Origin: Ophioderma brevispina
Lineage: Eukaryota; Echinodermata; Ophiuroidea; Amphilepidida; Ophiodermatidae
Direction: 5' to 3'
DNA length: 64,000 nt
NCBI GenBank assembly: GCA_023653785.1
Contig: JAMKCH010012582.1
Coordinates: forward strand, 62,001-126,000
Shown here: positions 1 through 64,000 of the stretch, one piece after another
Numbering within the stretch: position 1 is the first letter of the stretch
Layout of the letters: every line of letters starts with the position of its first letter
Translations under genes and position numbers: made by a program
The notes under the pieces: generated by a model
What the model was told of the DNA's origin: nothing
The model's input: only the letters and a program-made list of their open reading frames with translations
Database searches by the model: none

Positions 1-129
1 TTGCCATTGAGGTAGATACATCAACTACATTGGACAATTTCACAGCAGAAAGCTGGTCACAGTTTTGGTCATATTTTCCTCAAACTACAGTGAGGACAGT
101 TTCACACATAATTTAAAGCATAAATGTGC

Positions 130-372
130 AACTTTAATAATAATAATACAAGAACTTATAAAGCGCCTACTTGCCGAAGGATACTAGGCACAAAGAAGGA
201 AGGAAGAAAAACAGGAAAGCTAGATGTTGGCGAAAAGGTGTGTTTTAAGAAGCTTTTTGAAAGACATGATGGAATTAGCTCTCTTGATGGCAGGGGGCAA
301 GGAGTTCCAGAGACGAGGGCCAATGATGGAAAAAGCCCGGTCTCCAAAACTCCTACGCGACCGTGGGACCGC
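130..372 (-). mobile_element. CR1/L2-like LINE, 3' end (C-terminal coding tail and 3' UTR)
   Basis: Read on the minus strand from about 372 leftwards, this encodes the usual C-terminal signature of CR1/L2-type reverse transcriptase proteins: a 'GDRAFSIIGPRLWNSLP' stretch, then 'FKKLLKTHLF', then a stop. A short 3' UTR follows, with the 'aggcgctttataag' motif and an (ATT)n tail at 130-150. The rest of the element is absent, so this is a 5'-truncated dead copy. Its 5' side abuts another LINE tail of opposite orientation. The family assignment rests on motif recognition and not on an alignment. Confidence 0.75.
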
Positions 373-409
373 GAGACACTCACCGGCAGCTATGGAACGG
401 AGAGAATAT

Positions 410-640
410 GAGGAATGTCTATCATATCATAGAATCTCAGATTCTTGGTCAATTCAAATCTTCCTTGAAAACTCATCTATTAAATATAGCATTTACTGAT
501 ACATGTACTTGATTATTTCACGCCTGTTTTCAGTTATGTACTCATGTTTTTGTATTTATGTCTTTACTATAGCACTTAGAGTCTTCGGTGTAAAGCGCTC
601 TATAAGCACTGTTGTATTATTATTATTATTATTATTAAAA
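410..640 (+). mobile_element. CR1/L2-like LINE, 3' end with (ATT)n tail
   Basis: The plus strand encodes a LINE C-terminal tail ('LGQFKSSLKTHLLNIAF', stop near 505). A 3' UTR follows, ending with 'gtaaagcgctctataagcac' and an (ATT)8 microsatellite at about 614-637. It is a second 5'-truncated copy, in opposite orientation to the tail at 130-372 and different from it in sequence. The (ATT)n run is the retrotransposon's own 3' tail and not an independent microsatellite. Confidence 0.75.
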
Positions 641-655
641 CAGTTTTCTCTCTGT

Positions 656-898
656 CTTGAAAGGTCCCAGGGAAAATGCAAAAATAGAATTGATGCTGGT
701 TTGCTCAAGTCTACAAAGAGGGGTGAGAAAGCATTCAATATTTGGGTTGGTGATGACATCATTAGTGACTATGGATTTAGAGGGTCATAGAAAATCCAGG
801 TGACTGGTGTGAATCTTAGTCATGGCACGGACTGGAAAATCATGTGTAACTTAATGAGTCTATGGCACTGGTAGTGTATTCTTTTTTGTGGCCCTGTT
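656..898 (+). repeat. Family D terminal fragment (solo arm)
   Basis: This stretch starts with AAAGGTCCCAGGGAAAATGC and is the diverged reverse complement of 5156-5386, the outer part of the right arm of the 2.4-kb palindrome at 3018-5386. Shared blocks include 'attcaatatttgggttggtgatgac' (interrupted by substitutions elsewhere) and the 'caggtgactggtgtgaatc' segment. The leftmost bases are TTGAAAGG where other elements have TTAAAGG, so the TTAA is mutated. It is a partial element with no partner arm nearby. Confidence 0.65.
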
Positions 899-990
899 AT
901 TGCGAATGAAATGCCCCGTTAAGATTTCGAACTAGGTTTATTCATCTCATTTCCTGGAGACCTTAAGCTACAATCTGTTCTGATTGGCTC

Positions 991-1140
991 ATTACAGGAC
1001 ACAACATGAAGCTAGACTCTGAGTAACCAATCAAAATAATGCTTCTATATCTGTGTAAACCATTCCACCATTCTTACAGTATCTCTGATTTGCTCACTGC
1101 ATGATATTACTTTCTATGTAACCAATCAAAATAGTGGTTA
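991..1140 (+). repeat. Dispersed repeat J, copy 1
   Basis: The block 'attacaggacacaacatg' through 'ctatgtaaccaatcaaaata' is matched at 37093-37112 and 37497-37615, where the same sequence is split by an inverted-repeat element. Shared phrases include 'gcttctatatctgtgtaaac' and 'ttcttacagtatctctgatt'. I do not recognise the family, and no coding potential is seen. Confidence 0.55.
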
Positions 1141-2016
1141 GAGACAGGGGGGACATTGCCCCCTCAAACGAGTCCAACAAGTAAATTCAGCCCAAGCTTC
1201 CGGGAAAGTGGGAAAACTGAAAAAAGAAAGCCAGAAAGGGATGAAAAAAAAGAGAGGAAACAAGAGATGGAAGGATTGAGAGGGAGATTTTTGCTATTAT
1301 CATAGCTCAAAGCCAACCATGAGATATATGATATTCCAATATAGGCCTATATACTGTATGCTTATATAATGCACACCCACATCACTATATGCTGTAGCGT
1401 AAAAGCTATTACAGCGTGTTACCTGGGCAGTCCCTTCTTTACATTTTACGTTCCCCATAAACCCCCTCCCAAATATCAATGGTTTTGGTGCCATACTACA
1501 CTCGGCCTGCAGCCTCATGTGGTAAGGCGCCAAATCCATTGATATCTTCTTTTTGTAAAGCATGAGAACAAACAGGAGCTAACTAATAGTATCCAAGTTA
1601 AAACTTTTGTACTCTTATTAAGAACTAGCTCTATGTCTCAGTCAGTCCCTTAGATCTTCTAAATATGGCACTTTTGTCCACTTGTATTCTCATCCTCTCC
1701 ATATTCAGTGTTTGATTGTTGAGTTAACAGTTGTATCAATTTGTCAAATTATGCATATCAACCTGTGTTGTAGTTTGGCACACACGGACAGCCACAATTT
1801 GCTCAACCACAAACATCAAGTGATTCCGAAGGTGTTTGTATTATGTGCTTTGTGGTCTCACATCTGTGTCGTTCCTCATGTACCAATAAGCAATAGGTCA
1901 CGCCATAACCTAAATATCAATATTAACAAATAACAAAAGCAAAATGCACATGCACACACAAATCATAGTGAGGATTTTTGGATATCGACATACCCATCAA
2001 TATCCGCTTCCATGGG
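1141..2016. other. No gene recognised
   Basis: The stretch is AT-rich and unique-looking, with purine-rich tracts near 1200-1285. Open frames here are short and lack recognisable motifs or convincing splice context. I see nothing I can annotate. Confidence 0.5.
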
Positions 2017-2020
2017 TTAA

Positions 2021-3013
2021 AGCAATAACAGCACATTTTTTTAAGAGATTCCCCAGTTTTCTAAATTTGAGATTCTTGCACAGTTGTGTTCGTAATTTAG
2101 AGGATGACCTTAAAGATGACCTTAAATGATAAAGCTGTTTAAGAATGAGAATAAAGGTATGATTTTGGGAACCGGTACTCTCTTTACGACGAATTGAACT
2201 CAAGGCGATACCATTATTTTAAGTGGAAGAACAAGGCCGAGTTCTTCCACGCAAAAATAATGGTGTCGCCGGGTTCAATTCGTTGTAAAGAGAGTACCGG
2301 TTCCCAAAATCATACCTTTATTCTCATTCTTAAACAGCTTTATCATTTAAGGTCATCTTTAACCCAATATCGTGATGCTTTACGGCTTAAATACAACAAG
2401 AAAGGACTGCCACCCAGTGACAACAATCAAACAACCCGTTGACACAACGATCATACACAACGAGACGCAACGTTGGCAGGCGCGCGCGAACATAGCAAAA
2501 TGCGGTATGACGCAAGCGCTTCAACCTAAAAATAACATCAATACGCAGCGCGTACTACCGGGGTTCAAATGTGGAATTGAACCTGGGCATCAGCCAATGA
2601 AATTGCGTACATTTTCACAGCTGTTTAAGAATATAATTTAATGGCGGACCTGGAAACGCCAAATTTATATCCGTCCATGATGAAATAGCGTCACCTCACA
2701 AAAATGATCTCTACTTGACTTGCCTGAACGACGGAACAACTAATGGATGAGGTAAGACACGTACATGGCACTATTTCCCGGCTATTTCATATTGGAAGGA
2801 CATTTCCAGCAGCCATTGAATTATTGAATTATTATCGGAGATCTCCGATATTAGTTATTCTAATTACAAAATTCCTTCTTATGCGACACATAAAGAGTTT
2901 GAGCTCTACCATTCACAGGTATTGTTTACTAGTCAATTACCAATGCAACTGTGCAAAAATCTCAAAATATCCAGAAAATTGAGGGCGCTCTTCAAAAAAT
3001 GTGTTGTTATGCT
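2021..3013. mobile_element. Family A TTAA element, copy A1 (carries nested family F insert)
   Basis: A non-coding inverted-repeat element lies between TTAA at 2017-2020 and TTAA at 3014-3017. Its termini are AGCAATAACAGCACA on the left and TGTGTTGTTATGCT on the right, with longer diverged subterminal similarity to copies at 7240-10828 and 38337-38834. The family A sequence is interrupted at about 2100-2641 by a different repeat (family F). Removing that leaves about 450-500 bp, the same size as the uninterrupted copy at 38337-38834. The TTAA duplication and the terminal AG resemble T2/Kolobok-type MITEs. No transposase is encoded. Confidence 0.75.
2100..2641 (+). mobile_element. Family F element, copy F1 (hairpin head plus body)
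   Basis: The insert starts with a near-perfect palindrome, arms 2113-2232 and 2241-2360 around an 8-nt loop (aaggccga). A body of about 280 bp follows and ends at about 2641. The word AGCTGTTTAAGAAT (or its complement) occurs at the left end, at the inner foot of the hairpin and again at the right end near 2624. A second copy lies at 35286-35775. It is non-coding and inserted inside family A copy A1. Confidence 0.75.
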
Positions 3014-3017
3014 TTAA

Positions 3018-3972
3018 AGGTCCCAGGGAATGAGACGATAAACCTACTCTAAATCTTTGTGGGACATTCCATTTACTCTAGTAGCTCATGGTGGTTTTGT
3101 ATGCATTATATGTCCAGAGCTAAACTCTTCAGGAATCCACTAATTGAAGGTCCAGGAATAATATTTGGTTGGTAACATAATTCCCACTGACGCCGAAAAT
3201 GCTGAAATGGCCACGCCCCTTTTTGGGTGGTCACGCCCCTTTTGAGCGAAGTACTACTGACTGTATCTACAGAACCCTTGGACCTAGGAGGTTGCGAGAC
3301 CACTCAAAATGTGCGGAATGGCCACATTATGGGGGATCAGTAAATAATTTTTTATATCCAAAAGTCAAAGGTTTTTAAGATAATTGTCAAAAACTGATTT
3401 CACCATATTGCGCACTATACAATTATAAATGAATTCATAAGGTTTTCATGCCAAAATAGGAAGGGGATTCACCAAACACCTTGGATTTCGCTCTAACTCT
3501 CCTCAGGGATAATTTTGGGGTAGCTAAGGGTAGCTCACAAAAAGAAAATTCATATTCATTTCCGTTCTCAAATGGCAGCCCGTCAAAATTTTGTGACTTT
3601 GAGCAAAATTGGATAATATTAGTTGAAAACCGTGCATTTTGAAAGTGCTGTTATAACAGTATATTTGCTCCACAACTCAATCAGTTATGACATTTGTATT
3701 GCACAGAGCTATTGACCATTTGGATTTCAACTGGGATATAATCAGCATTTTAATGTTACTCCTATCGTTTGCATGGGGGGGAGGGTAGTGGGTCAAAATG
3801 GCCCATCGTAGAGTGAAAATTATTTTCCATTTTATAGGGACTTAAGTTAATGTTAAGTTAAAGTCCCTTCAGCAGCAAAGTTAAATGCTGCTGAAGGGTC
3901 TTTAAATGATCTAAATGCACTAACTACATGCCAGTTCCAGGCTAAACATGTCATGACCCCTAAAACATGCCC

Positions 3973-4065
<93 letters not shown>

Positions 4066-5386
4066 CACACACACAATAAATCGAGAAGGGGAGCCAAAAA
4101 TAGGAAGGAAAAAAGGAAGAGAAAAAGAGAAAGTACAAGAATTGGGAAAATCTTGATTCTTCACCCCCTCCCATCCCCCAGAACCAGGTCTGGCTATTGA
4201 ATGCCGTAACCGTATGGGCATATTATTAGTACCTCTAACATGTCAATAGACCAGGTGCTAACTTGTGTTTGTAAACATTGATGTCACCTCATCTATATAA
4301 TTAAAATGTGGCTTGTATAAATTCAAATGTGAAGAAATCTAATTTACAAAACAATTTCAATAATTCTGATGTCTTTAAAGAGGCAATAAAGTCTCTATCC
4401 ATACTATATACATGGCTCGTCGTCTCAGTTTTCAGTTTGGGTAATTTTAGCGACTTTTTCATGCGGACCATAGGTCCCTCTGAAATGGATAAAAATATAT
4501 TTCCACTTTACGATGGGGCCATTTGTGACCCCTCCCAATGAAAACGAAAGGAGTAACATTAAAATGCTGATTATATCCCAGTTGAGATCCAAATGGTCAG
4601 TAGTTCTGTGCAATACAAATGTCATAACCAGCTATAACTGATTGAGTTTTGGAGCAAATACACTGTTATAACGGCACTTAAAAAATGCACGGTTGTCACC
4701 TATATATATTACCCAATTTTTTTTCAAGGTCACAAACTTTTTACGGGCTGCCGTTTGAGAACGGAAAGGAATATGAATTTTCTGTTTGTGACCTACCCTT
4801 AGCTACCCCAAAAATTATTCCTGAGGATAATTGTATAGTGCGCGATATGATGAAATCAGTTTTGGACAATTATCTGAAAAACCTTTGACTTTTGGATATA
4901 AAAATGTATTACTGACCCCCCGTAATGTGGCCATTCCGCACATTTTGAGTGGTCTCTCAACCTTCTAGGTCCAACGGTTCTGTAGATACAGTCAGTAGAA
5001 CTTCGCTCAAAAGGGGCGTGGCCATTTCAGCATTTTCGGCGTCAGTGGGAATTATGTTACCAACCAAATATTATTCCTGGACCTTCAATTAGTGGATTCC
5101 TGAAGAGTTTAGCTCTGGACATATAATGCATACAAAACCACCATGAGCTACTAGAGTAATTGCAATAAACAGGGCCAAAAAAAGAATACACTTTCAGTGA
5201 CATCATTTGTAAAACTATTGATTATCAGTCAGTGTCATGAATAGATTCACACCAGTCACCTGGAATTTTCTGAAATCAATAGTACCACAAATTATGTCAT
5301 CACCAACCCAAATATTGAATGCTTTCTGGTCCCTCTTGTAGACTTGACACAAATCACATCAATTCTATTTGCATTTCCTGGGACCT
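3018..5386. mobile_element. Family D: 2.4-kb giant inverted-repeat (fold-back) element
   Basis: The ends are AGGTCCCAGGGAA on the left and TTTCCTGGGACCT on the right, each next to TTAA (3014-3017 and 5387-5390). The left arm (about 3070-3840) is the reverse complement of the right arm (about 4425-5157) over more than 700 bp, including the paired 'ggccacgcccctttt' and 'aaaaggggcgtggcc' blocks. The right arm has about 230 extra outer bases that the left arm lacks. The spacer at 3840-4425 holds the C11/T85 tract. Open frames in the arms are antisense mirrors of each other and are not genes. The form fits a non-autonomous TTAA-target DNA transposon; mobilisation by a Kolobok- or piggyBac-type enzyme is inference. 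Confidence 0.8.
3970..4065 (+). repeat. C11 then T85 homopolymer tract
   Basis: Eleven C (3970-3980) are followed directly by 85 uninterrupted T (3981-4065), then a short (CA)n. The tract sits in the spacer of the giant palindrome. It could be the poly(A) tail of a minus-strand retro-insertion, a slippage expansion or a sequencing artefact. All apparent poly-Phe/poly-Lys frames here are translations of this tract. Confidence 0.9.
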
Positions 5387-5390
5387 TTAA

Positions 5391-6480
5391 AGATAACTAT
5401 AAAGCTAAATGAATTACAAAGCAAGTAAAGGGATAGGAGAAGATTTTTGAGGATACAAATTCTCTCAATTTGCACTTGATCAGTTGTAGAACACCTACTG
5501 AGAACATTTCAGAGGTTTTTTGACAAACAAGTAAAAAAGAAAACCAAAATTACATTGATGGTCTGCATACATTGGTCCCAAACTTCACAAAAAAAGTTCC
5601 TGATATGACACTTAAGTTCCCACTCTCCATTCCATGATATCTGCCAAATAAAGCCAAGCAACAACAGTTTTGCATGATTTGCGAGTGGTTTCAAATTTAA
5701 CTCAAATTTTTCAATCCAAATACATCGTAAGGAAAATGACACTTTGAGAAGGGGACAGGAGCAACTAAAGTTCATCAAATAAATTTCATTGTATCTAATG
5801 AAACTTTTTACATCAACAGCCACAAAACCATAAGCTAACAGACTCCAGCCACAGATCAGCAAGGTGTGAGAACTTGATTTCAACTTTATCAATACATCCT
5901 GAACAACAAAAAAAGTTCATCTATATTATTAATAGTCATGAACATTTTTAATAGTACTAATTGGCAATAATTTCAAAAACTGTAACAATTTCTCTCTTTC
6001 CCTTAGACCTATGCATGGAATGCCCAACTCATCTCACTTATAATCACCACGATTACGACGATTCGACAGATGCCATGTACCTCCTTGGAAATGTCCAAAC
6101 ACGTGTTCACCTAAGTCAAGTAATATTAATGGAGGAATAATAGAGAGAGTGACAAACTCAAATCACACTCCTGCTGATCACAATGTCCGTATGTCAATTA
6201 TCAGTAATGTATATGTCATCCTGATTACATTTTACTCCAAAGCAGCTGCGAAGCTAGCTAATTTGATCATGTTTACACCTTTTGTTATGTTCCTTGTCGG
6301 TATATCGGCTCTTAATATTAGCCCAAGATTAATCATGTTGTTCCATCTCTAAGAAAAACTTTCATTGGGGCCAGACAGGAGATCAGTTACTTCATCAAGG
6401 ATTATCTCAAAATTGTGCCGATATTAATCGTATGTTTATAAAGTGTTATAGAAAAGTGAATGATTGCTTATTAACTATTG
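5391..6480. other. No confirmed gene; contains one weak exon candidate
   Basis: The stretch is AT-rich. Apart from the minus-strand open segment at 5509-5898, listed separately, I see no coding signature, repeat family or RNA gene. Confidence 0.4.
5509..5898 (-). CDS. Weak candidate terminal exon, unknown protein
   Basis: On the minus strand a good acceptor (pyrimidine run, 'tttgttgttcag') ends just before 5898. An open frame then runs 130 codons to a stop at 5509. The product is hydrophobic, rich in Leu, Phe and Cys, and matches no family I recognise. A second frame from the same acceptor gives only about 27 residues (ending 'ESVSLWFCGC') before a stop. Without a matching upstream exon, chance AT-rich openness is the likelier explanation. 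Confidence 0.12.
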   Translation of the reverse strand, partial: DVLIKLKSSSHTLLICGWSLLAYGFVAVDVKSFIRYNEIYLMNFSCSCPLLKVSFSLRCIWIEKFELNLKPLANHAKLLLLGFIWQISWNGEWELKCHIRNFFCEVWDQCMQTINVILVFFFTCLSKNL

Positions 6481-6487
6481 TCTACCG

Positions 6488-7190
6488 AAGGGGGGTGTTA
6501 CCACCCACCCCCCCTTCAGGTTTTTCCCCGGGTTTTTTTTTTTAACCTTTTTGGGGCCAAATTATTAATGAATTGTCAATTGACATTTCCGCTCCGTTTC
6601 ATCAAAAACAAACATCCACCGGGGTAACGGTAAGATACAGGGTGATCCAAGTGATGGATAGGGGAGGAGGAGAAGTACCAACATGCCTCAAAAAATAGCA
6701 CAACACAGGAAATCACGCCACTTGATTTTGGTACCAATAGAAGCTATGGTATCCTCTTTCATTGATACAAAATGGAGTACCAACATGCCTAGCATTAATG
6801 TGTCACAATGATGTCATAAAGTCGCATGTCAGCAAACGGGTGCAATTTCCATAGACCATTACGAGGAGGAGGAAAATTCAATTTTTTTCGCCAAAAGCTT
6901 AGGAATATCAGATTTTCATTGCGGGTTTTTTACATATTGATGGGAATGATAAGTTAAGATAATGAGGAAGCTTTTAGTGCATAATGGGGTGAGTCGCTAA
7001 AATGCCAAAATATACATTTTCCACCTATATTCAGTATTTTGGACTTTTCTTCAACATATGACGGCATAGTGACGCATATGGGGATGTTGGTACTATTTGG
7101 TACCATGGAAAGAAAACTCTTAGCTATCCTTGGTACCAAATTTACAGGAATCGGATTCCAGTAACGACATCACGGGGGGTGGTAACCCAC
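6488..7190. mobile_element. Family H element, copy H1 (GGTACC-rich, C/G-hairpin ends)
   Basis: It is bounded by short palindromic G/C hairpins (about 6488-6518, 'aaggggggtgttaccaccc'; about 7172-7192, 'ggggggtggtaacccaccc'). Subterminal inverted blocks contain 'gtaccaacatg' at 6696 and 6790 and its complement 'atgttggtac' near 7084. The block 6719-6830 is the diverged reverse complement of 9540-9665 (copy H2). It is non-coding, and I do not recognise the superfamily. Confidence 0.5.
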
Positions 7191-7689
7191 CCCCTTGATG
7201 GAGTCTTGTTACCAAAAATGGTTCAGGCGCGAGGGTTAAAGCAATTAACAGCACTTTTGAAGAGTGGCCCCAATTTTCAAAATTGGAGATTTTTGCAAGT
7301 TGTGATGGGTAATTGTCTAGTAAACTAACTGTGAGTGGTATGACTCAAGAATGCCTATTTGTCATAAAAAGAAGCGATTTTGTTAATTAGAATTGGGATC
7401 CTGAGTAATTTATGGCAGAGCTGGAAATAAATTATTGCAATCCATGGTGAACAAGTCCCCAAACCAAAAATAGTGCAACTCACGTAAGTTAGTGACCTCG
7501 CAACTTGGCTTGCACTAAAATGACAGAACAACTAATGGATGGAGCGTAGACAGTACATGCAAAAAATTTCCCAAGCTATTTCATACGGGAAGGACGTTAC
7601 TAGAAGCCGTTGAATTATTATCGGAGTCTCTGATATAATATTCTAATTACAAAATTCCTTATTTGGGACAACGTGTGAGTCAAAATGAT

Positions 7690-9150
7690 TTTTTTTTTTT
7701 TTTAAAAATATTAAAAAGATTTGTAATCTTTTTAGAATATTATTAGATACTTTATATTAACAAATAATACTTCTTAAGTAGTATCGTAAACACCCCTTAC
7801 TCTGCTTAAATTTAGAATGAACCCTACCAAATCTCATATTTGTTATAGCCCTAATAACCAGGGTAAGTAAGTAAAGCAAGTTGTTTGTAAAAATGTGCAA
7901 GAGAAAATGATACAAATCCATGAACGAATCGTCGTTATTCCATGAAATAACCACGATTCAACTTCAGAGACAAAAGTATGTATACTATTATCTTAGTCTC
8001 AGCCACATGTAGATGGTTTATATTCGATACCCATCCAGCGACCCTGGATAGTCTCGTATAAAGCACGATAAAGTTAGTCACCCATACAGGGGGGGGGGGG
8101 GTCTCAGGTTTGGTTTGGGTAGGGACGTTTGCCCCGGAAGACTGGAAGAGGTACCCATAGCTTACACTTTTGTTTTTGCCAAAAAGGTTAAAAAAAAAAA
8201 AAAAAAAATAAAAATGTTGGGCCAAATTTGGGCTCAAATGTGGACAATTTCTTCAGATTTAGAAAATTTGAATAATTTTCCCAACAATTTTAGAAAAATG
8301 GATTTCCGATAGTTGAAGGAAAATAGTAAAAAACGACCCATTGTCTCTACCCAATAGGCATGAAAAAAAGGGTCATGATATACAGAAGGCCTAAATCACA
8401 CAGTCTGTGGCAAGTTCCCCGTATGGTCATTTGTGTGGAAATCCCCGCTGCATATACCCAACCATGCATCACGCTGTTATTAATGACCATTTGTTGGTAA
8501 ACCAAATTATGTTAACAGTTTTAAACATGTGCAAGACAAATTGTGATTCTCTTCATTTGTATATGCGGTTATGCTTTCCCCTGAATAGTCTATAGGCTGA
8601 AGAGATCAAGTTAGAGTCATCCCCCATTAATGCATCATGTTTTAAGTAACTGAAATTGGGTACCCAAGGGGGTTTAAGGTAAAAATGTTCACACAAAATT
8701 GACGATTTTTTTCCAGACAAAATGTGCCCGACATGGAAACATGGTACTGCTGTCGCCGGGCTGCTGGCACTTTTAGTCCTAGATTGAGAGGATTGTGAGA
8801 TTCTTGTTCAACCAAAACGTTCACGATACAAACTCGAAATCTCCAAAAAGTTACACAATGTAAGTTCAAGCTGTTCAAGTGTGAAAAGGACACCCCGTTT
8901 TTCAAGATTCCAGTGGTTTTGCTACCCTTGTTACGTATGTATCGTGCACAATCTTGAAAATATACCATTTTTTACGTGTTTCTGGGCGCACATGATATCC
9001 CCGATCAATGAACAGCCGACCACCCTCCCCGGGCCCTGGATGGAAAGAATACTGGGCTGACTGAGACGAAAAGATAAACAGTATAACACTCAACTTTGTC
9101 TCTGTAGTGCGAATCGTGGTGGTTTCACAGTTATAACAACAATCATTCAT
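7690..9150. other. Insert inside A2: no gene recognised
   Basis: The sequence holds a poly-T run at 7690, G12 at about 8090-8101 and an A-run at about 8190-8208. The open frames at 7757-7954, 8642-8968 and 8902-9150 are short and without motifs. The origin of this segment is unknown. Confidence 0.4.
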
Positions 9151-9154
9151 TGCA

Positions 9155-9715
9155 TAGATTTGGTTTAACCCCCTCTACCAAAGTGGTAACCACCCCGGCA
9201 CCCCAGTGAACCGTTCCAGTGCGCTAAATGCCAAAAGCTTTCGTAAAACGCTTAGGGTAATCGTTTCTCATTCCTTTTGGTCATTTTTGCGAAAAAAAAA
9301 ATGTGAACGTTGACATTCACGGGGGTTAGGGTATGCTTTCAAAGTTGAAGAGGGTTGCAACTTACGATTTTATGGTTACATTTTTGAAACATATTATGCA
9401 CAGTAGGCTCTAAACATCTATTTTATGTAAAAGTAGCCAAATGCCATCATTAGAGCTGAAAACGCATGAAAAATACGATATTCCTATACGTTTTTAGCGC
9501 AAAATTGGATTTTGCTATTTTCGATGGAAAATGCCACTTTTGTCGACAGACTGTATGACGTCATTGTGACGCCCCTACTAGGTTGGGTTGGTACTTATTT
9601 TGTATCAATGGAAAGAGGAGGACCAAAATAAAATACAATGGTATCAAAATCAAGAATTGGTGCTTATAAAGAATTCCGAGGGGGGTGTAAACCCCCCCCC
9701 CCCCGTGGTAAACCG
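9155..9715. mobile_element. Family H element, copy H2
   Basis: It shows reverse-complement similarity to copy H1: 'tgacgtcattgtgacgc', 'ttgtatcaatggaaagagga' and the 'ggtatcaaaatcaag' block at 9540-9660. It ends in a G/C hairpin, 'ggggggtgtaaaccccc', at 9679-9705. The left end near 9170 has 'gtggtaaccacccc'. It lies inside the 3-kb insert of family A copy A2 and is non-coding. Confidence 0.5.
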
Positions 9716-10832
9716 TGTGTTACAAAAAAAAGGCTTGTAAGACAGGGATATATAGACTACATCCAACATTTTATCTTGAAATTTTAATGAAACAACTTGG
9801 TTTCCTTAGCCAGGGCATTATTAATCGCAAGGTATAATGGGGGTGTGTAGGGTTCACTATACATTGTGCAAAAAACATGAGGCCTAAATCTTGCTTTGGG
9901 ACGGAATCACCCGAATGGGGTCTGAATAAGGCCACATTTATGCATATTATTGTCTCTAATAGCTTATTTGCATTTATATACAAGAAAAAAAAAAAGCTCA
10001 AGTAACAAATAAATATCATATACAATATTCCTTGTGAAAATTTGCCACATTTGATACCTACGGTCGATATACTTTGGACGTGTATGGACTATTTTGACCT
10101 TGACTCGTGGTTAGGGGTCACTACGGTCAAAGGAAAAAAATGCAACATCGATTTTCTGAAAGTCAGACAGTAATACATTTATAATGGTTGCCAAACAATA
10201 ACATGACTCATAAAGCACTTCGGAGAACATAGGGCCAATTGAAACCTGGTTTGGTGTGTATTTTCAATATATTTATTTGCCTTCCTTAGTTTATAGTTAA
10301 AAAAGAGTTCATTCCAAATCTTAAAGAATTCTAAACAGTCAAAAATATAATTGCACTTGTTGTTGCTCATCACAACTTAATAACTGACATGTGTTATACA
10401 ATTGGGGCATTTATACTTTTATTCCACCACATTAGGCATTCCACGTGAAATTTGCTTCAATTACCCCAAAAATCAATTAGAATCTGTCCAAGGCAATCTG
10501 AGGGCCTTTATTTAAGAGTGAGATATGAGGCCTGAACCCCAAAAATGAAAAATTCAAAATCCTGTGAATAAAGCTATTAAATGTATTTTGATGAGTATGT
10601 ACAATTTTAAGAGCTACCATGCACAGTTTGACAAGAAAAGAAAAAATCAGGAATATTTGGGGAACTTCGGGGAACAATCATTTTGAACTCACACTATGTA
10701 TTGAGAAAGTTGGAGCTTTACCATTCCACAGGGATTGTTTATAGCCAAGTACCAATGCAACTAGTGCAAAAAATCTAATAGCGGGACATTGGGGGCAGCT
10801 CTTCAAAAAAAATGTGCTTGTTGGTGCTTTAA

Positions 10833-12227
10833 AAATAGCTGCTCTCCCCCAGATCTGCTTGTTGTAAGTGGCTAATTAAAGGCCGAACCACAGGATTTAG
10901 AGATATTTTTGTCATTAATTCATTACCAACTCTTATAGTCAAACTGGAACTAAAGATAGTCACTAAAAATGCCATCAATCAAAATGTGCGATGAATCAGA
11001 GTTTTTCGTTTTGATGCCGTTAAACATTTTTTGTAGACATTAGTGTAAACAGGGCAATAGAAATGGGTATTCTACAAAAATTTGGATTTACCAAGGGTTC
11101 AATAGAGCTGGCTATTTCACATAGTGAATAGTATGTGGATCAGCATTTTATGTATAATGCAAAAAGCAGATTTGTTTGAAAATTAGGGGGTGGCCCTCAT
11201 CGGGAAGTTACGGGGGGGGGGGGGTGGTTGCACACCCAGGTGGATGTGAGTTGTACCCAGGGATTGCAGCTATAGTTGCCCCACCAGAAATATGCTGAAT
11301 TTACATCTTTTTTGAAAAAAAACAGGAGGCTGAACAAATAAAGTTCCCTTGGACACACCACTGTAACATAAATTGAGGTGCTTCATCCTTCAATACAAAC
11401 TGCGAAATAGCACAAGGGAATTATATATTACTTCCAGAGGAAACTGAAATAAGCACCTTTGAGATTTCAAAAAAAATGTAAAAAAAGTCCACTGCCAGCT
11501 TACAGTGTAAATGGGCATTCATTTACCTTTATTTTATACATACTTTTTCCCAGGTGAAAGCTGAACACAAATGATTTCTTCCTACATTTCTAATAACCCT
11601 ACACTGCTGATTTTATGCTCATTAGTTAAATTATATTACTCATATGATGTATTACATATGCTAAGGCGACGAAACTTAAAAAAAAAAACACTGTTTACGG
11701 CCCAACCGACCCTGATTTTTTCAGTTTACAGAATTTTTTGTTTTTTTAGTTTTTCAAAAATCATGTAAAATCAGGCCTGTTTTTAGCCCAAAAAATTATC
11801 AATTTTGGCGATTTTTTTTTTTCGAAAATTTTTATGTAAAAAACTTCATTTTCTAGTGATTTTTCAGATTTTTTTCAAATTAAAAAAGACAAAATTCGCC
11901 CGACCAACCATACTCGAAAGGTCCGCTCGCCGGACAACAGGGTTTTTCTTTTTTCGTGGCCTAATAACTTACACCAAACCTTATCTGAAATGAACTACTA
12001 GCAAAGAAGATTTCGGTATTAAAACTGCATCTAGCTGTCCAGCTGTTTCTGGCTCAAATAACCTATTTGTAGAACTATTTGTGTCTTTGCCAATCAATCT
12101 CTACTGCTGATTCTCTCAGTAGGTGGCTACTAATTAAACCAGTCAAATATGCAATTGCAATCACCATGATCAGAAACATGCACATATCAAATTTATCTGT
12201 TGCACAAATTATATGGACTTATCTAGA
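10833..12227. other. No gene recognised; low-complexity T/A tracts
   Basis: The stretch contains G13 at about 11211-11223. A T-rich block at about 11680-11960 is flanked by 'ctgtttacggccc' and 'ggtccgctcgccgg', which looks like a degenerate repeat. The frames at 11571-11768 and 11805-11993 are Phe/Lys-rich translations of T/A runs. Confidence 0.45.
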
Positions 12228-12231
12228 TTAA

Positions 12232-12567
12232 AGGTGCGTGTTCCGATCGTCTTTGGGACCCCCCTGATTTACCCGGAAGTAGTATCGATTTTGATATCAG
12301 ATGAAAGGCCGTATTTTTCTCATTGTCGTCCTGAAATTTGAGCCCTCAAATCCATTTTATTCCCGAGATATAAACAAAAAAACGCCGTTTTAGTGGTTAA
12401 CTATCAATATTAGCACAGTATTGAATAGGGCTTTGCAACATGCATTATTGCGTCTACCATCAAAACCGCAAGTTTGTTTCCCACGGTACTTGATGGGGTG
12501 TATGTGCAAGTGCCAGGCTCTCATATCAAGGAGAGAACACAATACACATAAATCGGAACAAGCACCT
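12232..12567. mobile_element. Family B MITE (336 bp), complete
   Basis: It is flanked by TTAA at 12228-12231 and 12568-12571. The termini AGGTGCGTGTTCCGAT and, as complement of the right end, AGGTGCTTGTTCCGAT match in 15 of 16 positions. The interior is unique and non-coding. A partial inverted copy lies at about 62440-62745. The TTAAAGG start plus TTAA duplication matches the T2/Kolobok-associated MITE signature known from Xenopus. Confidence 0.85.
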
Positions 12568-12885
12568 TTAATCATCTAGGAGCTAAAATGTTTTGGCAAA
12601 TGGGATTAAGTGAAATGGTTTGATTAAAGATTTTGCTAACAAGTTCAAGTTCAAGTCCATTTCTTCATCCAATCTCTTTAATGTTTGTTTAAAATCAACA
12701 AAACTATCTGAACAAGCTATATTACTGTATTACAAAAATACTCTAATACAGTATATGGAAAATGGGGAAAAAATACACAAAATGGCAATTGAACACTCAT
12801 TAGACCGGCCACCCATCTGCATGAAAATTTGATTCAATAGAAATACATTTAGCCCTATATTATGATACATTATTTAGAATATTAA

Positions 12886-13237
12886 AGGTGCAACAAGAGA
12901 TTTTGAGGCACCCAAATATTGTGTCATAATATTAATTTCATAAAGATTAGACACTCAAGAGATTTCTTACCTTGTATTAGGCTACAGAAATGTCTTAAAA
13001 GAGAAAGAAAAAAGGTGATTTTGATTTGCTTATATTTCAATATAAAACATAGGCTGAATTTTGTATTTGCTCCTATACAAAATTAGAAATTTCACAATTT
13101 TTGTACCAAAGAGACATTTCTCAGCTTAATCCTCTCAGATGGGGGTAGTTTTAATGGAAAGCTTAACATCAGGGCAAAAATCAGTACTTTAGATTTTTTT
13201 TAGGGACACCTGATATGTGAAATCTCTCGTTGCACCT
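12886..13237. mobile_element. Family C MITE, copy C1 (352 bp), complete
   Basis: TTAA lies at 12882-12885 and 13238-13241. The left terminus AGGTGCAACAAGAGATTT pairs with the right terminus AAATCTCTCGTTGCACCT. Copy C2 at 25958-26275 is co-linear along its whole length; both contain 'ggctacagaaatgtcttaaaa' in part and 'ttctcagcttaatcct'. It is non-coding. Confidence 0.88.
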
Positions 13238-13241
13238 TTAA

Positions 13242-14084
13242 GCGATATTGCAACTTTGCAATATAAAAAAGTGCATGATAGTGATAAATTACAAGTGGTC
13301 AGGAGCTGAAAATTAACAGAATCTCCAGCTAACTCAGGGTTCATTGCTCAGCATTTTTGCCGTATGGAAATGGCCTGTGAGTGCGAGCCGATACAGAAAT
13401 CAAGGCAAGTCACGCATTTCACGTACCGTTCGTGCCAAAGACTGCTCACAAATTTCATCAGATTTTCATCAGATTGTCATGCAGTGCTCTTCATTTGATC
13501 TTAATAATGTTCAAATATATACACGGTCTCTTCATTTGCTAAAAATGTAATTGCTTGTGTGTGCAGGGTCTCGGTAAACAATTTTTGGCAGCAATTTCGA
13601 GATCAGGACTGATCAATCGAATCCACTTCAAACCACTTGAGCCAAATTTCCGGACAATAGGTGCCCATTAACACTCGAAACGTGCTGTGTACAATAGGTT
13701 ACCAATGAGCTTCCACTCCAGTTTACTGTGATAACTCCATGGTTTGTCTAATGAGAAATTACTCAGTCTTCTTGATTGTAAGCTTGAAAAATATTAGCCC
13801 TGTGATCATTCCTCAAACAGAGCTAAAACCACCACACATTTAAAACTCATGGTACAACCTGGCACAGTCGACCAGAAGCACAAATCAAATAGCCTAAATC
13901 TTCCGTCCTTCAAGTCACCAGACCTGTCCACTATATTTGTGCAAAAAAGGGCTCGCAACCTACAGTACATAGTGCAAGAACTTGCAAAATACAAGATTCA
14001 ACATTTTCAGTCAAAATTGATCATTTGGTCTTGGTTTTAGCACCCAATGACATGATTTTTCAAGGGATTTCCTTGCAAAATCTG
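13242..14084. other. No gene recognised
   Basis: Two overlapping frames on opposite strands at 13806-14040 are mirror translations of one segment and have no recognisable domain. No repeat or RNA gene was identified. Confidence 0.4.
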
Positions 14085-14450
14085 TGAACACCCCATATGA
14101 GCCTTGGGTCAGTGGTTCTTCTGACCAAGTCTCGTGATTGTAGCAATTGATTTATGGCAGAAGGAATTGATAGATTTTCAAAAAATGCCCCTTTAATCGG
14201 CCCGTGTGACCTTTCACCCAAATCTGTGAACACCCCATGTGGGTCAATGGTTCTTCTGACCGATTTTTACTGCAATTGGAACAAGCTATTAGCAACAAAA
14301 CATATTTTGACAAATGTTAACAGATGGACAGACAGACAGATGGATGGACAGACAGACAGAGAGACAGATAGATTGAACCAAGCGTTTGGCAACAAGATGC
14401 ATTTTGGCAAGTGTGAACAGATAGACAGAGACAGACAGACAGACATAAGA
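14085..14450 (+). repeat. Local duplications with (CAGA)n microsatellites
   Basis: 'tgtgaacaccccatatgagc' at 14085 recurs as 'tgtgaacaccccatgtgggt' at 14225, each followed by a 'ggttcttctgacc' block. A second pair, at about 14280 and 14380, shares 'caagc..tt.gcaacaa' and then 'aacagatggacagacagaca' against 'aacagatagacagagacaga'. The CAGA/GACA runs are at about 14325-14370 and 14415-14445. The frames here are translations of the microsatellite. Confidence 0.7.
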
Positions 14451-14459
14451 GTCAACACA

Positions 14460-16200
14460 CTGCCATCACAATAGCTCTGCATACTACATATGCTGAGCTA
14501 ATGAGGTGCTAGGATCATGAAGTACACCTTTAATCATACCATATTCCTCCCTCGTACTAAAAAAAATTAGCATGATAATTAGCTTGATCTCTGATTCTAT
14601 AGCAATGTTATTCATTTGTAGGCATCTTTCAACCTAGTGTATACCCAGCTACAATTTTGGAATTGTGGGAACACTTTGAACAATTTTTGGAAAATGGTTT
14701 CCCCGTCTCCCCTAACCAATGTTGAATGGGGTATCGTCATCATAAGTCTTGCCAATTCTTCCAACATTGATTGATGGGGAGGGGAAGGGGAAGTTGAAGT
14801 GGAAGGTTGGAGCTTTCAATTGAGTGATAACAGGGGCTTGTAGGCTCTTGATTCTGGCCCAGGTGAGCAATGTAGCAAATTGTGGAGAGTGTTCCAACTA
14901 ATTTTTTCCAAGATTATAGGTTGACCAATTTGAAAACACAGCACTTTTGTTAGTATCTAATAGCATTTTGCACATTCCAAAATGCACTCCTGCAACAACA
15001 AACAAATACAGCAGACTGGGACTACAAACAATTTAACTCATCTATTGCATTCACATCATCTGTTAGGAATGGCTGGATTTTGTGGACAGGCCTCTAGACA
15101 AGGCGGTTCTCGAACCACAAGTGTCGCCTGGTTGCGCGATCACTTGCTTTATATGAGTTTGGCAAAGATCCAGTAGAAAGGAACAAATGCCACTGGATCG
15201 GAGAGAAGTGTTATACAAAATGACCAAGTTTGAAATCGGGCATCGTGCTTCAGCCAGCAAAGCATTTTAAGGTTGGATCATCAGCTACGGCTTCATGCCC
15301 AGATATTTGAAATCTCATGAAGTATGTTGGATTGGGGAAAGAAAACATGTGGCCAAATTTAATTTTTTCCAAAAAGGCGTTTTGGAGATAGGCACATAAG
15401 CATTTTCAAATTCCATAGACTTTGTACAGGGACTGATTTGGAGTATAGAAAATGACCAAAATGGGGCAATTTTGTGAAAACTACACATTTTATTTCATTT
15501 CTTTCTCAAGTAATTGATGATTATAAGAGGGGTTTGTTTTTTATGGTTAGAGAAATATCAAATATCAAGAGAATTTTTATTTCTGTATGTCTCAAAAACA
15601 AAGAAAAGATGCTCGCAACAACACCTTTTTGGCCAATTATTTCTAAAAATAATGAAGTTTCACTTTTCAGAATTTTTCCCTAGAAGTAACTCAACTCCCT
15701 TGGTGATGCACAAATAAGGTGTCATATGAAAGGAAATCAAATTAGAAATGATCCGGTTAGATTTTGCAGATGAGTGTTTCTATGGAAATTAACAGGTGTT
15801 TTTAATTTTCCTAAATAATTTTCCCTAAAATCATTTTTCTTAAAAAATTAACCACTTGATTTAAAAAGGCCAACGTGAGAATTTAGGGTATTTTGTTTAT
15901 ACACATATCCCTAGAGTTTCAGTTTAAAGCACCTTCCATTTAGGCTGGGAAAAATTATTAATGAAAAATTTAGGGAATTTTTAAAAAAAAAATAAAAACA
16001 CTAAAACAAATCGCACTGTCTCGAAACTGCAAAAATATGTGGAGGAAAGTCAATCTTACCATATCAGTTTGGACTAATTGATTTAGGGGATTTGATTGTA
16101 TGGTCATTTTTCTTAAGACCATTTTATCCGATGATCTCTCTTAAAAAGTGTAACCAAATTGAATGAAAAATACATTACGTGTTGGAATGCTGTGTCGACT
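14460..16200. other. No gene recognised
   Basis: This is AT-rich sequence with A/T runs at 15960-16010. The open frames at 14982-15176, 15063-15260 and 15474-15717 are under 70 codons, overlap in several frames and show no motif. Confidence 0.4.
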
Positions 16201-16227
16201 GCCGTTGCGGTATGTGAATGGGGTCAA

Positions 16228-16665
16228 AGGGTCACAGGGGGTCACAAGGTCACAGGGGGGAACAAAGGTCACATGAGGTTGAGGTCACCAAGGTCAATGG
16301 GTCACCGAGGTCACATGGGGTCACCAAGGTCACAAATGAGTGGTCACCGAGGGTCACAAGGTCACATGAGGTCACCCATGGCACCATGGTCACATGAGGT
16401 CACCATGGTCACTGAGGTCACATGGTCACATGAGGTCACCATGAGTCACATGAGGTCACCCTGTCACATGAGGTCACCATGTCACATGAGGTCACACATG
16501 GTCACATGAGGTCACCATGGCACATGAGGTCACCAAGGTCGGATGAGGTCACCAAGGTCGCATGGGGTCACAAGGTCACACAAAGTCACCAAGGATCACG
16601 AAGTCACAAAGGTTACACAAAGTCACCAAGATCACACAAGGACACAAAGGTCACAGGAGTTCACC
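16228..16665 (+). repeat. GGTCAC minisatellite (29 GGTCAC motifs)
   Basis: An irregular tandem array is built from words such as CATGAGGTCACC and ATGGTCACATGAGG. I count 29 exact GGTCAC motifs over about 440 bp, many in the form AGGTCA. Spacing is variable, mostly about 10-20 bp. It is continuously open in several frames only because the unit lacks stops. AGGTCA is the nuclear-receptor half-site consensus, but the array is most simply a minisatellite; any regulatory role is inference. Confidence 0.85.
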
Positions 16666-16679
16666 CTTCCCTCGCCGAC

Positions 16680-17036
16680 GCACCACACCGTCCACGACGC
16701 ACCCCTACCTAGACCCACCGCGACGCACAGCACCCGACCCATTCCTGAGACACCACACCCCTCCCGACGCACCCCACATCGCCACGAACACTCCACGACC
16801 TCCCAACACCCCACCCTGCTCCGCCCCAACACCCCACCCTGCTCCTCCCCAACACCCCACCTACCCCCTCCCAACAACCCACCCTGTCCCCTCCCCAAAA
16901 CCCCACCCGTCCCCCTCCCCAACACCACACACTTCCCACTCCCCAACACCCCACCTTTTTTCCCCCCCCCAAACCCACCTTCCCCCTCCCCAACACCCAT
17001 CTTCCCCTCCCAACCCCACCCTTCCCCCTCTATATG
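16680..17036 (+). repeat. C-rich tandem tract (CCCCAACACCCCACC-like units)
   Basis: The plus strand is almost G-free, with repeated 'ccccaacaccccacc' and 'ccctccccaac' words. The minus strand carries many runs of three or more G separated by short spacers, so it is predicted to be G-quadruplex-prone. Long Pro-rich (plus) and Gly-rich (minus) frames are by-products of composition. It directly follows the GGTCAC array. Confidence 0.85.
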
Positions 17037-17080
17037 ATTAACACACAGATGGTTATAGTGTTTCACGTACAAAGGATTTT

Positions 17081-17290
17081 GCATATCCATTTTTAGCGAT
17101 ACAGCAATTATGCATATTAATGAGCTCATTTGCATATTAGCTGCATGTATAGGAACTTTTCAAATGGCCAAACAACGCGCACCAAATGGGTTTTTTGTGC
17201 AGTGAAGGAATTTTGCATATCCAATGTACCGTTTCAAAATATAGCGATTATGCTGATTTTTGCATATTAATTAGCATTTGCATATATATT
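17081..17290 (+). repeat. Cluster of TTTGCATAT / octamer-like motifs
   Basis: 'ttttgcatat', 'tatgcatatta', 'catttgcatatta' and 'gcatttgcatata' recur at about 17081, 17111, 17128, 17211, 17258 and 17275. Two core words are separated by a near-duplicated block ('ggattttgcatatcca', 'gaattttgcatatccaat'). ATTTGCATA is the POU-domain octamer core. The segment may be a degenerate tandem repeat. Confidence 0.6.
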
Positions 17291-17430
17291 TGCCCGAAAT
17301 ATGTCCAAAACATCTAATCAGGTCGAGACTCTTTAACCCGCTCGCTTCCACCAAGTTACATCATTATACGCCTTACGGGAACAGATAACTTGCACACAAG
17401 CATTGAGGCGTTAAGGGATCATTTTGACCA

Positions 17431-17925
17431 CCAAAATAAGCTAATAATATCATGAATATGCAAATAATGCAGCCAACAGCGACACATAATATTTTGGCAC
17501 CTCACTCTATAACCCTACCAGTGTGATATAAAATTGGATCGATTAAGCCCAAATTAATTGTCGAGCTATGAGTTGAAAAATATTGGGCGAGACGCAGTCG
17601 AACCCAAATTTAGAACTATAGCGAGAACAATTAATATTGGGCGTAAATCATCCAATTTGTCAGTATCTGTTTGGATCCGATAGTGTTCCCACACTTGGAC
17701 TCCCAAATATGATAAGTGAAGTAAAGCGGGATTAGCGTTTAGCAAGCAGAGCATTACAAAAACAGTTAACCGAAATGTCTGAAAAGTATCAATAAGCTAA
17801 TTAAATTCATGAATATGAAATAATGCAGCCAAAAGCTACAAATAATATTGTGGCACCTAACTTATCATCTATCAGTTTGAAGTAAATCGGGATAGCGTTT
17901 AGCCTGCCAGAGCATTTTTAAAAGC
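17431..17925 (+). repeat. Direct repeats (unit K)
   Basis: 'aataatgcagccaacagc' near 17463 recurs as 'aataatgcagccaaaagc' near 17818, each with an 'ataatattttggcacct'-like continuation. 'gaagtaaagcgggattagcg' at 17718 recurs as 'gaagtaaatcgggatagcg' at 17879. The spacings (about 355 and 161 bp) differ, so this is a rearranged tandem array. It is non-coding. Confidence 0.6.
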
Positions 17926-18338
17926 TAACCGGAGTCTACGGACAAACTACATACATACGACACACAGAATTTGGAAGTTGTGCCTCCATGAACATTAGTT
18001 CAGGCGACACAAAAAATGAGCTGCTATTTGACTGAAAAATCTTGGATGTAACCTTTCTAATTCACACATTTATAGTCGGGATTCAGTTCGGTGCTTCACG
18101 AAAGCTTTGTTTATGCTATTCTACTATAGTATACGAAACACAGTGGTTCTCGAATATTGACTAGCAGATGTGTACAATGTCCGATGCTTCTCTGATTCCG
18201 CATGTTGATCCAACAGTGGGCAGACCAAAATATGTTCCATTGTCTGTGGTGATGGTTTAACGAGAGGTAGTGGATTTTAAAACACATAAAACCTAAAATT
18301 TACCATGTGGGAGACTCTTTGGCTTCACCAAACGATTA

Positions 18339-18628
18339 GGTTGGTATTCTGAAAGGGAGACTCACTTTAGGACCTGGGTTAAACCAGGGTTAGTCCACAA
18401 GAAGGGACTTTTTTTTCTTACAACTATCTAAACAGAATGTGCTGTAAAGCGGTGAGAAAATTCCTCATGGATGGGCTGTTCATAGCCCATCCATGAGGGG
18501 AGGCATTCTCCAACCATTACATTTAAACTTTCACAGTATTTGAAAGGAAAAAATGGTCCCCTCTTGTAGGACTAACCCTGCGTTTAAACCCAGGTCTAAA
18601 GGTAGTCTCCCTTTTCAGAATACCAGCC
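18339..18628. mobile_element. Family M palindromic MITE, copy 1 (290 bp)
   Basis: The left end GGTTGGTATTCTGAAAGGGA pairs with the complement of the right end TTTTCAGAATACCAGCC. Inverted pairing continues through 'gacctgggttaaaccagggt' and 'accctgcgtttaaacccagg'. The centre has its own hairpin, 'catggatgggctgttcatag' and its complement, at 18465-18500. A second copy lies at 18957-19204. The target duplication is unclear. Confidence 0.8.
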
Positions 18629-18956
18629 GATAAGGTTATTCCTCCATGTTAAGCCATATACTTACATTATATTATTGGAGCTCTTTGGTCCTAGATTTTT
18701 AACTTTGTTCAACTGCTTGATCAATCCTAGGACCTTTGTTATGTGTCATTTATGCTAGTAAGACATAACTTCAGATACCAGTATTGCCATCAATGAAACA
18801 GGGTGGCACTATATTTTGCCTTTCCAAGTCAACATTGTTTCATTGATAAATGATGTTGGCACAGTGAAAAAGTTTATTTGTGCAGACTTCCCCGCCCCCC
18901 CCCCCCCAAATCACTCACTGCAGATCCAAGATGAATGATCTTTGACAAAACTCTAT

Positions 18957-19204
18957 GGCTGGTAATCTGAAATGGAGTCTAACTTTAGACCTGGGTTTAA
19001 ACCAGGGTTAGTCCTACAAGAATGGACCTTTTTTTACCTTTCAAAATACTGTGAAAGTTAATGTAACAGATGAGATAAGTCCTCATAGCTCACCCGTCAC
19101 AGCATGTTTAACATGTTGGAAGGAAAAAAAAAGGTCCACTCATGCAGGACTAACCCTGGTTTAAACTCAGATCTAAAGTTAGACTCCCTTTCAGAATACC
19201 AGCC
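18957..19204. mobile_element. Family M palindromic MITE, copy 2 (248 bp)
   Basis: The ends GGCTGGTAATCTGAAA and TTTCAGAATACCAGCC pair. Internal inverted blocks 'acctgggtttaaaccagg' and 'accctggtttaaactcag' are the same as in copy 1, but the central loop differs. The two copies are about 330 bp apart in the same orientation. It is non-coding; the frame at 19097-19432 overlaps it only by chance. Confidence 0.8.
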
Positions 19205-19488
19205 GTGGTCTCTAAAAGCAGTAATTTGACTTTGACTGCATCTGGAGATATCTTGAAACTTAGAATTATGCCTTATCTTTATACTTTGGTTACATTGCTG
19301 CCTTATAACCTTATAACCCAAACTCAGCCTTTGGCTATACCCAGAGGGTGTATTGAGTAAATCCCACAATGCACCAGTTTTGGGAAATTTCACCTCAACA
19401 GGGTCATGTGATCCCACCAAAATCCTATTCATAACACATAAAAACCCTGACTTTTACACTCATTTTCGCCCCCAAAGTGTTAGTACTT

Positions 19489-20347
19489 TAGGGTTGTTGT
19501 CGACAAGGCTTTGTCGACAATATTGTCGCGACATGCATTTATTCTTGCTGTCGACAAGCATGGACTGATTGTCGATAAAAATCTAGTTATAAAATTACCT
19601 TATATAAGCTTAAACATCGCCGATATTTAGCGATTTCCTCACCAATTTTCTGTATTTTTCAGCTATCTTTTAAGTCGTGCGTCGGCGTCGCCATCTTTTT
19701 TTGCAAAACAAATCCCAGTTACCACTGCGCATGTGTGCTAAGGACGGGGAATCCCGTATGACGTAGTCGAACTCACTCGAACATGGCAGAGCAATCGCGA
19801 GAAAATCGCTTACCCCTTGGAAATCCCTTTTACTTCTGACGTAAGTCGCACGTGACTCCGACTGACCCGTGAGCCGAGCCGACTTTTCGGCAATAATCGG
19901 AAAGTCTGAATATGTCAGCAAAATGCGACGGAAGAAAAAGAGCCTGGAATATCAACAACGAAGTTACAGGGTACGGCCGCGGTACTTATTTTTAAGCTCA
20001 AAAATCTTTACATAATTTGTACGTTTATTTATTTATAAAATGTAAGATTTGCAACGTTAACTCATGTCATATCCTTTAAGACATTATGTTGGAATAAAGC
20101 TTATTTTGCTGGCTGGTCATGCAACGTTCAGGGTGCTGAATTTTGTTCCATTCATCACTACACATTAGCCCCATGCGCGTACAGTAGTACACGTTGCGTG
20201 ACTCGAGCGTGTACAATGCCAAACATGAACATGGCGAACTCCTAATGACGTAAAATCGTTTATTTAGAATTTTTGGCGAAACCCTTGTCGACGTCGGATG
20301 AAATTTGAGATGCGACAATAAAAATCCTACTCGGACAACAAACCCTA
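19489..20347. mobile_element. hAT-like non-autonomous element (859 bp) with 8-bp target duplication
   Basis: Exact 8-bp duplications TAGTACTT lie at 19481-19488 and 20348-20355. The termini are TAGGGTTGTTGTCGAC on the left and, as complement of the right end, TAGGGTTTGTTGTCCGA. The 8-bp duplication and the TAGGG start are typical of hAT elements. The interior is richer in CpG than its surroundings, with 'tgacgtaagtcgcacgtgac' (CRE-like and E-box words) near 19838 and repeated TTGTCGAC words near the left end. No transposase frame is present; the 83-codon minus frame at 19670-19921 has no known motif. Confidence 0.82.
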
Positions 20348-20355
20348 TAGTACTT

Positions 20356-21850
20356 CGAATTTTTAGCATGATTAGGAAATGTTTTGTGGTTACTCTAGCT
20401 TATTGTACACTTTTTATTCCAAATACCTGACATGAGTTTTTACAGTACAGTATAGGTAGAATGCAATGCATGATGGGGAGTGGGTCAAAACAACCTCTGG
20501 TGCTATAACCTAACTCTAACAATCAAGACTGAACTTTGGTGCCTAACTGATGATTACAAGCAGTTAGGTGAAAGAGAACAAGAGATGCACATAGATCATT
20601 GGTTATGCCAATACAAAGACAAAACAATGCACTTGTGATGTTCTATTGGCATGTTACCACGGTGATGCGATCGCACATTCTCAAAACAATCACAGAAAAG
20701 CCATTTTTAAACTTATTAAATTGCCGGCTCAACTACTAATCCACATGACTTTTCCTTTCTTGGAAGGGCAATCTTAAGCTCGCTTAGTAATAAAAATCCT
20801 TGATCTGTACTGACAGATCAAGTTGCCTACACATGCCTACTAATCAATCAGAACTCTACTTCAGTCAACTTTGAACCCTAAATCCTCGCCGCTATTTACA
20901 CACTTTGACGGACAATTATAACTTCACCATTAAAACCTGATTAGTGTCATCCCTAAACAACCAAAACACACTCCCTTAGTTAAATTTGTCTCTCTCAAGA
21001 TGGTTCCAGGTCAGTGTAGGCCTTCGCGAATCCAACCCGATCTAGTTAAAGTTCCTCTGCCTTTAGTTCCACACACCATATACATCTACTAATCTAGTTA
21101 AGTCTCATTTTGTTAGCTTTGGTGATAGGAGCCCTGGATGTAATTTCAAAGGGGATTTGACAGACATTGATAGAAAACACCGTATGTGTACATTAAAGGG
21201 AAGTGGGTCGAAGTATGAGAGAGCTAATCAAAGCACTGGTGAAAGACTGACCCTGATTGGTCCCTTGAACTTGGCTCAAGTTCAAACTACCAATCGGTTT
21301 ACTTCAAGGATGTGATGCAGCCCAACTTTTCTGCCAATCAAATTACCCCCAACAAGCACACAATCATAACAGCATAAAGTGCAGCAACACTTACATACAG
21401 TACTCAACATCTCTAGTTTGGGTACACTTAATATTTATAATCTTAAGTGGCTCTAAATGGAAACATCTTATACCAAGATAATTAGTATCATGATTACAAT
21501 AACAAGGCACCACATAAAATCAAGAACATTTCATGCAATCAGAAAAAGGTGCTTTACAGAGAATGCAAGTAAATGAAGGTTGGAGCAAAATTGAAATATT
21601 GACAAATTATTGATAATACAGAATTAAGTCAAAGGGTATTTTAATTCTTCAATACTGTACTATTCTGTGCAGAAATTGCAGAGCCAATTTGTTATACTCC
21701 ATCAGTTGTTTAAAATTAACAAGCATCTTATTCCAAGCCATAATTTAATTTTATTTCAAACTATGACCTTATTTAGTTAACATTCAAGAAATGTGAAATA
21801 ACACCTTTTGATAACATCAAAATGAAAAAAAATGTAAATATTATACTAGA
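20356..21850. other. No gene recognised
   Basis: This is AT-rich unique-looking sequence. No frame over 60 codons with motifs, no RNA gene and no repeat pair was found on reading. Confidence 0.45.
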
Positions 21851-21892
21851 TTCCACTGCTGTCTGGACTAGCTCTCATTTATGTGAAGGTAT
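21851..21892 (+). repeat. Inverted match to 29969-30008
   Basis: 'ccactgctgtctggactagc' and 'tctcatttatgtgaaggta' are the reverse complement of 'taccttcacataaatgagag' and 'ctagtccagacagcagtgg' at 29973-30008. The two arms of about 40 bp are 8.1 kb apart. They are either two fragments of one dispersed repeat or the ends of a larger decayed unit. Confidence 0.6.
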
Positions 21893-21918
21893 TGAAAGAG
21901 CAACCGACTACAGTCACT

Positions 21919-22081
21919 GTCAAAATACTTCTGTGGTATTTGCCCTGTGTCGAGCGTGGTGTGCGTAAACAAGGAAGTGATTTTGCCCATTTTGCTCACC
22001 TCTGATTGGCTTAGCACACTGGCTCCTCCCTTTATGTGTTCATGAGGAGTGCTGATGTTGGCCATTGCAGAAGTATTTTGA
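21919..22081. mobile_element. Short inverted-repeat element (about 163 bp), putative MITE
   Basis: Perfect 13-bp ends CAAAATACTTCTG and CAGAAGTATTTTG bound a moderately GC-rich, non-coding interior. No second copy was seen in this window and the target duplication is not obvious, so the assignment is tentative. Confidence 0.4.
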
Positions 22082-22149
22082 GAGCGAGCATACATTTGAA
22101 TATTTCAGTGGTGAGCCCTTTTATACTGGCCTATTACTGGTTCCCCAGA

Positions 22150-22337
22150 ATGAGAGAATAAAAGATGATTTGCTGTTTTGCCTATCCAATATCATGTCAT
22201 ATTGGATGGGTAGTCCAATATTTTGAGTAGTGGATGCTGATGCAGCCAATATCCACTATGATGAAAATATTGGAGTACCCATCCAATATAAAACTATATT
22301 AGATAGGCAAACAACAAATCTTTTATTCTTATTCTTA
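22150..22337. mobile_element. Palindromic hairpin element (about 188 bp)
   Basis: 'gaataaaagatgatttgctg', 'tgcctatccaatat' and 'ccaatattttgagtagtgga' on the left pair with 'tccactatgatgaaaatatt', 'atattagataggcaaac' and 'caaatcttttattctta' on the right. The dyad centre is near 22240. A smaller related dyad ('tctaatatcttctcatatta') lies at 22506-22527. It is a fold-back MITE-like repeat with no coding. Confidence 0.7.
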
Positions 22338-22549
22338 TTTAGTTTTTGTTGTTTTAATCACTGAAAATATTTTCTATTTCAATAATATTAGTTAAAAAAA
22401 CAAAAAATATTCCCCCTAATGTCAAAAATGAAACAATCCATACTAGCTGCATGCGCTGCGTAACTTTGTAAATGCGCACGTAAACACTTGCACGATGATG
22501 CACTGTCTAATATCTTCTCATATTAGATAGACAAAACATTACTATGTCA

Positions 22550-23520
22550 TACTTTAAAGTACTTGTTCACTCTAGGGTTTGCCTCATCATCGTGTTAAAT
22601 GATTCTTTCATACATGCAACAGTCTCCATCTGTTTTGAATGGCTCTAAACAGGTTACTTTTTTCCAAGTTTGAGAAGCTTGTAATAAATCTTTCAAGGTC
22701 ATCAGTGTCTTGAGCTAACTTTTGGTAATATGGCACTAAGCCATAATGCGTCAGTTCATCTTTACAAGTTGAGCCATAATGCCCAGAATCATTTCCAGGG
22801 TCTATTGGTTTTAAGAGTAAAGACCAAACAAATAACAAAGTTGACCCAATTCCTGACAGTTAATGCATTTCAATCATGCAGCCTCCCACTCTACTTGCAC
22901 ATCCCAATTAACTCATTTATTAGAAATGTGATGAACCAAAATCAAACCCAAGATAAGTATATTTAATCTAAGGGAACTAGCATTCCTTTGCAAGAGGGTC
23001 CATACATTGGGAGGGGGGAGGAGTCATGATTACACTAAAATATGGTCATAAATGTAAAATCTGAAATGGGAGGGGTTGTTTAAATTCTAAATTCCATTGA
23101 CCAATGGTGGCAGATTTTTTTTTGGGGGGGGGGGAGATGAATGCCTATATTTTACATGAGTCCTATGGGCTCTTTCAAATATTTTAGGAACGGGGGGGGG
23201 GGGGGGGGCACAATAGCCATAGGGGGTGCAATCCTCTACTGCACCACCCCTCCTATGCAAGACTTAAAATGGCATCAAGATATTTTTTTAATTCCAAAAA
23301 TGGCTTCAGAATGCATCTCAAATTCAAAACATTTGCATAAGGCTGTTATCAAAAAGTGGGTCATAAAAAAAGATCTGGCCATCCCAATATGTGGGGACCC
23401 TTCTGAAGAAAATTACAGTTCCTAATATTCATGTTCATGCAGTACTCAAAAAATAGATCAATCTTAAAGTCTTAGGTCTGAAGTGTTCATCCCATTCCTA
23501 ACGGTTAGCAGACCTGTCAT
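22550..23520. other. No gene recognised; poly-G runs
   Basis: G-runs lie near 23120-23135 and 23192-23208 (about 16 G). The frame at 23141-23425 runs through the G-run as poly-Gly and is not credible as a gene. The rest is unremarkable AT-rich sequence. Confidence 0.45.
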
Positions 23521-23699
23521 TCTTTTTCTCACTCAACCCCATGGTCTAGAGGGTAGGGACATCTGGGCAAGAGTTCCATGTACCCCTGCCACCTTCATGT
23601 AATAAATTATTTTTTTTTTTATGGTTAGGGTTTGTGCCAGCGTTAGGCCATAAATAAAAATAATGTTTCATGTAGAATTTTAAAGGGGATACATATGAA

Positions 23700-23768
23700 T
23701 CTCTTTTCGACGTCTGCCTAGTATGCAGAAGGTCACTGGTTCGAAACCGACTGGAGGCACATTTTTCA
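23700..23768 (+). repeat. tRNA-like 3' half (SINE or tRNA pseudogene fragment)
   Basis: It contains an anticodon-arm-like hairpin (ctgc/gcag around ctagtat, anticodon position AGT), a perfect B box GGTTCGAAACC at 23738-23748 and an acceptor-like end 'ctggaggcaca'. The expected 5' half is missing or displaced: a 'tggtctagagggtaggg' A-box-like word sits 150 bp upstream near 23551. It is not a functional tRNA. Confidence 0.5.
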
Positions 23769-23799
23769 GAGCTTGTGGGCCAGCCCATCTCTGGGGAAA

Positions 23800-25953
23800 G
23801 ATATGAACTAATTCACCCTTGTTAACCCAGAGAAGTAGTACCTTCTCTTTCTTGATACTTCAACTGGAGGGGGGTCCTCCACTTTTGGAAGGGGTGCAGG
23901 AAGCCAAATGTCCTCCACTTTTGGAGGTAAGAGGTTCTGGCCCCTTCATTTTTAGAACAAAATCTGGTAAATCTGGTTCAATTTTTGAAATAATCCCAAA
24001 TCACTGGGCACCAGAAACATCTTGGCCACTCCGCTTTGAAAAATGCTCTGCCGCTGCTGCTAGGTTCACTCACTATCTACAAAGAAGTTTTCTTTCCCCA
24101 TGTCAAAGTAGATTAGATAAAACATGGTTCTCTTAATTGAACAGACATTAATTAACAGCAAAGTACATTTTTCCCAAGTCATTCCATTCAATTAAGCAAG
24201 CATTAGTCACTTAGATTCAAATCATCTCTGATAAGCACTCGACTAAGAGCACATCCTACCCAGCTGAGCAACCCAGTGACAACCCCAGGCAACACATAGA
24301 GATGGACAGTAAGCTAATCAGAACTCATAGGGCTAACCCATCCCCAGCACACTCCACTACCCAGCTTGAAAACCAAGAAACACGAGTACAGAAATTATCT
24401 TTACCGGAAAAAAGGTTGATGCTACCACTCCGGGCTGCGTAGGTGAAGGGCAGGCCATGCATGCTAGTTGGCTAAACTCAACATGATCCAGTCAAAGATT
24501 AAATCTTAAATCAAATTGAATTACTGTGCATACTATTCCATTTAAACTATTTTATAATTATGATGATTTTTTACAATACACCAATAACCATTTAAGGGTA
24601 CACATATTCATCTAGATATTTGGTCTGGTTTTGTTGAATTTTTTTGGACAAGGCCTGAAAAATAATTGTTTGGTTGGCATAACACTTCCAAAACTTGATG
24701 TCGTTAGGTTGATTCCATCCTTTGAAAGCAAGAACTATGATGTTCATGTATCAATACCAATGTAATTTTTGCCTGGTAAGATGATTGGTTGCTATAGTAT
24801 TGGCCTGATAAAGATTGTTAAGTTTTCTTTTTAATTAAAAAAAAAATGTGTGATTTGGATGCTAAACATTGATCGATGGATTGAGTGACAACACACTTTT
24901 TTCCTTCCCGATATTGAGCTATTATCTTCATTGGCGACCAGTGGACGCAAAATACAGGAGGACACACGTACAAGAAGTCCCTACAGGTAACCTTTCAAAA
25001 GAATTTAATACTAGAATGCCAAATTCGTAAGGCATGTAAAGACATGGAACTAAATTAAAAGGAAAAAGTTAAACTGCATGGATTCTATATTGTGTTTTTC
25101 TTTGTATGATGTTTGTTTTACACCTTAAAAATAGAAGAGGGGTAGCATTGGAGAGACAAATTGTATATTTCTAAAAACACCACAGTGCAAATTCAAATTT
25201 AAAAAAAAAACATAAGCCACGGCTTTTTTGAAAAAAAAACAGCATATAGCTTTTTAGCCAAAAGAAGCTAAGATAAACTATTTTTTTTTGTCCTAAATAT
25301 TGTTAATTATTTATTATATTAAATGTATACATGGGTCTTCTCAATGGATTTTATCCAGTGAAAATTGGACATAAGCTTTTGAAATGACAGACACTTTTAT
25401 TAACTTCAAACCTGAATGGACCACACGCACAGACAGAGTTAGCGAGTAATAAGTGTCCACAAGACTAACTTGTTCAGGCAACACCAAAATGGCTAAAACT
25501 CTGTGGGTTATTAATTTACAGCCATAACAAAATAAAAACAACTCTGCTAGTAGCGGTGAGTCAAGTGACAGTTCTGGACGTGTCAATTTGAATTTTTAAT
25601 CTCATCACACCCTGTTCCCTGTAATGCCAGTGCACTACTGCTAAATGAGACAACCCAAGGGGGCCAACAGGCAACATGGAAACCAACCGGTAAGAGTTAC
25701 AAATCTGTAATTGCAGGCGTGCTTCATACTAATTTGCTACAAATGATACTTTGATGGGGATTTTACGGTAGTGTTATGCGTGATATGTAGGTCTTTACAG
25801 GTATGACGTTAGCACAAATGGTATGGCGATGACATGAATAGTTTACATTGTATTCATGTCTTTAGTGAATACTGCCCATGATGGGCACAAGGTCAAATTA
25901 CCTCAAAAGATGGCGTTTTATACCGGACCCTCTTCAGATTAACTCATATTTGG
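23800..25953. other. No gene recognised
   Basis: The frames at 23819-24136 and 25341-25586 lack domain motifs and plausible exon borders. Poly-A/T runs occur near 24836, 25200 and 25280. Confidence 0.4.
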
Positions 25954-25957
25954 TTAA

Positions 25958-26275
25958 AGGTGCGATGAGAGATTTCAAGGCATCCGTCAAATGTAGTGCT
26001 TTCAATATAGATTAGACACTTAGTAGATTTTTTTACCTTGTATTTGGCTACAGAAATGTCTTAAAAGTGAAAACAAAGCATGATAAAACATAGGCTGGAC
26101 TTCGCATTCGCTCCAATACAAAGTTATAAATTTCAGATTTCTGCACCAACAAAATATTTCTCAGCTTAATCCTTTTTAGGATGGATATTTTTTATGGAAA
26201 ACTTTACATCAGTGCAAAAATCAGGCCTTTCATTTTTTAAGGGGCTCCTGATATTTGAAATTTCTGATTGCACCT
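25958..26275. mobile_element. Family C MITE, copy C2 (318 bp)
   Basis: TTAA lies at 25954-25957 and 26276-26279. The left end AGGTGCGATGAGAGATTT pairs with the right end AAATTTCTGATTGCACCT. It is co-linear with copy C1 at 12886-13237 but shorter, through a deletion of about 35 bp in the left-centre. It is non-coding. Confidence 0.88.
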
Positions 26276-26279
26276 TTAA

Positions 26280-27090
26280 CGGTAATTTGGGCTGAACCTG
26301 CTAAAATGGTCCTGTTTAACAAAGTTTGACATGAACTGAAGCAATTTCCTCAATTATTTGTACTTACGAACTAAAGGTATCTTCACTTTAATTTGACAAC
26401 ATGCCAGGTGAGTTATGCACATATTGGCAAGTTTCAAACTGGCAAATGTGCCACCAATCTCACAATCGTGATTGTTAGTGTTTACTTGCACGTATGGCAT
26501 AATTTTCGGTATTTTTAAGAACATCTGTTAGTTGTTAGTTAAACTACACGGGGGTGGCTGGATCCACCTCACACTCAGCAATACTGCAGTGTGAGGATTT
26601 ATTATTTTTTTTTATTTATTGGAGCAAAAGATAATTGACCGGATGCTCTCCCAGATGCGAATCCACAGCTTTCGGGAGTGGGTTTTGCTTTTGGGCAACC
26701 ATGCCCAACATGCAAGGTAGCATGTGTTTGATGGCTGTCATTAGCTCTCCAGAGCTGATGCCCTTATAGATCTTCTTTTTCATTCTAACTGGGTAACCAG
26801 CTACCCTCCTCAACAGATTCCTTAGAAACCCAATGGGGTGACCGTTTAGCTAGATATCAATATTTCTCATTTATTTTTATTAAAAATGTCAAAAATATGC
26901 ATTTTCATAACCATATTTGGAATCAACATGAAAAATGCATTCAAATGAGCTTAAACACAGCTGTTTGAAAGTCTCATTTGACTACACCCTGTGTAAATTC
27001 TGAGAAATTTCACTGCGGGCAAATATGATTTTTCTTTAAAATCTAGTTTTACATGTCTTTCTATGAATGGGCATATAGAGGATGCTATAA
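26280..27090. other. No gene recognised; short shared repeat at 26789-26852
   Basis: 'aaccagctaccctcctca' followed by 'tggggtgaccgtttagct' at 26793-26850 recurs at 34939-34981, so it is part of a dispersed repeat. The 65-codon minus frame at 26616-26813 overlaps that repeat and shows no recognisable domain. Confidence 0.4.
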
Positions 27091-27094
27091 TCGC

Positions 27095-27228
27095 CGTCAT
27101 AATTTCTGAAACAAATGGCACGCGCACGTCTGTTGAAATGCGTATTGGATTCCCGTTGTCTAGCATTCGTCATGCACTTCCGGGTTTACGCACGCGTAGC
27201 CAGAACTTTGTTTCAGAATTACTGACGA
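27095..27228. mobile_element. CpG-rich hairpin element (about 135 bp)
   Basis: The left arm 'gtcataatttctgaaacaaa' plus 'ggcacgcgcacg' pairs with the right arm 'cgcacgcgtagcc' plus 'ttgtttcagaattactgac'. It is a short GC/CpG-rich island in AT-rich surroundings, fold-back MITE-like and non-coding. No second copy was seen. Confidence 0.5.
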
Positions 27229-27229
27229 A

Positions 27230-28600
27230 GAGTATATAACATACAAATTATGACCTTTGTAGGCAAGATTCCCACGTTTTCTGATTTTTGCAGAGGTAAT
27301 AGCTCTTGCATACATGTCCCTACTTATATCAGTTGTCAAATCTTGTCGCCACTGCTTAAAATTGTTCTAAAACTAAAAGAGATAATTTGCATGGGGTCAA
27401 ACAGCTGTGAAAAAGAGCCTTATCTTAGGTCAGCAGCTTTGAGATGTTTTCCCAAATGACTTCATACATTATGACCTACACAGAATCTACTTGGATAGAG
27501 TGGGTTAAGATGTAACCTACGGCTTCCCAATGATCACAGCATATTTGAGAAGCCATCTAAAAAAAAAACCACTGAATTACAAATAAACTTGTGTTACAAC
27601 CTATACTGAACATACCAGAGTTGAAAGGGTTCAAATGTCTACTACATGGAGTACTACACAAGTGTAACACCACATAAGGTGAAATATCTAGGTTATGACA
27701 TTAAAGCTAGGAAATTTACTACACCGTGCCATGTCAATTAACATTTATTTTGAGGATTGATGAATGAGCACTTTGTTTTGCCTGTGACCCCACAGGACAT
27801 AACACAAGTAGTGATAGACACTGTACAAACCCAAATTCATTCACTTTTAATTGGATTCGGCTTCCGATCCAAACGTCATGAGTCTACAAGGAAGTATTAC
27901 CACCCACTCAAAAATCCTTCTAAACCGATTGAGACAAATTAATTTTTCCTTACTGCTTTTGTTATTGCTTCTCGTTGACAATGACAGAAGTTTGTGTCGG
28001 ATGCCTACAAACTGCTTTCTAATACTCAACCACACCTTTTGTGTAACTTTGCAATACAGGATAGGTGTCTTCCTGGAACGTGTGTAGCTTGCCACAGCAT
28101 TTTGCTGAGTAGGGGACAAAAATTACTCCCGATTCCGAAAAATATGGCACTACATTCTCAGAATACTGAATCTAAAAAGAGATACATGGGCATGGTCCTT
28201 ATCCTAATCCTATCCTAATCCTATCCTAAGTCCTTCCTTAAGATGCAACAGAAATTTCTGAGTGAAATCAATTTTGTTAGAATATATTGTCAGAGAGTAG
28301 GCATTTTCAGCAAGTACAAAGTCTCATAGAGTATGTAAAAGACTAATGCAAATCTGTCTAAATTTCAGCTCCTCATCAAAAGCGCCCCCTTTCAATGGGT
28401 TGAGAAAGGTCCAGCGAATGGCAGATTGAAAGCTCCACAATAATGGTATAACAATATTTTCTTAGTTAAATTATTTCTGTTAAAGGAAATGTCATCATAA
28501 ACCTTAATTCCATTTTAATATGAGCAGTAATTGTATGTTGTATTACAATAGCCCAAAACTTACTGTTCAAATATTTTCCAGTAATTGTAAACAAGCCATA
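27230..28600. other. No gene recognised
   Basis: Overlapping frames at 27757-28218 on both strands are each under 91 codons and share no recognisable motif. A short tandem of 'cctatcctaatcctatccta' type lies at 28197-28228. Confidence 0.4.
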
Positions 28601-28604
28601 TTAA

Positions 28605-28765
28605 AGGAGGATGGCCCGATTTAAGTATATGAAATTTTCATCTTGCCGTTCATCAAGCCGTTTTGATGTAAGATCTAAAAATGTGATTTGTAAGTCCCAT
28701 AGAGTACTTTGTAAAATTAATATTAGTCGACCAAAAAGGGGCACAAGTGGCATCGCCAATTAAAC
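28605..28765 (-). repeat. Family E terminal fragment, inverted relative to the 41-kb copy
   Basis: It starts with AGGAGGATGGCCCGATTTAA directly after TTAA at 28601-28604. 'gaaattttcatcttgccg', 'agtactttgtaaaattaata' and 'gtcgaccaaaaaggg' are diverged complements of 41105-41265. The right side is truncated. Confidence 0.55.
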
Positions 28766-28769
28766 CTGC

Positions 28770-29825
28770 TGGATCTTGTTGATTCCATGATGCTGTCGCC
28801 TACTGCTCGGGGTTTCAGCATCCCTTTTCTCGATGACGACAGGGATACTCGCAGACTAATCATCCCTGATCGGGATAAAAATTGTAAATTTTGCAAGTTT
28901 GAACAAGACTGTAGCCAATTTTGAAAAAACTGCGGTCTTGTGTAGTCGGTAAGTGGTTGGGTCGGGAGCTGTCTTCTGTGTGACTATACCTATAATTCTA
29001 TGCATGCTAAAAGTTTAGACAAAAGCTACTTTTTTCAACAAAACACTTATCGTTAATGAATCTTGCATATAATGAGCTTGGAAACAGAAGGACACAGAGT
29101 CTGAATGTCCTTCCGTTACCGTGGAACTGCCCTCATATAACATCAAAAGGAACCATTTCCTGAGCCTTAAATGTCATTGGAGCTATGAGAAAAAAATTAA
29201 CTTCCTCCTGATACCAAAATCTCAAGTTTGATGGTGCAAAGTGGGGGACAAGGTTGGCAATCGTGCAAGTGATAAAGGTCACTAGACCATGACCATCATT
29301 TAAAGAGACACTGGCACATTTGAAAAATAGTGCACCCTCAAAAATTAAATTATTCAAAATTGATATTTTTGCCATGGTTGTAAGGCTTTTATATATATTA
29401 GTCCTCGCCTGAAATGATTAAGCCCAAATCAGCACCCTTATGGGTTCACAGAATGATTTTATAATTAAATGACAGCCGGAGTCATTAATTCAGCAGACGA
29501 TGAAAATGGTGTTTAAACACAAGAAAAATACACTCTGGAGTTGATTCCCATGGCATGCACCTTATTTGACTGGTCTGTGACCTTAGTGGCTTTAAATTAG
29601 CACAAGTCTATGATATTCATGTAATAGACACATTTTTTTATTAAAGTTACGGCAAACTTAAAAGTTAGCCACAGAGTACCTGGATGTCTTCGGCCTCTTA
29701 TTAAAGCCCCTATCTGTTTTGGGTATGATATCTTTATGTGTAAAAAATATCTGTATTCTTCCAATGGCCTAGACTATCATTTGTGAGCAAATTGAAGAAA
29801 TTTCATATTTTGTGAAAATGTGCCA
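28770..29825. other. No gene recognised
   Basis: The minus frame at 29133-29375 (80 codons) has no motif. I saw no RNA gene or repeat pair. Confidence 0.4.
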
Positions 29826-29828
29826 GTG

Positions 29829-29887
29829 GCGCTTTAAATATGCAAATGGTTACAAAGTGCCGCTTTAAATATGCAAATGGTTACAAT
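29829..29887 (+). repeat. Tandem duplication with two exact octamers
   Basis: 'gcgctttaaatatgcaaatg' and 'gttaca' are repeated as 'ccgctttaaatatgcaaatg' and 'gttaca' after about 33 bp. Each unit contains an exact ATGCAAAT, the POU octamer. Only two units are present. Confidence 0.75.
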
Positions 29888-29889
29888 TT

Positions 29890-30925
29890 CTGCCTTTGAT
29901 TTCTGCCTCTGCACTGTGCAGAAGAACTAGCCTTGGACAAATATTAACCCAGCTCTGTTGACCATTTCATACCTTCACATAAATGAGAGCTAGTCCAGAC
30001 AGCAGTGGGATCTACTATAGACAGTGCTGGGTCTCCTATGTGGAACCTACCACATATATACTCTCAAGTTACCTTTTAGGTGTATGGAAAGTAGAGATTA
30101 TCTACTTTGGAAGAGCCATGCAGCTACTAGATAACATTAGAGACAGTGAGGAAATTGACATGACTACACACTCTTTGTTTACCAGTTTTCATTCATTTTG
30201 GGGGAAATCTTTTCAAATTGTGATTTAAGCACCATCAATAATCTCCTATGGGGTTTCTTTACACTCAAAACAAAAAATATATATGTCTGAAACATTATCA
30301 GTAACTAAATAGAAGATATGAAAAGACCATACCCTTGGCGCCGAAGTAGACACTTAGCTACTTTCCTACCCGGCAGACAGGTGGGTGGGCACTGTCTAAG
30401 TGGCAAATAAACAAAATTAGGCCTACTTTTTATATTGGCATAACATGACCTAACCTAATTCTGAACCATTTTTGCAGTAAATTTTAGAATTTTTGTTAAA
30501 AAAAGGTTTTCTCTCCTCCTTTAATTGAAATGCTCATGCCAAATTGTAAAATTATGCATAAAACAGGGGTGTCAATTCTTCCATTATTTATCCCCAAGGT
30601 GGGGGAATAGGGTTTGCCTCTATTGTCATTTGGGGAAGAATTTGATGCTTAGGTAATTGGAACCAATGTTAAATTTTGGGGAAGAATTGGGATAAAATGT
30701 GACAAGGAGGGGGGAACAATTCCGATTTTCTGCAAAAATAGACACTCCCCGGCATAAAATTTACATTTCTTAAAAATTCAGAAGATAAAGCTACATAGTG
30801 TTTATAATTGATGAATGTTAAAAAAGCGGACCTGATGGCCTACATTTTTTACGCCTTATAAGTCTGCAAATATAAACCTACAAAATCAGGTTCTGTTTCT
30901 ATTTGGGGATGGGAGTAAACACATA
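29890..30925. other. No gene recognised
   Basis: Apart from the inverted match at 29969-30008, the sequence is AT-rich and unremarkable. The frame at 29983-30228 starts inside that match and has no motif. Confidence 0.4.
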
Positions 30926-30929
30926 GCCA

Positions 30930-32215
30930 CTGCATAATAATAATAAATAGTTCTTATAAGGCGCAAAATCTTCAAGAGAACTCAGAGTGCCGTAACAGTC
31001 AACACAAACAAAACAGCTATGAGCCATGAAAAGCTTGACGAAAAAGGCGAGTTTTAAGCTAACGTTTGAAGTCTTGGAATTTGGGGATACTACGAATGCT
31101 GTTTGGAAGTGAATTCCAAACAGCTGACGAAGCGAAATGAATTGAGCGTTCACCAGCTGATTTAAGGCTGACCCGTGGAAGTCTCAATAACTTTTTAGAT
31201 GATGAACGGAGTGAACGTGATGGTTGGTAAGTGGAAAGCACAGATGACAAATATAACAGCAAGGTACCTTCGAAATGCTTGAAGGCAAAAACGGCCAGTT
31301 TGAATTTTATGCGAAATTCCACGGGTAGCCAGTGAAGCTCAATAAGCAAAGGTGTAATATGGTCATGTTTTCGTTTCTTGAGAATTAGGCGAGCAGCACA
31401 ATTTTGGATGCGTTGTAAATGTTGTAGTTGGTCGGAGTTGATACCAGATAAAATGGAATTACAAAAATCAAGACGTGAGATGATGATCGAATCAACCAGA
31501 ATCGAGGTTGCTTTTTCAGATAGGTAAGGTCTAATACACCAATCTGTCTTAAAGATAAATATGCAGAACGGCAGATGTCACTAATATGTTCACACATGGA
31601 TAATGCTTGATCAAGTCGAACACCGAGATACTTGACAGAATTTTGAAAAATGAAGTCACAGTCCAAAATCAGTATAGTATTACTCTCAAGCTGGTTAATA
31701 CGAGAAGCCGTACCAACGGTCATCACCTCAGTCTTGTCAGTATTAAACATAAGCTTATTACTGTCGATCCAACGTAAAATGGCACTAATACATTCTTGAA
31801 TAGCTGCCTTAGTTGACACAAAATCCTCAGGCGCCCCAGAATATGAAATCCGAGTTTCATCAGCGTACTTGTGATACGAACAATTGTACTGACTGATAAC
31901 ATCAGAGAGCGATTGTATATATAACAAAAATAAAACCGTACCGAGCCCTGCGGGACTCCATACAAAAGCGGACGCGATTTGGAGACATTACCAGCGACGA
32001 TAATGGACTGAGAACGATGGGAAAATATGAGGGAACCATGAAAGTACATTCCTTTGATACCAAAACTCACTTCGAGACGCTTCAGGAGAACAGAATGGTC
32101 AAGCATGTCGGACGCATCACTGAGGTCAAGGAGTGAAATAAGGGCACACTTCTCGTCAGATTGGTCAAACAAGTTGTCATGAACCAACTCAGTACTGCGG
32201 TCTCCACGCTATGAC
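30930..32215 (-). pseudogene. CR1/L2-like LINE, 5'-truncated, reverse transcriptase pseudogene
   Basis: Reading leftwards from 32215, the minus strand encodes recognisable RT motifs. An 'ISLLDLSDASDMLDHSVLL' block at about 32090-32145 is motif A, normally D-x-SAAFDTIDH. A 'GVPQGSV' motif B lies at about 31950, and 'YADET' (motif C, normally YADD/YADDT) at about 31860. These are followed by 'VKYLGVRLD', 'LHWLPVEFRIKFKLAVFAFK' and the C-terminal 'GERSIHFASSAVWNSLP' and 'FKR...LKTRLF'. The 3' UTR ends with the 'gcgccttataagaac' motif and (ATT)n at 30935-30960. Frameshifts separate the pieces at about 31380 and 31930, and the active-site Asp of motif C is degraded, so the copy is dead. The endonuclease domain is absent through 5' truncation. 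Confidence 0.85.
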
Positions 32216-32357
32216 CCTTCTATACGATGAAGCTTATGATCTAAAAGGTGTTTCGGTAATGGCAAGAAATCCGGACATTATAAAGAAAAAACACTTGTTG
32301 AAATGTACATTTAGTTTTGGAACATTACAAGCAAGCACAATCTAAATCGCAGACAGA

Positions 32358-32605
32358 GGGTGAGGTGGCCGAGCGGTCGAAGGAACTGAAACGTAAGCAG
32401 GGGTATAAGAACGATCGAGCGGCCCAGGTTCGAGCCCTGTGAGCTTCAGGCGTCTTGGTCATACTCAAATAGGTTCTATAAGGTCGGAAATTGCATAGGG
32501 TGATTATGGAATTTCTCGCTCCCACCCATTGCTTAGAATGTGCAGGTGTATGCAGTTGCTGCCAGTGCCTCATGTTCGGAGAGTCAGTCATGGTGATTAA
32601 ATGGT
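32358..32605 (+). mobile_element. tRNA(Leu/Ser)-derived SINE
   Basis: The A box TGGCCGAGCGG lies at 32366-32376 and the B box GGTTCGAGCCC at 32427-32437. The spacing fits a tRNA with a long variable arm (Leu or Ser). The acceptor stem does not close, and a tRNA-unrelated body of about 150 bp follows ('cccacccattgcttagaatg', 'agttgctgccagtgcctcat'), ending in an A/T-rich tail near 32605. This is a SINE and not a tRNA gene. It begins about 140 bp beyond the truncated 5' end of the neighbouring LINE. Confidence 0.75.
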
Positions 32606-32609
32606 GAAT

Positions 32610-34640
32610 ATAAAGTTATAAATTACCACTGCTGAGCAGTGGTGCCGCCTGAAAAAAATGGGAGGAATTCCGAAATACCATACCGATGAAGCCACAATGA
32701 GTATTGTTTCGAAAAATTTAAAATGTCCATTTGGTAACTCAAGTGTTCCTGTTGGCCACATCAACAAAAATATTACCATTTTCATGAAAACAGACATTAA
32801 AGCTTTTAGAGTTACATTAACTTTTTTTTTTCCTATTCATTATGCATTGTATACGTCTTGTTATGCGTCTAAGGTCTTAGAAAATACATTTCAAACAATA
32901 AAAATGAGCCTTGTGCACACAAGTGATTCTTACTTTTTATAATATAACAGATTTTAATTATTTTGTAATTGGTTCAAGAAGGTATGTCCAAACATTACTA
33001 AAATCAAAATTACACACTTACACACAATTTAATATAACTGATACTTAATGTTCAAAAGAGGCGTTTGTAGTTCAACGATGCTATGTCCTCTCAGCGAAGA
33101 CTCCAAATGACAGCGCAAAAGTTCATACAAAACTCAGGTATAATGTTTTTTTTTCCAAAAAGGGGGGGAAAAAATTTTCTTCTCAGTCCTGAAGGTAACT
33201 TTGGTCCAGCAGTTCAAGACGACGGGGCTTTCCACTCGACGACAAATGCGTCCCACAAAATAAAATCCAGGTAATATACCCCCATCAAGTCTGTCGCTAT
33301 GTCCTCATATAGGATCACAAACTGGAATCCCTTTTTGATTCCAAAATGAAGCTCTTTTGGCTTAAAAGGACGACAGCAGACAATTTAGCTATCAAGCTCC
33401 GGCGGCATCCAAAACATTAAATCCTGGCACGAGATGTAGAACTCAATCTACCATTATTGTAGTCTAAGAGTAAAACTAGCCATAATTATACTGTTAGCTC
33501 CAGAGCTCTAGTTCAGCTCCTGATTTTCAACTGCTGGCAGACGAGTCCTTCCAGTGATAGTATTTACTACTCACAGCTAAATTCCCCTTTCTAACAATAA
33601 TAATTACATCATTCTCATGCATAAACATAAACCTTACACTAACTGACCAAATGGAATTCATCACCCGAATTTACATCACTTCATATATAACTTTGTGGTG
33701 GAATTCCCTAGATTCTGCAATATTTTGATCTCAAAAAATAAACAAGTTTCTAGTTTAGCATCCTTGGGGAAGTCCCACTTCCCCTATTGTGCAACCATCT
33801 AAAAAAGGTGCTAGTTTGCAAAGACAACTTAGGGAATCCCCTTTCTCTCTTTTATAGTAAACAAAGTGCTTTTCTCATGAGAAATCTTTTCTCAAATAAA
33901 TTGAGAAATAATATTTTTAAAGTTAATCAGAAAAATGGAGGCCATATAACACATTGAAGGTGGGATCCCAACATTTACAAAAATTACATGTATTTAAAGC
34001 CAATATCAGCAATTTCTTCAAAATGTAAACAAATTGAGCCCCCTATTTTTCATTAAGGTCCATTTTTTTGCACTGTTGTATTGGAAATGGTTGCAGTAAA
34101 AATCCCTGCAAGTGGCTACGCTTACCAGTCACGCTTATCTGTCAAGAAATGACGATCTTTCTGCAAATTGTTTACTAAAAAAGCAGGGATCCGACTTTTC
34201 CTAGCCAACAAAAAAGAGTCGTAAAGACCACTTTAAAATGCTTCATTGTTGGTTTTCGCAAAGAACAGTAATATAAGGTATTGATATGACCTAACACTAG
34301 TAATTGATTTTTTATTTCCAGTTTCACTTGCATCTAATATATTTTCCTAAATACTCCAATTATATCTCATTGCACTTTATCACTTATTATTCAACATCAT
34401 ACTGTATTTTGCTGTATTTTGTGATGAACAAAAATAAATATTGATTAATTGAGAGACAAAATAAGCATTTTGAATTTTGGAAAAAAATGACTGATTGTGG
34501 CTTTAACAATTATTTTGTTCTCAGCTTTATCACTTGCAAAAAAACCAACCAAAAATTCAGGACGTTGTTTGTTTTTCATCCTGTAGAAATTGACTGAAAG
34601 CTGACACCCTTTTTGGTAGATTTTTTTAGTTCTACCATGG
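32610..34640. other. No gene recognised
   Basis: The frames at 32658-32942, 32597-32797 and 33083-33274 lack motifs. A/T-rich sequence with short homopolymers continues up to the next SINE. I see no splice-supported coding. Confidence 0.4.
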
Positions 34641-34649
34641 TAACCAGAG

Positions 34650-34940
34650 CACATGTGGTCCAACGGATACAAGGACCGCCTCATGACCCAAAGGTCAGGG
34701 GTTCGAGTCCCGCTGAGGCAAGGCACTTTACCTCGCTTGTCTCTCTCCACCCAGGTGTTAAATGGGGAGCTGTTAGGAATATTGTCCATTGAGCGCAGCC
34801 CAAAGTTATGAGTATTCCTTGGACATCTGTAAGGCAGCTAACATATTCTAGTGGCAGCAGAATAAATGTAAAGCGCTTTGAAACATTGTGAAAGGCGCTA
34901 TATAAATGTCAACAATTTTTTTAAAATTATTATTATTAAC
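34650..34940 (+). mobile_element. tRNA-derived SINE with LINE-like tail (family S), copy S1
   Basis: An A-box-like GTGGTCCAACGG lies at 34655-34666 and a perfect B box GGTTCGAGTCC at 34700-34710. The body contains 'cacccaggtgttaaatgggg' and 'agctgttagg'. The 3' end 'gtaaagcgctttgaaaca' and 'aaggcgctatataaatgtc' mirrors CR1/L2-type LINE tails, followed by T/ATT-rich sequence. Such shared tails are how SINEs borrow LINE machinery. Copy S2 is at 62147-62440 (minus). Confidence 0.85.
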
Positions 34941-35285
34941 CAGCTACCCTCCTCATCCTGATGGGGTGATGGTTTAGCTGCCGACAACTCAGCCCAGGAA
35001 CAATAGTGGTTAACAGGATACCAGTAGCAGGTCCTCGAAGAAACCTGAGCTGACACACAAGTTTTTTCTTTTAACTTGGTTATTTTTTGTTAATTAATCT
35101 ACTCTGAGAATTAGACAGGAGACAAGCATAATATATTGATTACTTACTGATACCATACAAGTCAGAATAGCAACTATCAATTATGAATTTTAGTACCAGT
35201 AATAATCAGACATGTGGACATTTGGATTGACTTCAATCTAATGATGTCAATAATATGCTTAACTTGTGTGGAAGAATTACATTTA

Positions 35286-35775
35286 GAGAATAAAGGTATG
35301 ATTTTGGGAGCCGGTACTCTCTTTATGACGAATTGAAACCAATAATTTTAAGTGGAAGAACGAGGCCGAAGGCCAAGTTCTTCCACGCAAAAATAATGGT
35401 GTCGCCGGTTTCATTTCGCCGTAAAGAGAGTACAGGTTCCCAAAATCATACCTTTATTCTCATTCTTAAACAGCTTTAACATTTAAGGTCATCTTTAACA
35501 CAATTTGCAATACTTTACGGCTTAAATACAACAAGAAAGGACTGTCACCACCCAGTGACAACAAATCGAACAACCGTGAACGCACAATTATACCGCGAAG
35601 CAAGACAACAACATGGCAGGGCAGACGAAGTAGCCAAATCGTGGTATGACGCGAGCGCTTCAACCTAAAAATAACGTCAATACACAGCGCGTACTACTAG
35701 GTTCAATTGTCAAATTGAACCCGGGCATCAGCCAATGAAATTGCGTACATTTTCACAGCTGTTTAAGAATTTTCA
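35286..35775 (+). mobile_element. Family F element, copy F2
   Basis: It is co-linear with 2143-2641. The hairpin head has left arm about 35286-35361 and right arm about 35375-35466, with an internal mini-dyad ggccgaaggcc in the loop. It is followed by the same body ('acggcttaaatacaacaaga', 'gacgcgagcgcttcaaccta') and the same right end 'cacagctgtttaagaat'. The left outer part of the hairpin is truncated relative to F1. It is non-coding. Confidence 0.8.
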
Positions 35776-35779
35776 ACCT

Positions 35780-37090
35780 AATTTTTCAACCTCATATTTC
35801 AATCTCATTTTCAAAATAGATTAATTATCCCAAATAGCCAACTTCTTTTTCAAATGTTTTATGCAGGGTTCACATAAAACATGTCATTAGGAGCACTAAA
35901 GTCTTGTCTCGTGTACGATGTGTTATAATATTGATATTATTTGTAGTTTTCTTTTAAAAGGTTATCAAAGGTGTAGTCAAAACCAACCTATCAACATCCC
36001 TTATAAGCAAAATCAGAAGAAAAAAAAAAAAGTTTTGTCAAATTTCTTCAGACATTATCATTGCTTCAGACATTATCATTGCTTTAAAGACTTCATTGCT
36101 CCATACATTATTACAAAACTCCATCTTAATTTTCTGCTACTTGTAGAGCACGAAGGTCCCACAACAGGCTATGTGACAGGCACAACAAACTGAGACGGAA
36201 AGTGCAATGGGTGGTTTCAGAGTGCGTGGCTGCTATTCATACCCATTGTTTAAACCAACTAGTGCAGTTAGGTAGCAGCAACGGAATGTGCATACTTCAG
36301 GCAATTTTGCGCTTATTTATAGAATGTCATCAAATGCTCAAATGATGAAAATTGGGCTGATGTCAATAGTCTCAAACACCACCCAAGTTTGATATGCTGT
36401 TGCAAAGTAACAAACCATGTTTACATTAGTTTGTCAATTACGTCATGCCTCTAAAATCCACAAAGTCAGTCGTCGGGAGATCATTCATCTATTCATTGAG
36501 CCACTAAAACCATCACGAGAGCCATCCACATTTTACTTTGTTTACTGCTGTAATTTCAAATTCTACGTAATGGCATTTACCATTTTAGTTGGAAAAAGTT
36601 GCCAAAGCCATTTTATATAAATTTTCACCACTGAGCAACGATATAACAAGCCTGTTGTTAAACCAAACCTCTAGACTCAAGAATATCTAATTCCAATCTG
36701 ATTGTCACAAATAAGTGTGAACTAAGGCGCATGAAGCATCCACCCCCCCCCCACCTTATTAAATCAATCCGTGAGTTGAATTCCTTGTGGGACTGTAGAA
36801 AAGTTGTTTTATTTGACCACGGCTAGAAACGGGCACCCCTAACCTCCTGTAAATCGAGACCCGGGTAAGTGTTAAAACCCTGGGCATCTTACTTTGTCTC
36901 ACCTCAATTTGAGGTGATGTAATGCGTTCTGCATTCCCACTAGCGTCTCGATCGTGCCATCTTTATTCTTGTGCTATGATTCCAAGCATAGCGCGCGCGC
37001 GATTCATGGCTGGAATATAAAAGTCGCAGTGACGTAACCTTTCAACTTAAGATGAGGATCAACTAGACACCTATGATTACAACTGTTGAT
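35780..37090. other. No gene recognised
   Basis: The stretch contains a short direct duplication 'ttcagacattatcattgctt' (about 36047 and 36064), a C-run at about 36741-36750 and a (CG)n word at 36990-37000. The frames at 35918-36193 and 36417-36620 have no recognisable domain. Confidence 0.4.
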
Positions 37091-37092
37091 TC

Positions 37093-37615
37093 TCTCATTA
37101 CAGGACACAACACGCGATAGCCCACTGATCTTTATACAATAGATTGGCTACACAACAGTAATTGTTTTATAGAGAATGAAGCAACCGACGGATATCGGTA
37201 TCCAAAAACAAAGCATTCCAGAGACACGATTCAAAAGAAGTTCTATACAAGGGGCCCGGTTTTGAGACCATGCATCCTACATGCAAGCAACATTCAAATT
37301 TAAACAACAAGCCTCACTGAATGGCTTGATTCGGTAGTATGTTTATGTCGCTTATCCACATTTCACTGGGAACACGTTTTGTGCAAAGGACCGGCTCTCA
37401 ACCACCTGCTTGGGCTCTCTTTGTAAATTACCAATATGGCCACCAGTGCTTCAATTATGAATCCCAGGTTTCAATCCATTGTATAGAGATCAGTGGATAG
37501 CACTATGATTAACCATCAAAATAGTGCTTCTATATCTGTGTAAACTATTAACACTATTCTTACAGTATCTATGATTTGCTCATAATGATCTCACCTTCTA
37601 AGTGACAATCAAACA
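37093..37615. repeat. Dispersed repeat J, copy 2, interrupted by an inverted-repeat element
   Basis: 37093-37112 ('attacaggacacaacac') and 37497-37615 ('taaccatcaaaatagtgctt' onward) together match the continuous copy at 991-1140. The intervening 37113-37496 has paired ends and is listed separately. Confidence 0.55.
37113..37496. mobile_element. Inverted-repeat element (about 385 bp) inside repeat J
   Basis: The left end 'gatagcccactgatctttat' with 'acaatagattgg' pairs with the right end 'ccattgtatagagatcag' and 'tggatagc' (inverted). Terminal pairing is over about 30 bp with a few mismatches. The interior is non-coding and unlike the other families here. The junction is not clean: the 15 bp present at the corresponding place in copy 1 are missing, so a precise target duplication cannot be shown. 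Confidence 0.55.
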
Positions 37616-38332
37616 TACTACAGATGATGATAGAAGGCAGGTAGTGCCAAGGTGGTTAAATTTGAGCCGTCCCACCTGCTGGGCAATGCTGACCCTGGAT
37701 GTTGTACATTTCATGCATTCAATGGTTCTCAAGCAACAGAGTGACGAAACACATAATGTTAGGGTATTAAAAGCAGGGGTTCTTCAATGGAGGCCCGTTG
37801 GGCCAAGTCCGGCAAGCCAACCATTGATTAGTGGCCCTTGACTTGCTCTAAAATACAAAGGGAAGCATAAGAATTTCAGTGTATTTGGCCATCAGGTAGA
37901 GAACTTTTAGACTTGTTTGGCCATTTTCTGGCCCCTTCAGCCAAAATTGAGAAGCCCCTGTATTAAGGAACTACCTCATTACCTGATCAACTGGCGGTGC
38001 ACCCTAAATCCAAACAGCGTTTTGACCACCCCAAAGACCTTTGTTGACCCCAATGTGTAGAGCCTTGGGCGGCGGTTATTGCGGGGCATTAAGGTCTGCA
38101 TTTTCCAGTGCAGCTGTTCGATATAGACGGTTCATCTCCAAACGCGGCATGGTGTATAGCCCGGTCACCATCCTTATCCTATACAAAGCAAACAAAAATA
38201 AATAAAAAAATAAAGTATTAATATGCTTTTGCTCAACAATGATGTCCCACAAAGTATTTAAGGATTCAGTAGTGACAAAATCATTGAAGCAAAAGATACC
38301 AGTTGTCAATGCTGTATAGGGTCGGTCGGCCT
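37616..38332. other. No gene recognised
   Basis: The frames at 37602-37841 and 38076-38417 are without motifs; the second overlaps the left end of family A copy A3. No RNA gene was seen. Confidence 0.4.
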
Positions 38333-38336
38333 TTAA

Positions 38337-38834
38337 GCAATAACAGCACTTTTTTTTCAGAGAGCCCCCCAATTTTCCTCTGCATATTTGAGATTTTTTA
38401 CACAGTGCTATTAGCATTTGACTAGTAAACGATACATTTGAATGGTAGAGATCAAAATTCTAAGTGTTGTAAAATACGGAATTTTGGAATAAGAATACAG
38501 TGGAGAACCTCATATAATTCAACAGATGCTGGAAACGTCCTTCAATATGAAATAGCCGGGAAATTGCGCCATGTTGGGTTGGGTAAGGAAGTCAATTGGA
38601 AGTATTTCCTAGGTGGGACGATTTCATCATGGACGGACATAAATTGGGCATTTCCAGCTCTGCCATTATATTACAATCAGAGATCCAGTTTTGAAATACA
38701 CAAACGCTAAAATATGCAGTGTTGCGCTTTGCCATTCGCAGTATAGTTCAAAGACAAGTACCAATCACTGTGCAAAAAAAATCCCAAATTTTGAAAAATC
38801 GGGGTGTACTCTTCAAAAATGTGCTATTATTCCT
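38337..38834. mobile_element. Family A TTAA element, copy A3 (498 bp), uninterrupted
   Basis: TTAA lies at 38333-38336 and 38835-38838. The left end GCAATAACAGCACTTTTTTT lacks one A compared with other copies; the right end is AAAAATGTGCTATTATTCC. The internal 'atttcatcatggacggacat' is the complement of 'atccgtccatgatgaaat' in copy A1, so the copies are inverted relative to each other. It gives the family's native length. It is non-coding. Confidence 0.85.
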
Positions 38835-38838
38835 TTAA

Positions 38839-40305
38839 TTGGCAATAGTCATATCAAAACTATTAGAAGTCCCACTGTTGACTTTGCACATTGTGACAGC
38901 ATCATCCCTTACAGCAACTTCATCTTTCTACGGTGCTAACAAATTGTGCATAAAGAAGATTAAAACAATGAGCATAAATATCTGGCGACTGGAAGAAAAC
39001 AGGTCATTTATTTTCTGATAGTGTAGGACTTTGATTACAGAGATCAAACGGCAGGGTATGATTAACATATATAAAAAACACTCTGGTCAACAGACGGAAA
39101 GACTTATAAAAACCAATCAGTGATTGCTGAAAATATAAAATCTAAAAGTGATGAAAAAAAAATCAAATTGGTAATTTTGTTAAACTTAGAGGTAGCCAAG
39201 AAACCCTGCAGGTGATAGGATAAACTGAAATTTAGTCAATGTTTTTATGGGGGAAATGGAGGCTTTTTCTCTGGTCCAGGGGTATAGCAAGACCAAATGA
39301 GGTGTATCAAGTAAAATCATAGTACCAGTAGGTGGAAATCTAATTGGTTAGAAGCTAATTTGCAATTTCGTACTTTCTGAGTATTTGTGAGTGGTCGGGG
39401 TAGAGCAAATTTTAGCTTACTGCCGCGTTCAATGAGTCTGTGCCGGCTTACCCTGACCGGCGGTCAACGACGGTAGCTATAACACTGCTCTGAACAGTGC
39501 ATAGTATCCTCATTTGTGTTTAAAATATTATTTTATTCTCTATTTTACTTGAGAAAAGATTTCTCACAGAGAAAGAAATTAATTTATCTTCAAGAGAAAA
39601 ATGAAATTACCCTAGTGCCTGATATGAGAGGAGGCCAGGGGTTGTTTATCAGTTCTAGAAAAGCTACTATGGATAAATTGGAGATTTTCCAAGCAGTGTT
39701 GCAAAACAAAGAGTTGTCAAATAGGTAATTCCCATGATGTTTTTAATGCAAGATGATACATTTGATGCCATTTATGTGTGATCCAATTGGACATTGCTAG
39801 GCAGCCTAAGCTATGTTTATGCATGATGATGTTGTAATATCTATTTTAGGTATTGGGAAATACTAGTTGTGAAATACTACATAAAAGGAGATATTGCAAG
39901 TTACAAATTTTGCCAGTGGCAGTAGAGTTGATCTCCAGAGATAGTAGATGGTGCAGTACCAGTGATGATATTTTGGATACCACAGGAACTTGAAAAGCTA
40001 GTTTGTCTGCTTTCGTATTTTAAGCCAAAGAGCTTAAGTTTTTGAAATAAAAAAGGATTCCAGTTTGTGGTCCTAAAAGTGGACATTTGCAACTAAATGG
40101 CGATTCATATTTTTTTTTCTTCTTTATTATTTCTATTTGAAATCATACCTTACATGCCTTAGGAGAATTCTACAGGTTTATCCTTAAGTTTACTACAACT
40201 CCTGCAAACTTTACACTTTGTTTGGATCACTGCTAGTACTTTAAAGTCAGGAAGATACAGCTATGAATAACATAATGCACCTTTGATATAAATTACTTAT
40301 AATTA
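38839..40305. other. No confirmed gene; contains one exon candidate at 39570-39724
   Basis: The sequence is AT-rich. Only the splice-flanked open segment listed separately stands out. The frame at 39901-40092 (minus) shows no motif. Confidence 0.4.
39570..39724 (+). CDS. Candidate internal host exon, unknown protein
   Basis: An open segment of 155 bp lies between an acceptor-like 'gatttctcacag' (AG at 39568-39569) and a donor-like 'aatag/gtaatt' (GT at 39725-39726). It encodes about 51 residues, including 'EITLVPDMRGGQGLFISSRK' and 'DKLEIFQAVLQNKELSNR'. That composition is more protein-like than the surrounding AT-rich frames: balanced charged residues and a Gly-rich turn. It leaves a phase-2 overhang. 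I do not recognise the family, and no partner exon was found. Confidence 0.3.
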
Positions 40306-40307
40306 TA

Positions 40308-40515
40308 CTGTATAAGTGGAAATTTCCGCGTACAGATATTTTCGTGATTCTAACCGTTTTGCCAATGCGCAATAATTTAATTTCATGGTATTGACATCAG
40401 TGCAATACAAATCTATTGGAAAAAGTTATTTTCACAAGTTTTTATTTTTGTGTTTTTATGTTCACTCACGAAATTCGCGAAAATAAAAACCTCACGAAAA
40501 TTTCCACTTATACAG
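40308..40515. mobile_element. TA-flanked mariner-like MITE (208 bp)
   Basis: TA dinucleotides lie at 40306-40307 and 40516-40517. The left end CTGTATAAGTGGAAATTT is perfectly inverted at the right end AAATTTCCACTTATACAG. Subterminal 'ttttcgtga' and 'tcacgaaaat' words also pair. The TA target and short inverted ends fit the Tc1/mariner superfamily. No transposase is encoded. Confidence 0.85.
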
Positions 40516-41035
40516 TACTGCAAACCAAACAGACCCGCACTATTTTTCATCACCTTCTTAAACACTCCCGATCATCTTCTGACACACACACATTCCTCCT
40601 TCAACATTTTGGTCAATTACACCAATGTACAACTTGATTTGGTTCCTTGAGTTGTGTTGTTTGTTTGCAAGCTCCATCAAAGTAGGACACCCCTGACCTA
40701 ATCAGTTATTTATATCACACTCCCTTAATGGATGTGATGTTACAACCATGTTACGGCTATGTAGGTTGTTAAAAGACACCACTGTTCCCATTTATTTCAT
40801 GACTAGTTCAACTTCTGTCATCGTGATTTCACACTCATCAAATGAGACAGCATGTGTGGAAGTTACTTCCCTAGCAATATAAGGACCATGACCAAAATAT
40901 TATGATGAATTTCTTGACAGTAACAAAGTGAACCCTATGCAATATAACCTAGACGGGAGAGTTTTGGTATACCACACCAGGAACATGTTCCATCACATCA
41001 ACAGTCCAAGAGGAATTGGTCTTAAAGGTCCATGG

Positions 41036-41284
41036 TCCGATCGCCAATAGCCGCATCCCGGATGGTTTTAGATTTGGATTTTCTGAGCCCGGAAAAATTT
41101 CCCATTTGGTCGACCATTTTTTTATATTAACTTTACAGGTACTCTATGAGATTACAAAATTACGTTTTTAGTTTCTCACTTCAGAACCGGGTTGAAATAC
41201 GCTTCGGACTTTAAGATGGGTTTTGGGGGAATCCATTTCTATCACGATGAAAATTTATGGACTTAATCCGGTCAGCCACCCTTT
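41036..41284 (+). mobile_element. Family E short copy (about 250 bp MITE)
   Basis: It starts AGGTCCATGGTCCGATCGCC after TTAA at 41032-41035 and ends near 41284 ('cggtcagccacccttta', TTAA mutated to TTAC). The left terminus matches that of the 5.2-kb element at 56586 ('aggtccccatggcccgatcg'), and the body matches 28605-28765 in reverse. It is a deletion-type, non-coding derivative. Confidence 0.65.
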
Positions 41285-42015
41285 ACAGGCACTTAGTCCA
41301 GGGTTCCCGCTTAGTAGGATTTTGTGTCCATGACTCGCACAGACTTTTTCACTGGACATCATTAGATTGAGTAACCAAATGTGTTCCACTTGGACACCAT
41401 AATTCTAAGCCTCTGAAAGGCAGAAATCTATTTTCCAAACCTCCAAGAAAATTATAGTACTAATATTCCTGCAAATGCGCAATTCAAAGATCCGTTGCTT
41501 ATTGTTGGAAAACAAATTCACATATGCAATGGCTTTTATACGATTTGTATTGTCTGACAGAAAACCAACTTGCTTAACATTAAAATAGGAAACATGATGC
41601 CTCAAAAGTTTTTAACAAAGGCACTAGAAATCAGAAACTCGATGCACCATGTATTTGAAACTGATTAGTCCCGATTAGTAGTACTACAACACATTTGGAC
41701 GGCTGGTCTCGGGATCACAAAATATTCCATGGACCATATAATTTGTAATCATTTTGAAATTATGGGGTCTAGTGGACTTAAGTTAAAAACCCAATTGAGA
41801 ACCCTGGCCTATAGTTTTTCAGTACAAATATGTATTGTCTCCTTCATTCCTGAATAGAATTCAAATCTATGACTTGTAATAAGGAACAGCAAAATGTACA
41901 CGTGTGCAATAGTACCCTGTGTCATTCACAGTATTTCCTTTGGGTCATTGGTTCCTGTGACCAAGTATGCAAGAATAACAGCACTAACCAGTCCTACCTA
42001 ACCAATTGGAACACC
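41285..42015. other. No gene recognised
   Basis: This is AT-rich sequence. Frames are short and without motifs. Confidence 0.4.
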
Positions 42016-42017
42016 AC

Positions 42018-42103
42018 CACACCACACACAACACACACACGCACGCACCGTCCCGCACACACACACACGCACGCATGCACGCACGCACACCCCACCCCAC
42101 GCG
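42018..42103 (+). repeat. (CA)n / (GCAC)n microsatellite
   Basis: CA-rich tandem sequence with interspersed GCAC units runs from 'ccacaccacacacaacacac' to 'gcacaccccaccccac'. The long frames on both strands here are translations of the repeat. Confidence 0.9.
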
Positions 42104-42104
42104 C

Positions 42105-43028
42105 TGCACAGAGGAATCTGCTGCTACAATTATATCCACATGGCTTTTTAAGCCACCAGGATAAAGGGGGGTGCACGGTTAGTTCCACATATTCCTGTTC
42201 AAAGTGCAAACATCATCCCACTATGAATTTGAATGGGGACCTCAGTGGCTTGCAAAACAAGGGAGTGCTCCACTCTCAAACCTCCCTGTTCTAGATAAAA
42301 GGGGTTTCCGAATACCATTAAATTGACAAAGGGACATTTCTCAGAAAAGTATGCCGCCCAAACCCCCAACACCCCAATTGTTTTTGGTTTTTTTACACAT
42401 TAATAAGCTAAAATGTATTAAAACATACCGCCAACAATGCCACCTTTATGTATAAAGGAGATTTAGTACTTTCTGTCATGACACTGAAAAAGAAGCATGC
42501 TTCTCTAAGGCCAATTAGGAAGCATTCACCTAAAACTTCATTGTTTGGTATTCAGTTTTTTTCCCCCCTACTCTTTCTATAAATGTCTGAAACATTGTCC
42601 ATTAGGTGTTTTACCACCAATCAAGTGTCCCTTTAAATTGCATTTTTTTTAAACAATCATTAGCATTATTTTGCGACCCAACTCACTCTATTGGTGCAGT
42701 TCCTTTAATAAGCACCTTCATAAATTGCTTCATACACATGTTCAAATTCAATCCACATGTCAAAAAAGAAATGACTTAAATTTTACACAACATTCAATAC
42801 TGCAGAAAAGTTCTCCCCTGGTACAATGCTGATGTTACAATATGATGGTGCTATTAATGTACAGACCCTCACAACAATACGGCCGCGTCAGAGTTGAAGA
42901 GGGGTGAGTTGCGCAATCTATAGGTATGTTCTGGTCTATTGTACTCCAGGGACTCTTGGTATACAACTGCTTATCTCTGGGCCAGGATAACATAACTTCT
43001 GCTGGACAACTAACACGTTGAGTGTAAG
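42105..43028. other. No gene recognised
   Basis: Unremarkable sequence up to the left edge of the 58-bp satellite. No repeat or coding signature was seen. Confidence 0.4.
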
Positions 43029-43030
43029 TA

Positions 43031-44573
43031 AAAAACCAACTTTGCCTTGTGCTAGAGAAGGCTAATAACCTATCCCATGTTGCCATGCAACTACACCAAC
43101 TTTGCCTTGTGCTATGAGAAGGCTAATAACCTATCCCATGTTGCAATGCATAAAAACAACCAACTTTGCCTTGTGCTAGAGGAGACTAATACAACCTATC
43201 CATGTTGCAATGCCCTAAACCAACTTTGCCTTGTTGCTAGAAGGCTAATAACCTATCCCATGTTGCAATGCACTAAACCAACTCTGCCTTGGTGCTAGAG
43301 GCTAATACCCCTATCCCATGTTGTCAATCACTTAACCAACTTTGCCTTGTGCTATAGAGGCTAATAACCTTCCCATGTTGCAATGCACTAACCAACTTTG
43401 CCTTGTGCTAGAGAAGGCTAATAACCTATCCCATGTTGCCATGCACTAAACCAACTTTGCCTTGTGCTATAGGAGGCTAATAACCTACCCCATGTTTCAA
43501 TGCACTAAACCAACTTTGCCTTGTGCTACGGAGGCTATACCTATCCGGTTGCAATCAGCTACACTAACTTTGGCCTTGTGCTAGGAGGCGAATAACCTAT
43601 CCCATGTTGCAATGCCCTAACAAAACCAACCTTTGCCTGTGCTAGAGGAGCTAATAAACTATCCCATGTTGCAATGCACCAAACTAACTTTGCCTTGTGC
43701 TAGAAGAGGCTAATAACCTATCCCATGTTGCAATCCACTAAACCAACTTTGCCTTGTGCTAGGAGGCTAATAACCTATCCCTGTTGCAAAGATGCCACTA
43801 AACCAACTTTGCCGTGTGCTCGCTAGAGGAGTCTAATACCTATCCCATGTTGCATGCACTAAACCAACTTTGCCTTGTGCTAGATGAGGCTAATAACCTA
43901 TCGCCATTTTGCAAGCACTAAACCTACTTGTCCCTGTGCTAGGGAGCTAATAAAACCTATCCATGTTGCAATGCACTAACCAACTCTGCATTGTGCTGAG
44001 AGGCGAATCACCTATCCCATTTTTGCAATGCACTTAAACAACTTTGGCCTTGGCTAGAGGAGGCTAATAACCTATCCCATGGTTTGCAATGCCTAACCAA
44101 CTTGCCTGTGCTAGAGCTAATAACCCGTATCCCATGTTTCAATGCACTAAACCAACTTTGCCTTGTGCTAGAGGAGGCTAAAAACCTATCCCATGTTGCA
44201 ATGCTCTAAACCAACTTTGCCTTGTGATAGAGGAGGCTAATAACCTATACCATGTTGCAATGCACTAAAAACCAACTTTGCCCTGTGCTAGAGGAGGCTA
44301 ATAACCTATACCATGTTGCAATGCACTAAACCAACTTTGCCTTTTGCTAGAGGAGGCTAATAACATATACCTCCCCCCCACCATGTTGCAATGCACTAAA
44401 CCAACTTGCCTTGTGCTAGAGGAGGCTAATAACCTATCCCATGTTGCAATGCACTAAACAACTTTGCCTTGTGCTAGAGGAGACTAATAACCTATCCCAT
44501 GTTGCATTGCACTAAACCAACTTTGCCTTGTGCTAGGAGGCTAATAACCTATCCCATGTTGCAATGGGCTTTA
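43031..44573 (+). repeat. 58-bp satellite (sat1), left block, about 27 units
   Basis: The consensus unit reads AACCAACTTTGCCTTGTGCT, AGAGGAGGCTAATAACCTAT, CCCATGTTGCAATGCACT (58 bp, written here in three parts). Units vary by substitutions and by many 1-2 nt indels, often in homopolymers. The array stops inside a unit at '...gttgcaatg', where the retrotransposon begins. It resumes on the other side at 48186. There are no spacers, so it is not CRISPR-like. Confidence 0.95.
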
Positions 44574-45988
44574 TTACTATTTATAAGGTTAAAATCATCC
44601 GCATATGGGGTTGTTATAATTTTTATTCCCATCTAGGTTAAAGCCGTGCACTGTACGTATATCTCGAGGTATTCGAGGATGGGGTTAAAGCACATCAAGA
44701 ATATAATGGGTGACAGTGGGTCACCTTGAAATGTCCCCCTTTTAAAATCGAATCTCTGAGAATGGGTCCACCCTGTAACCACGGACTGAGGCCCTTAAGA
44801 CGGGAATAGAGTATTTCAACATAACGGATGACATTAGCCGGTAATTTAAAACGTTCATAGAATGATATATAAGTGAATGACTGACACTGCCAAAAGCGTC
44901 GGCTAAATCAAAAAAAGTAACATGTAAAGTCTTTTTCTTGATTTTGAAAATGATATGGCCTCCTGAAGGAGTTGATTATGCTCTATACAACCATTTATTC
45001 CTTTGAGGAATGCCTTTGAATATTTGGATTAATAAACCCGTTTTTTGTCAGATATTCCCCCGTCCTGTCCGCGAGGACCTGGTGGAATAGTTTGCTCACG
45101 CAGGACGTCAGGGAGATCATCCTGAAGTAATCTGGTTTATCAGTATCCCCCCCCCCCCTTTTTATAAATCAGAACGACCTTGGACTCAGACCAGGATTTT
45201 GGAGGGTTTTGGCTCACATAAGAGCATTTTAGTAAACAAGGTGGCCATAAAATGATGAGTTGAAGGAAGGTTTTTCAGGAGAACCATATAGAAGACCATC
45301 ATTACCAGGACCGAAGTGGCTTTTTTTTGTTTCAGAATACACTGTATGTGTAGGTTTAATATTAGCATACAAACTAGTTTGACAGTCATTTGGAACAGCA
45401 ACGTAGGGAAACCAACTTAGCTGGGCAATATCTATGTTTACTTGGTTGGAATATTTGTTTTGAAAATAAATGTCTGCCGATTCCTTGGAAAAGGTAGGAA
45501 CTGGACACTGCTTTCCGAACGTACCCTGGGTAATATGCTTAGAGTAATCCCCAGAAGTCTGACCGGTATTTTTTTTTCATGATGAACTTGAGATTTTTTG
45601 TCGCTATCTTTTTCGTTTCTTTTATTAGAAATGGACACGGTTCTAACAGCCTGACGAAACAGTTGTTTATCCTCAGTCGGTTCCATTCTGGAAAATGCTT
45701 TCTTCCGCTTTCTTTCTTCCGCAGAGGGCATTTTTTTGTGCGTCTGAATTAAAGTTTTTAGTTCATGGGAAATATACTTTTCAGCATGACTGTTCTTTAA
45801 CGAGTCCTGATTGTCGTTAAGTATGATATTAGTGGGTTTCAGAAAGTTTCCAGCAGCTTGAGCTGGACTAACATTCCACAACCGAGGTCAAACTGGTCGG
45901 ACTAAGATCCTGCTAATCACGAATCATGATTTCCACATTCGTTATTACTAACATTGGGAATCGTACATGCAGTCCTACTGCTTGCCAT
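44574..45988 (-). pseudogene. RLE-type LINE ORF, 5' part: N-terminal region and RT motifs A-C (frameshifted)
   Basis: The likely start is ATG at 45988 (minus; context 'tccatggcaag', protein 'MASSRTACTIPNVSNNE'). A Lys/Glu-rich N-terminal region of about 200 codons follows (45438-45881). The RT palm comes next: 'KPDYFRMISLTSCVSKLFHQ' near 45060-45150, motif A 'FFDLADAFGSV' at about 44889-44921, motif B 'QGDPLSPIIF' at 44698-44732 and motif C 'PYADDFNLI' at 44582-44606. All three catalytic Asp positions are intact. The frame is broken by several single-base shifts. No AP-endonuclease domain is seen before the RT, as expected for elements that use a C-terminal restriction-like endonuclease. It breaks off a few codons after YADD, at the satellite junction. 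Confidence 0.75.
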
Positions 45989-46440
45989 GGATAAAATATA
46001 ATATAAATGGCAGTAACTATACCATTATACCCGCCGTCATTGTTTACGGACTAGTTGAGAGCGATCTAGATGAATTACCGTACAAAACAGTTTACTTTAA
46101 TGCAGTCAGCTGTGACAACAGCCTTGTGAATAGAGAATATTCTTCTACTCTATGCAATAGATAACGACGGATTTATGAGTGTCTATTTCCGTGATCATAC
46201 ACAGTACCATACAATTTAAAAGTACGCCAAGAAGTGATGCCAGAGCTAGATGAAAAACGCCCAGTTTGATGTCTGGGTTTCAATTATGGTGGAGAGAACT
46301 TTTTACACAGACGAAGATTTAAATTATGATGATTTTATTGAGTATCGATGAAGACAAATGTCAATAAAGCTTACCAATTAGTCAGCTACACGTATTAATT
46401 ATGATATGGCGTAGAAAATAAAGTACAAAAAACAAACTGA
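45989..46440 (-). other. Probable 5' UTR of the inverted LINE part
   Basis: This is sequence upstream of the presumed ATG on the minus strand, up to the inversion joint, which I place near 46420-46480. A 65-codon plus frame (45967-46164) overlaps it but matches nothing I know. The joint is placed where the plus-strand post-RT protein similarity starts; the exact base is not resolved. Confidence 0.4.
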
Positions 46441-47960
46441 AAAACACACCGTAAGATATTCACATAAAAATCATAATTAGCTCCAGGTCAAACTCACAGT
46501 ATGGGTCTCTCACATTGAAACCAGGTAAATGCCTCTCATTTCTTTGTGTAGTGGTGTCCCGAGGATTGTCGAATATAATATAGGGTTATTCGGATTATTC
46601 CGTTAAAGAGGACCCCCAACGTTTTTTGGGATCTCTTATTACTCATTCTGGTAGCCAAGTGATATTGTATATATGATTTACTCCCTAATTTTGAATCAAG
46701 TCCTTGTTAACATTGATCAATCTCCTGTCGTAATGAGTTTAAATACTCGCAATGTACGGTAGATACTGTTTGCCCATCCATTCTTTTTTGTCTTACGGTC
46801 CACGAGATTACTAAGACAATTTATCTCTTCTAGATTGAATGTTATATTATTAAGATGGTTGCATTCCTAAACGTGGTGCTAATATAGCGCTTGTCCATAT
46901 TGAAAAATGGTCTTGATTTCCACAGTTTCGGATATTTATCATGCTCTCATGTTTAGCGTATGTAGAACCCGGTGGTTTGGGCTCCTCAACTTACCAACAA
47001 GGCCCTGGAGTTAAACCTCCAAAAGAGAATCAGCTTGGAGTAGGAAACTCCACAATTGTGGCTTGCGATCATGTCCCGCAAATCTTTTAGGATTCCGACC
47101 AACCAACTGTCTGGAAAATACCAAAACCAAGATAAAAGAACCCTAAAGAAAGATTCTTGTGACTATTGAAGTCGTAGTAGAGCCACTCATTACACAGGGT
47201 GACACAGCAAAATTACTTCTTGAAACTGAGAATAATCTAACATGGAAATCTATTATGTAACTGGCTTCCTGAGGGTGTTCTTAAGTTTGCAATTAACGCT
47301 GCAATCGACAGCCTCCCCACATTTGCTAATATTTATACATGGGGGAAAACGTTTAAGTAGCAACTGCCCCCTTGTTCCAAAAAGGGTTCACTCTTCTTTT
47401 CTGCACTTCTTCAATCACTGTACCAGATTCTTGACCGATACCTTTGGCGGCATAATAACATCATCCGCATTTTGATCTCTGGCTTTTGAAGATAGCAAAT
47501 TTTTTAAAGACAACGGTTCCTTGATCACTCCTGTGTAGCAGGTACCTCATTGGCGGGGAAGTGCCTCTGATATCATTCCGACACTCACCAACCAGATATT
47601 GGTTTGTACTTTCCCCGCTCAACAAAAAGTATTTTATTTGAACTTACAGTACCATTTGAGACAAATGTTTATAAAGCTAACACACTAATACCAGACCAGA
47701 TATTCTGCCCTAGTTGGAATATCTCGGACGCTGGTTAATGTCCCTGGTCGCCTTGCAAGAGGATCAGGGTCTATTACAAAAACTAACAAGACGCGTCTAA
47801 GAGGTTTCCTCCGTACGCTTAACGATCCATTTAAATAACAGCTCTCAGAAAACAGTATCTCCAAAAAAGCCTTGGCTTCTTCTTTTCCATTTTCCCAAGC
47901 AGACACGGCGTGAATGGAACTTATCTACCCCATTTATTAGGCCTTTGGCAGCATGCCGTC
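46440..47960 (+). pseudogene. RLE-type LINE ORF, 3' part: post-RT, zinc knuckle, restriction-like endonuclease
   Basis: The protein order after YADD is recognisable across frameshifts. A 'LKPGKC' block lies near 46520, 'EDPQRFLGSLITHSG' at 46608-46652, 'YGRYCLPIHSF' near 46760, 'LTVHEITKT' at 46792-46818, and 'LTWKSIM' then 'FAINAAIDSLPTFANIYTWG' at 47236-47345. A degenerate CCHC knuckle follows, 'NCPLVPKR...HFFNHC', at 47362-47420, with its second Cys lost in the current frame. The restriction-like endonuclease signature 'QPDIGLYFPRSTK' then 'FELTVPFE' spans 47589-47660 (PD-x14-E). Further 'YSALVGISRTL' and 'KTRLRGFLR' blocks lie to about 47830. This order (RT, CCHC, RLE) defines the R2/R4/NeSL/CRE group; which clade cannot be settled by eye. 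Confidence 0.75.
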
Positions 47961-48185
47961 GTATTGTTTCCCTCGGCTAGTTTGGCTTTTTAAAAAGTAT
48001 ATAATTTTTAACGTGTATTGTTTTTTTTTTAATTCAAATTTTATCTTTTACTGTATTAACTACCCTGCCTGGTGGATCAGTATCAAGGCCCCATTTTTCT
48101 TTGGTTTTAGAGTTTACACTTTTTTTATTTTTAATATTTTTAAAAAACAAAAAAAAAATCTTCATATTATTGACTGAATAAAGAT

Positions 48186-51100
48186 GATTTAATAATATCC
48201 CATGTTGCAAAGCACTAAACCAACTTGCCTTGTGCTAGAGGAGACTAATAACCTATCCCATGTTTGGCAAAGCCACTAAAAAAACCAACTTTGCCTTGAT
48301 GCTAGAGTAGTGCTAATAACCTTCCTCCCCATGTTTCAATGCACTAAACCAACTGTGCCTTGTGCTAGAAAAGGCAATACCCGATCCATGTTGCAATGCA
48401 CTAAACCAACTTTGCCTTGTGATAGAGGAGGCTAATAACCTATCCATTTGCTTTGCAATGCAACTAAACCAACATTGCCTTGTGCTAGAGGAGACTAATA
48501 ACCTATCCCATGTTGCAATGCTCTAAACCAACTTTGCCTTTTGCTAGAGGAGGCTAATAACCTATACCATGTTTAAATGCACTAAACCAACTTGCCTTGT
48601 GCTAGAGGAGACTAATAACCTATCCCATGTTGCAATGCTCTAAACCAACTTTGCCTTGTTCTAGGAGGCTAATAACCTATCCCTTGTTGCAATGCACTAA
48701 ACCAACTTTGTCTTGTGCTAGAGGAGGCTCATAACCTATCCCATGTTGCAATGCACTAAACTAACTTTGCCTGGGTAGGAGGCTAATAACCTATCCCCTG
48801 TTGCAAACATGCACAAACCTAACTTGTGCCTTGTGCTAGGATGGCTATCACCTATCCGATGTTGCAATGCACTAACCACTTTGCCTTGTTGCTAAAGTAG
48901 GCTAATACCTATCCCTGTGGCAATCCCTAAACCACTTGCCTTGTGATAGAGGAGTCTATAACCTATCCCATGTTGCAATGCACTAAACCAACTTTGCCTT
49001 GTGCAAATGAGGCTAGAACCTATCCCATGTTGCAAGGCACTAAACCACTTTTGCCTTGTGCTAGAGGAGACTAATAACCTATCCCATGTTCCAATGCACT
49101 AAACCAACTTTGCCTTGTGCTAGAAGAGGCTAATAACCTATCCAATGTTGCAATGCCAACTAAACCAACTTGCCTTTGCTAGAGGGGCTTAATAACCTAT
49201 CCATGTTGCAATGCATAAACCAACTGCCTTGTGCTAGAGGGGGCTAATAACCTATCCCATGTCGCAATGCACTAACCGAACTTGCCTTGTGCAGGAGGCT
49301 AATAACTATCCGAGTTGCATGCACTAAACAACTTTGCCTTGTGCTAAAGGAGGGCCTAATAACCTATCCCATGTTTCAATGCACTAAACCAACTTTGCCT
49401 TGGTGATAGAGGAGGCTAAGAACCTATCCCATGTTGCAATGCCCTAAACCAACTTTGCCTTGTGATAAAGGAGGTGGCTAATAACCTATCCCATGTTTCA
49501 ATGCACTAAACCAACTTCTGCCTTGTGCTAGAGGAGACTAATAACCTATCCCATGTTGCCATGCACAAACCACTTTGCCTGTGCTAGAGGAGGCTAATAA
49601 CCTATCCCATGTTGCCATGCACTAAACCAACTATTTGCCCTGTGCTAGAGGAGGCTAAAAACCTATCCCATGTTGCAAGGCAACTAAACCAACTGGCCTG
49701 TGCTAGAGGAGGCTAATAACCTATCCCATGTTGCAATGCACCAAACTTTGCCTTGTGCTAGGAGGCTAATAACCTTATCCCATGTTGCAACTGCATAAAC
49801 CAAATTTTGCCTGTGCTAAAGGAGGCTAATAACCTATCCAATGTTGCAATGCACTAAAACTAAACTTTGCTTGTTGTGGAGGCTAATAACCTTTATACAA
49901 TGTTGCAATGCAGTAAACCAACTTTGCCTGGGATGAGGAGGTAATAACCTATCCCATGTGCAATGCACTAAACAACTTTGCCTTGTGCTATAGGAGGCTA
50001 ATAACCTATCACATGTTCATGCACTAAAACCAACATTGCCTTGTGCTAGAGGAGACTAATAACCTATCCCATGTGGCAATCCACTAAACAACTTTCCTTG
50101 TGCTATTTTTTTTTTTTTTTTTTTTTTTGAGGAGGCTAATAACCTATCCCATGTTGCAATGCTCTAAACCCAACTTGCCTTGTGCTAGAGGAGGCTAATA
50201 ACCTAACCCATGTTGCAATGCACTAAACTTTGCCTTGTGCTAGAAGAGGCTAATAACCTATCCATGGTGCCAATGCACTAAACCATACTTTGCCTGTGCT
50301 AGAGGAGGCTAAAAACCTATCCCATGTTGCAATGCACTAAACCAACTTTGCCTTGTGCTAAGGAGGCTAATAACATATACCATGTTGCAATGCACGAAAA
50401 ACCAACTTGCCTTGGCTAGAGGGGCTACAACCTACCCCATGTTTCAATGCACTAAACCAACTTTGCATTGTGCTAGGAGCGAATAACCTATCCCATGTTG
50501 CATTGCACTAAACCAACTTTGCCTTGTGATAGAGGAGGCTAATAACCTATTCCCATGTGCAATGCACTAAACCAACTTTGCCTTTTGCTAGAGGAGGCTA
50601 ATAACCTATCCATGTTTCAATGCACTAAACCAACTCTTGCATTGTGCTAGAGGAGATAATAACCTATCCCATGTGCAATGCAATAAACCAACTTTGCCTT
50701 GTGCTAGAAGGGGCTTATAACCTATCCCATGTTGCAATGCACTAAACCAACTTTGCTTTGTGCTAGAGGAGGCTAACACCTATCCCATGTTGCCATGCAC
50801 TAACTAACTTTGCCTTGTGCTAGAGAAGGCTAATAACCTATCCCATGTGGCAATGCACTAAACAAACTTGCCTTGTGATAAAGGAGGCTAATTAACATAT
50901 CCCATGTTGCAATGCTCTAAACCAACTTTGCCTTGTGATAGAGGAGGCTAATAACCTAACCCATGTTGCAAGCACTAACCAACTTTGCTTGTGCTAAAGG
51001 AGGCTAATAACCTATCCAATGTTGCAATGCCACCTAAACCAACTTTGCCTGGTGTTAGAGGAGGCTAATAACCTATCCCATTTTGCAATCCACTCAAACC

Positions 51101-53272
51101 AACTTTGCCTGTGCTAGGGAGGCTACTAACCTATCCCATGTTGCAATGCACTTAACCAACTTTGCCTTTTGCTAGAGGTGGCTAATAACCTATCCCATGG
51201 TGCAATGCACTAAACAAATTTGCCTTGTGCTAGAGGAGGCTAATAACCTATTCCCATGTGCAATGCACTAAACTTTGCCTTGTGCTAGAAGAGGCTAAAA
51301 ACCTATCCCATGTTGCAAAGCACTAAACCAACTTTGCCTGTGCTAGAGGAGGTAATAACCTATCCCATGTTCCAATGCCAAGAAACTTTGCCTTGTGCTA
51401 GGAGGCTAAAACCCCATCCAGTTGCAATGCACTAAACCAACGTTGCCTTGTGATAGAGAGGCTAGAACCCATCCCATGTTGCAATGCACTAAACCAACTT
51501 TGCATTGTGCTAAAGGAGGCTAAAACCTATCCATGTTGCAAGCACTAAACCAACTTTGCCGTGTAGAGGAGGCTACTAACCTATCCCATGTTGCAATGCA
51601 ATAAACCAACTTTGCCTTGTGCTAGAAGAGGCTAATAACCTATCCTATGTTGCAATGCACTAAACCAACTTGGCCTTGTGCTAGGAGGCGAATAACCTAT
51701 CCCATGTTGCAATGAAATAAACCAACTTTGCCTTTTGCTAGAGGAGGCTAATAACCTATACCATGTTGCAATGCACTAAATACCAACTTTGCTTGTGCAT
51801 AAAGGAGGCTAATAACCTATCCCATGTTTCAATGCACTAAACCAACTTTGCATTGTGCTAGAGGAGGCTTAATAACTATCCCATGGTTGCAATGCAAACT
51901 AAACCAAATTTGCCTTGTGCTAGAGTGCGGCTAATAACCTATCCCAGTGGCAATGACACTAAACCACGTGGACTTGTGCTAGAGGAGGCTATAACCGTAT
52001 CCCGTGGTGCAAGGCACTAAACCATAACTTGCTTGTGCTAGCGAGGCTATAACCTTATCCATGTTGCAATGCACTAAAACCAACATTGCCTTGTGCTAGA
52101 GGAGACTAATAACCTATCCCATGTTGCACTGCCACTAAACCAACTGTGCCTGGTGCTCAGAGGAGGCATAATAATATCCCATGTTGCAAAGCACTAAACC
52201 AACTTTGCATTGTGCTAGATGAGCTATAACCTACCAATGTTGCAATTGTCACTAAACCCCAACGTGCCTTGATGCTAGAGGAGGCTAATAACCTATCCCA
52301 TGTTGCAATGCACTAAACCAAATTTGCCTTGTGCTAAAGGAGGCTAAGAACCTATCCATTGTGAAGGCACTAACCAACTTTGCCTTGGGCTAGAGGAGGC
52401 TAATAAACATAGTCCCATGTTGCAATGCACTAACCAACTTTGCCTGTGTAAAGGAGGTAATAACCTATTACCATGTTGCAATGCACTAAACAACTTTGCC
52501 TTGTGCTAGAAGGAGGCTAATAAAACTATCACATGTTATTGCCAATGCACTACCAACTTTGCCTTGTGCTAGGAGGAGGCTAATAACCTATCCAGTGTTG
52601 CAATGCACTAAACCAATTTGCCTTGGGCTAGGAGGCTAATAAACATGATAAATGTGCAAGCACTAAACCAACTTTGCCTTTTGCTAGAGGAGGCTAATAA
52701 CCTATCCCTTGTTGCATTGCACTAACCAACTTTGCCTTTTGCTAGAGGAGGCTAATAACCTACCCATGTTGCAAAGCATAAACCAACTTTGCCTTGTGCT
52801 AGAAGAGGCTAATAACCTATCCCTGTTGCAATGCACTAAACAAAGTTGCCCTGTGCTAGAGGAGGCTAATAACCTCCCCATGTTGCAATGCCACTAAACC
52901 AAATTTGCCTTGTGCTAAAGGAGGCTAATAACCTATACCCGGTTTCAATGCACTAAACCAACTTTGCCTTGTGCTAGAGGAGACTAATAACCTATCCCAT
53001 GTTGCAAGGCACTAAACCACTTTGCATTGTGCTAAAGGAGGCTAATACCCTATCCAATGTTGCAATGCACTATAACCACTTGCTTGTGCAAAAGGAGGCT
53101 AATAAACTATCCCATGTTGCAATGCTCTAAACCAACTTTGCCTTGTTCTAGGAGGCTAATAACCTATCCCATGTTGCCACTGCACTTAACCAACTTTGCC
53201 TGTGGCTAGAGGAGGCTAATAAAACCTATCCCATTGTTGCATGCACTAAACCAACTTTGCCGTGTGTAGAGG
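48186..53272 (+). repeat. 58-bp satellite (sat1), right block, about 88 units
   Basis: It has the same unit as 43031-44573 and the same strand. Variation is irregular: almost every unit has 1-3 nt missing or added, and homopolymer shortening is common ('aactttgcc' against 'aacttgcc'). There is one T-run of about 23 nt inside a unit at 50106-50128. No higher-order period is obvious by eye. It ends at 'gtgtgtagaggg', after which unique sequence begins. Frames such as 52709-52897 are repeat translations. Confidence 0.95.
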
Positions 53273-53489
53273 GATTCAATATGGCTTCCAAGTAGATGAG
53301 CTAGAGTATGTTCATAGTGCTATGACGAGTGCGACATATTTAAACCACAGTAGTAGTGCACGTCTTAATATTTGATTAGTATGGAACTTTGACATAGGTA
53401 GGTGTGAGAACAGCACCGCAACTCGCTCGTTGTATATTGGTAATCGCAAAAATAAGGCATGTTCCTGGCCCGAGCTTTGTACCAGATTG

Positions 53490-54080
53490 GAGTAGGTAAC
53501 CGTATTTATGGGTCAAGTTCAATGTTCAAAACAAATTTATAAAGGCGCCGATATCCAAAGAAAAAAACAATGTTCAGTGGCGCTATAAAAGTCACAAAGA
53601 ATAAGCTCTATCAAAGAGATAGTTTAAGCTGACTCTTGAAATTGTGCACATTTGGTGAAATCTTTGTATGGGAGTGGAAGCGCGTCCAAAGCATGGAGCT
53701 GTTGAGGAAGAATGATCGCGGACGTAGGGATAAGTCCATTTAGGGGGTGAAGCAAGTAGAGAGATGAGCGAGAGAAGATTTGGGGGTACAGAGTGATTAT
53801 AATCAGCAAGATACTATGGTGCAAGTCCATTGAGTGCTTTGTAGGTAAGGATCAAGATTTTGAATTCGAAATACGAGATGAAAAGGTAACCAGTGCAACT
53901 GTCGTAAGACTGGTGAGATGTGTTGAAACTTCTTAGTCCTTGAGATAATTCTAGCTGCAGAGTTTTGAGCGTGTTGCAGAAGTTGGAGTTGGGCATCAGG
54001 CAGGCCCCACTATATAAGGCGTGCCATATCGAGTTTTGCTGAGATAACAGAGTGGGCAAAAACCAGGTGTGGCACAAGTG
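53490..54080 (-). pseudogene. CR1/L2-like LINE 3' end, RT C-terminal pseudogene
   Basis: The minus strand encodes 'QRTQNSAARIIS'-like and 'HWLP'-like remnants in shifted frames. Clearer blocks are 'FKILILTYKALNGLAPXYLA' near 53830 and a C-terminal run near 53650-53760 ('TYPYVRDHSSS', 'FHQMCTISRVSLNYLF'). The 3' UTR near 53510-53575 has the 'gcgcc...ttataaat' LINE tail motif. At least two frameshifts occur; it is 5'-truncated and dead. It is distinct in sequence from the LINE at 30930-32215. Confidence 0.7.
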
Positions 54081-54084
54081 TCAT

Positions 54085-55000
54085 TGGAAAGGTACTTTCT
54101 AACTTACCAATTTTTGCGAAGAAAAAAAATAGATTGCCACTACAAGTTTACTTATGTAATAAAAGTGTGCGAAAAGATTGAAAGACAAAAAAACTACATC
54201 TCAAAACTGCTTAGTAATCTTGAGCCCCACACAAAAAAGGAGCCATGCTGTGACTGAGCACTATGAGCAAATGTATTTGGGTCAATGGTGGCACCATAAA
54301 CAATTACAAAAAGAGGACAGTAGGGAAGCAAAAGAGATGGTGGGTGGTCGGTCATTTTTGCATATTTTAGGAAAATATTACAAAATATGAATTGGGCACC
54401 ATCAAAACCCCCCATATCCCACAGGTTCAATTAAAAATGCAAGTATATGCAAAAAAAGAGGTTGTAACAATTGGCCATGAGAAAATACCCTGCACCACTG
54501 GAGCCGGTGGAACTACATAGCTTCTCCTGTCTGTGCGGCAAAGAAACAATGGAAACTTAGTCAGCAAGTGTACGTCTAGTGATAGGTAATCTGTGTCTAC
54601 TCGGTAGTAGCTGCGGGGTTACAACCATAAGAAATACTTTTTTACCACCTCACTATACCGTATTAACTGTTTGTAAACCATGTTATAAATCTGGTCTATG
54701 GAAATTGCATGAATAGTTCTTACAGGGTGGAGTAATTTTGCCCTGGGCACTCGGGCAATTGTCTCAAGATAATGGGGACCACTATGAAGTTGATAAAAGT
54801 TAAAGTTTTGGGCCTTCAAAGTCATAGTTTGTTGAAAGTTGAAGTTTTTGACATATTTTAAGGCTTTTCTTAGGCTCCTCTTTTCACATTATTGTGCTAC
54901 TAAATGCTTTACAAAATATAAGCCCTGGGAATGACTGCTAAAATGGCTCTGAACACAACATATTCTGTCCTAAAGGTTTGTTTGATCACTTCTAAATTCA
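54085..55000. other. No gene recognised
   Basis: The frames at 54069-54430 and 54619-54825 lack motifs. A/T-rich, no repeat pair noticed. Confidence 0.4.
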
Positions 55001-55001
55001 C

Positions 55002-55238
55002 CATGACAGAGTCCAGTAACATTAATCTACCCTTAATATCGGAGTAATTTCCAGTTGCGGTGGCCATTGAATCACTTAATACCTTAACGGGTCGTCCAGA
55101 GTTGCTGTTTTGAATCCATTTCAATGTTTTGTTGTTATTATCATTCCACGCTAGAACTTTGTCACATTGCCTTGGATCATCATACATAGCCAGGACGTAA
55201 CATTTGCAGGATGATTTCTTAATCATCCATCTTATCTC
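55002..55238 (-). CDS. Candidate internal host exon, Cys-containing unknown protein
   Basis: The minus-strand open segment is 237 bp (79 codons, phase 0 to phase 0). It lies between an acceptor-like 'gttctgactag' and a donor-like 'gtcatg/gtgaat'. An in-frame TAG sits just outside the acceptor. The product is protein-like: 'SCKCYVLAMYDDPRQCDKV', 'KTLKWIQNSNSGRPVKVLSD', 'NYSDIKGRLMLLDSVM'. Two N-glycosylation-like sites (NKT, NYS) and spaced Cys suggest an extracellular region. The helical 'LSDSMATATGNYSDIKGRLM' part is faintly like the pre-GAIN helices of adhesion receptors, but that is a guess. The pyrimidine tract is weak and no neighbouring exon was found. Confidence 0.3.
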
Positions 55239-55589
55239 CTAGTCAGAACTCAGCTGTACTGACTTGTATTTGGGATGGAAAATTCATGACAGGGACATAA
55301 CACATGATTAGAATTGAAATGGAACCACCATCGTCAAAAGGGGTTTTCTGTTTGCCTGTTGAGGGTACCAGCCGCTGAGTTATCCGAAACAATTTTGGAT
55401 CCATTTTTAAACAACACAGCATAATAGAAGTAGAAGCGAATCCCCAGATTAAGTAGAATTCAGAAAAGAAATTTAAACAACTATGTGATTAAAAAGGAAT
55501 ATTTCTAAATTATCTTTAATAAAATTAACACTTTTGAGAAGCATCACACTGGCAACAAAACTACTCATCAATCTTCTAAGTGCACCTCT

Positions 55590-55962
55590 AAAGTTAAAAA
55601 AAATTTGCATGTCAGAAGTTTTCTTCTCATTTTTATGTAACCACAAAATGGGGAATCCCCTAATTACAAAATACATAATACTTCCCGTGACTTATCTCTC
55701 AACAAAGTATACCATCACCGGGTCTTCACCAAATCATGCAAAAGTTTTGCGTCTCAAAAATCACACATAAAATTTGCAATGTCAGAAAGTTTCATTTCTA
55801 AACATAATTTTATAAAAGATAACCACCAATGGGAAATCCCTAATACAAAATACTAAATACTTCACATGACTTTATCTCATCAAACTAAAGGTATTCCGTT
55901 ACCTCGCTTACAAATCAGTGCAAAAGTTTTGCTTATCATAAATCATCACATAAACAGTTTGT
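55590..55962 (+). repeat. Tandem duplication, about 175-185 bp unit, two copies
   Basis: 'aaatttgcatgtcagaagtt' near 55600 recurs as 'aaatttgcaatgtcagaaag' near 55771. Each is followed by 'ggggaatccc'/'gggaaatccc', 'caaaatac.taatactt' and 'gcaaaagttttgc'. The units differ by substitutions and indels. It is non-coding. Confidence 0.75.
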
Positions 55963-56089
55963 GTCTAGGCAGGAAAAAAAGAGGGGTGGGTGTACAGAGT
56001 AATTTAGGACAAAGGAGTGAGGGGTAAAGGTGGTGTTGGTTGGGGAGGGGGCGGGTCTCCACTTTCCCGCACCAGCTTTGTTTATACAT

Positions 56090-56581
56090 AAGCCGACTCA
56101 ACATCCACATGATGTACTCAATGATTGATTTCCATATATCTAATACCGAGGGAGGAAGGGTTGGAGGCTTGGAGGGGAGAAAGAGGGGGATTGAAGTTGG
56201 GATAGAAACGAGTGGACCGATCTCATCAAATCGAAACTCAAATATACGATAAGCTCTATTATGTTCCATACAACATCTCACCTGACATAGCTATACAATA
56301 ACAAATTAGTCATTGTTTTCCATATAAGTACCCTCTAATACTGATCTCATCAAATCTAACTCAAATAGAAGCAGCTATAGTATGGTTCCATACATCATTC
56401 ACCTGACTTATTACATAGCCATACACTACAAAGGATGTGGTCCATTGATTTTCCAGATTTAAACCGATCTCATCAAATCTAAACTCAATATAAGTCGCTA
56501 CTGTATGTTCCATACAACTCTCACCGGAACGTATTACGTAGCCATACACTAACAAAGGATGTGGTCAATTGATTTCCATAT
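56090..56581 (+). repeat. Satellite 2 (sat2), left block, about 4 units of about 122 bp
   Basis: 'gatctcatcaaatc' recurs at about 56219, 56342 and 56464. Each copy leads into 'aactcaaata', 'ctatagtatgttccataca', 'cacctgac', 'attacatagccatacac' and 'attgatttccatat'. The block ends at 'gatttccatatttaa', where the 5.2-kb family E element is inserted. The array resumes at about 62745. Confidence 0.8.
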
Positions 56582-57639
56582 TTAAAGGTCCCCATGGCCC
56601 GATCGCTAATAGCCTCGTCCCCAGAAGCTCAATAGACCGGGAGATACCAGCATTTAATCCTGATTTTTTACAGGTTCCTTGTTTATGATAGTTGTATAGG
56701 CCATCCCTTGAGCCATCTTAAAAGCAAAGTCTTAGTTCTGTGAGCGGTGGAGCGTGACGTCAGTTGTCAATGACCTCTAAATTTGCATTTTTTTTAAAGG
56801 TGTTTTTGTTATTTTATTCTGGTTTTAAATATGAGTCACACATACACATTGGGTATCAATTAACGAGAATAACATTATCTATTCAATGATATCAATTTCG
56901 CTCTTAAATGTGAAGCAGTAGCTAGTTATAGGCCAAAAGAGTGATGATTTTTTCATCTTTTGTGTATTTTTTGCCTTAACCGGCTGAATATAAATGACAA
57001 TTTGTCCAATGCAGCCTTATCACTATTTTTCGCTTCATATTTTCCCAAAATTTGAACCCCTATATATGCTATTACACCTGAGAATACAAATGTTTTCCTT
57101 TTATAGTTTTTGGAATAATGTATTTTAAGTTGATCAACTCAATTTCCGTATTTTCACCAATTCTGCTACTTTTTGGCTGTTTCCCCTGACAACAATAATT
57201 GATCGCTATATGCACCCTTCGAAAAGTTGTAAATCTGTCATTCATGTATAAGGATTAATGTTCATTTTAAATGATAAAAAATGGTTCTTGGGCACCCTCA
57301 GAACCTTTTGGGGGTCTATAGGACCTTAACGGAAACGGGCTGCAATGGTTCTGAAAGTAAATCTCTCATGAATACCCTCTCTGTAAGACATTCTGTTTCT
57401 AAGAACCATTACAATTTTGAAGAAAGTCTATGAAGTCCCTTCTCTTAAACCTCAAGAAAACCACCCTTTGAAAAACCTTAACAGGTCTACAAGGCAAAAT
57501 TGTTCCGAAAGGTGTCTAAGACATTCTGGTTTCATACAACCATTAAAGAGCTCTCTTTAGAGGGCAAAATGTTTTTGTGTATCCCAACATAGGGGTTTTC
57601 ACTCATTCCCTGCGTGCATAATTGCTGAAAATGACATAT

Positions 57640-59015
57640 CATTCACATCATGAGGTTTGTCCATACATTGCCCCCCTCAGATAAAAAAATCTTTCTAGGA
57701 TATCAGATCCGCAACTGCCTCAGAATCTGAGCAATTCGCAGATTTCACACCTCTAACTGAATTGTAAAATAAGTGACACACTTTGGGCATCTGTATTGCC
57801 CCCCCCCCCCAAAAAAAAGTTCGAATTTGCCCAAAATGATTGCAATTTTCAGCTACTGTCCGTTCAATTAACTTAGATGTCCGGTTTTTTATTAAATTAT
57901 TTCTCAAAATAGACGTTTTCGAAAAAGTCATAAAAGAAAAGTTTGGCTATTCCTTCATCATCGGACTTAACAAGATCATTAAGTTGTAACTTGACAAAAA
58001 GAATTCTTTGATTTTTTATTAATTTATACATGACCACTCTTCAATCAAATTGATTTCGTCTCAACATTCAATTTACAATCAGATGAGCTGCCGCCTTATG
58101 CGCTCAGTCAGATCTCATCACAAAACCTTGCTGTGAAAATTCCAAGGTTCAACTTGGCCTCCAACAGAAGATCATTTCTCGCATTATTGTAGTCTTATAC
58201 ATCTAGTGGCGTAACCAGTGTCGGAGCCGGGGGAAAGCTGCGCCCCCCCCCCCCCCGACACCATAAAAATCTGGAGGGGTAGCAAAATGGGAAAGGTAAG
58301 AAGGAAAAGAAAAGATGACGAAAATAGGGAGAGAAGACCAGGGTGAAAGAAAGGGAAAGAGGAAGAGAAAAGAAGAAAGACGAAGAAGAGAAAGGGAAGG
58401 GCGAAAGTTTACCCTCCCCAAAACGTAATTACCATGGCAACCAACCTTATTCGTTATTTTCCAAAACGAGGGTCGAAATGCACCGATTTCAATAGATTTT
58501 GAAGGTTTAAATTGACCAATTGTCCTTTCCTCATATCAAAACGGCTTAGGTCCGAAGATACCCAAGAACTTTCTTTTCGCGATTTATTTCGAAAGTGCGT
58601 ATTTATTGAATAATTAATAAAAAAAGATCTCTAATTGGGGCGAACAGTGGGTCTCTGCTTAAAGGAGTCCTCTGTAAATAACAAGTGTAAGATCATTTTA
58701 ATTCAGATTTCTTAAGACCGAATGGGCGTAGTCGCTTTATGCAGGTTTGCGCTCTATGCAAATATTCCGGGTTTGGCATGTTTTCGCCGGTGGCGAATTC
58801 TCACCAAGAAGCTGGTCAACCCTCGCAATTTACATGCTTAGCAGGCTAACAATACCAAGATCTTCTGAGAAACCTTCATTTAAGGTACTGGTCGCATGAT
58901 ATGAGAAATGTGAGTTTTCTTGCATGGTATTTTGTACATGGAGTATAGGGCATTAACCTTTAATTCTTAACTATCGTTTTCTAGACAGTGTAACAGGGAT
59001 GTAATGCTACGTAAT
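57640..59015. other. Core of family E element: no gene recognised
   Basis: It contains C-runs at about 57789-57798 and 58243-58256 and a purine-rich block at 58275-58405. Frames at 57695-57931 and 58203-58421 are composition-driven. It may hold further decayed insertions. Confidence 0.4.
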
Positions 59016-59019
59016 CTTA

Positions 59020-60060
59020 CCAACTACGGTGTCCCAGATGAAGACTGTCAAGGCAATGCATCATGTTATGATAACCCATATAGCCTTTTGTGAAACCATT
59101 GATGGGCTCACAAGGAGTTCCACAACTACTGGAATCCTCCAGGAGATACTCTTGCTCCCTGTCTCTTTGTAGTCGTGGTTGATTACATCCTCAGACAGAG
59201 TCTTGACATCAGAACGACAAGGGACTCACCAGCCATCAAACCAAGCGTTCTAGACGTCACCACTTAAAGTCCAGTATCTCACCGACCTTGACTACGCAGA
59301 TAATGATCTAGCCTAACAGTTAATCTGAATGTGGTGCCCCAGTATCTACTAACCGCACTCGGAATGCTGCCGACACAGTCTGCTACATCTAATGCCAAGA
59401 AGACGGAAAGAGTGTATTACCGTCCAATGAGGCAGATGAATCCTCAACCTATCTGCACTCAGGTGGTAGCCACCGTGGTCAACGGACGTTCAAGTATCTA
59501 GGATTCCTTTGTTGCCTGGACAGCAAGAAAGACTTGCTGTCACGACAAGGACAAGCCTGGATGCCTGCAACTAAAACACACAGTACGGCACTCTGGTATC
59601 TCCAATTCAACCGAGCTGAAATCTTGAGAACCTGTTAGAGAGTATCCTTTTATATGGAATCCTGAGACCTGGACCATGAATGAAGTGCTACAGGATAGAC
59701 TGCATGGCACTACACCAAGCTCCTTATGCGAGTTCAAAACATATCCTTGCGTGAGCAAAAGCACAGATATATGAGATATCCCTCCATTTCATCTCTGTTG
59801 CCCCAACTCCGGGCACACGATTTGCTTGTCGCTGTTCATCAGTTGCGATTGACAAGTAGTCTCAGACGTCACACTTTTGGAAGTTAGCTTGCCAAAACAA
59901 GGGGTCGCGACCCTTTACATCAATGTAGTTAAATTTTACCTACATGATGTGATTGCTCGAGACTCCAGACATGATCCTCTGACATCCCAACTTAATAACA
60001 AACAGGGACATTTGGCGCACATGGTGAAAGCATCTCGGCTGCGGCCCGTTGATCGATAGA
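59020..60060 (+). pseudogene. Degraded non-LTR reverse transcriptase pseudogene
   Basis: Plus-strand protein fragments in shifting frames follow RT order. 'GDTLAPCLFVVVVDYILRQS' at about 59135-59205 is the motif B region. 'LTDLDYADNDLA' at 59277-59312 is motif C, with YADN in place of YADD. 'YLGFLCCLDSKKDLLSRQGQ' lies at about 59492-59550. 'ILLYG' at about 59647 precedes C-terminal blocks 'FWKLACQNKGSRPFTSM' and 'HLAHMVKASRLRPVDR', with a stop at 60057. The active-site change and repeated frameshifts show it is dead. Motif A and upstream are missing or unrecognisable. It is nested in the family E element. Confidence 0.7.
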
Positions 60061-60061
60061 A

Positions 60062-60900
60062 ACTGTAATTCTTAATTTTCGCCATAATTATCAATTATGT
60101 GGTTCCAATGGGTCAACGTACACGCAAGATGTTCAGTTAAATGCCGATGATCTTCAAGTTTAAATGCCTGATGATCATTGAAAGATCCAGTCTGCAGTCT
60201 GGCACTAATATGTTACTGATGCGGCATGGATATTAATAAGTAACATGAATTAGGCCTACTTGTAAGTACAGTGATGTCCAGAGGGTGTTTTGAATCAATC
60301 TAACCATATGCAATGCAATGTGGTTGTCTCTACTGTAACAAAACATGTCAGTACTATGTATAAAAAGTTTAAGAACCCACAAGACATTTCATGATCATAC
60401 TAAAATTCCTAAGTACACACGCTTTGTGGTCTAAATAAGGTAAAAGTCATGGCTATTATGTGTTAAGAATTGGATGTTGGGGGACCCCTATTCAGGTGAA
60501 ATTTCCAAAACTGTTGCATTGTGGGATTGACTCGTACACCTCTGATTGAATGGTCAGTCTGTGTTGCATGCTGACTGTATGGTTACCCGGGGACACTGAC
60601 ATAGGGAAGTGTTACGAGTATGTGCGGTCCTTAAGACCCCAATTTTTCTTTTTCGCCCCTCCAGCAGTTCCTAGAACCCCGCCCAGTTGAAGCATTTCAT
60701 TCATTCTTAAGGTCCTCTTTGGGAAATGTTTTGCCGACTTAGTAGCGCCGAATTTTAGTTTCCAAACCTGCAAATTTCCTCAAACTTTCATTTCCTAAAG
60801 GGCTTTCTTTGAGAGACACAAAATCAGTTCCCAAGTCCCCAAGTTCAGAAATGGGGGCTGAAAATCCTACCAAAAACAAAGAAAAAATGATTTAGCCTTC
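60062..60900. other. No gene recognised
   Basis: This segment lies between the RT pseudogene and the right arm of the family E element. It probably includes the retroelement 3' UTR and original core sequence. No motif was seen. Confidence 0.4.
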
Positions 60901-62146
60901 CGTGATGTACCTAGCAATGATCTGCAATCATTCTGTGAAACCATATGCATATGTTGTTTACACACAAGATCCTTTGTCCTCCAAAAAGACCCTTAATATC
61001 TTCAGACCCTTTTCAGAGCATTTTGGCTTTATAGACGTTAATGGTTCTTCAAAAGGTTAATTTTCTTGGCGGTTAAGCGAGAGAGGTACTTCATAGAGCT
61101 TTCTTCTCAACATTTTAGAACCATTTGGGCAGACCTTTTTAAGGTTCTACCGTGAGGCCAAAAGTTCTGAGGTGCCCGAATGAACCATTTTTATTCAATT
61201 TAAGAACCATTAATCAATTACCTGAATAACAGATATACAACAACTGTTGTTTTCGAAGGGTGCATATACCGATCAATTATTGTTGTTGTCAGGTGCAACG
61301 CCTAAAAGTACAAAATTTGTTACAACACGAATTTAGTTGGTCACCTTAAAATACCATTATGCAAAACATACAAAGGAAACATTTTTCTTCTCAGTGTATG
61401 TAGCATATATATGGGTTCAAATTTTGGGAAAATTGAGGAAAAATTTGATAGCTTCATGGACAAATTTTCATTTATATTTAGCCGTAAGGCAAAAATATCA
61501 AAAAAGTTAAAAATCATCACGTTTTGGCCTATCACTAGGCTACTTACTGCTTGAATGTAAAGCGCCAATTGATATCATCGAATAGATAATTTTTATCTCT
61601 TTAAATGATACCCAATTTGTTATGTTTGTGTCTCTTTATATGTGATCATAGCGCTAAAATAGCTATATTGGTGAAGAACATGCAAATTTAGAGGTCATTG
61701 ACCTCTGACTTCACGCTCCACCGCTCGCGACACTTAAGACTATTGCTTTTCCATATGGCCCAAGAGATGGCCTATACAATAACATAACCCGACACCTGTA
61801 CAATCAGGAGTTAATTGTCTTGGTATCGCCCGGCTATAGATTATTAGTTTACCGGAAGTGGTCGAAATTTTGGTACCAGAGAAAGCACTATTTTTCGCAT
61901 TTACCCTGTGAACTCTTAGGGCTAAAGATGTTTGGTTTGAGATATATGAGCGAAAGTGTACTCCATTTGATTATCCCATTTAACTGCTACTAATATCATT
62001 GAATATTAACTACATCTCCATTTTTGTCATGTTTATGTATGCACATTTTGTAAACTTAGCGACAAAGCCATATGTGTCAACTGCATGAGAAAAAAATTTT
62101 AAATTTTCTTGTTCCTTATTTAACGGTTATGAATAAAAACAAATAA

Positions 62147-62440
62147 TGGCAGTATTTATATAGCGCTTTAACAATTAAGTCTCAAGCGCTTTACATTTAT
62201 TCTCCTGTCACCGGATAAACACCTTTTTCACATATTGACAATTCGGCAGCCAATTATAACTGCGCTAACCGTATTACTACCACCCCTAACCGCTCCCCAT
62301 TTCACTCCTGGGTGAAGTGAGACAGCGAGATAAAGTGTCTTGGCCAGGGGCACAACATGTTGGCCACGGCGGGGCTTGAACTCACAACCTAATGATCATG
62401 AGTCCTGCACTTTTCCACTAGACCACACATGCTCTCTTTT
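62147..62440 (-). mobile_element. tRNA-derived SINE (family S), copy S2
   Basis: On the minus strand, an A-box-like TGTGGTCTAGTGG lies at about 62419-62431 and a B-box-like GAGTTCAAGCC at about 62373-62383. The body has 'cacccaggagtgaaatgggg' and 'agcggttagg', as in copy S1. The 3' tail 'gtaaagcgcttgagac' and 'aaagcgctatataaatact' is at 62150-62205. It abuts a family B MITE copy exactly at 62440, and a word resembling the missing MITE end ('cttgttccttattt') lies beyond its other end at about 62108. It therefore appears inserted into the MITE. Confidence 0.8.
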
Positions 62441-62745
62441 GTGTTCTCTACTTGATATGAGAGCCTGACACTTGCACATACACCCATCAAGTACCGTGGT
62501 AAACAAACTTGCATTTTTATGGTAAAAGCAATAATGCATACTGCAAAGCCCTACTCAATACTGGGCTAATATTGATGGTTAACCATTAAAATGGCAGTTT
62601 TTTGTTTTATCCTTGGGAATGAAAGTGGATTTTTAGTTGCTCAAATTTCATGACGACAACAATAAAAATATGGCCTTTCATCCGAAGTCAAAATCGATAC
62701 TACTTCTGGGTAAATCGGGGGGCCCAAATACGATAGACCACTCAC
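62441..62745 (-). mobile_element. Family B MITE, partial copy interrupted by SINE S2
   Basis: 'ctacttgatatgagagcctg', 'tcaagtaccgtggtaaacaa' and 'cgatactacttctgggtaaa' are complements of segments of the complete copy at 12232-12567, co-linear over about 300 bp. The outer right end near 62745 is diverged ('cccaaatacgatagacc' for 'ccaaagacgatcgga') and lacks the terminal TTAA. Confidence 0.8.
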
Positions 62746-63490
62746 ATTTAACTGATTTCTAAACTAATACCAATCTCATCAAATCTATCTACAACAGTAA
62801 ACGAGGCTATATAATATTCCCTAAAACAGCTTCACTGATGTCAGATCAACAAACACATACTATTGCATAGCCTATGCAACAACTCAAAGGTGCTGTCACT
62901 TGATTTCCTAATACCAATCTCATAAAATCTTAACTCAAATCTAAGTAGTCTACAGTGTGACCCAGACAACATCTCCATCCGTGACAAATCAATAAAAGAA
63001 TTGTTTATTACATAGTCAGAACTGAGTGACCCCATAAATTGATTTCCCCATAAATTGATTTCCGTATCTAATACCATCTCATAAAATCTTATCACTCTGA
63101 TATAAGTAGCTAGAGTGTATCCCAAACAACATCTCTTTTATGTCAAACACATATGTGTTTATTTTCAATCTATCAATCAAAATCTTTATTTACAAATCAT
63201 TAAAATCATTATATGGGCAGACACAACAAATCCATGCTGTCAATTGACTTCCATAAACCTATCTCCTAATTCAAATATAAGAGCTATAGTATGTTCGGTA
63301 TGAAATCTTCACTGGAGATCAGCCACATACTGCATACAAGCCTATGTTTATTACATAGCCAGACATTACACAATGCATGGGGCTGTGAACTTATTTGATG
63401 GATTCCAGGCCACTTGTAATAGACACCTAATGAAATCGTAACTCAAATATATATAGTGCAGTAATGTTTTACACAGCTATATGGTTTTGG
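62746..63490 (+). repeat. Satellite 2 (sat2), right block
   Basis: Diverged units begin near 62770, 62911, 63072, 63257 and 63423. Recurrent words are 'accaatctcatcaaatct', 'aactcaaat', 'ataagtagctagagtgta', 'acaacatctc', 'attacatag' and 'attgatttcc'. Unit length is 140-185 bp, longer and less regular than in the left block because of internal insertions such as 'ataaattgatttccccataa'. It is the continuation of 56090-56581. Confidence 0.65.
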
Positions 63491-64000
63491 TAATTGTCAA
63501 TGGCACACAGAGCCCAGTTAAACCAAGAGGGAGCGAGGGATTTCCCATCACAGAAGAATAAATAAATTATTCAGCACAACCCCCTCCCCAGTGCCAATTT
63601 TCATCCTGACTGATAACAAATTGTTAGGGAAGGCTGGCAATCTTGTGGGATTGAAAATAATGTGGTGTAACAGGTCACAATGGATGTCAATTAAATACCT
63701 TTGATCGTATGTTTGGTATTGAGAAAGACCCTTTCCTTTCTTAATTTTGTGCTGTAAATTTTACATTTATAAATGCCGTTTCCAAAACAAACCCCCCGAC
63801 TTCACTGCATTTAAATCTTTCGTCATACTGAAATGTAAGGTTGAATATCATATTGCCAATCAAGCAAAGGATACATTTCAGAATTCTTCTTGAAACTTTT
63901 TTAGCTGTGCATTTCAAATCTCCTGATTATCTGTCTACCTATTTTCAGCCTCAACTCATAAATCCACTTACACACTTTGCTCAGATTCAGCAAATCTCTT
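63491..64000. other. No gene recognised
   Basis: Unremarkable AT-rich sequence up to the end of the window. No repeat, RNA gene or motif-bearing frame was seen. Confidence 0.4.

Follow-up and report, generated by a model that had tools for sequence, protein, structure and literature searches.

The window analysed here, a 64,000-nt stretch of Ophioderma brevispina DNA (contig JAMKCH010012582.1, positions 62,001 to 126,000), contains a 3.6-kb insert that interrupts a 59-bp satellite and carries RT motifs on the minus strand and later parts of what looks like the same protein on the plus strand. This raises the question of whether the insert is a single LINE with an inverted 5' half and, if so, whether the inversion arose during insertion. 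A 5' inversion is a scar well known from human L1, and twin priming of 5'-inverted L1 insertions was reportedly set out by Ostertag and Kazazian in 2001. The first-pass annotation of the window had placed the RT motifs at 44582-44921 and the following parts at 46520-47830, in a satellite to which it gave a period of 58 bp; the limits of both parts have been refined to those in Table 1, with the element part of the insert spanning 44569-48189, and TRF corrects the period to 59 bp. The open reading frame of the copy is broken by many frameshifts and stops, and the RT of the inverted part reaches about 25 nt beyond the YADD box.

Table 1. Layout of the insert and the satellite around it, in window coordinates.
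Feature	Position	Strand	Remark
59-bp satellite, left part of array	43033..44566	.	TRF stretch; flank ends at monomer phase 55
25-bp phase overlap, left copy (possible target-site duplication, unprovable in a tandem array)	44542..44566	.	
GG, 2-nt filler at joint of flank and inverted part	44567..44568	.	
Inverted 5' part of LINE: 5'UTR, N-terminal region, RT	44569..46454	-	genome copies and protein HSPs
RT motif C (YADD)	44594..44605	-	
RT motif B (FQGDPLSP)	44708..44731	-	
RT motif A (FFDLADAF)	44892..44915	-	
GATA, 4-nt filler at inversion joint	46455..46458	.	
Direct 3' part of same LINE: remaining RT/thumb, linker, zinc knuckle, RLE, 3'UTR	46459..48189	+	
Zinc-knuckle (CCHC) region	47362..47433	+	second Cys not read in broken frame
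PD-x14-E, RLE active-site motif	47592..47642	+	
Family 3' terminus: AATAAAGATGATT, then AT-rich sequence	48175..48189	+	
Satellite array, right part, from monomer phase 31	48190..53272	.	TRF rows 48282-53272, small breaks

At the protein level, the read-through of the minus-strand half was used as the query and had 169 relatives at E<=1e-3, the best 120 of which were used; the most similar among the relatives listed, P0012, shares 85% identity over 47% of the query. When these best 120 of 169 relatives were compared with the insert by tblastn (E<=1e-3), the 283 HSPs in the 5' half were minus-strand matches and the 44 in the 3' half plus-strand matches, without exception. Both halves were matched within one protein in 28 of the 120, and in the 16 relatives onto which the joint could be projected the gap between the halves had a median of 1 residue (range 1-15), a 1-residue gap being what is expected from a break inside one codon. 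Across the strand-change point of the window P0012 reads PYADDFNLITSNKVQHQKIIND, and the other relatives read alike.

Searches of the genome (2.51 Gb in 65,844 contigs) with the 5' half, the 3' half and the 3' end yielded 47, 45 and 40 matches, from the best 40 of 75, 167 and 116 candidates scored, respectively. Twenty loci were extracted, 18 of which had collinear halves, while L025 was rearranged and L027, which is cut by a contig end, showed the 5' half alone. As L010, L015, L016 and L037 are also collinear, 22 collinear copies were checked in DNA, and ten further contigs (C22687, C8323, C26270, C31607, C32705, C28419, C64659, C33754, C53895 and C58639) are collinear by match coordinates alone. 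Among copies with both parts, 32 are therefore collinear and 2 of 34, the window copy and L025, are rearranged, a fraction that describes the best-scoring copies seen with both parts (the best 40 each of 75, 167 and 116 candidates) rather than a census. In L014, a copy with the 3' part only, no inverted remnant was found in the 1.5 kb upstream. Since the two halves are collinear in 32 copies, they belong to a single family and not to two elements; the earlier reading of one LINE divided between the strands is upheld by these copies and by the strands of the HSPs, and an origin of the halves in different families is not borne out.

In the window the inverted part ends in AATAAAG (44569), followed by GG and the flank, and the direct part starts with TTCACAT (46459), preceded by GATA and the end of the 5'UTR (46454). 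In L010 the bases corresponding to 44569 and 46459 of the window stand next to each other (AATAAAG^TTC), and the majority sequence across the breakpoint is AATAAAGTTCAACATCAGAAAATC in 19 aligned rows, namely the 18 collinear copies and L025, which is counted here since its first block crosses the break point. The adjacency of the break bases in an uninverted copy means that zero element bases were lost at the break, and comparison of the insert with itself gave no internal match, which excludes that the inverted part arose by fold-back copying of the direct one. The proposal that no domain is duplicated or missing is supported. The window insert is confirmed as one LINE copy with an inverted 5' half and a reciprocal break. 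Eight near-full-length copies share 17-66 nt further 5' (pairwise), and the window copy is thus nearly full length, with roughly 20-65 bp of the family's 5' end missing; the suggestion that the inverted part extends into the 5'UTR agrees with this, and that of a full-length copy has to be reduced to a nearly full-length one. Two readings of short stretches in the inverted part were discarded: a 70-aa plus-strand ORF (45952-46164) has no Pfam match, runs antisense over the ORF start and 5'UTR, and is taken as chance, and NKVQ codons at about 46417, considered as direct part plus a 34-nt insert, were dropped as the uninverted copies put 46417-46454 in the inverted 5'UTR.

RT motifs A, B and C (YADD) are present in the window copy; PF00078 scored above the cut-off in seven relatives and below it in the short pieces of the window, and in one search the best RT match was R2. 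The C-terminal knuckle, C-x2-C-x8-H-x4-C, is invariant in eight relatives, and PD-x12-14-E occurs in all six relatives that reach that far in an alignment of eight. A profile of eight relatives (alignment A1) matched R2Tg over about 640 profile positions (E=6.7e-52), covering the RT, knuckle and RLE, and also matched 9nl2 through the RLE; against the R2Bm chains (8gh6 and 8ibw) the match stopped before the RLE, and against human L1 it comprised the RT alone (E=1.8e-11). A short RLE-only query gave no match. For a predicted model of the relative P0091 (mean pLDDT 66; RLE blocks mostly 77-91, with two at 62), the seven best PDB fold matches were all R2 (E 9.5e-22 to 3.2e-17), with low TM-scores of 0.36-0.41 (on the query) and an rmsd near 12-13 A; these matches of a predicted structure support the domain order and not the fine geometry. 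An RLE-type, R2-like LINE family is thus supported by the profile and fold matches to R2, in keeping with the RLE assignment that the knuckle and PD-x14-E had first suggested. No N-terminal zinc finger or Myb was found in Pfam scans of seven relatives, just two of which (P0001 and P0021) extend over that region, and none was seen by eye in 16 N-terminal stretches, which is a weak test.

The location of the copy had also suggested the satellite as a target. None of the 19 other copies tested (0 of 19) has the 59-bp satellite within 300 bp of flank on either side, and their flanks gave satellite scores of 18-44 versus 232 and 283 for the window flanks, which were scored over other stretch lengths. 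Satellite targeting is therefore rejected; the flanks differ among the 19 copies and the family is not site-specific. The 3' end is a form of AATAAAGATGATT followed by AT-rich sequence in 17 of 19 copies, the exceptions being L022, which is without that end, and L019, which is diverged. The window copy has this usual family terminus and, like the uninverted copies, no poly(A) after it, and the satellite's own TAATAA sits at its 3' junction. On the left the satellite breaks off at monomer phase 55 and on the right it is taken up again at phase 31, and the resulting 25-bp overlap could, in a tandem array, be a 25-bp duplication or equally a 34-bp deletion. Among 18 uninverted copies there was no target duplication above the null maximum of 9.5, and three of the 18 exceeded the 95% point (7.0, 7.0 and 7.5 versus 6.5, from 60 mismatched pairs) in a test in which 3' ends were placed by a simple pattern and decay may have erased short duplications.

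The other rearranged copy, L025, consists from left to right of an antisense block running from 45988 to 46529, a second antisense block from 46513 to 47060 and a direct block from 47051 to 48133 (window coordinates). The blocks follow element order with overlaps of about 12 nt, the inner joint coincides with a perfect palindrome of 12 nt (47050-47061), and the last bases of the copy are (A)21. This structure fits dual priming with one template jump; it is also possible that L025 came from a later rearrangement or was helped by another LINE. The cases at hand are one clean and one complex copy, both decayed.

We propose that the inversion in the window copy probably arose during the insertion of a single RLE-type, R2-like LINE, by dual priming. 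The opened target would present two DNA ends, each of which would prime a cDNA. Starting at the 3' end of the RNA, the bottom-strand cDNA would extend as far as TTCA and give the direct 3' part. The top-strand cDNA would start at AATAAAG, run towards the 5' end of the RNA and stop roughly 20-65 nt before it, giving the inverted 5' part; the two cDNAs would be joined via the 4-nt filler. Dual priming is favoured by the position of the inverted block within 2 nt of the satellite flank together with the reciprocal break, and is supported by L025, in which two inverted blocks precede the direct 3' block, and by the family's usual 3' terminus on the window copy. The structure and the loss-free breakpoint are observed, whereas the order of events, the part played by the RT of the element itself and the choice between one RNA and two RNA pieces as template are our inference.

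Some features weigh against dual priming. The common stretch at the flank joint is 6 nt when the family majority row is the reference (chance 0.4-1.5%), 5 nt with copy L032 (chance 4.6-6.5%) and 4 nt with the window's own direct part, none of which makes a convincing microhomology. A top-strand 3' overhang is unproven, as the uninverted copies are without a clear target-site duplication. L1 inversions often have microhomology, according to the available part of one source (PMC2912911), and are described with internal deletions in the available part of another (PMC2837659); neither was observed in the window copy. The twin priming named in the first-pass annotation is accordingly retained in the broad sense, as two primers and two cDNAs, in which it is the best explanation, and not with the annealing hallmark of the L1 type; the joint at 46.4 kb, which had been proposed for a microhomology check, holds the filler GATA.

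LINE RTs of both the APE and RLE types are stated, in the available part of a further source (PMC6895275), to jump between template ends without homology. This counts in favour of dual priming during insertion and also leads to a bolder, more doubtful reading in which R2-type RTs might have a separate way of producing 5' inversions, from broken RNA via a template jump. The element RNA would break, here at AAAG^UUC, the bottom-strand primer would copy the whole of the 3' RNA piece, and the end of the top strand would take up the 3' end of the 5' piece in an end-to-end template jump without annealing, which would leave non-templated bases. If true, a broken-RNA route would account for the loss-free breakpoint, the GG filler, the several blocks of L025 and the start of L014, which is truncated at its 5' end within 1-2 nt of the window break point. 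A truncation hotspot is only a lead from L014: about 40 internal 5' ends were seen, and we roughly estimate at 3% the chance that one of them falls within 1 nt. The block overlaps of about 12 nt in L025 are not predicted by a clean RNA cut.

Against dual priming during insertion stand several explanations that place the inversion at another time or attribute it to another agent. If a collinear insertion had later suffered an unrelated DNA break whose repair turned its first 1886 bp round, small fillers such as GG and GATA at the two joints would fit end joining, and weak inverted repeats do lie near the joints (44568-44582 with 46356-46370, 80%; 44614-44626 with 46464-46476, 92%). We nevertheless consider such a later inversion unlikely, as it needs a break within about 2 nt of the border between element and flank, which for random breaks we roughly estimate at 1 in 1000 or less, and as inverted matches within 30 nt of the two joints are at most 6 nt long, a length equalled in 981 of 2000 random pairs. 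The joints argue similarly against two pieces having been joined in the wrong orientation during assembly. Fragmentation into 65,844 contigs, an element present in many copies and a satellite-rich locus would all favour such an error, yet it is very improbable, as the ends that meet at the joints are no more alike than chance allows and have filler bases, with a break that matches reciprocally to the single base.

The remaining alternatives concern the course of the insertion. An ordinary L1-style twin-primed copy would result if the RNA had been inserted in trans by an APE-type LINE, as might be suspected from the (A)21 at the end of L025 and the 25-bp phase overlap at the window copy; that the window copy ends at the usual family 3' terminus without poly(A), as uninverted copies do, renders this quite unlikely. 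Snap-back, in which the cDNA 3' end folds back, copies itself and then joins the upstream flank, is how the available part of a report on R2-protein assays (PMC11371274) reads upstream rDNA joined to antisense transgene sequence, but it duplicates sequence, whereas in the window copy the inverted and direct parts cover separate, non-overlapping stretches of the element, and we regard it as extremely improbable here. Finally, the element is multi-copy and truncated copies occur, so two members of the family might have inserted separately, each truncated, next to each other; given that the halves tile one element without gap or overlap, and that a 5' fragment without its 3' end is unexpected from target-primed reverse transcription, such a coincidence is barely credible.

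According to the available part of PMC4245944, 5' inversions occurred in that study almost only in human L1, a single case in Nimb-2_DR apart, and were tied to TSDs of 10-20 bp; the available part of PMC6895275 calls the second half of LINE integration very poorly understood. In the accessible portion of PMC2912911 it is inferred that cutting of the top strand while the first cDNA is still incomplete could be almost peculiar to L1 mobilising its own RNA, as opposed to RNAs moved in trans. In a partial literature search covering titles and opening abstracts and few subscription journals, no 5' inversion of genomic RLE LINE copies was found; a term search found neither 'inversion' nor 'inverted' in the main text, as available, of a 2026 survey of animal R2 (PMC13188248), and words starting 'inver' are absent from the available main text of the BLAG paper (PMC7650587). 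In transgene insertions by avian R2 proteins, antisense 5' junctions were read as snap-back, with the twin-priming paper cited, in the part available of that report (PMC11371274). Antisense 5' junctions with RLE proteins are thus already known, and, as far as these searches went, a non-duplicated reciprocal inversion in a genomic copy was not found described; the earlier remark that such inversions are little described therefore applies to genomic copies of this older class of element and not to R2-protein assays. The half-inverted copy of an R2-like element is an argument for top-strand opening and priming in RLE-type integration too, which bears on the evolution of the integration mechanism and on R2-based gene insertion. 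Some antisense 5' junctions of R2-based insertion, as described in the available part of PMC11371274, may be non-duplicated inversions.

Like a 5'-inverted L1, the window copy is one element with an inverted 5' part adjoining the flank and a direct 3' part with a normal 3' end. It differs from 5'-inverted L1, which is APE-type, in being RLE-type, in having no internal deletion and in carrying fillers at both joints, and it is without convincing microhomology, poly(A) or a provable TSD. With the insertions made by R2 proteins in human cells it shares an RLE-type RT and an upstream target joined to antisense element sequence, whereas the junctions of those insertions are assay products read, in the available part of the report, as snap-back, which duplicates sequence, and the window copy is genomic and without duplication (PMC11371274). 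R2 itself (R2Bm and R2Tg) has the same order of RT, zinc knuckle and RLE and, unlike the present family, has a fixed site in 28S rDNA; here the flanks of 19 copies differ and the window copy lies in a satellite. In this respect the family is alike, by description only and from the available parts of the sources, to the HERO clade of RLE elements, with its many non-specific families (PMC4640811), and to BLAG of Blattella, which is R2-like, non-site-specific and scattered in the genome (PMC7650587).

The 5' truncation point of L014, another genomic copy of this LINE family, lies 1-2 nt or less from the inversion breakpoint of the window copy, and this position is possibly a site of RT stop or RNA breakage. 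A second rearranged copy, L025, carries two inverted blocks in succession with the element order retained; the blocks overlap by about 12 nt, the inner joint coincides with a 12-nt palindrome, and the copy ends in an (A)21 tail. Most of the family copies L017-L036 have AT-rich sequence, e.g. TAATAA, directly after GATGATT, a possible reflection of an AT-rich target preference or of a short tail.

Family copies in the same genome (G000) and other repeats in the window
Feature	Location	Positions
Rearranged LINE copy L025	locus L025, from G000 contig C22086	3311-6480
5' truncation of LINE copy L014	locus L014, from G000 contig C28212	about 1482-1501
Poly-T run, 85 T without interruption	window	3981-4065
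GC-rich minisatellites, periods 18-74 bp and 23-24 bp	window	16220-17027

As judged by eye, the predicted protein relatives P0002, P0004, P0007, P0017, P0020, P0021, and P0029 have a signal-peptide-like hydrophobic start, which may be a gene-prediction effect. A similar hydrophobic stretch occurs at the matching place in the LINE family copies (window about 45955-46060, minus strand); a signal-peptide-like N-terminus is unusual for a LINE protein.
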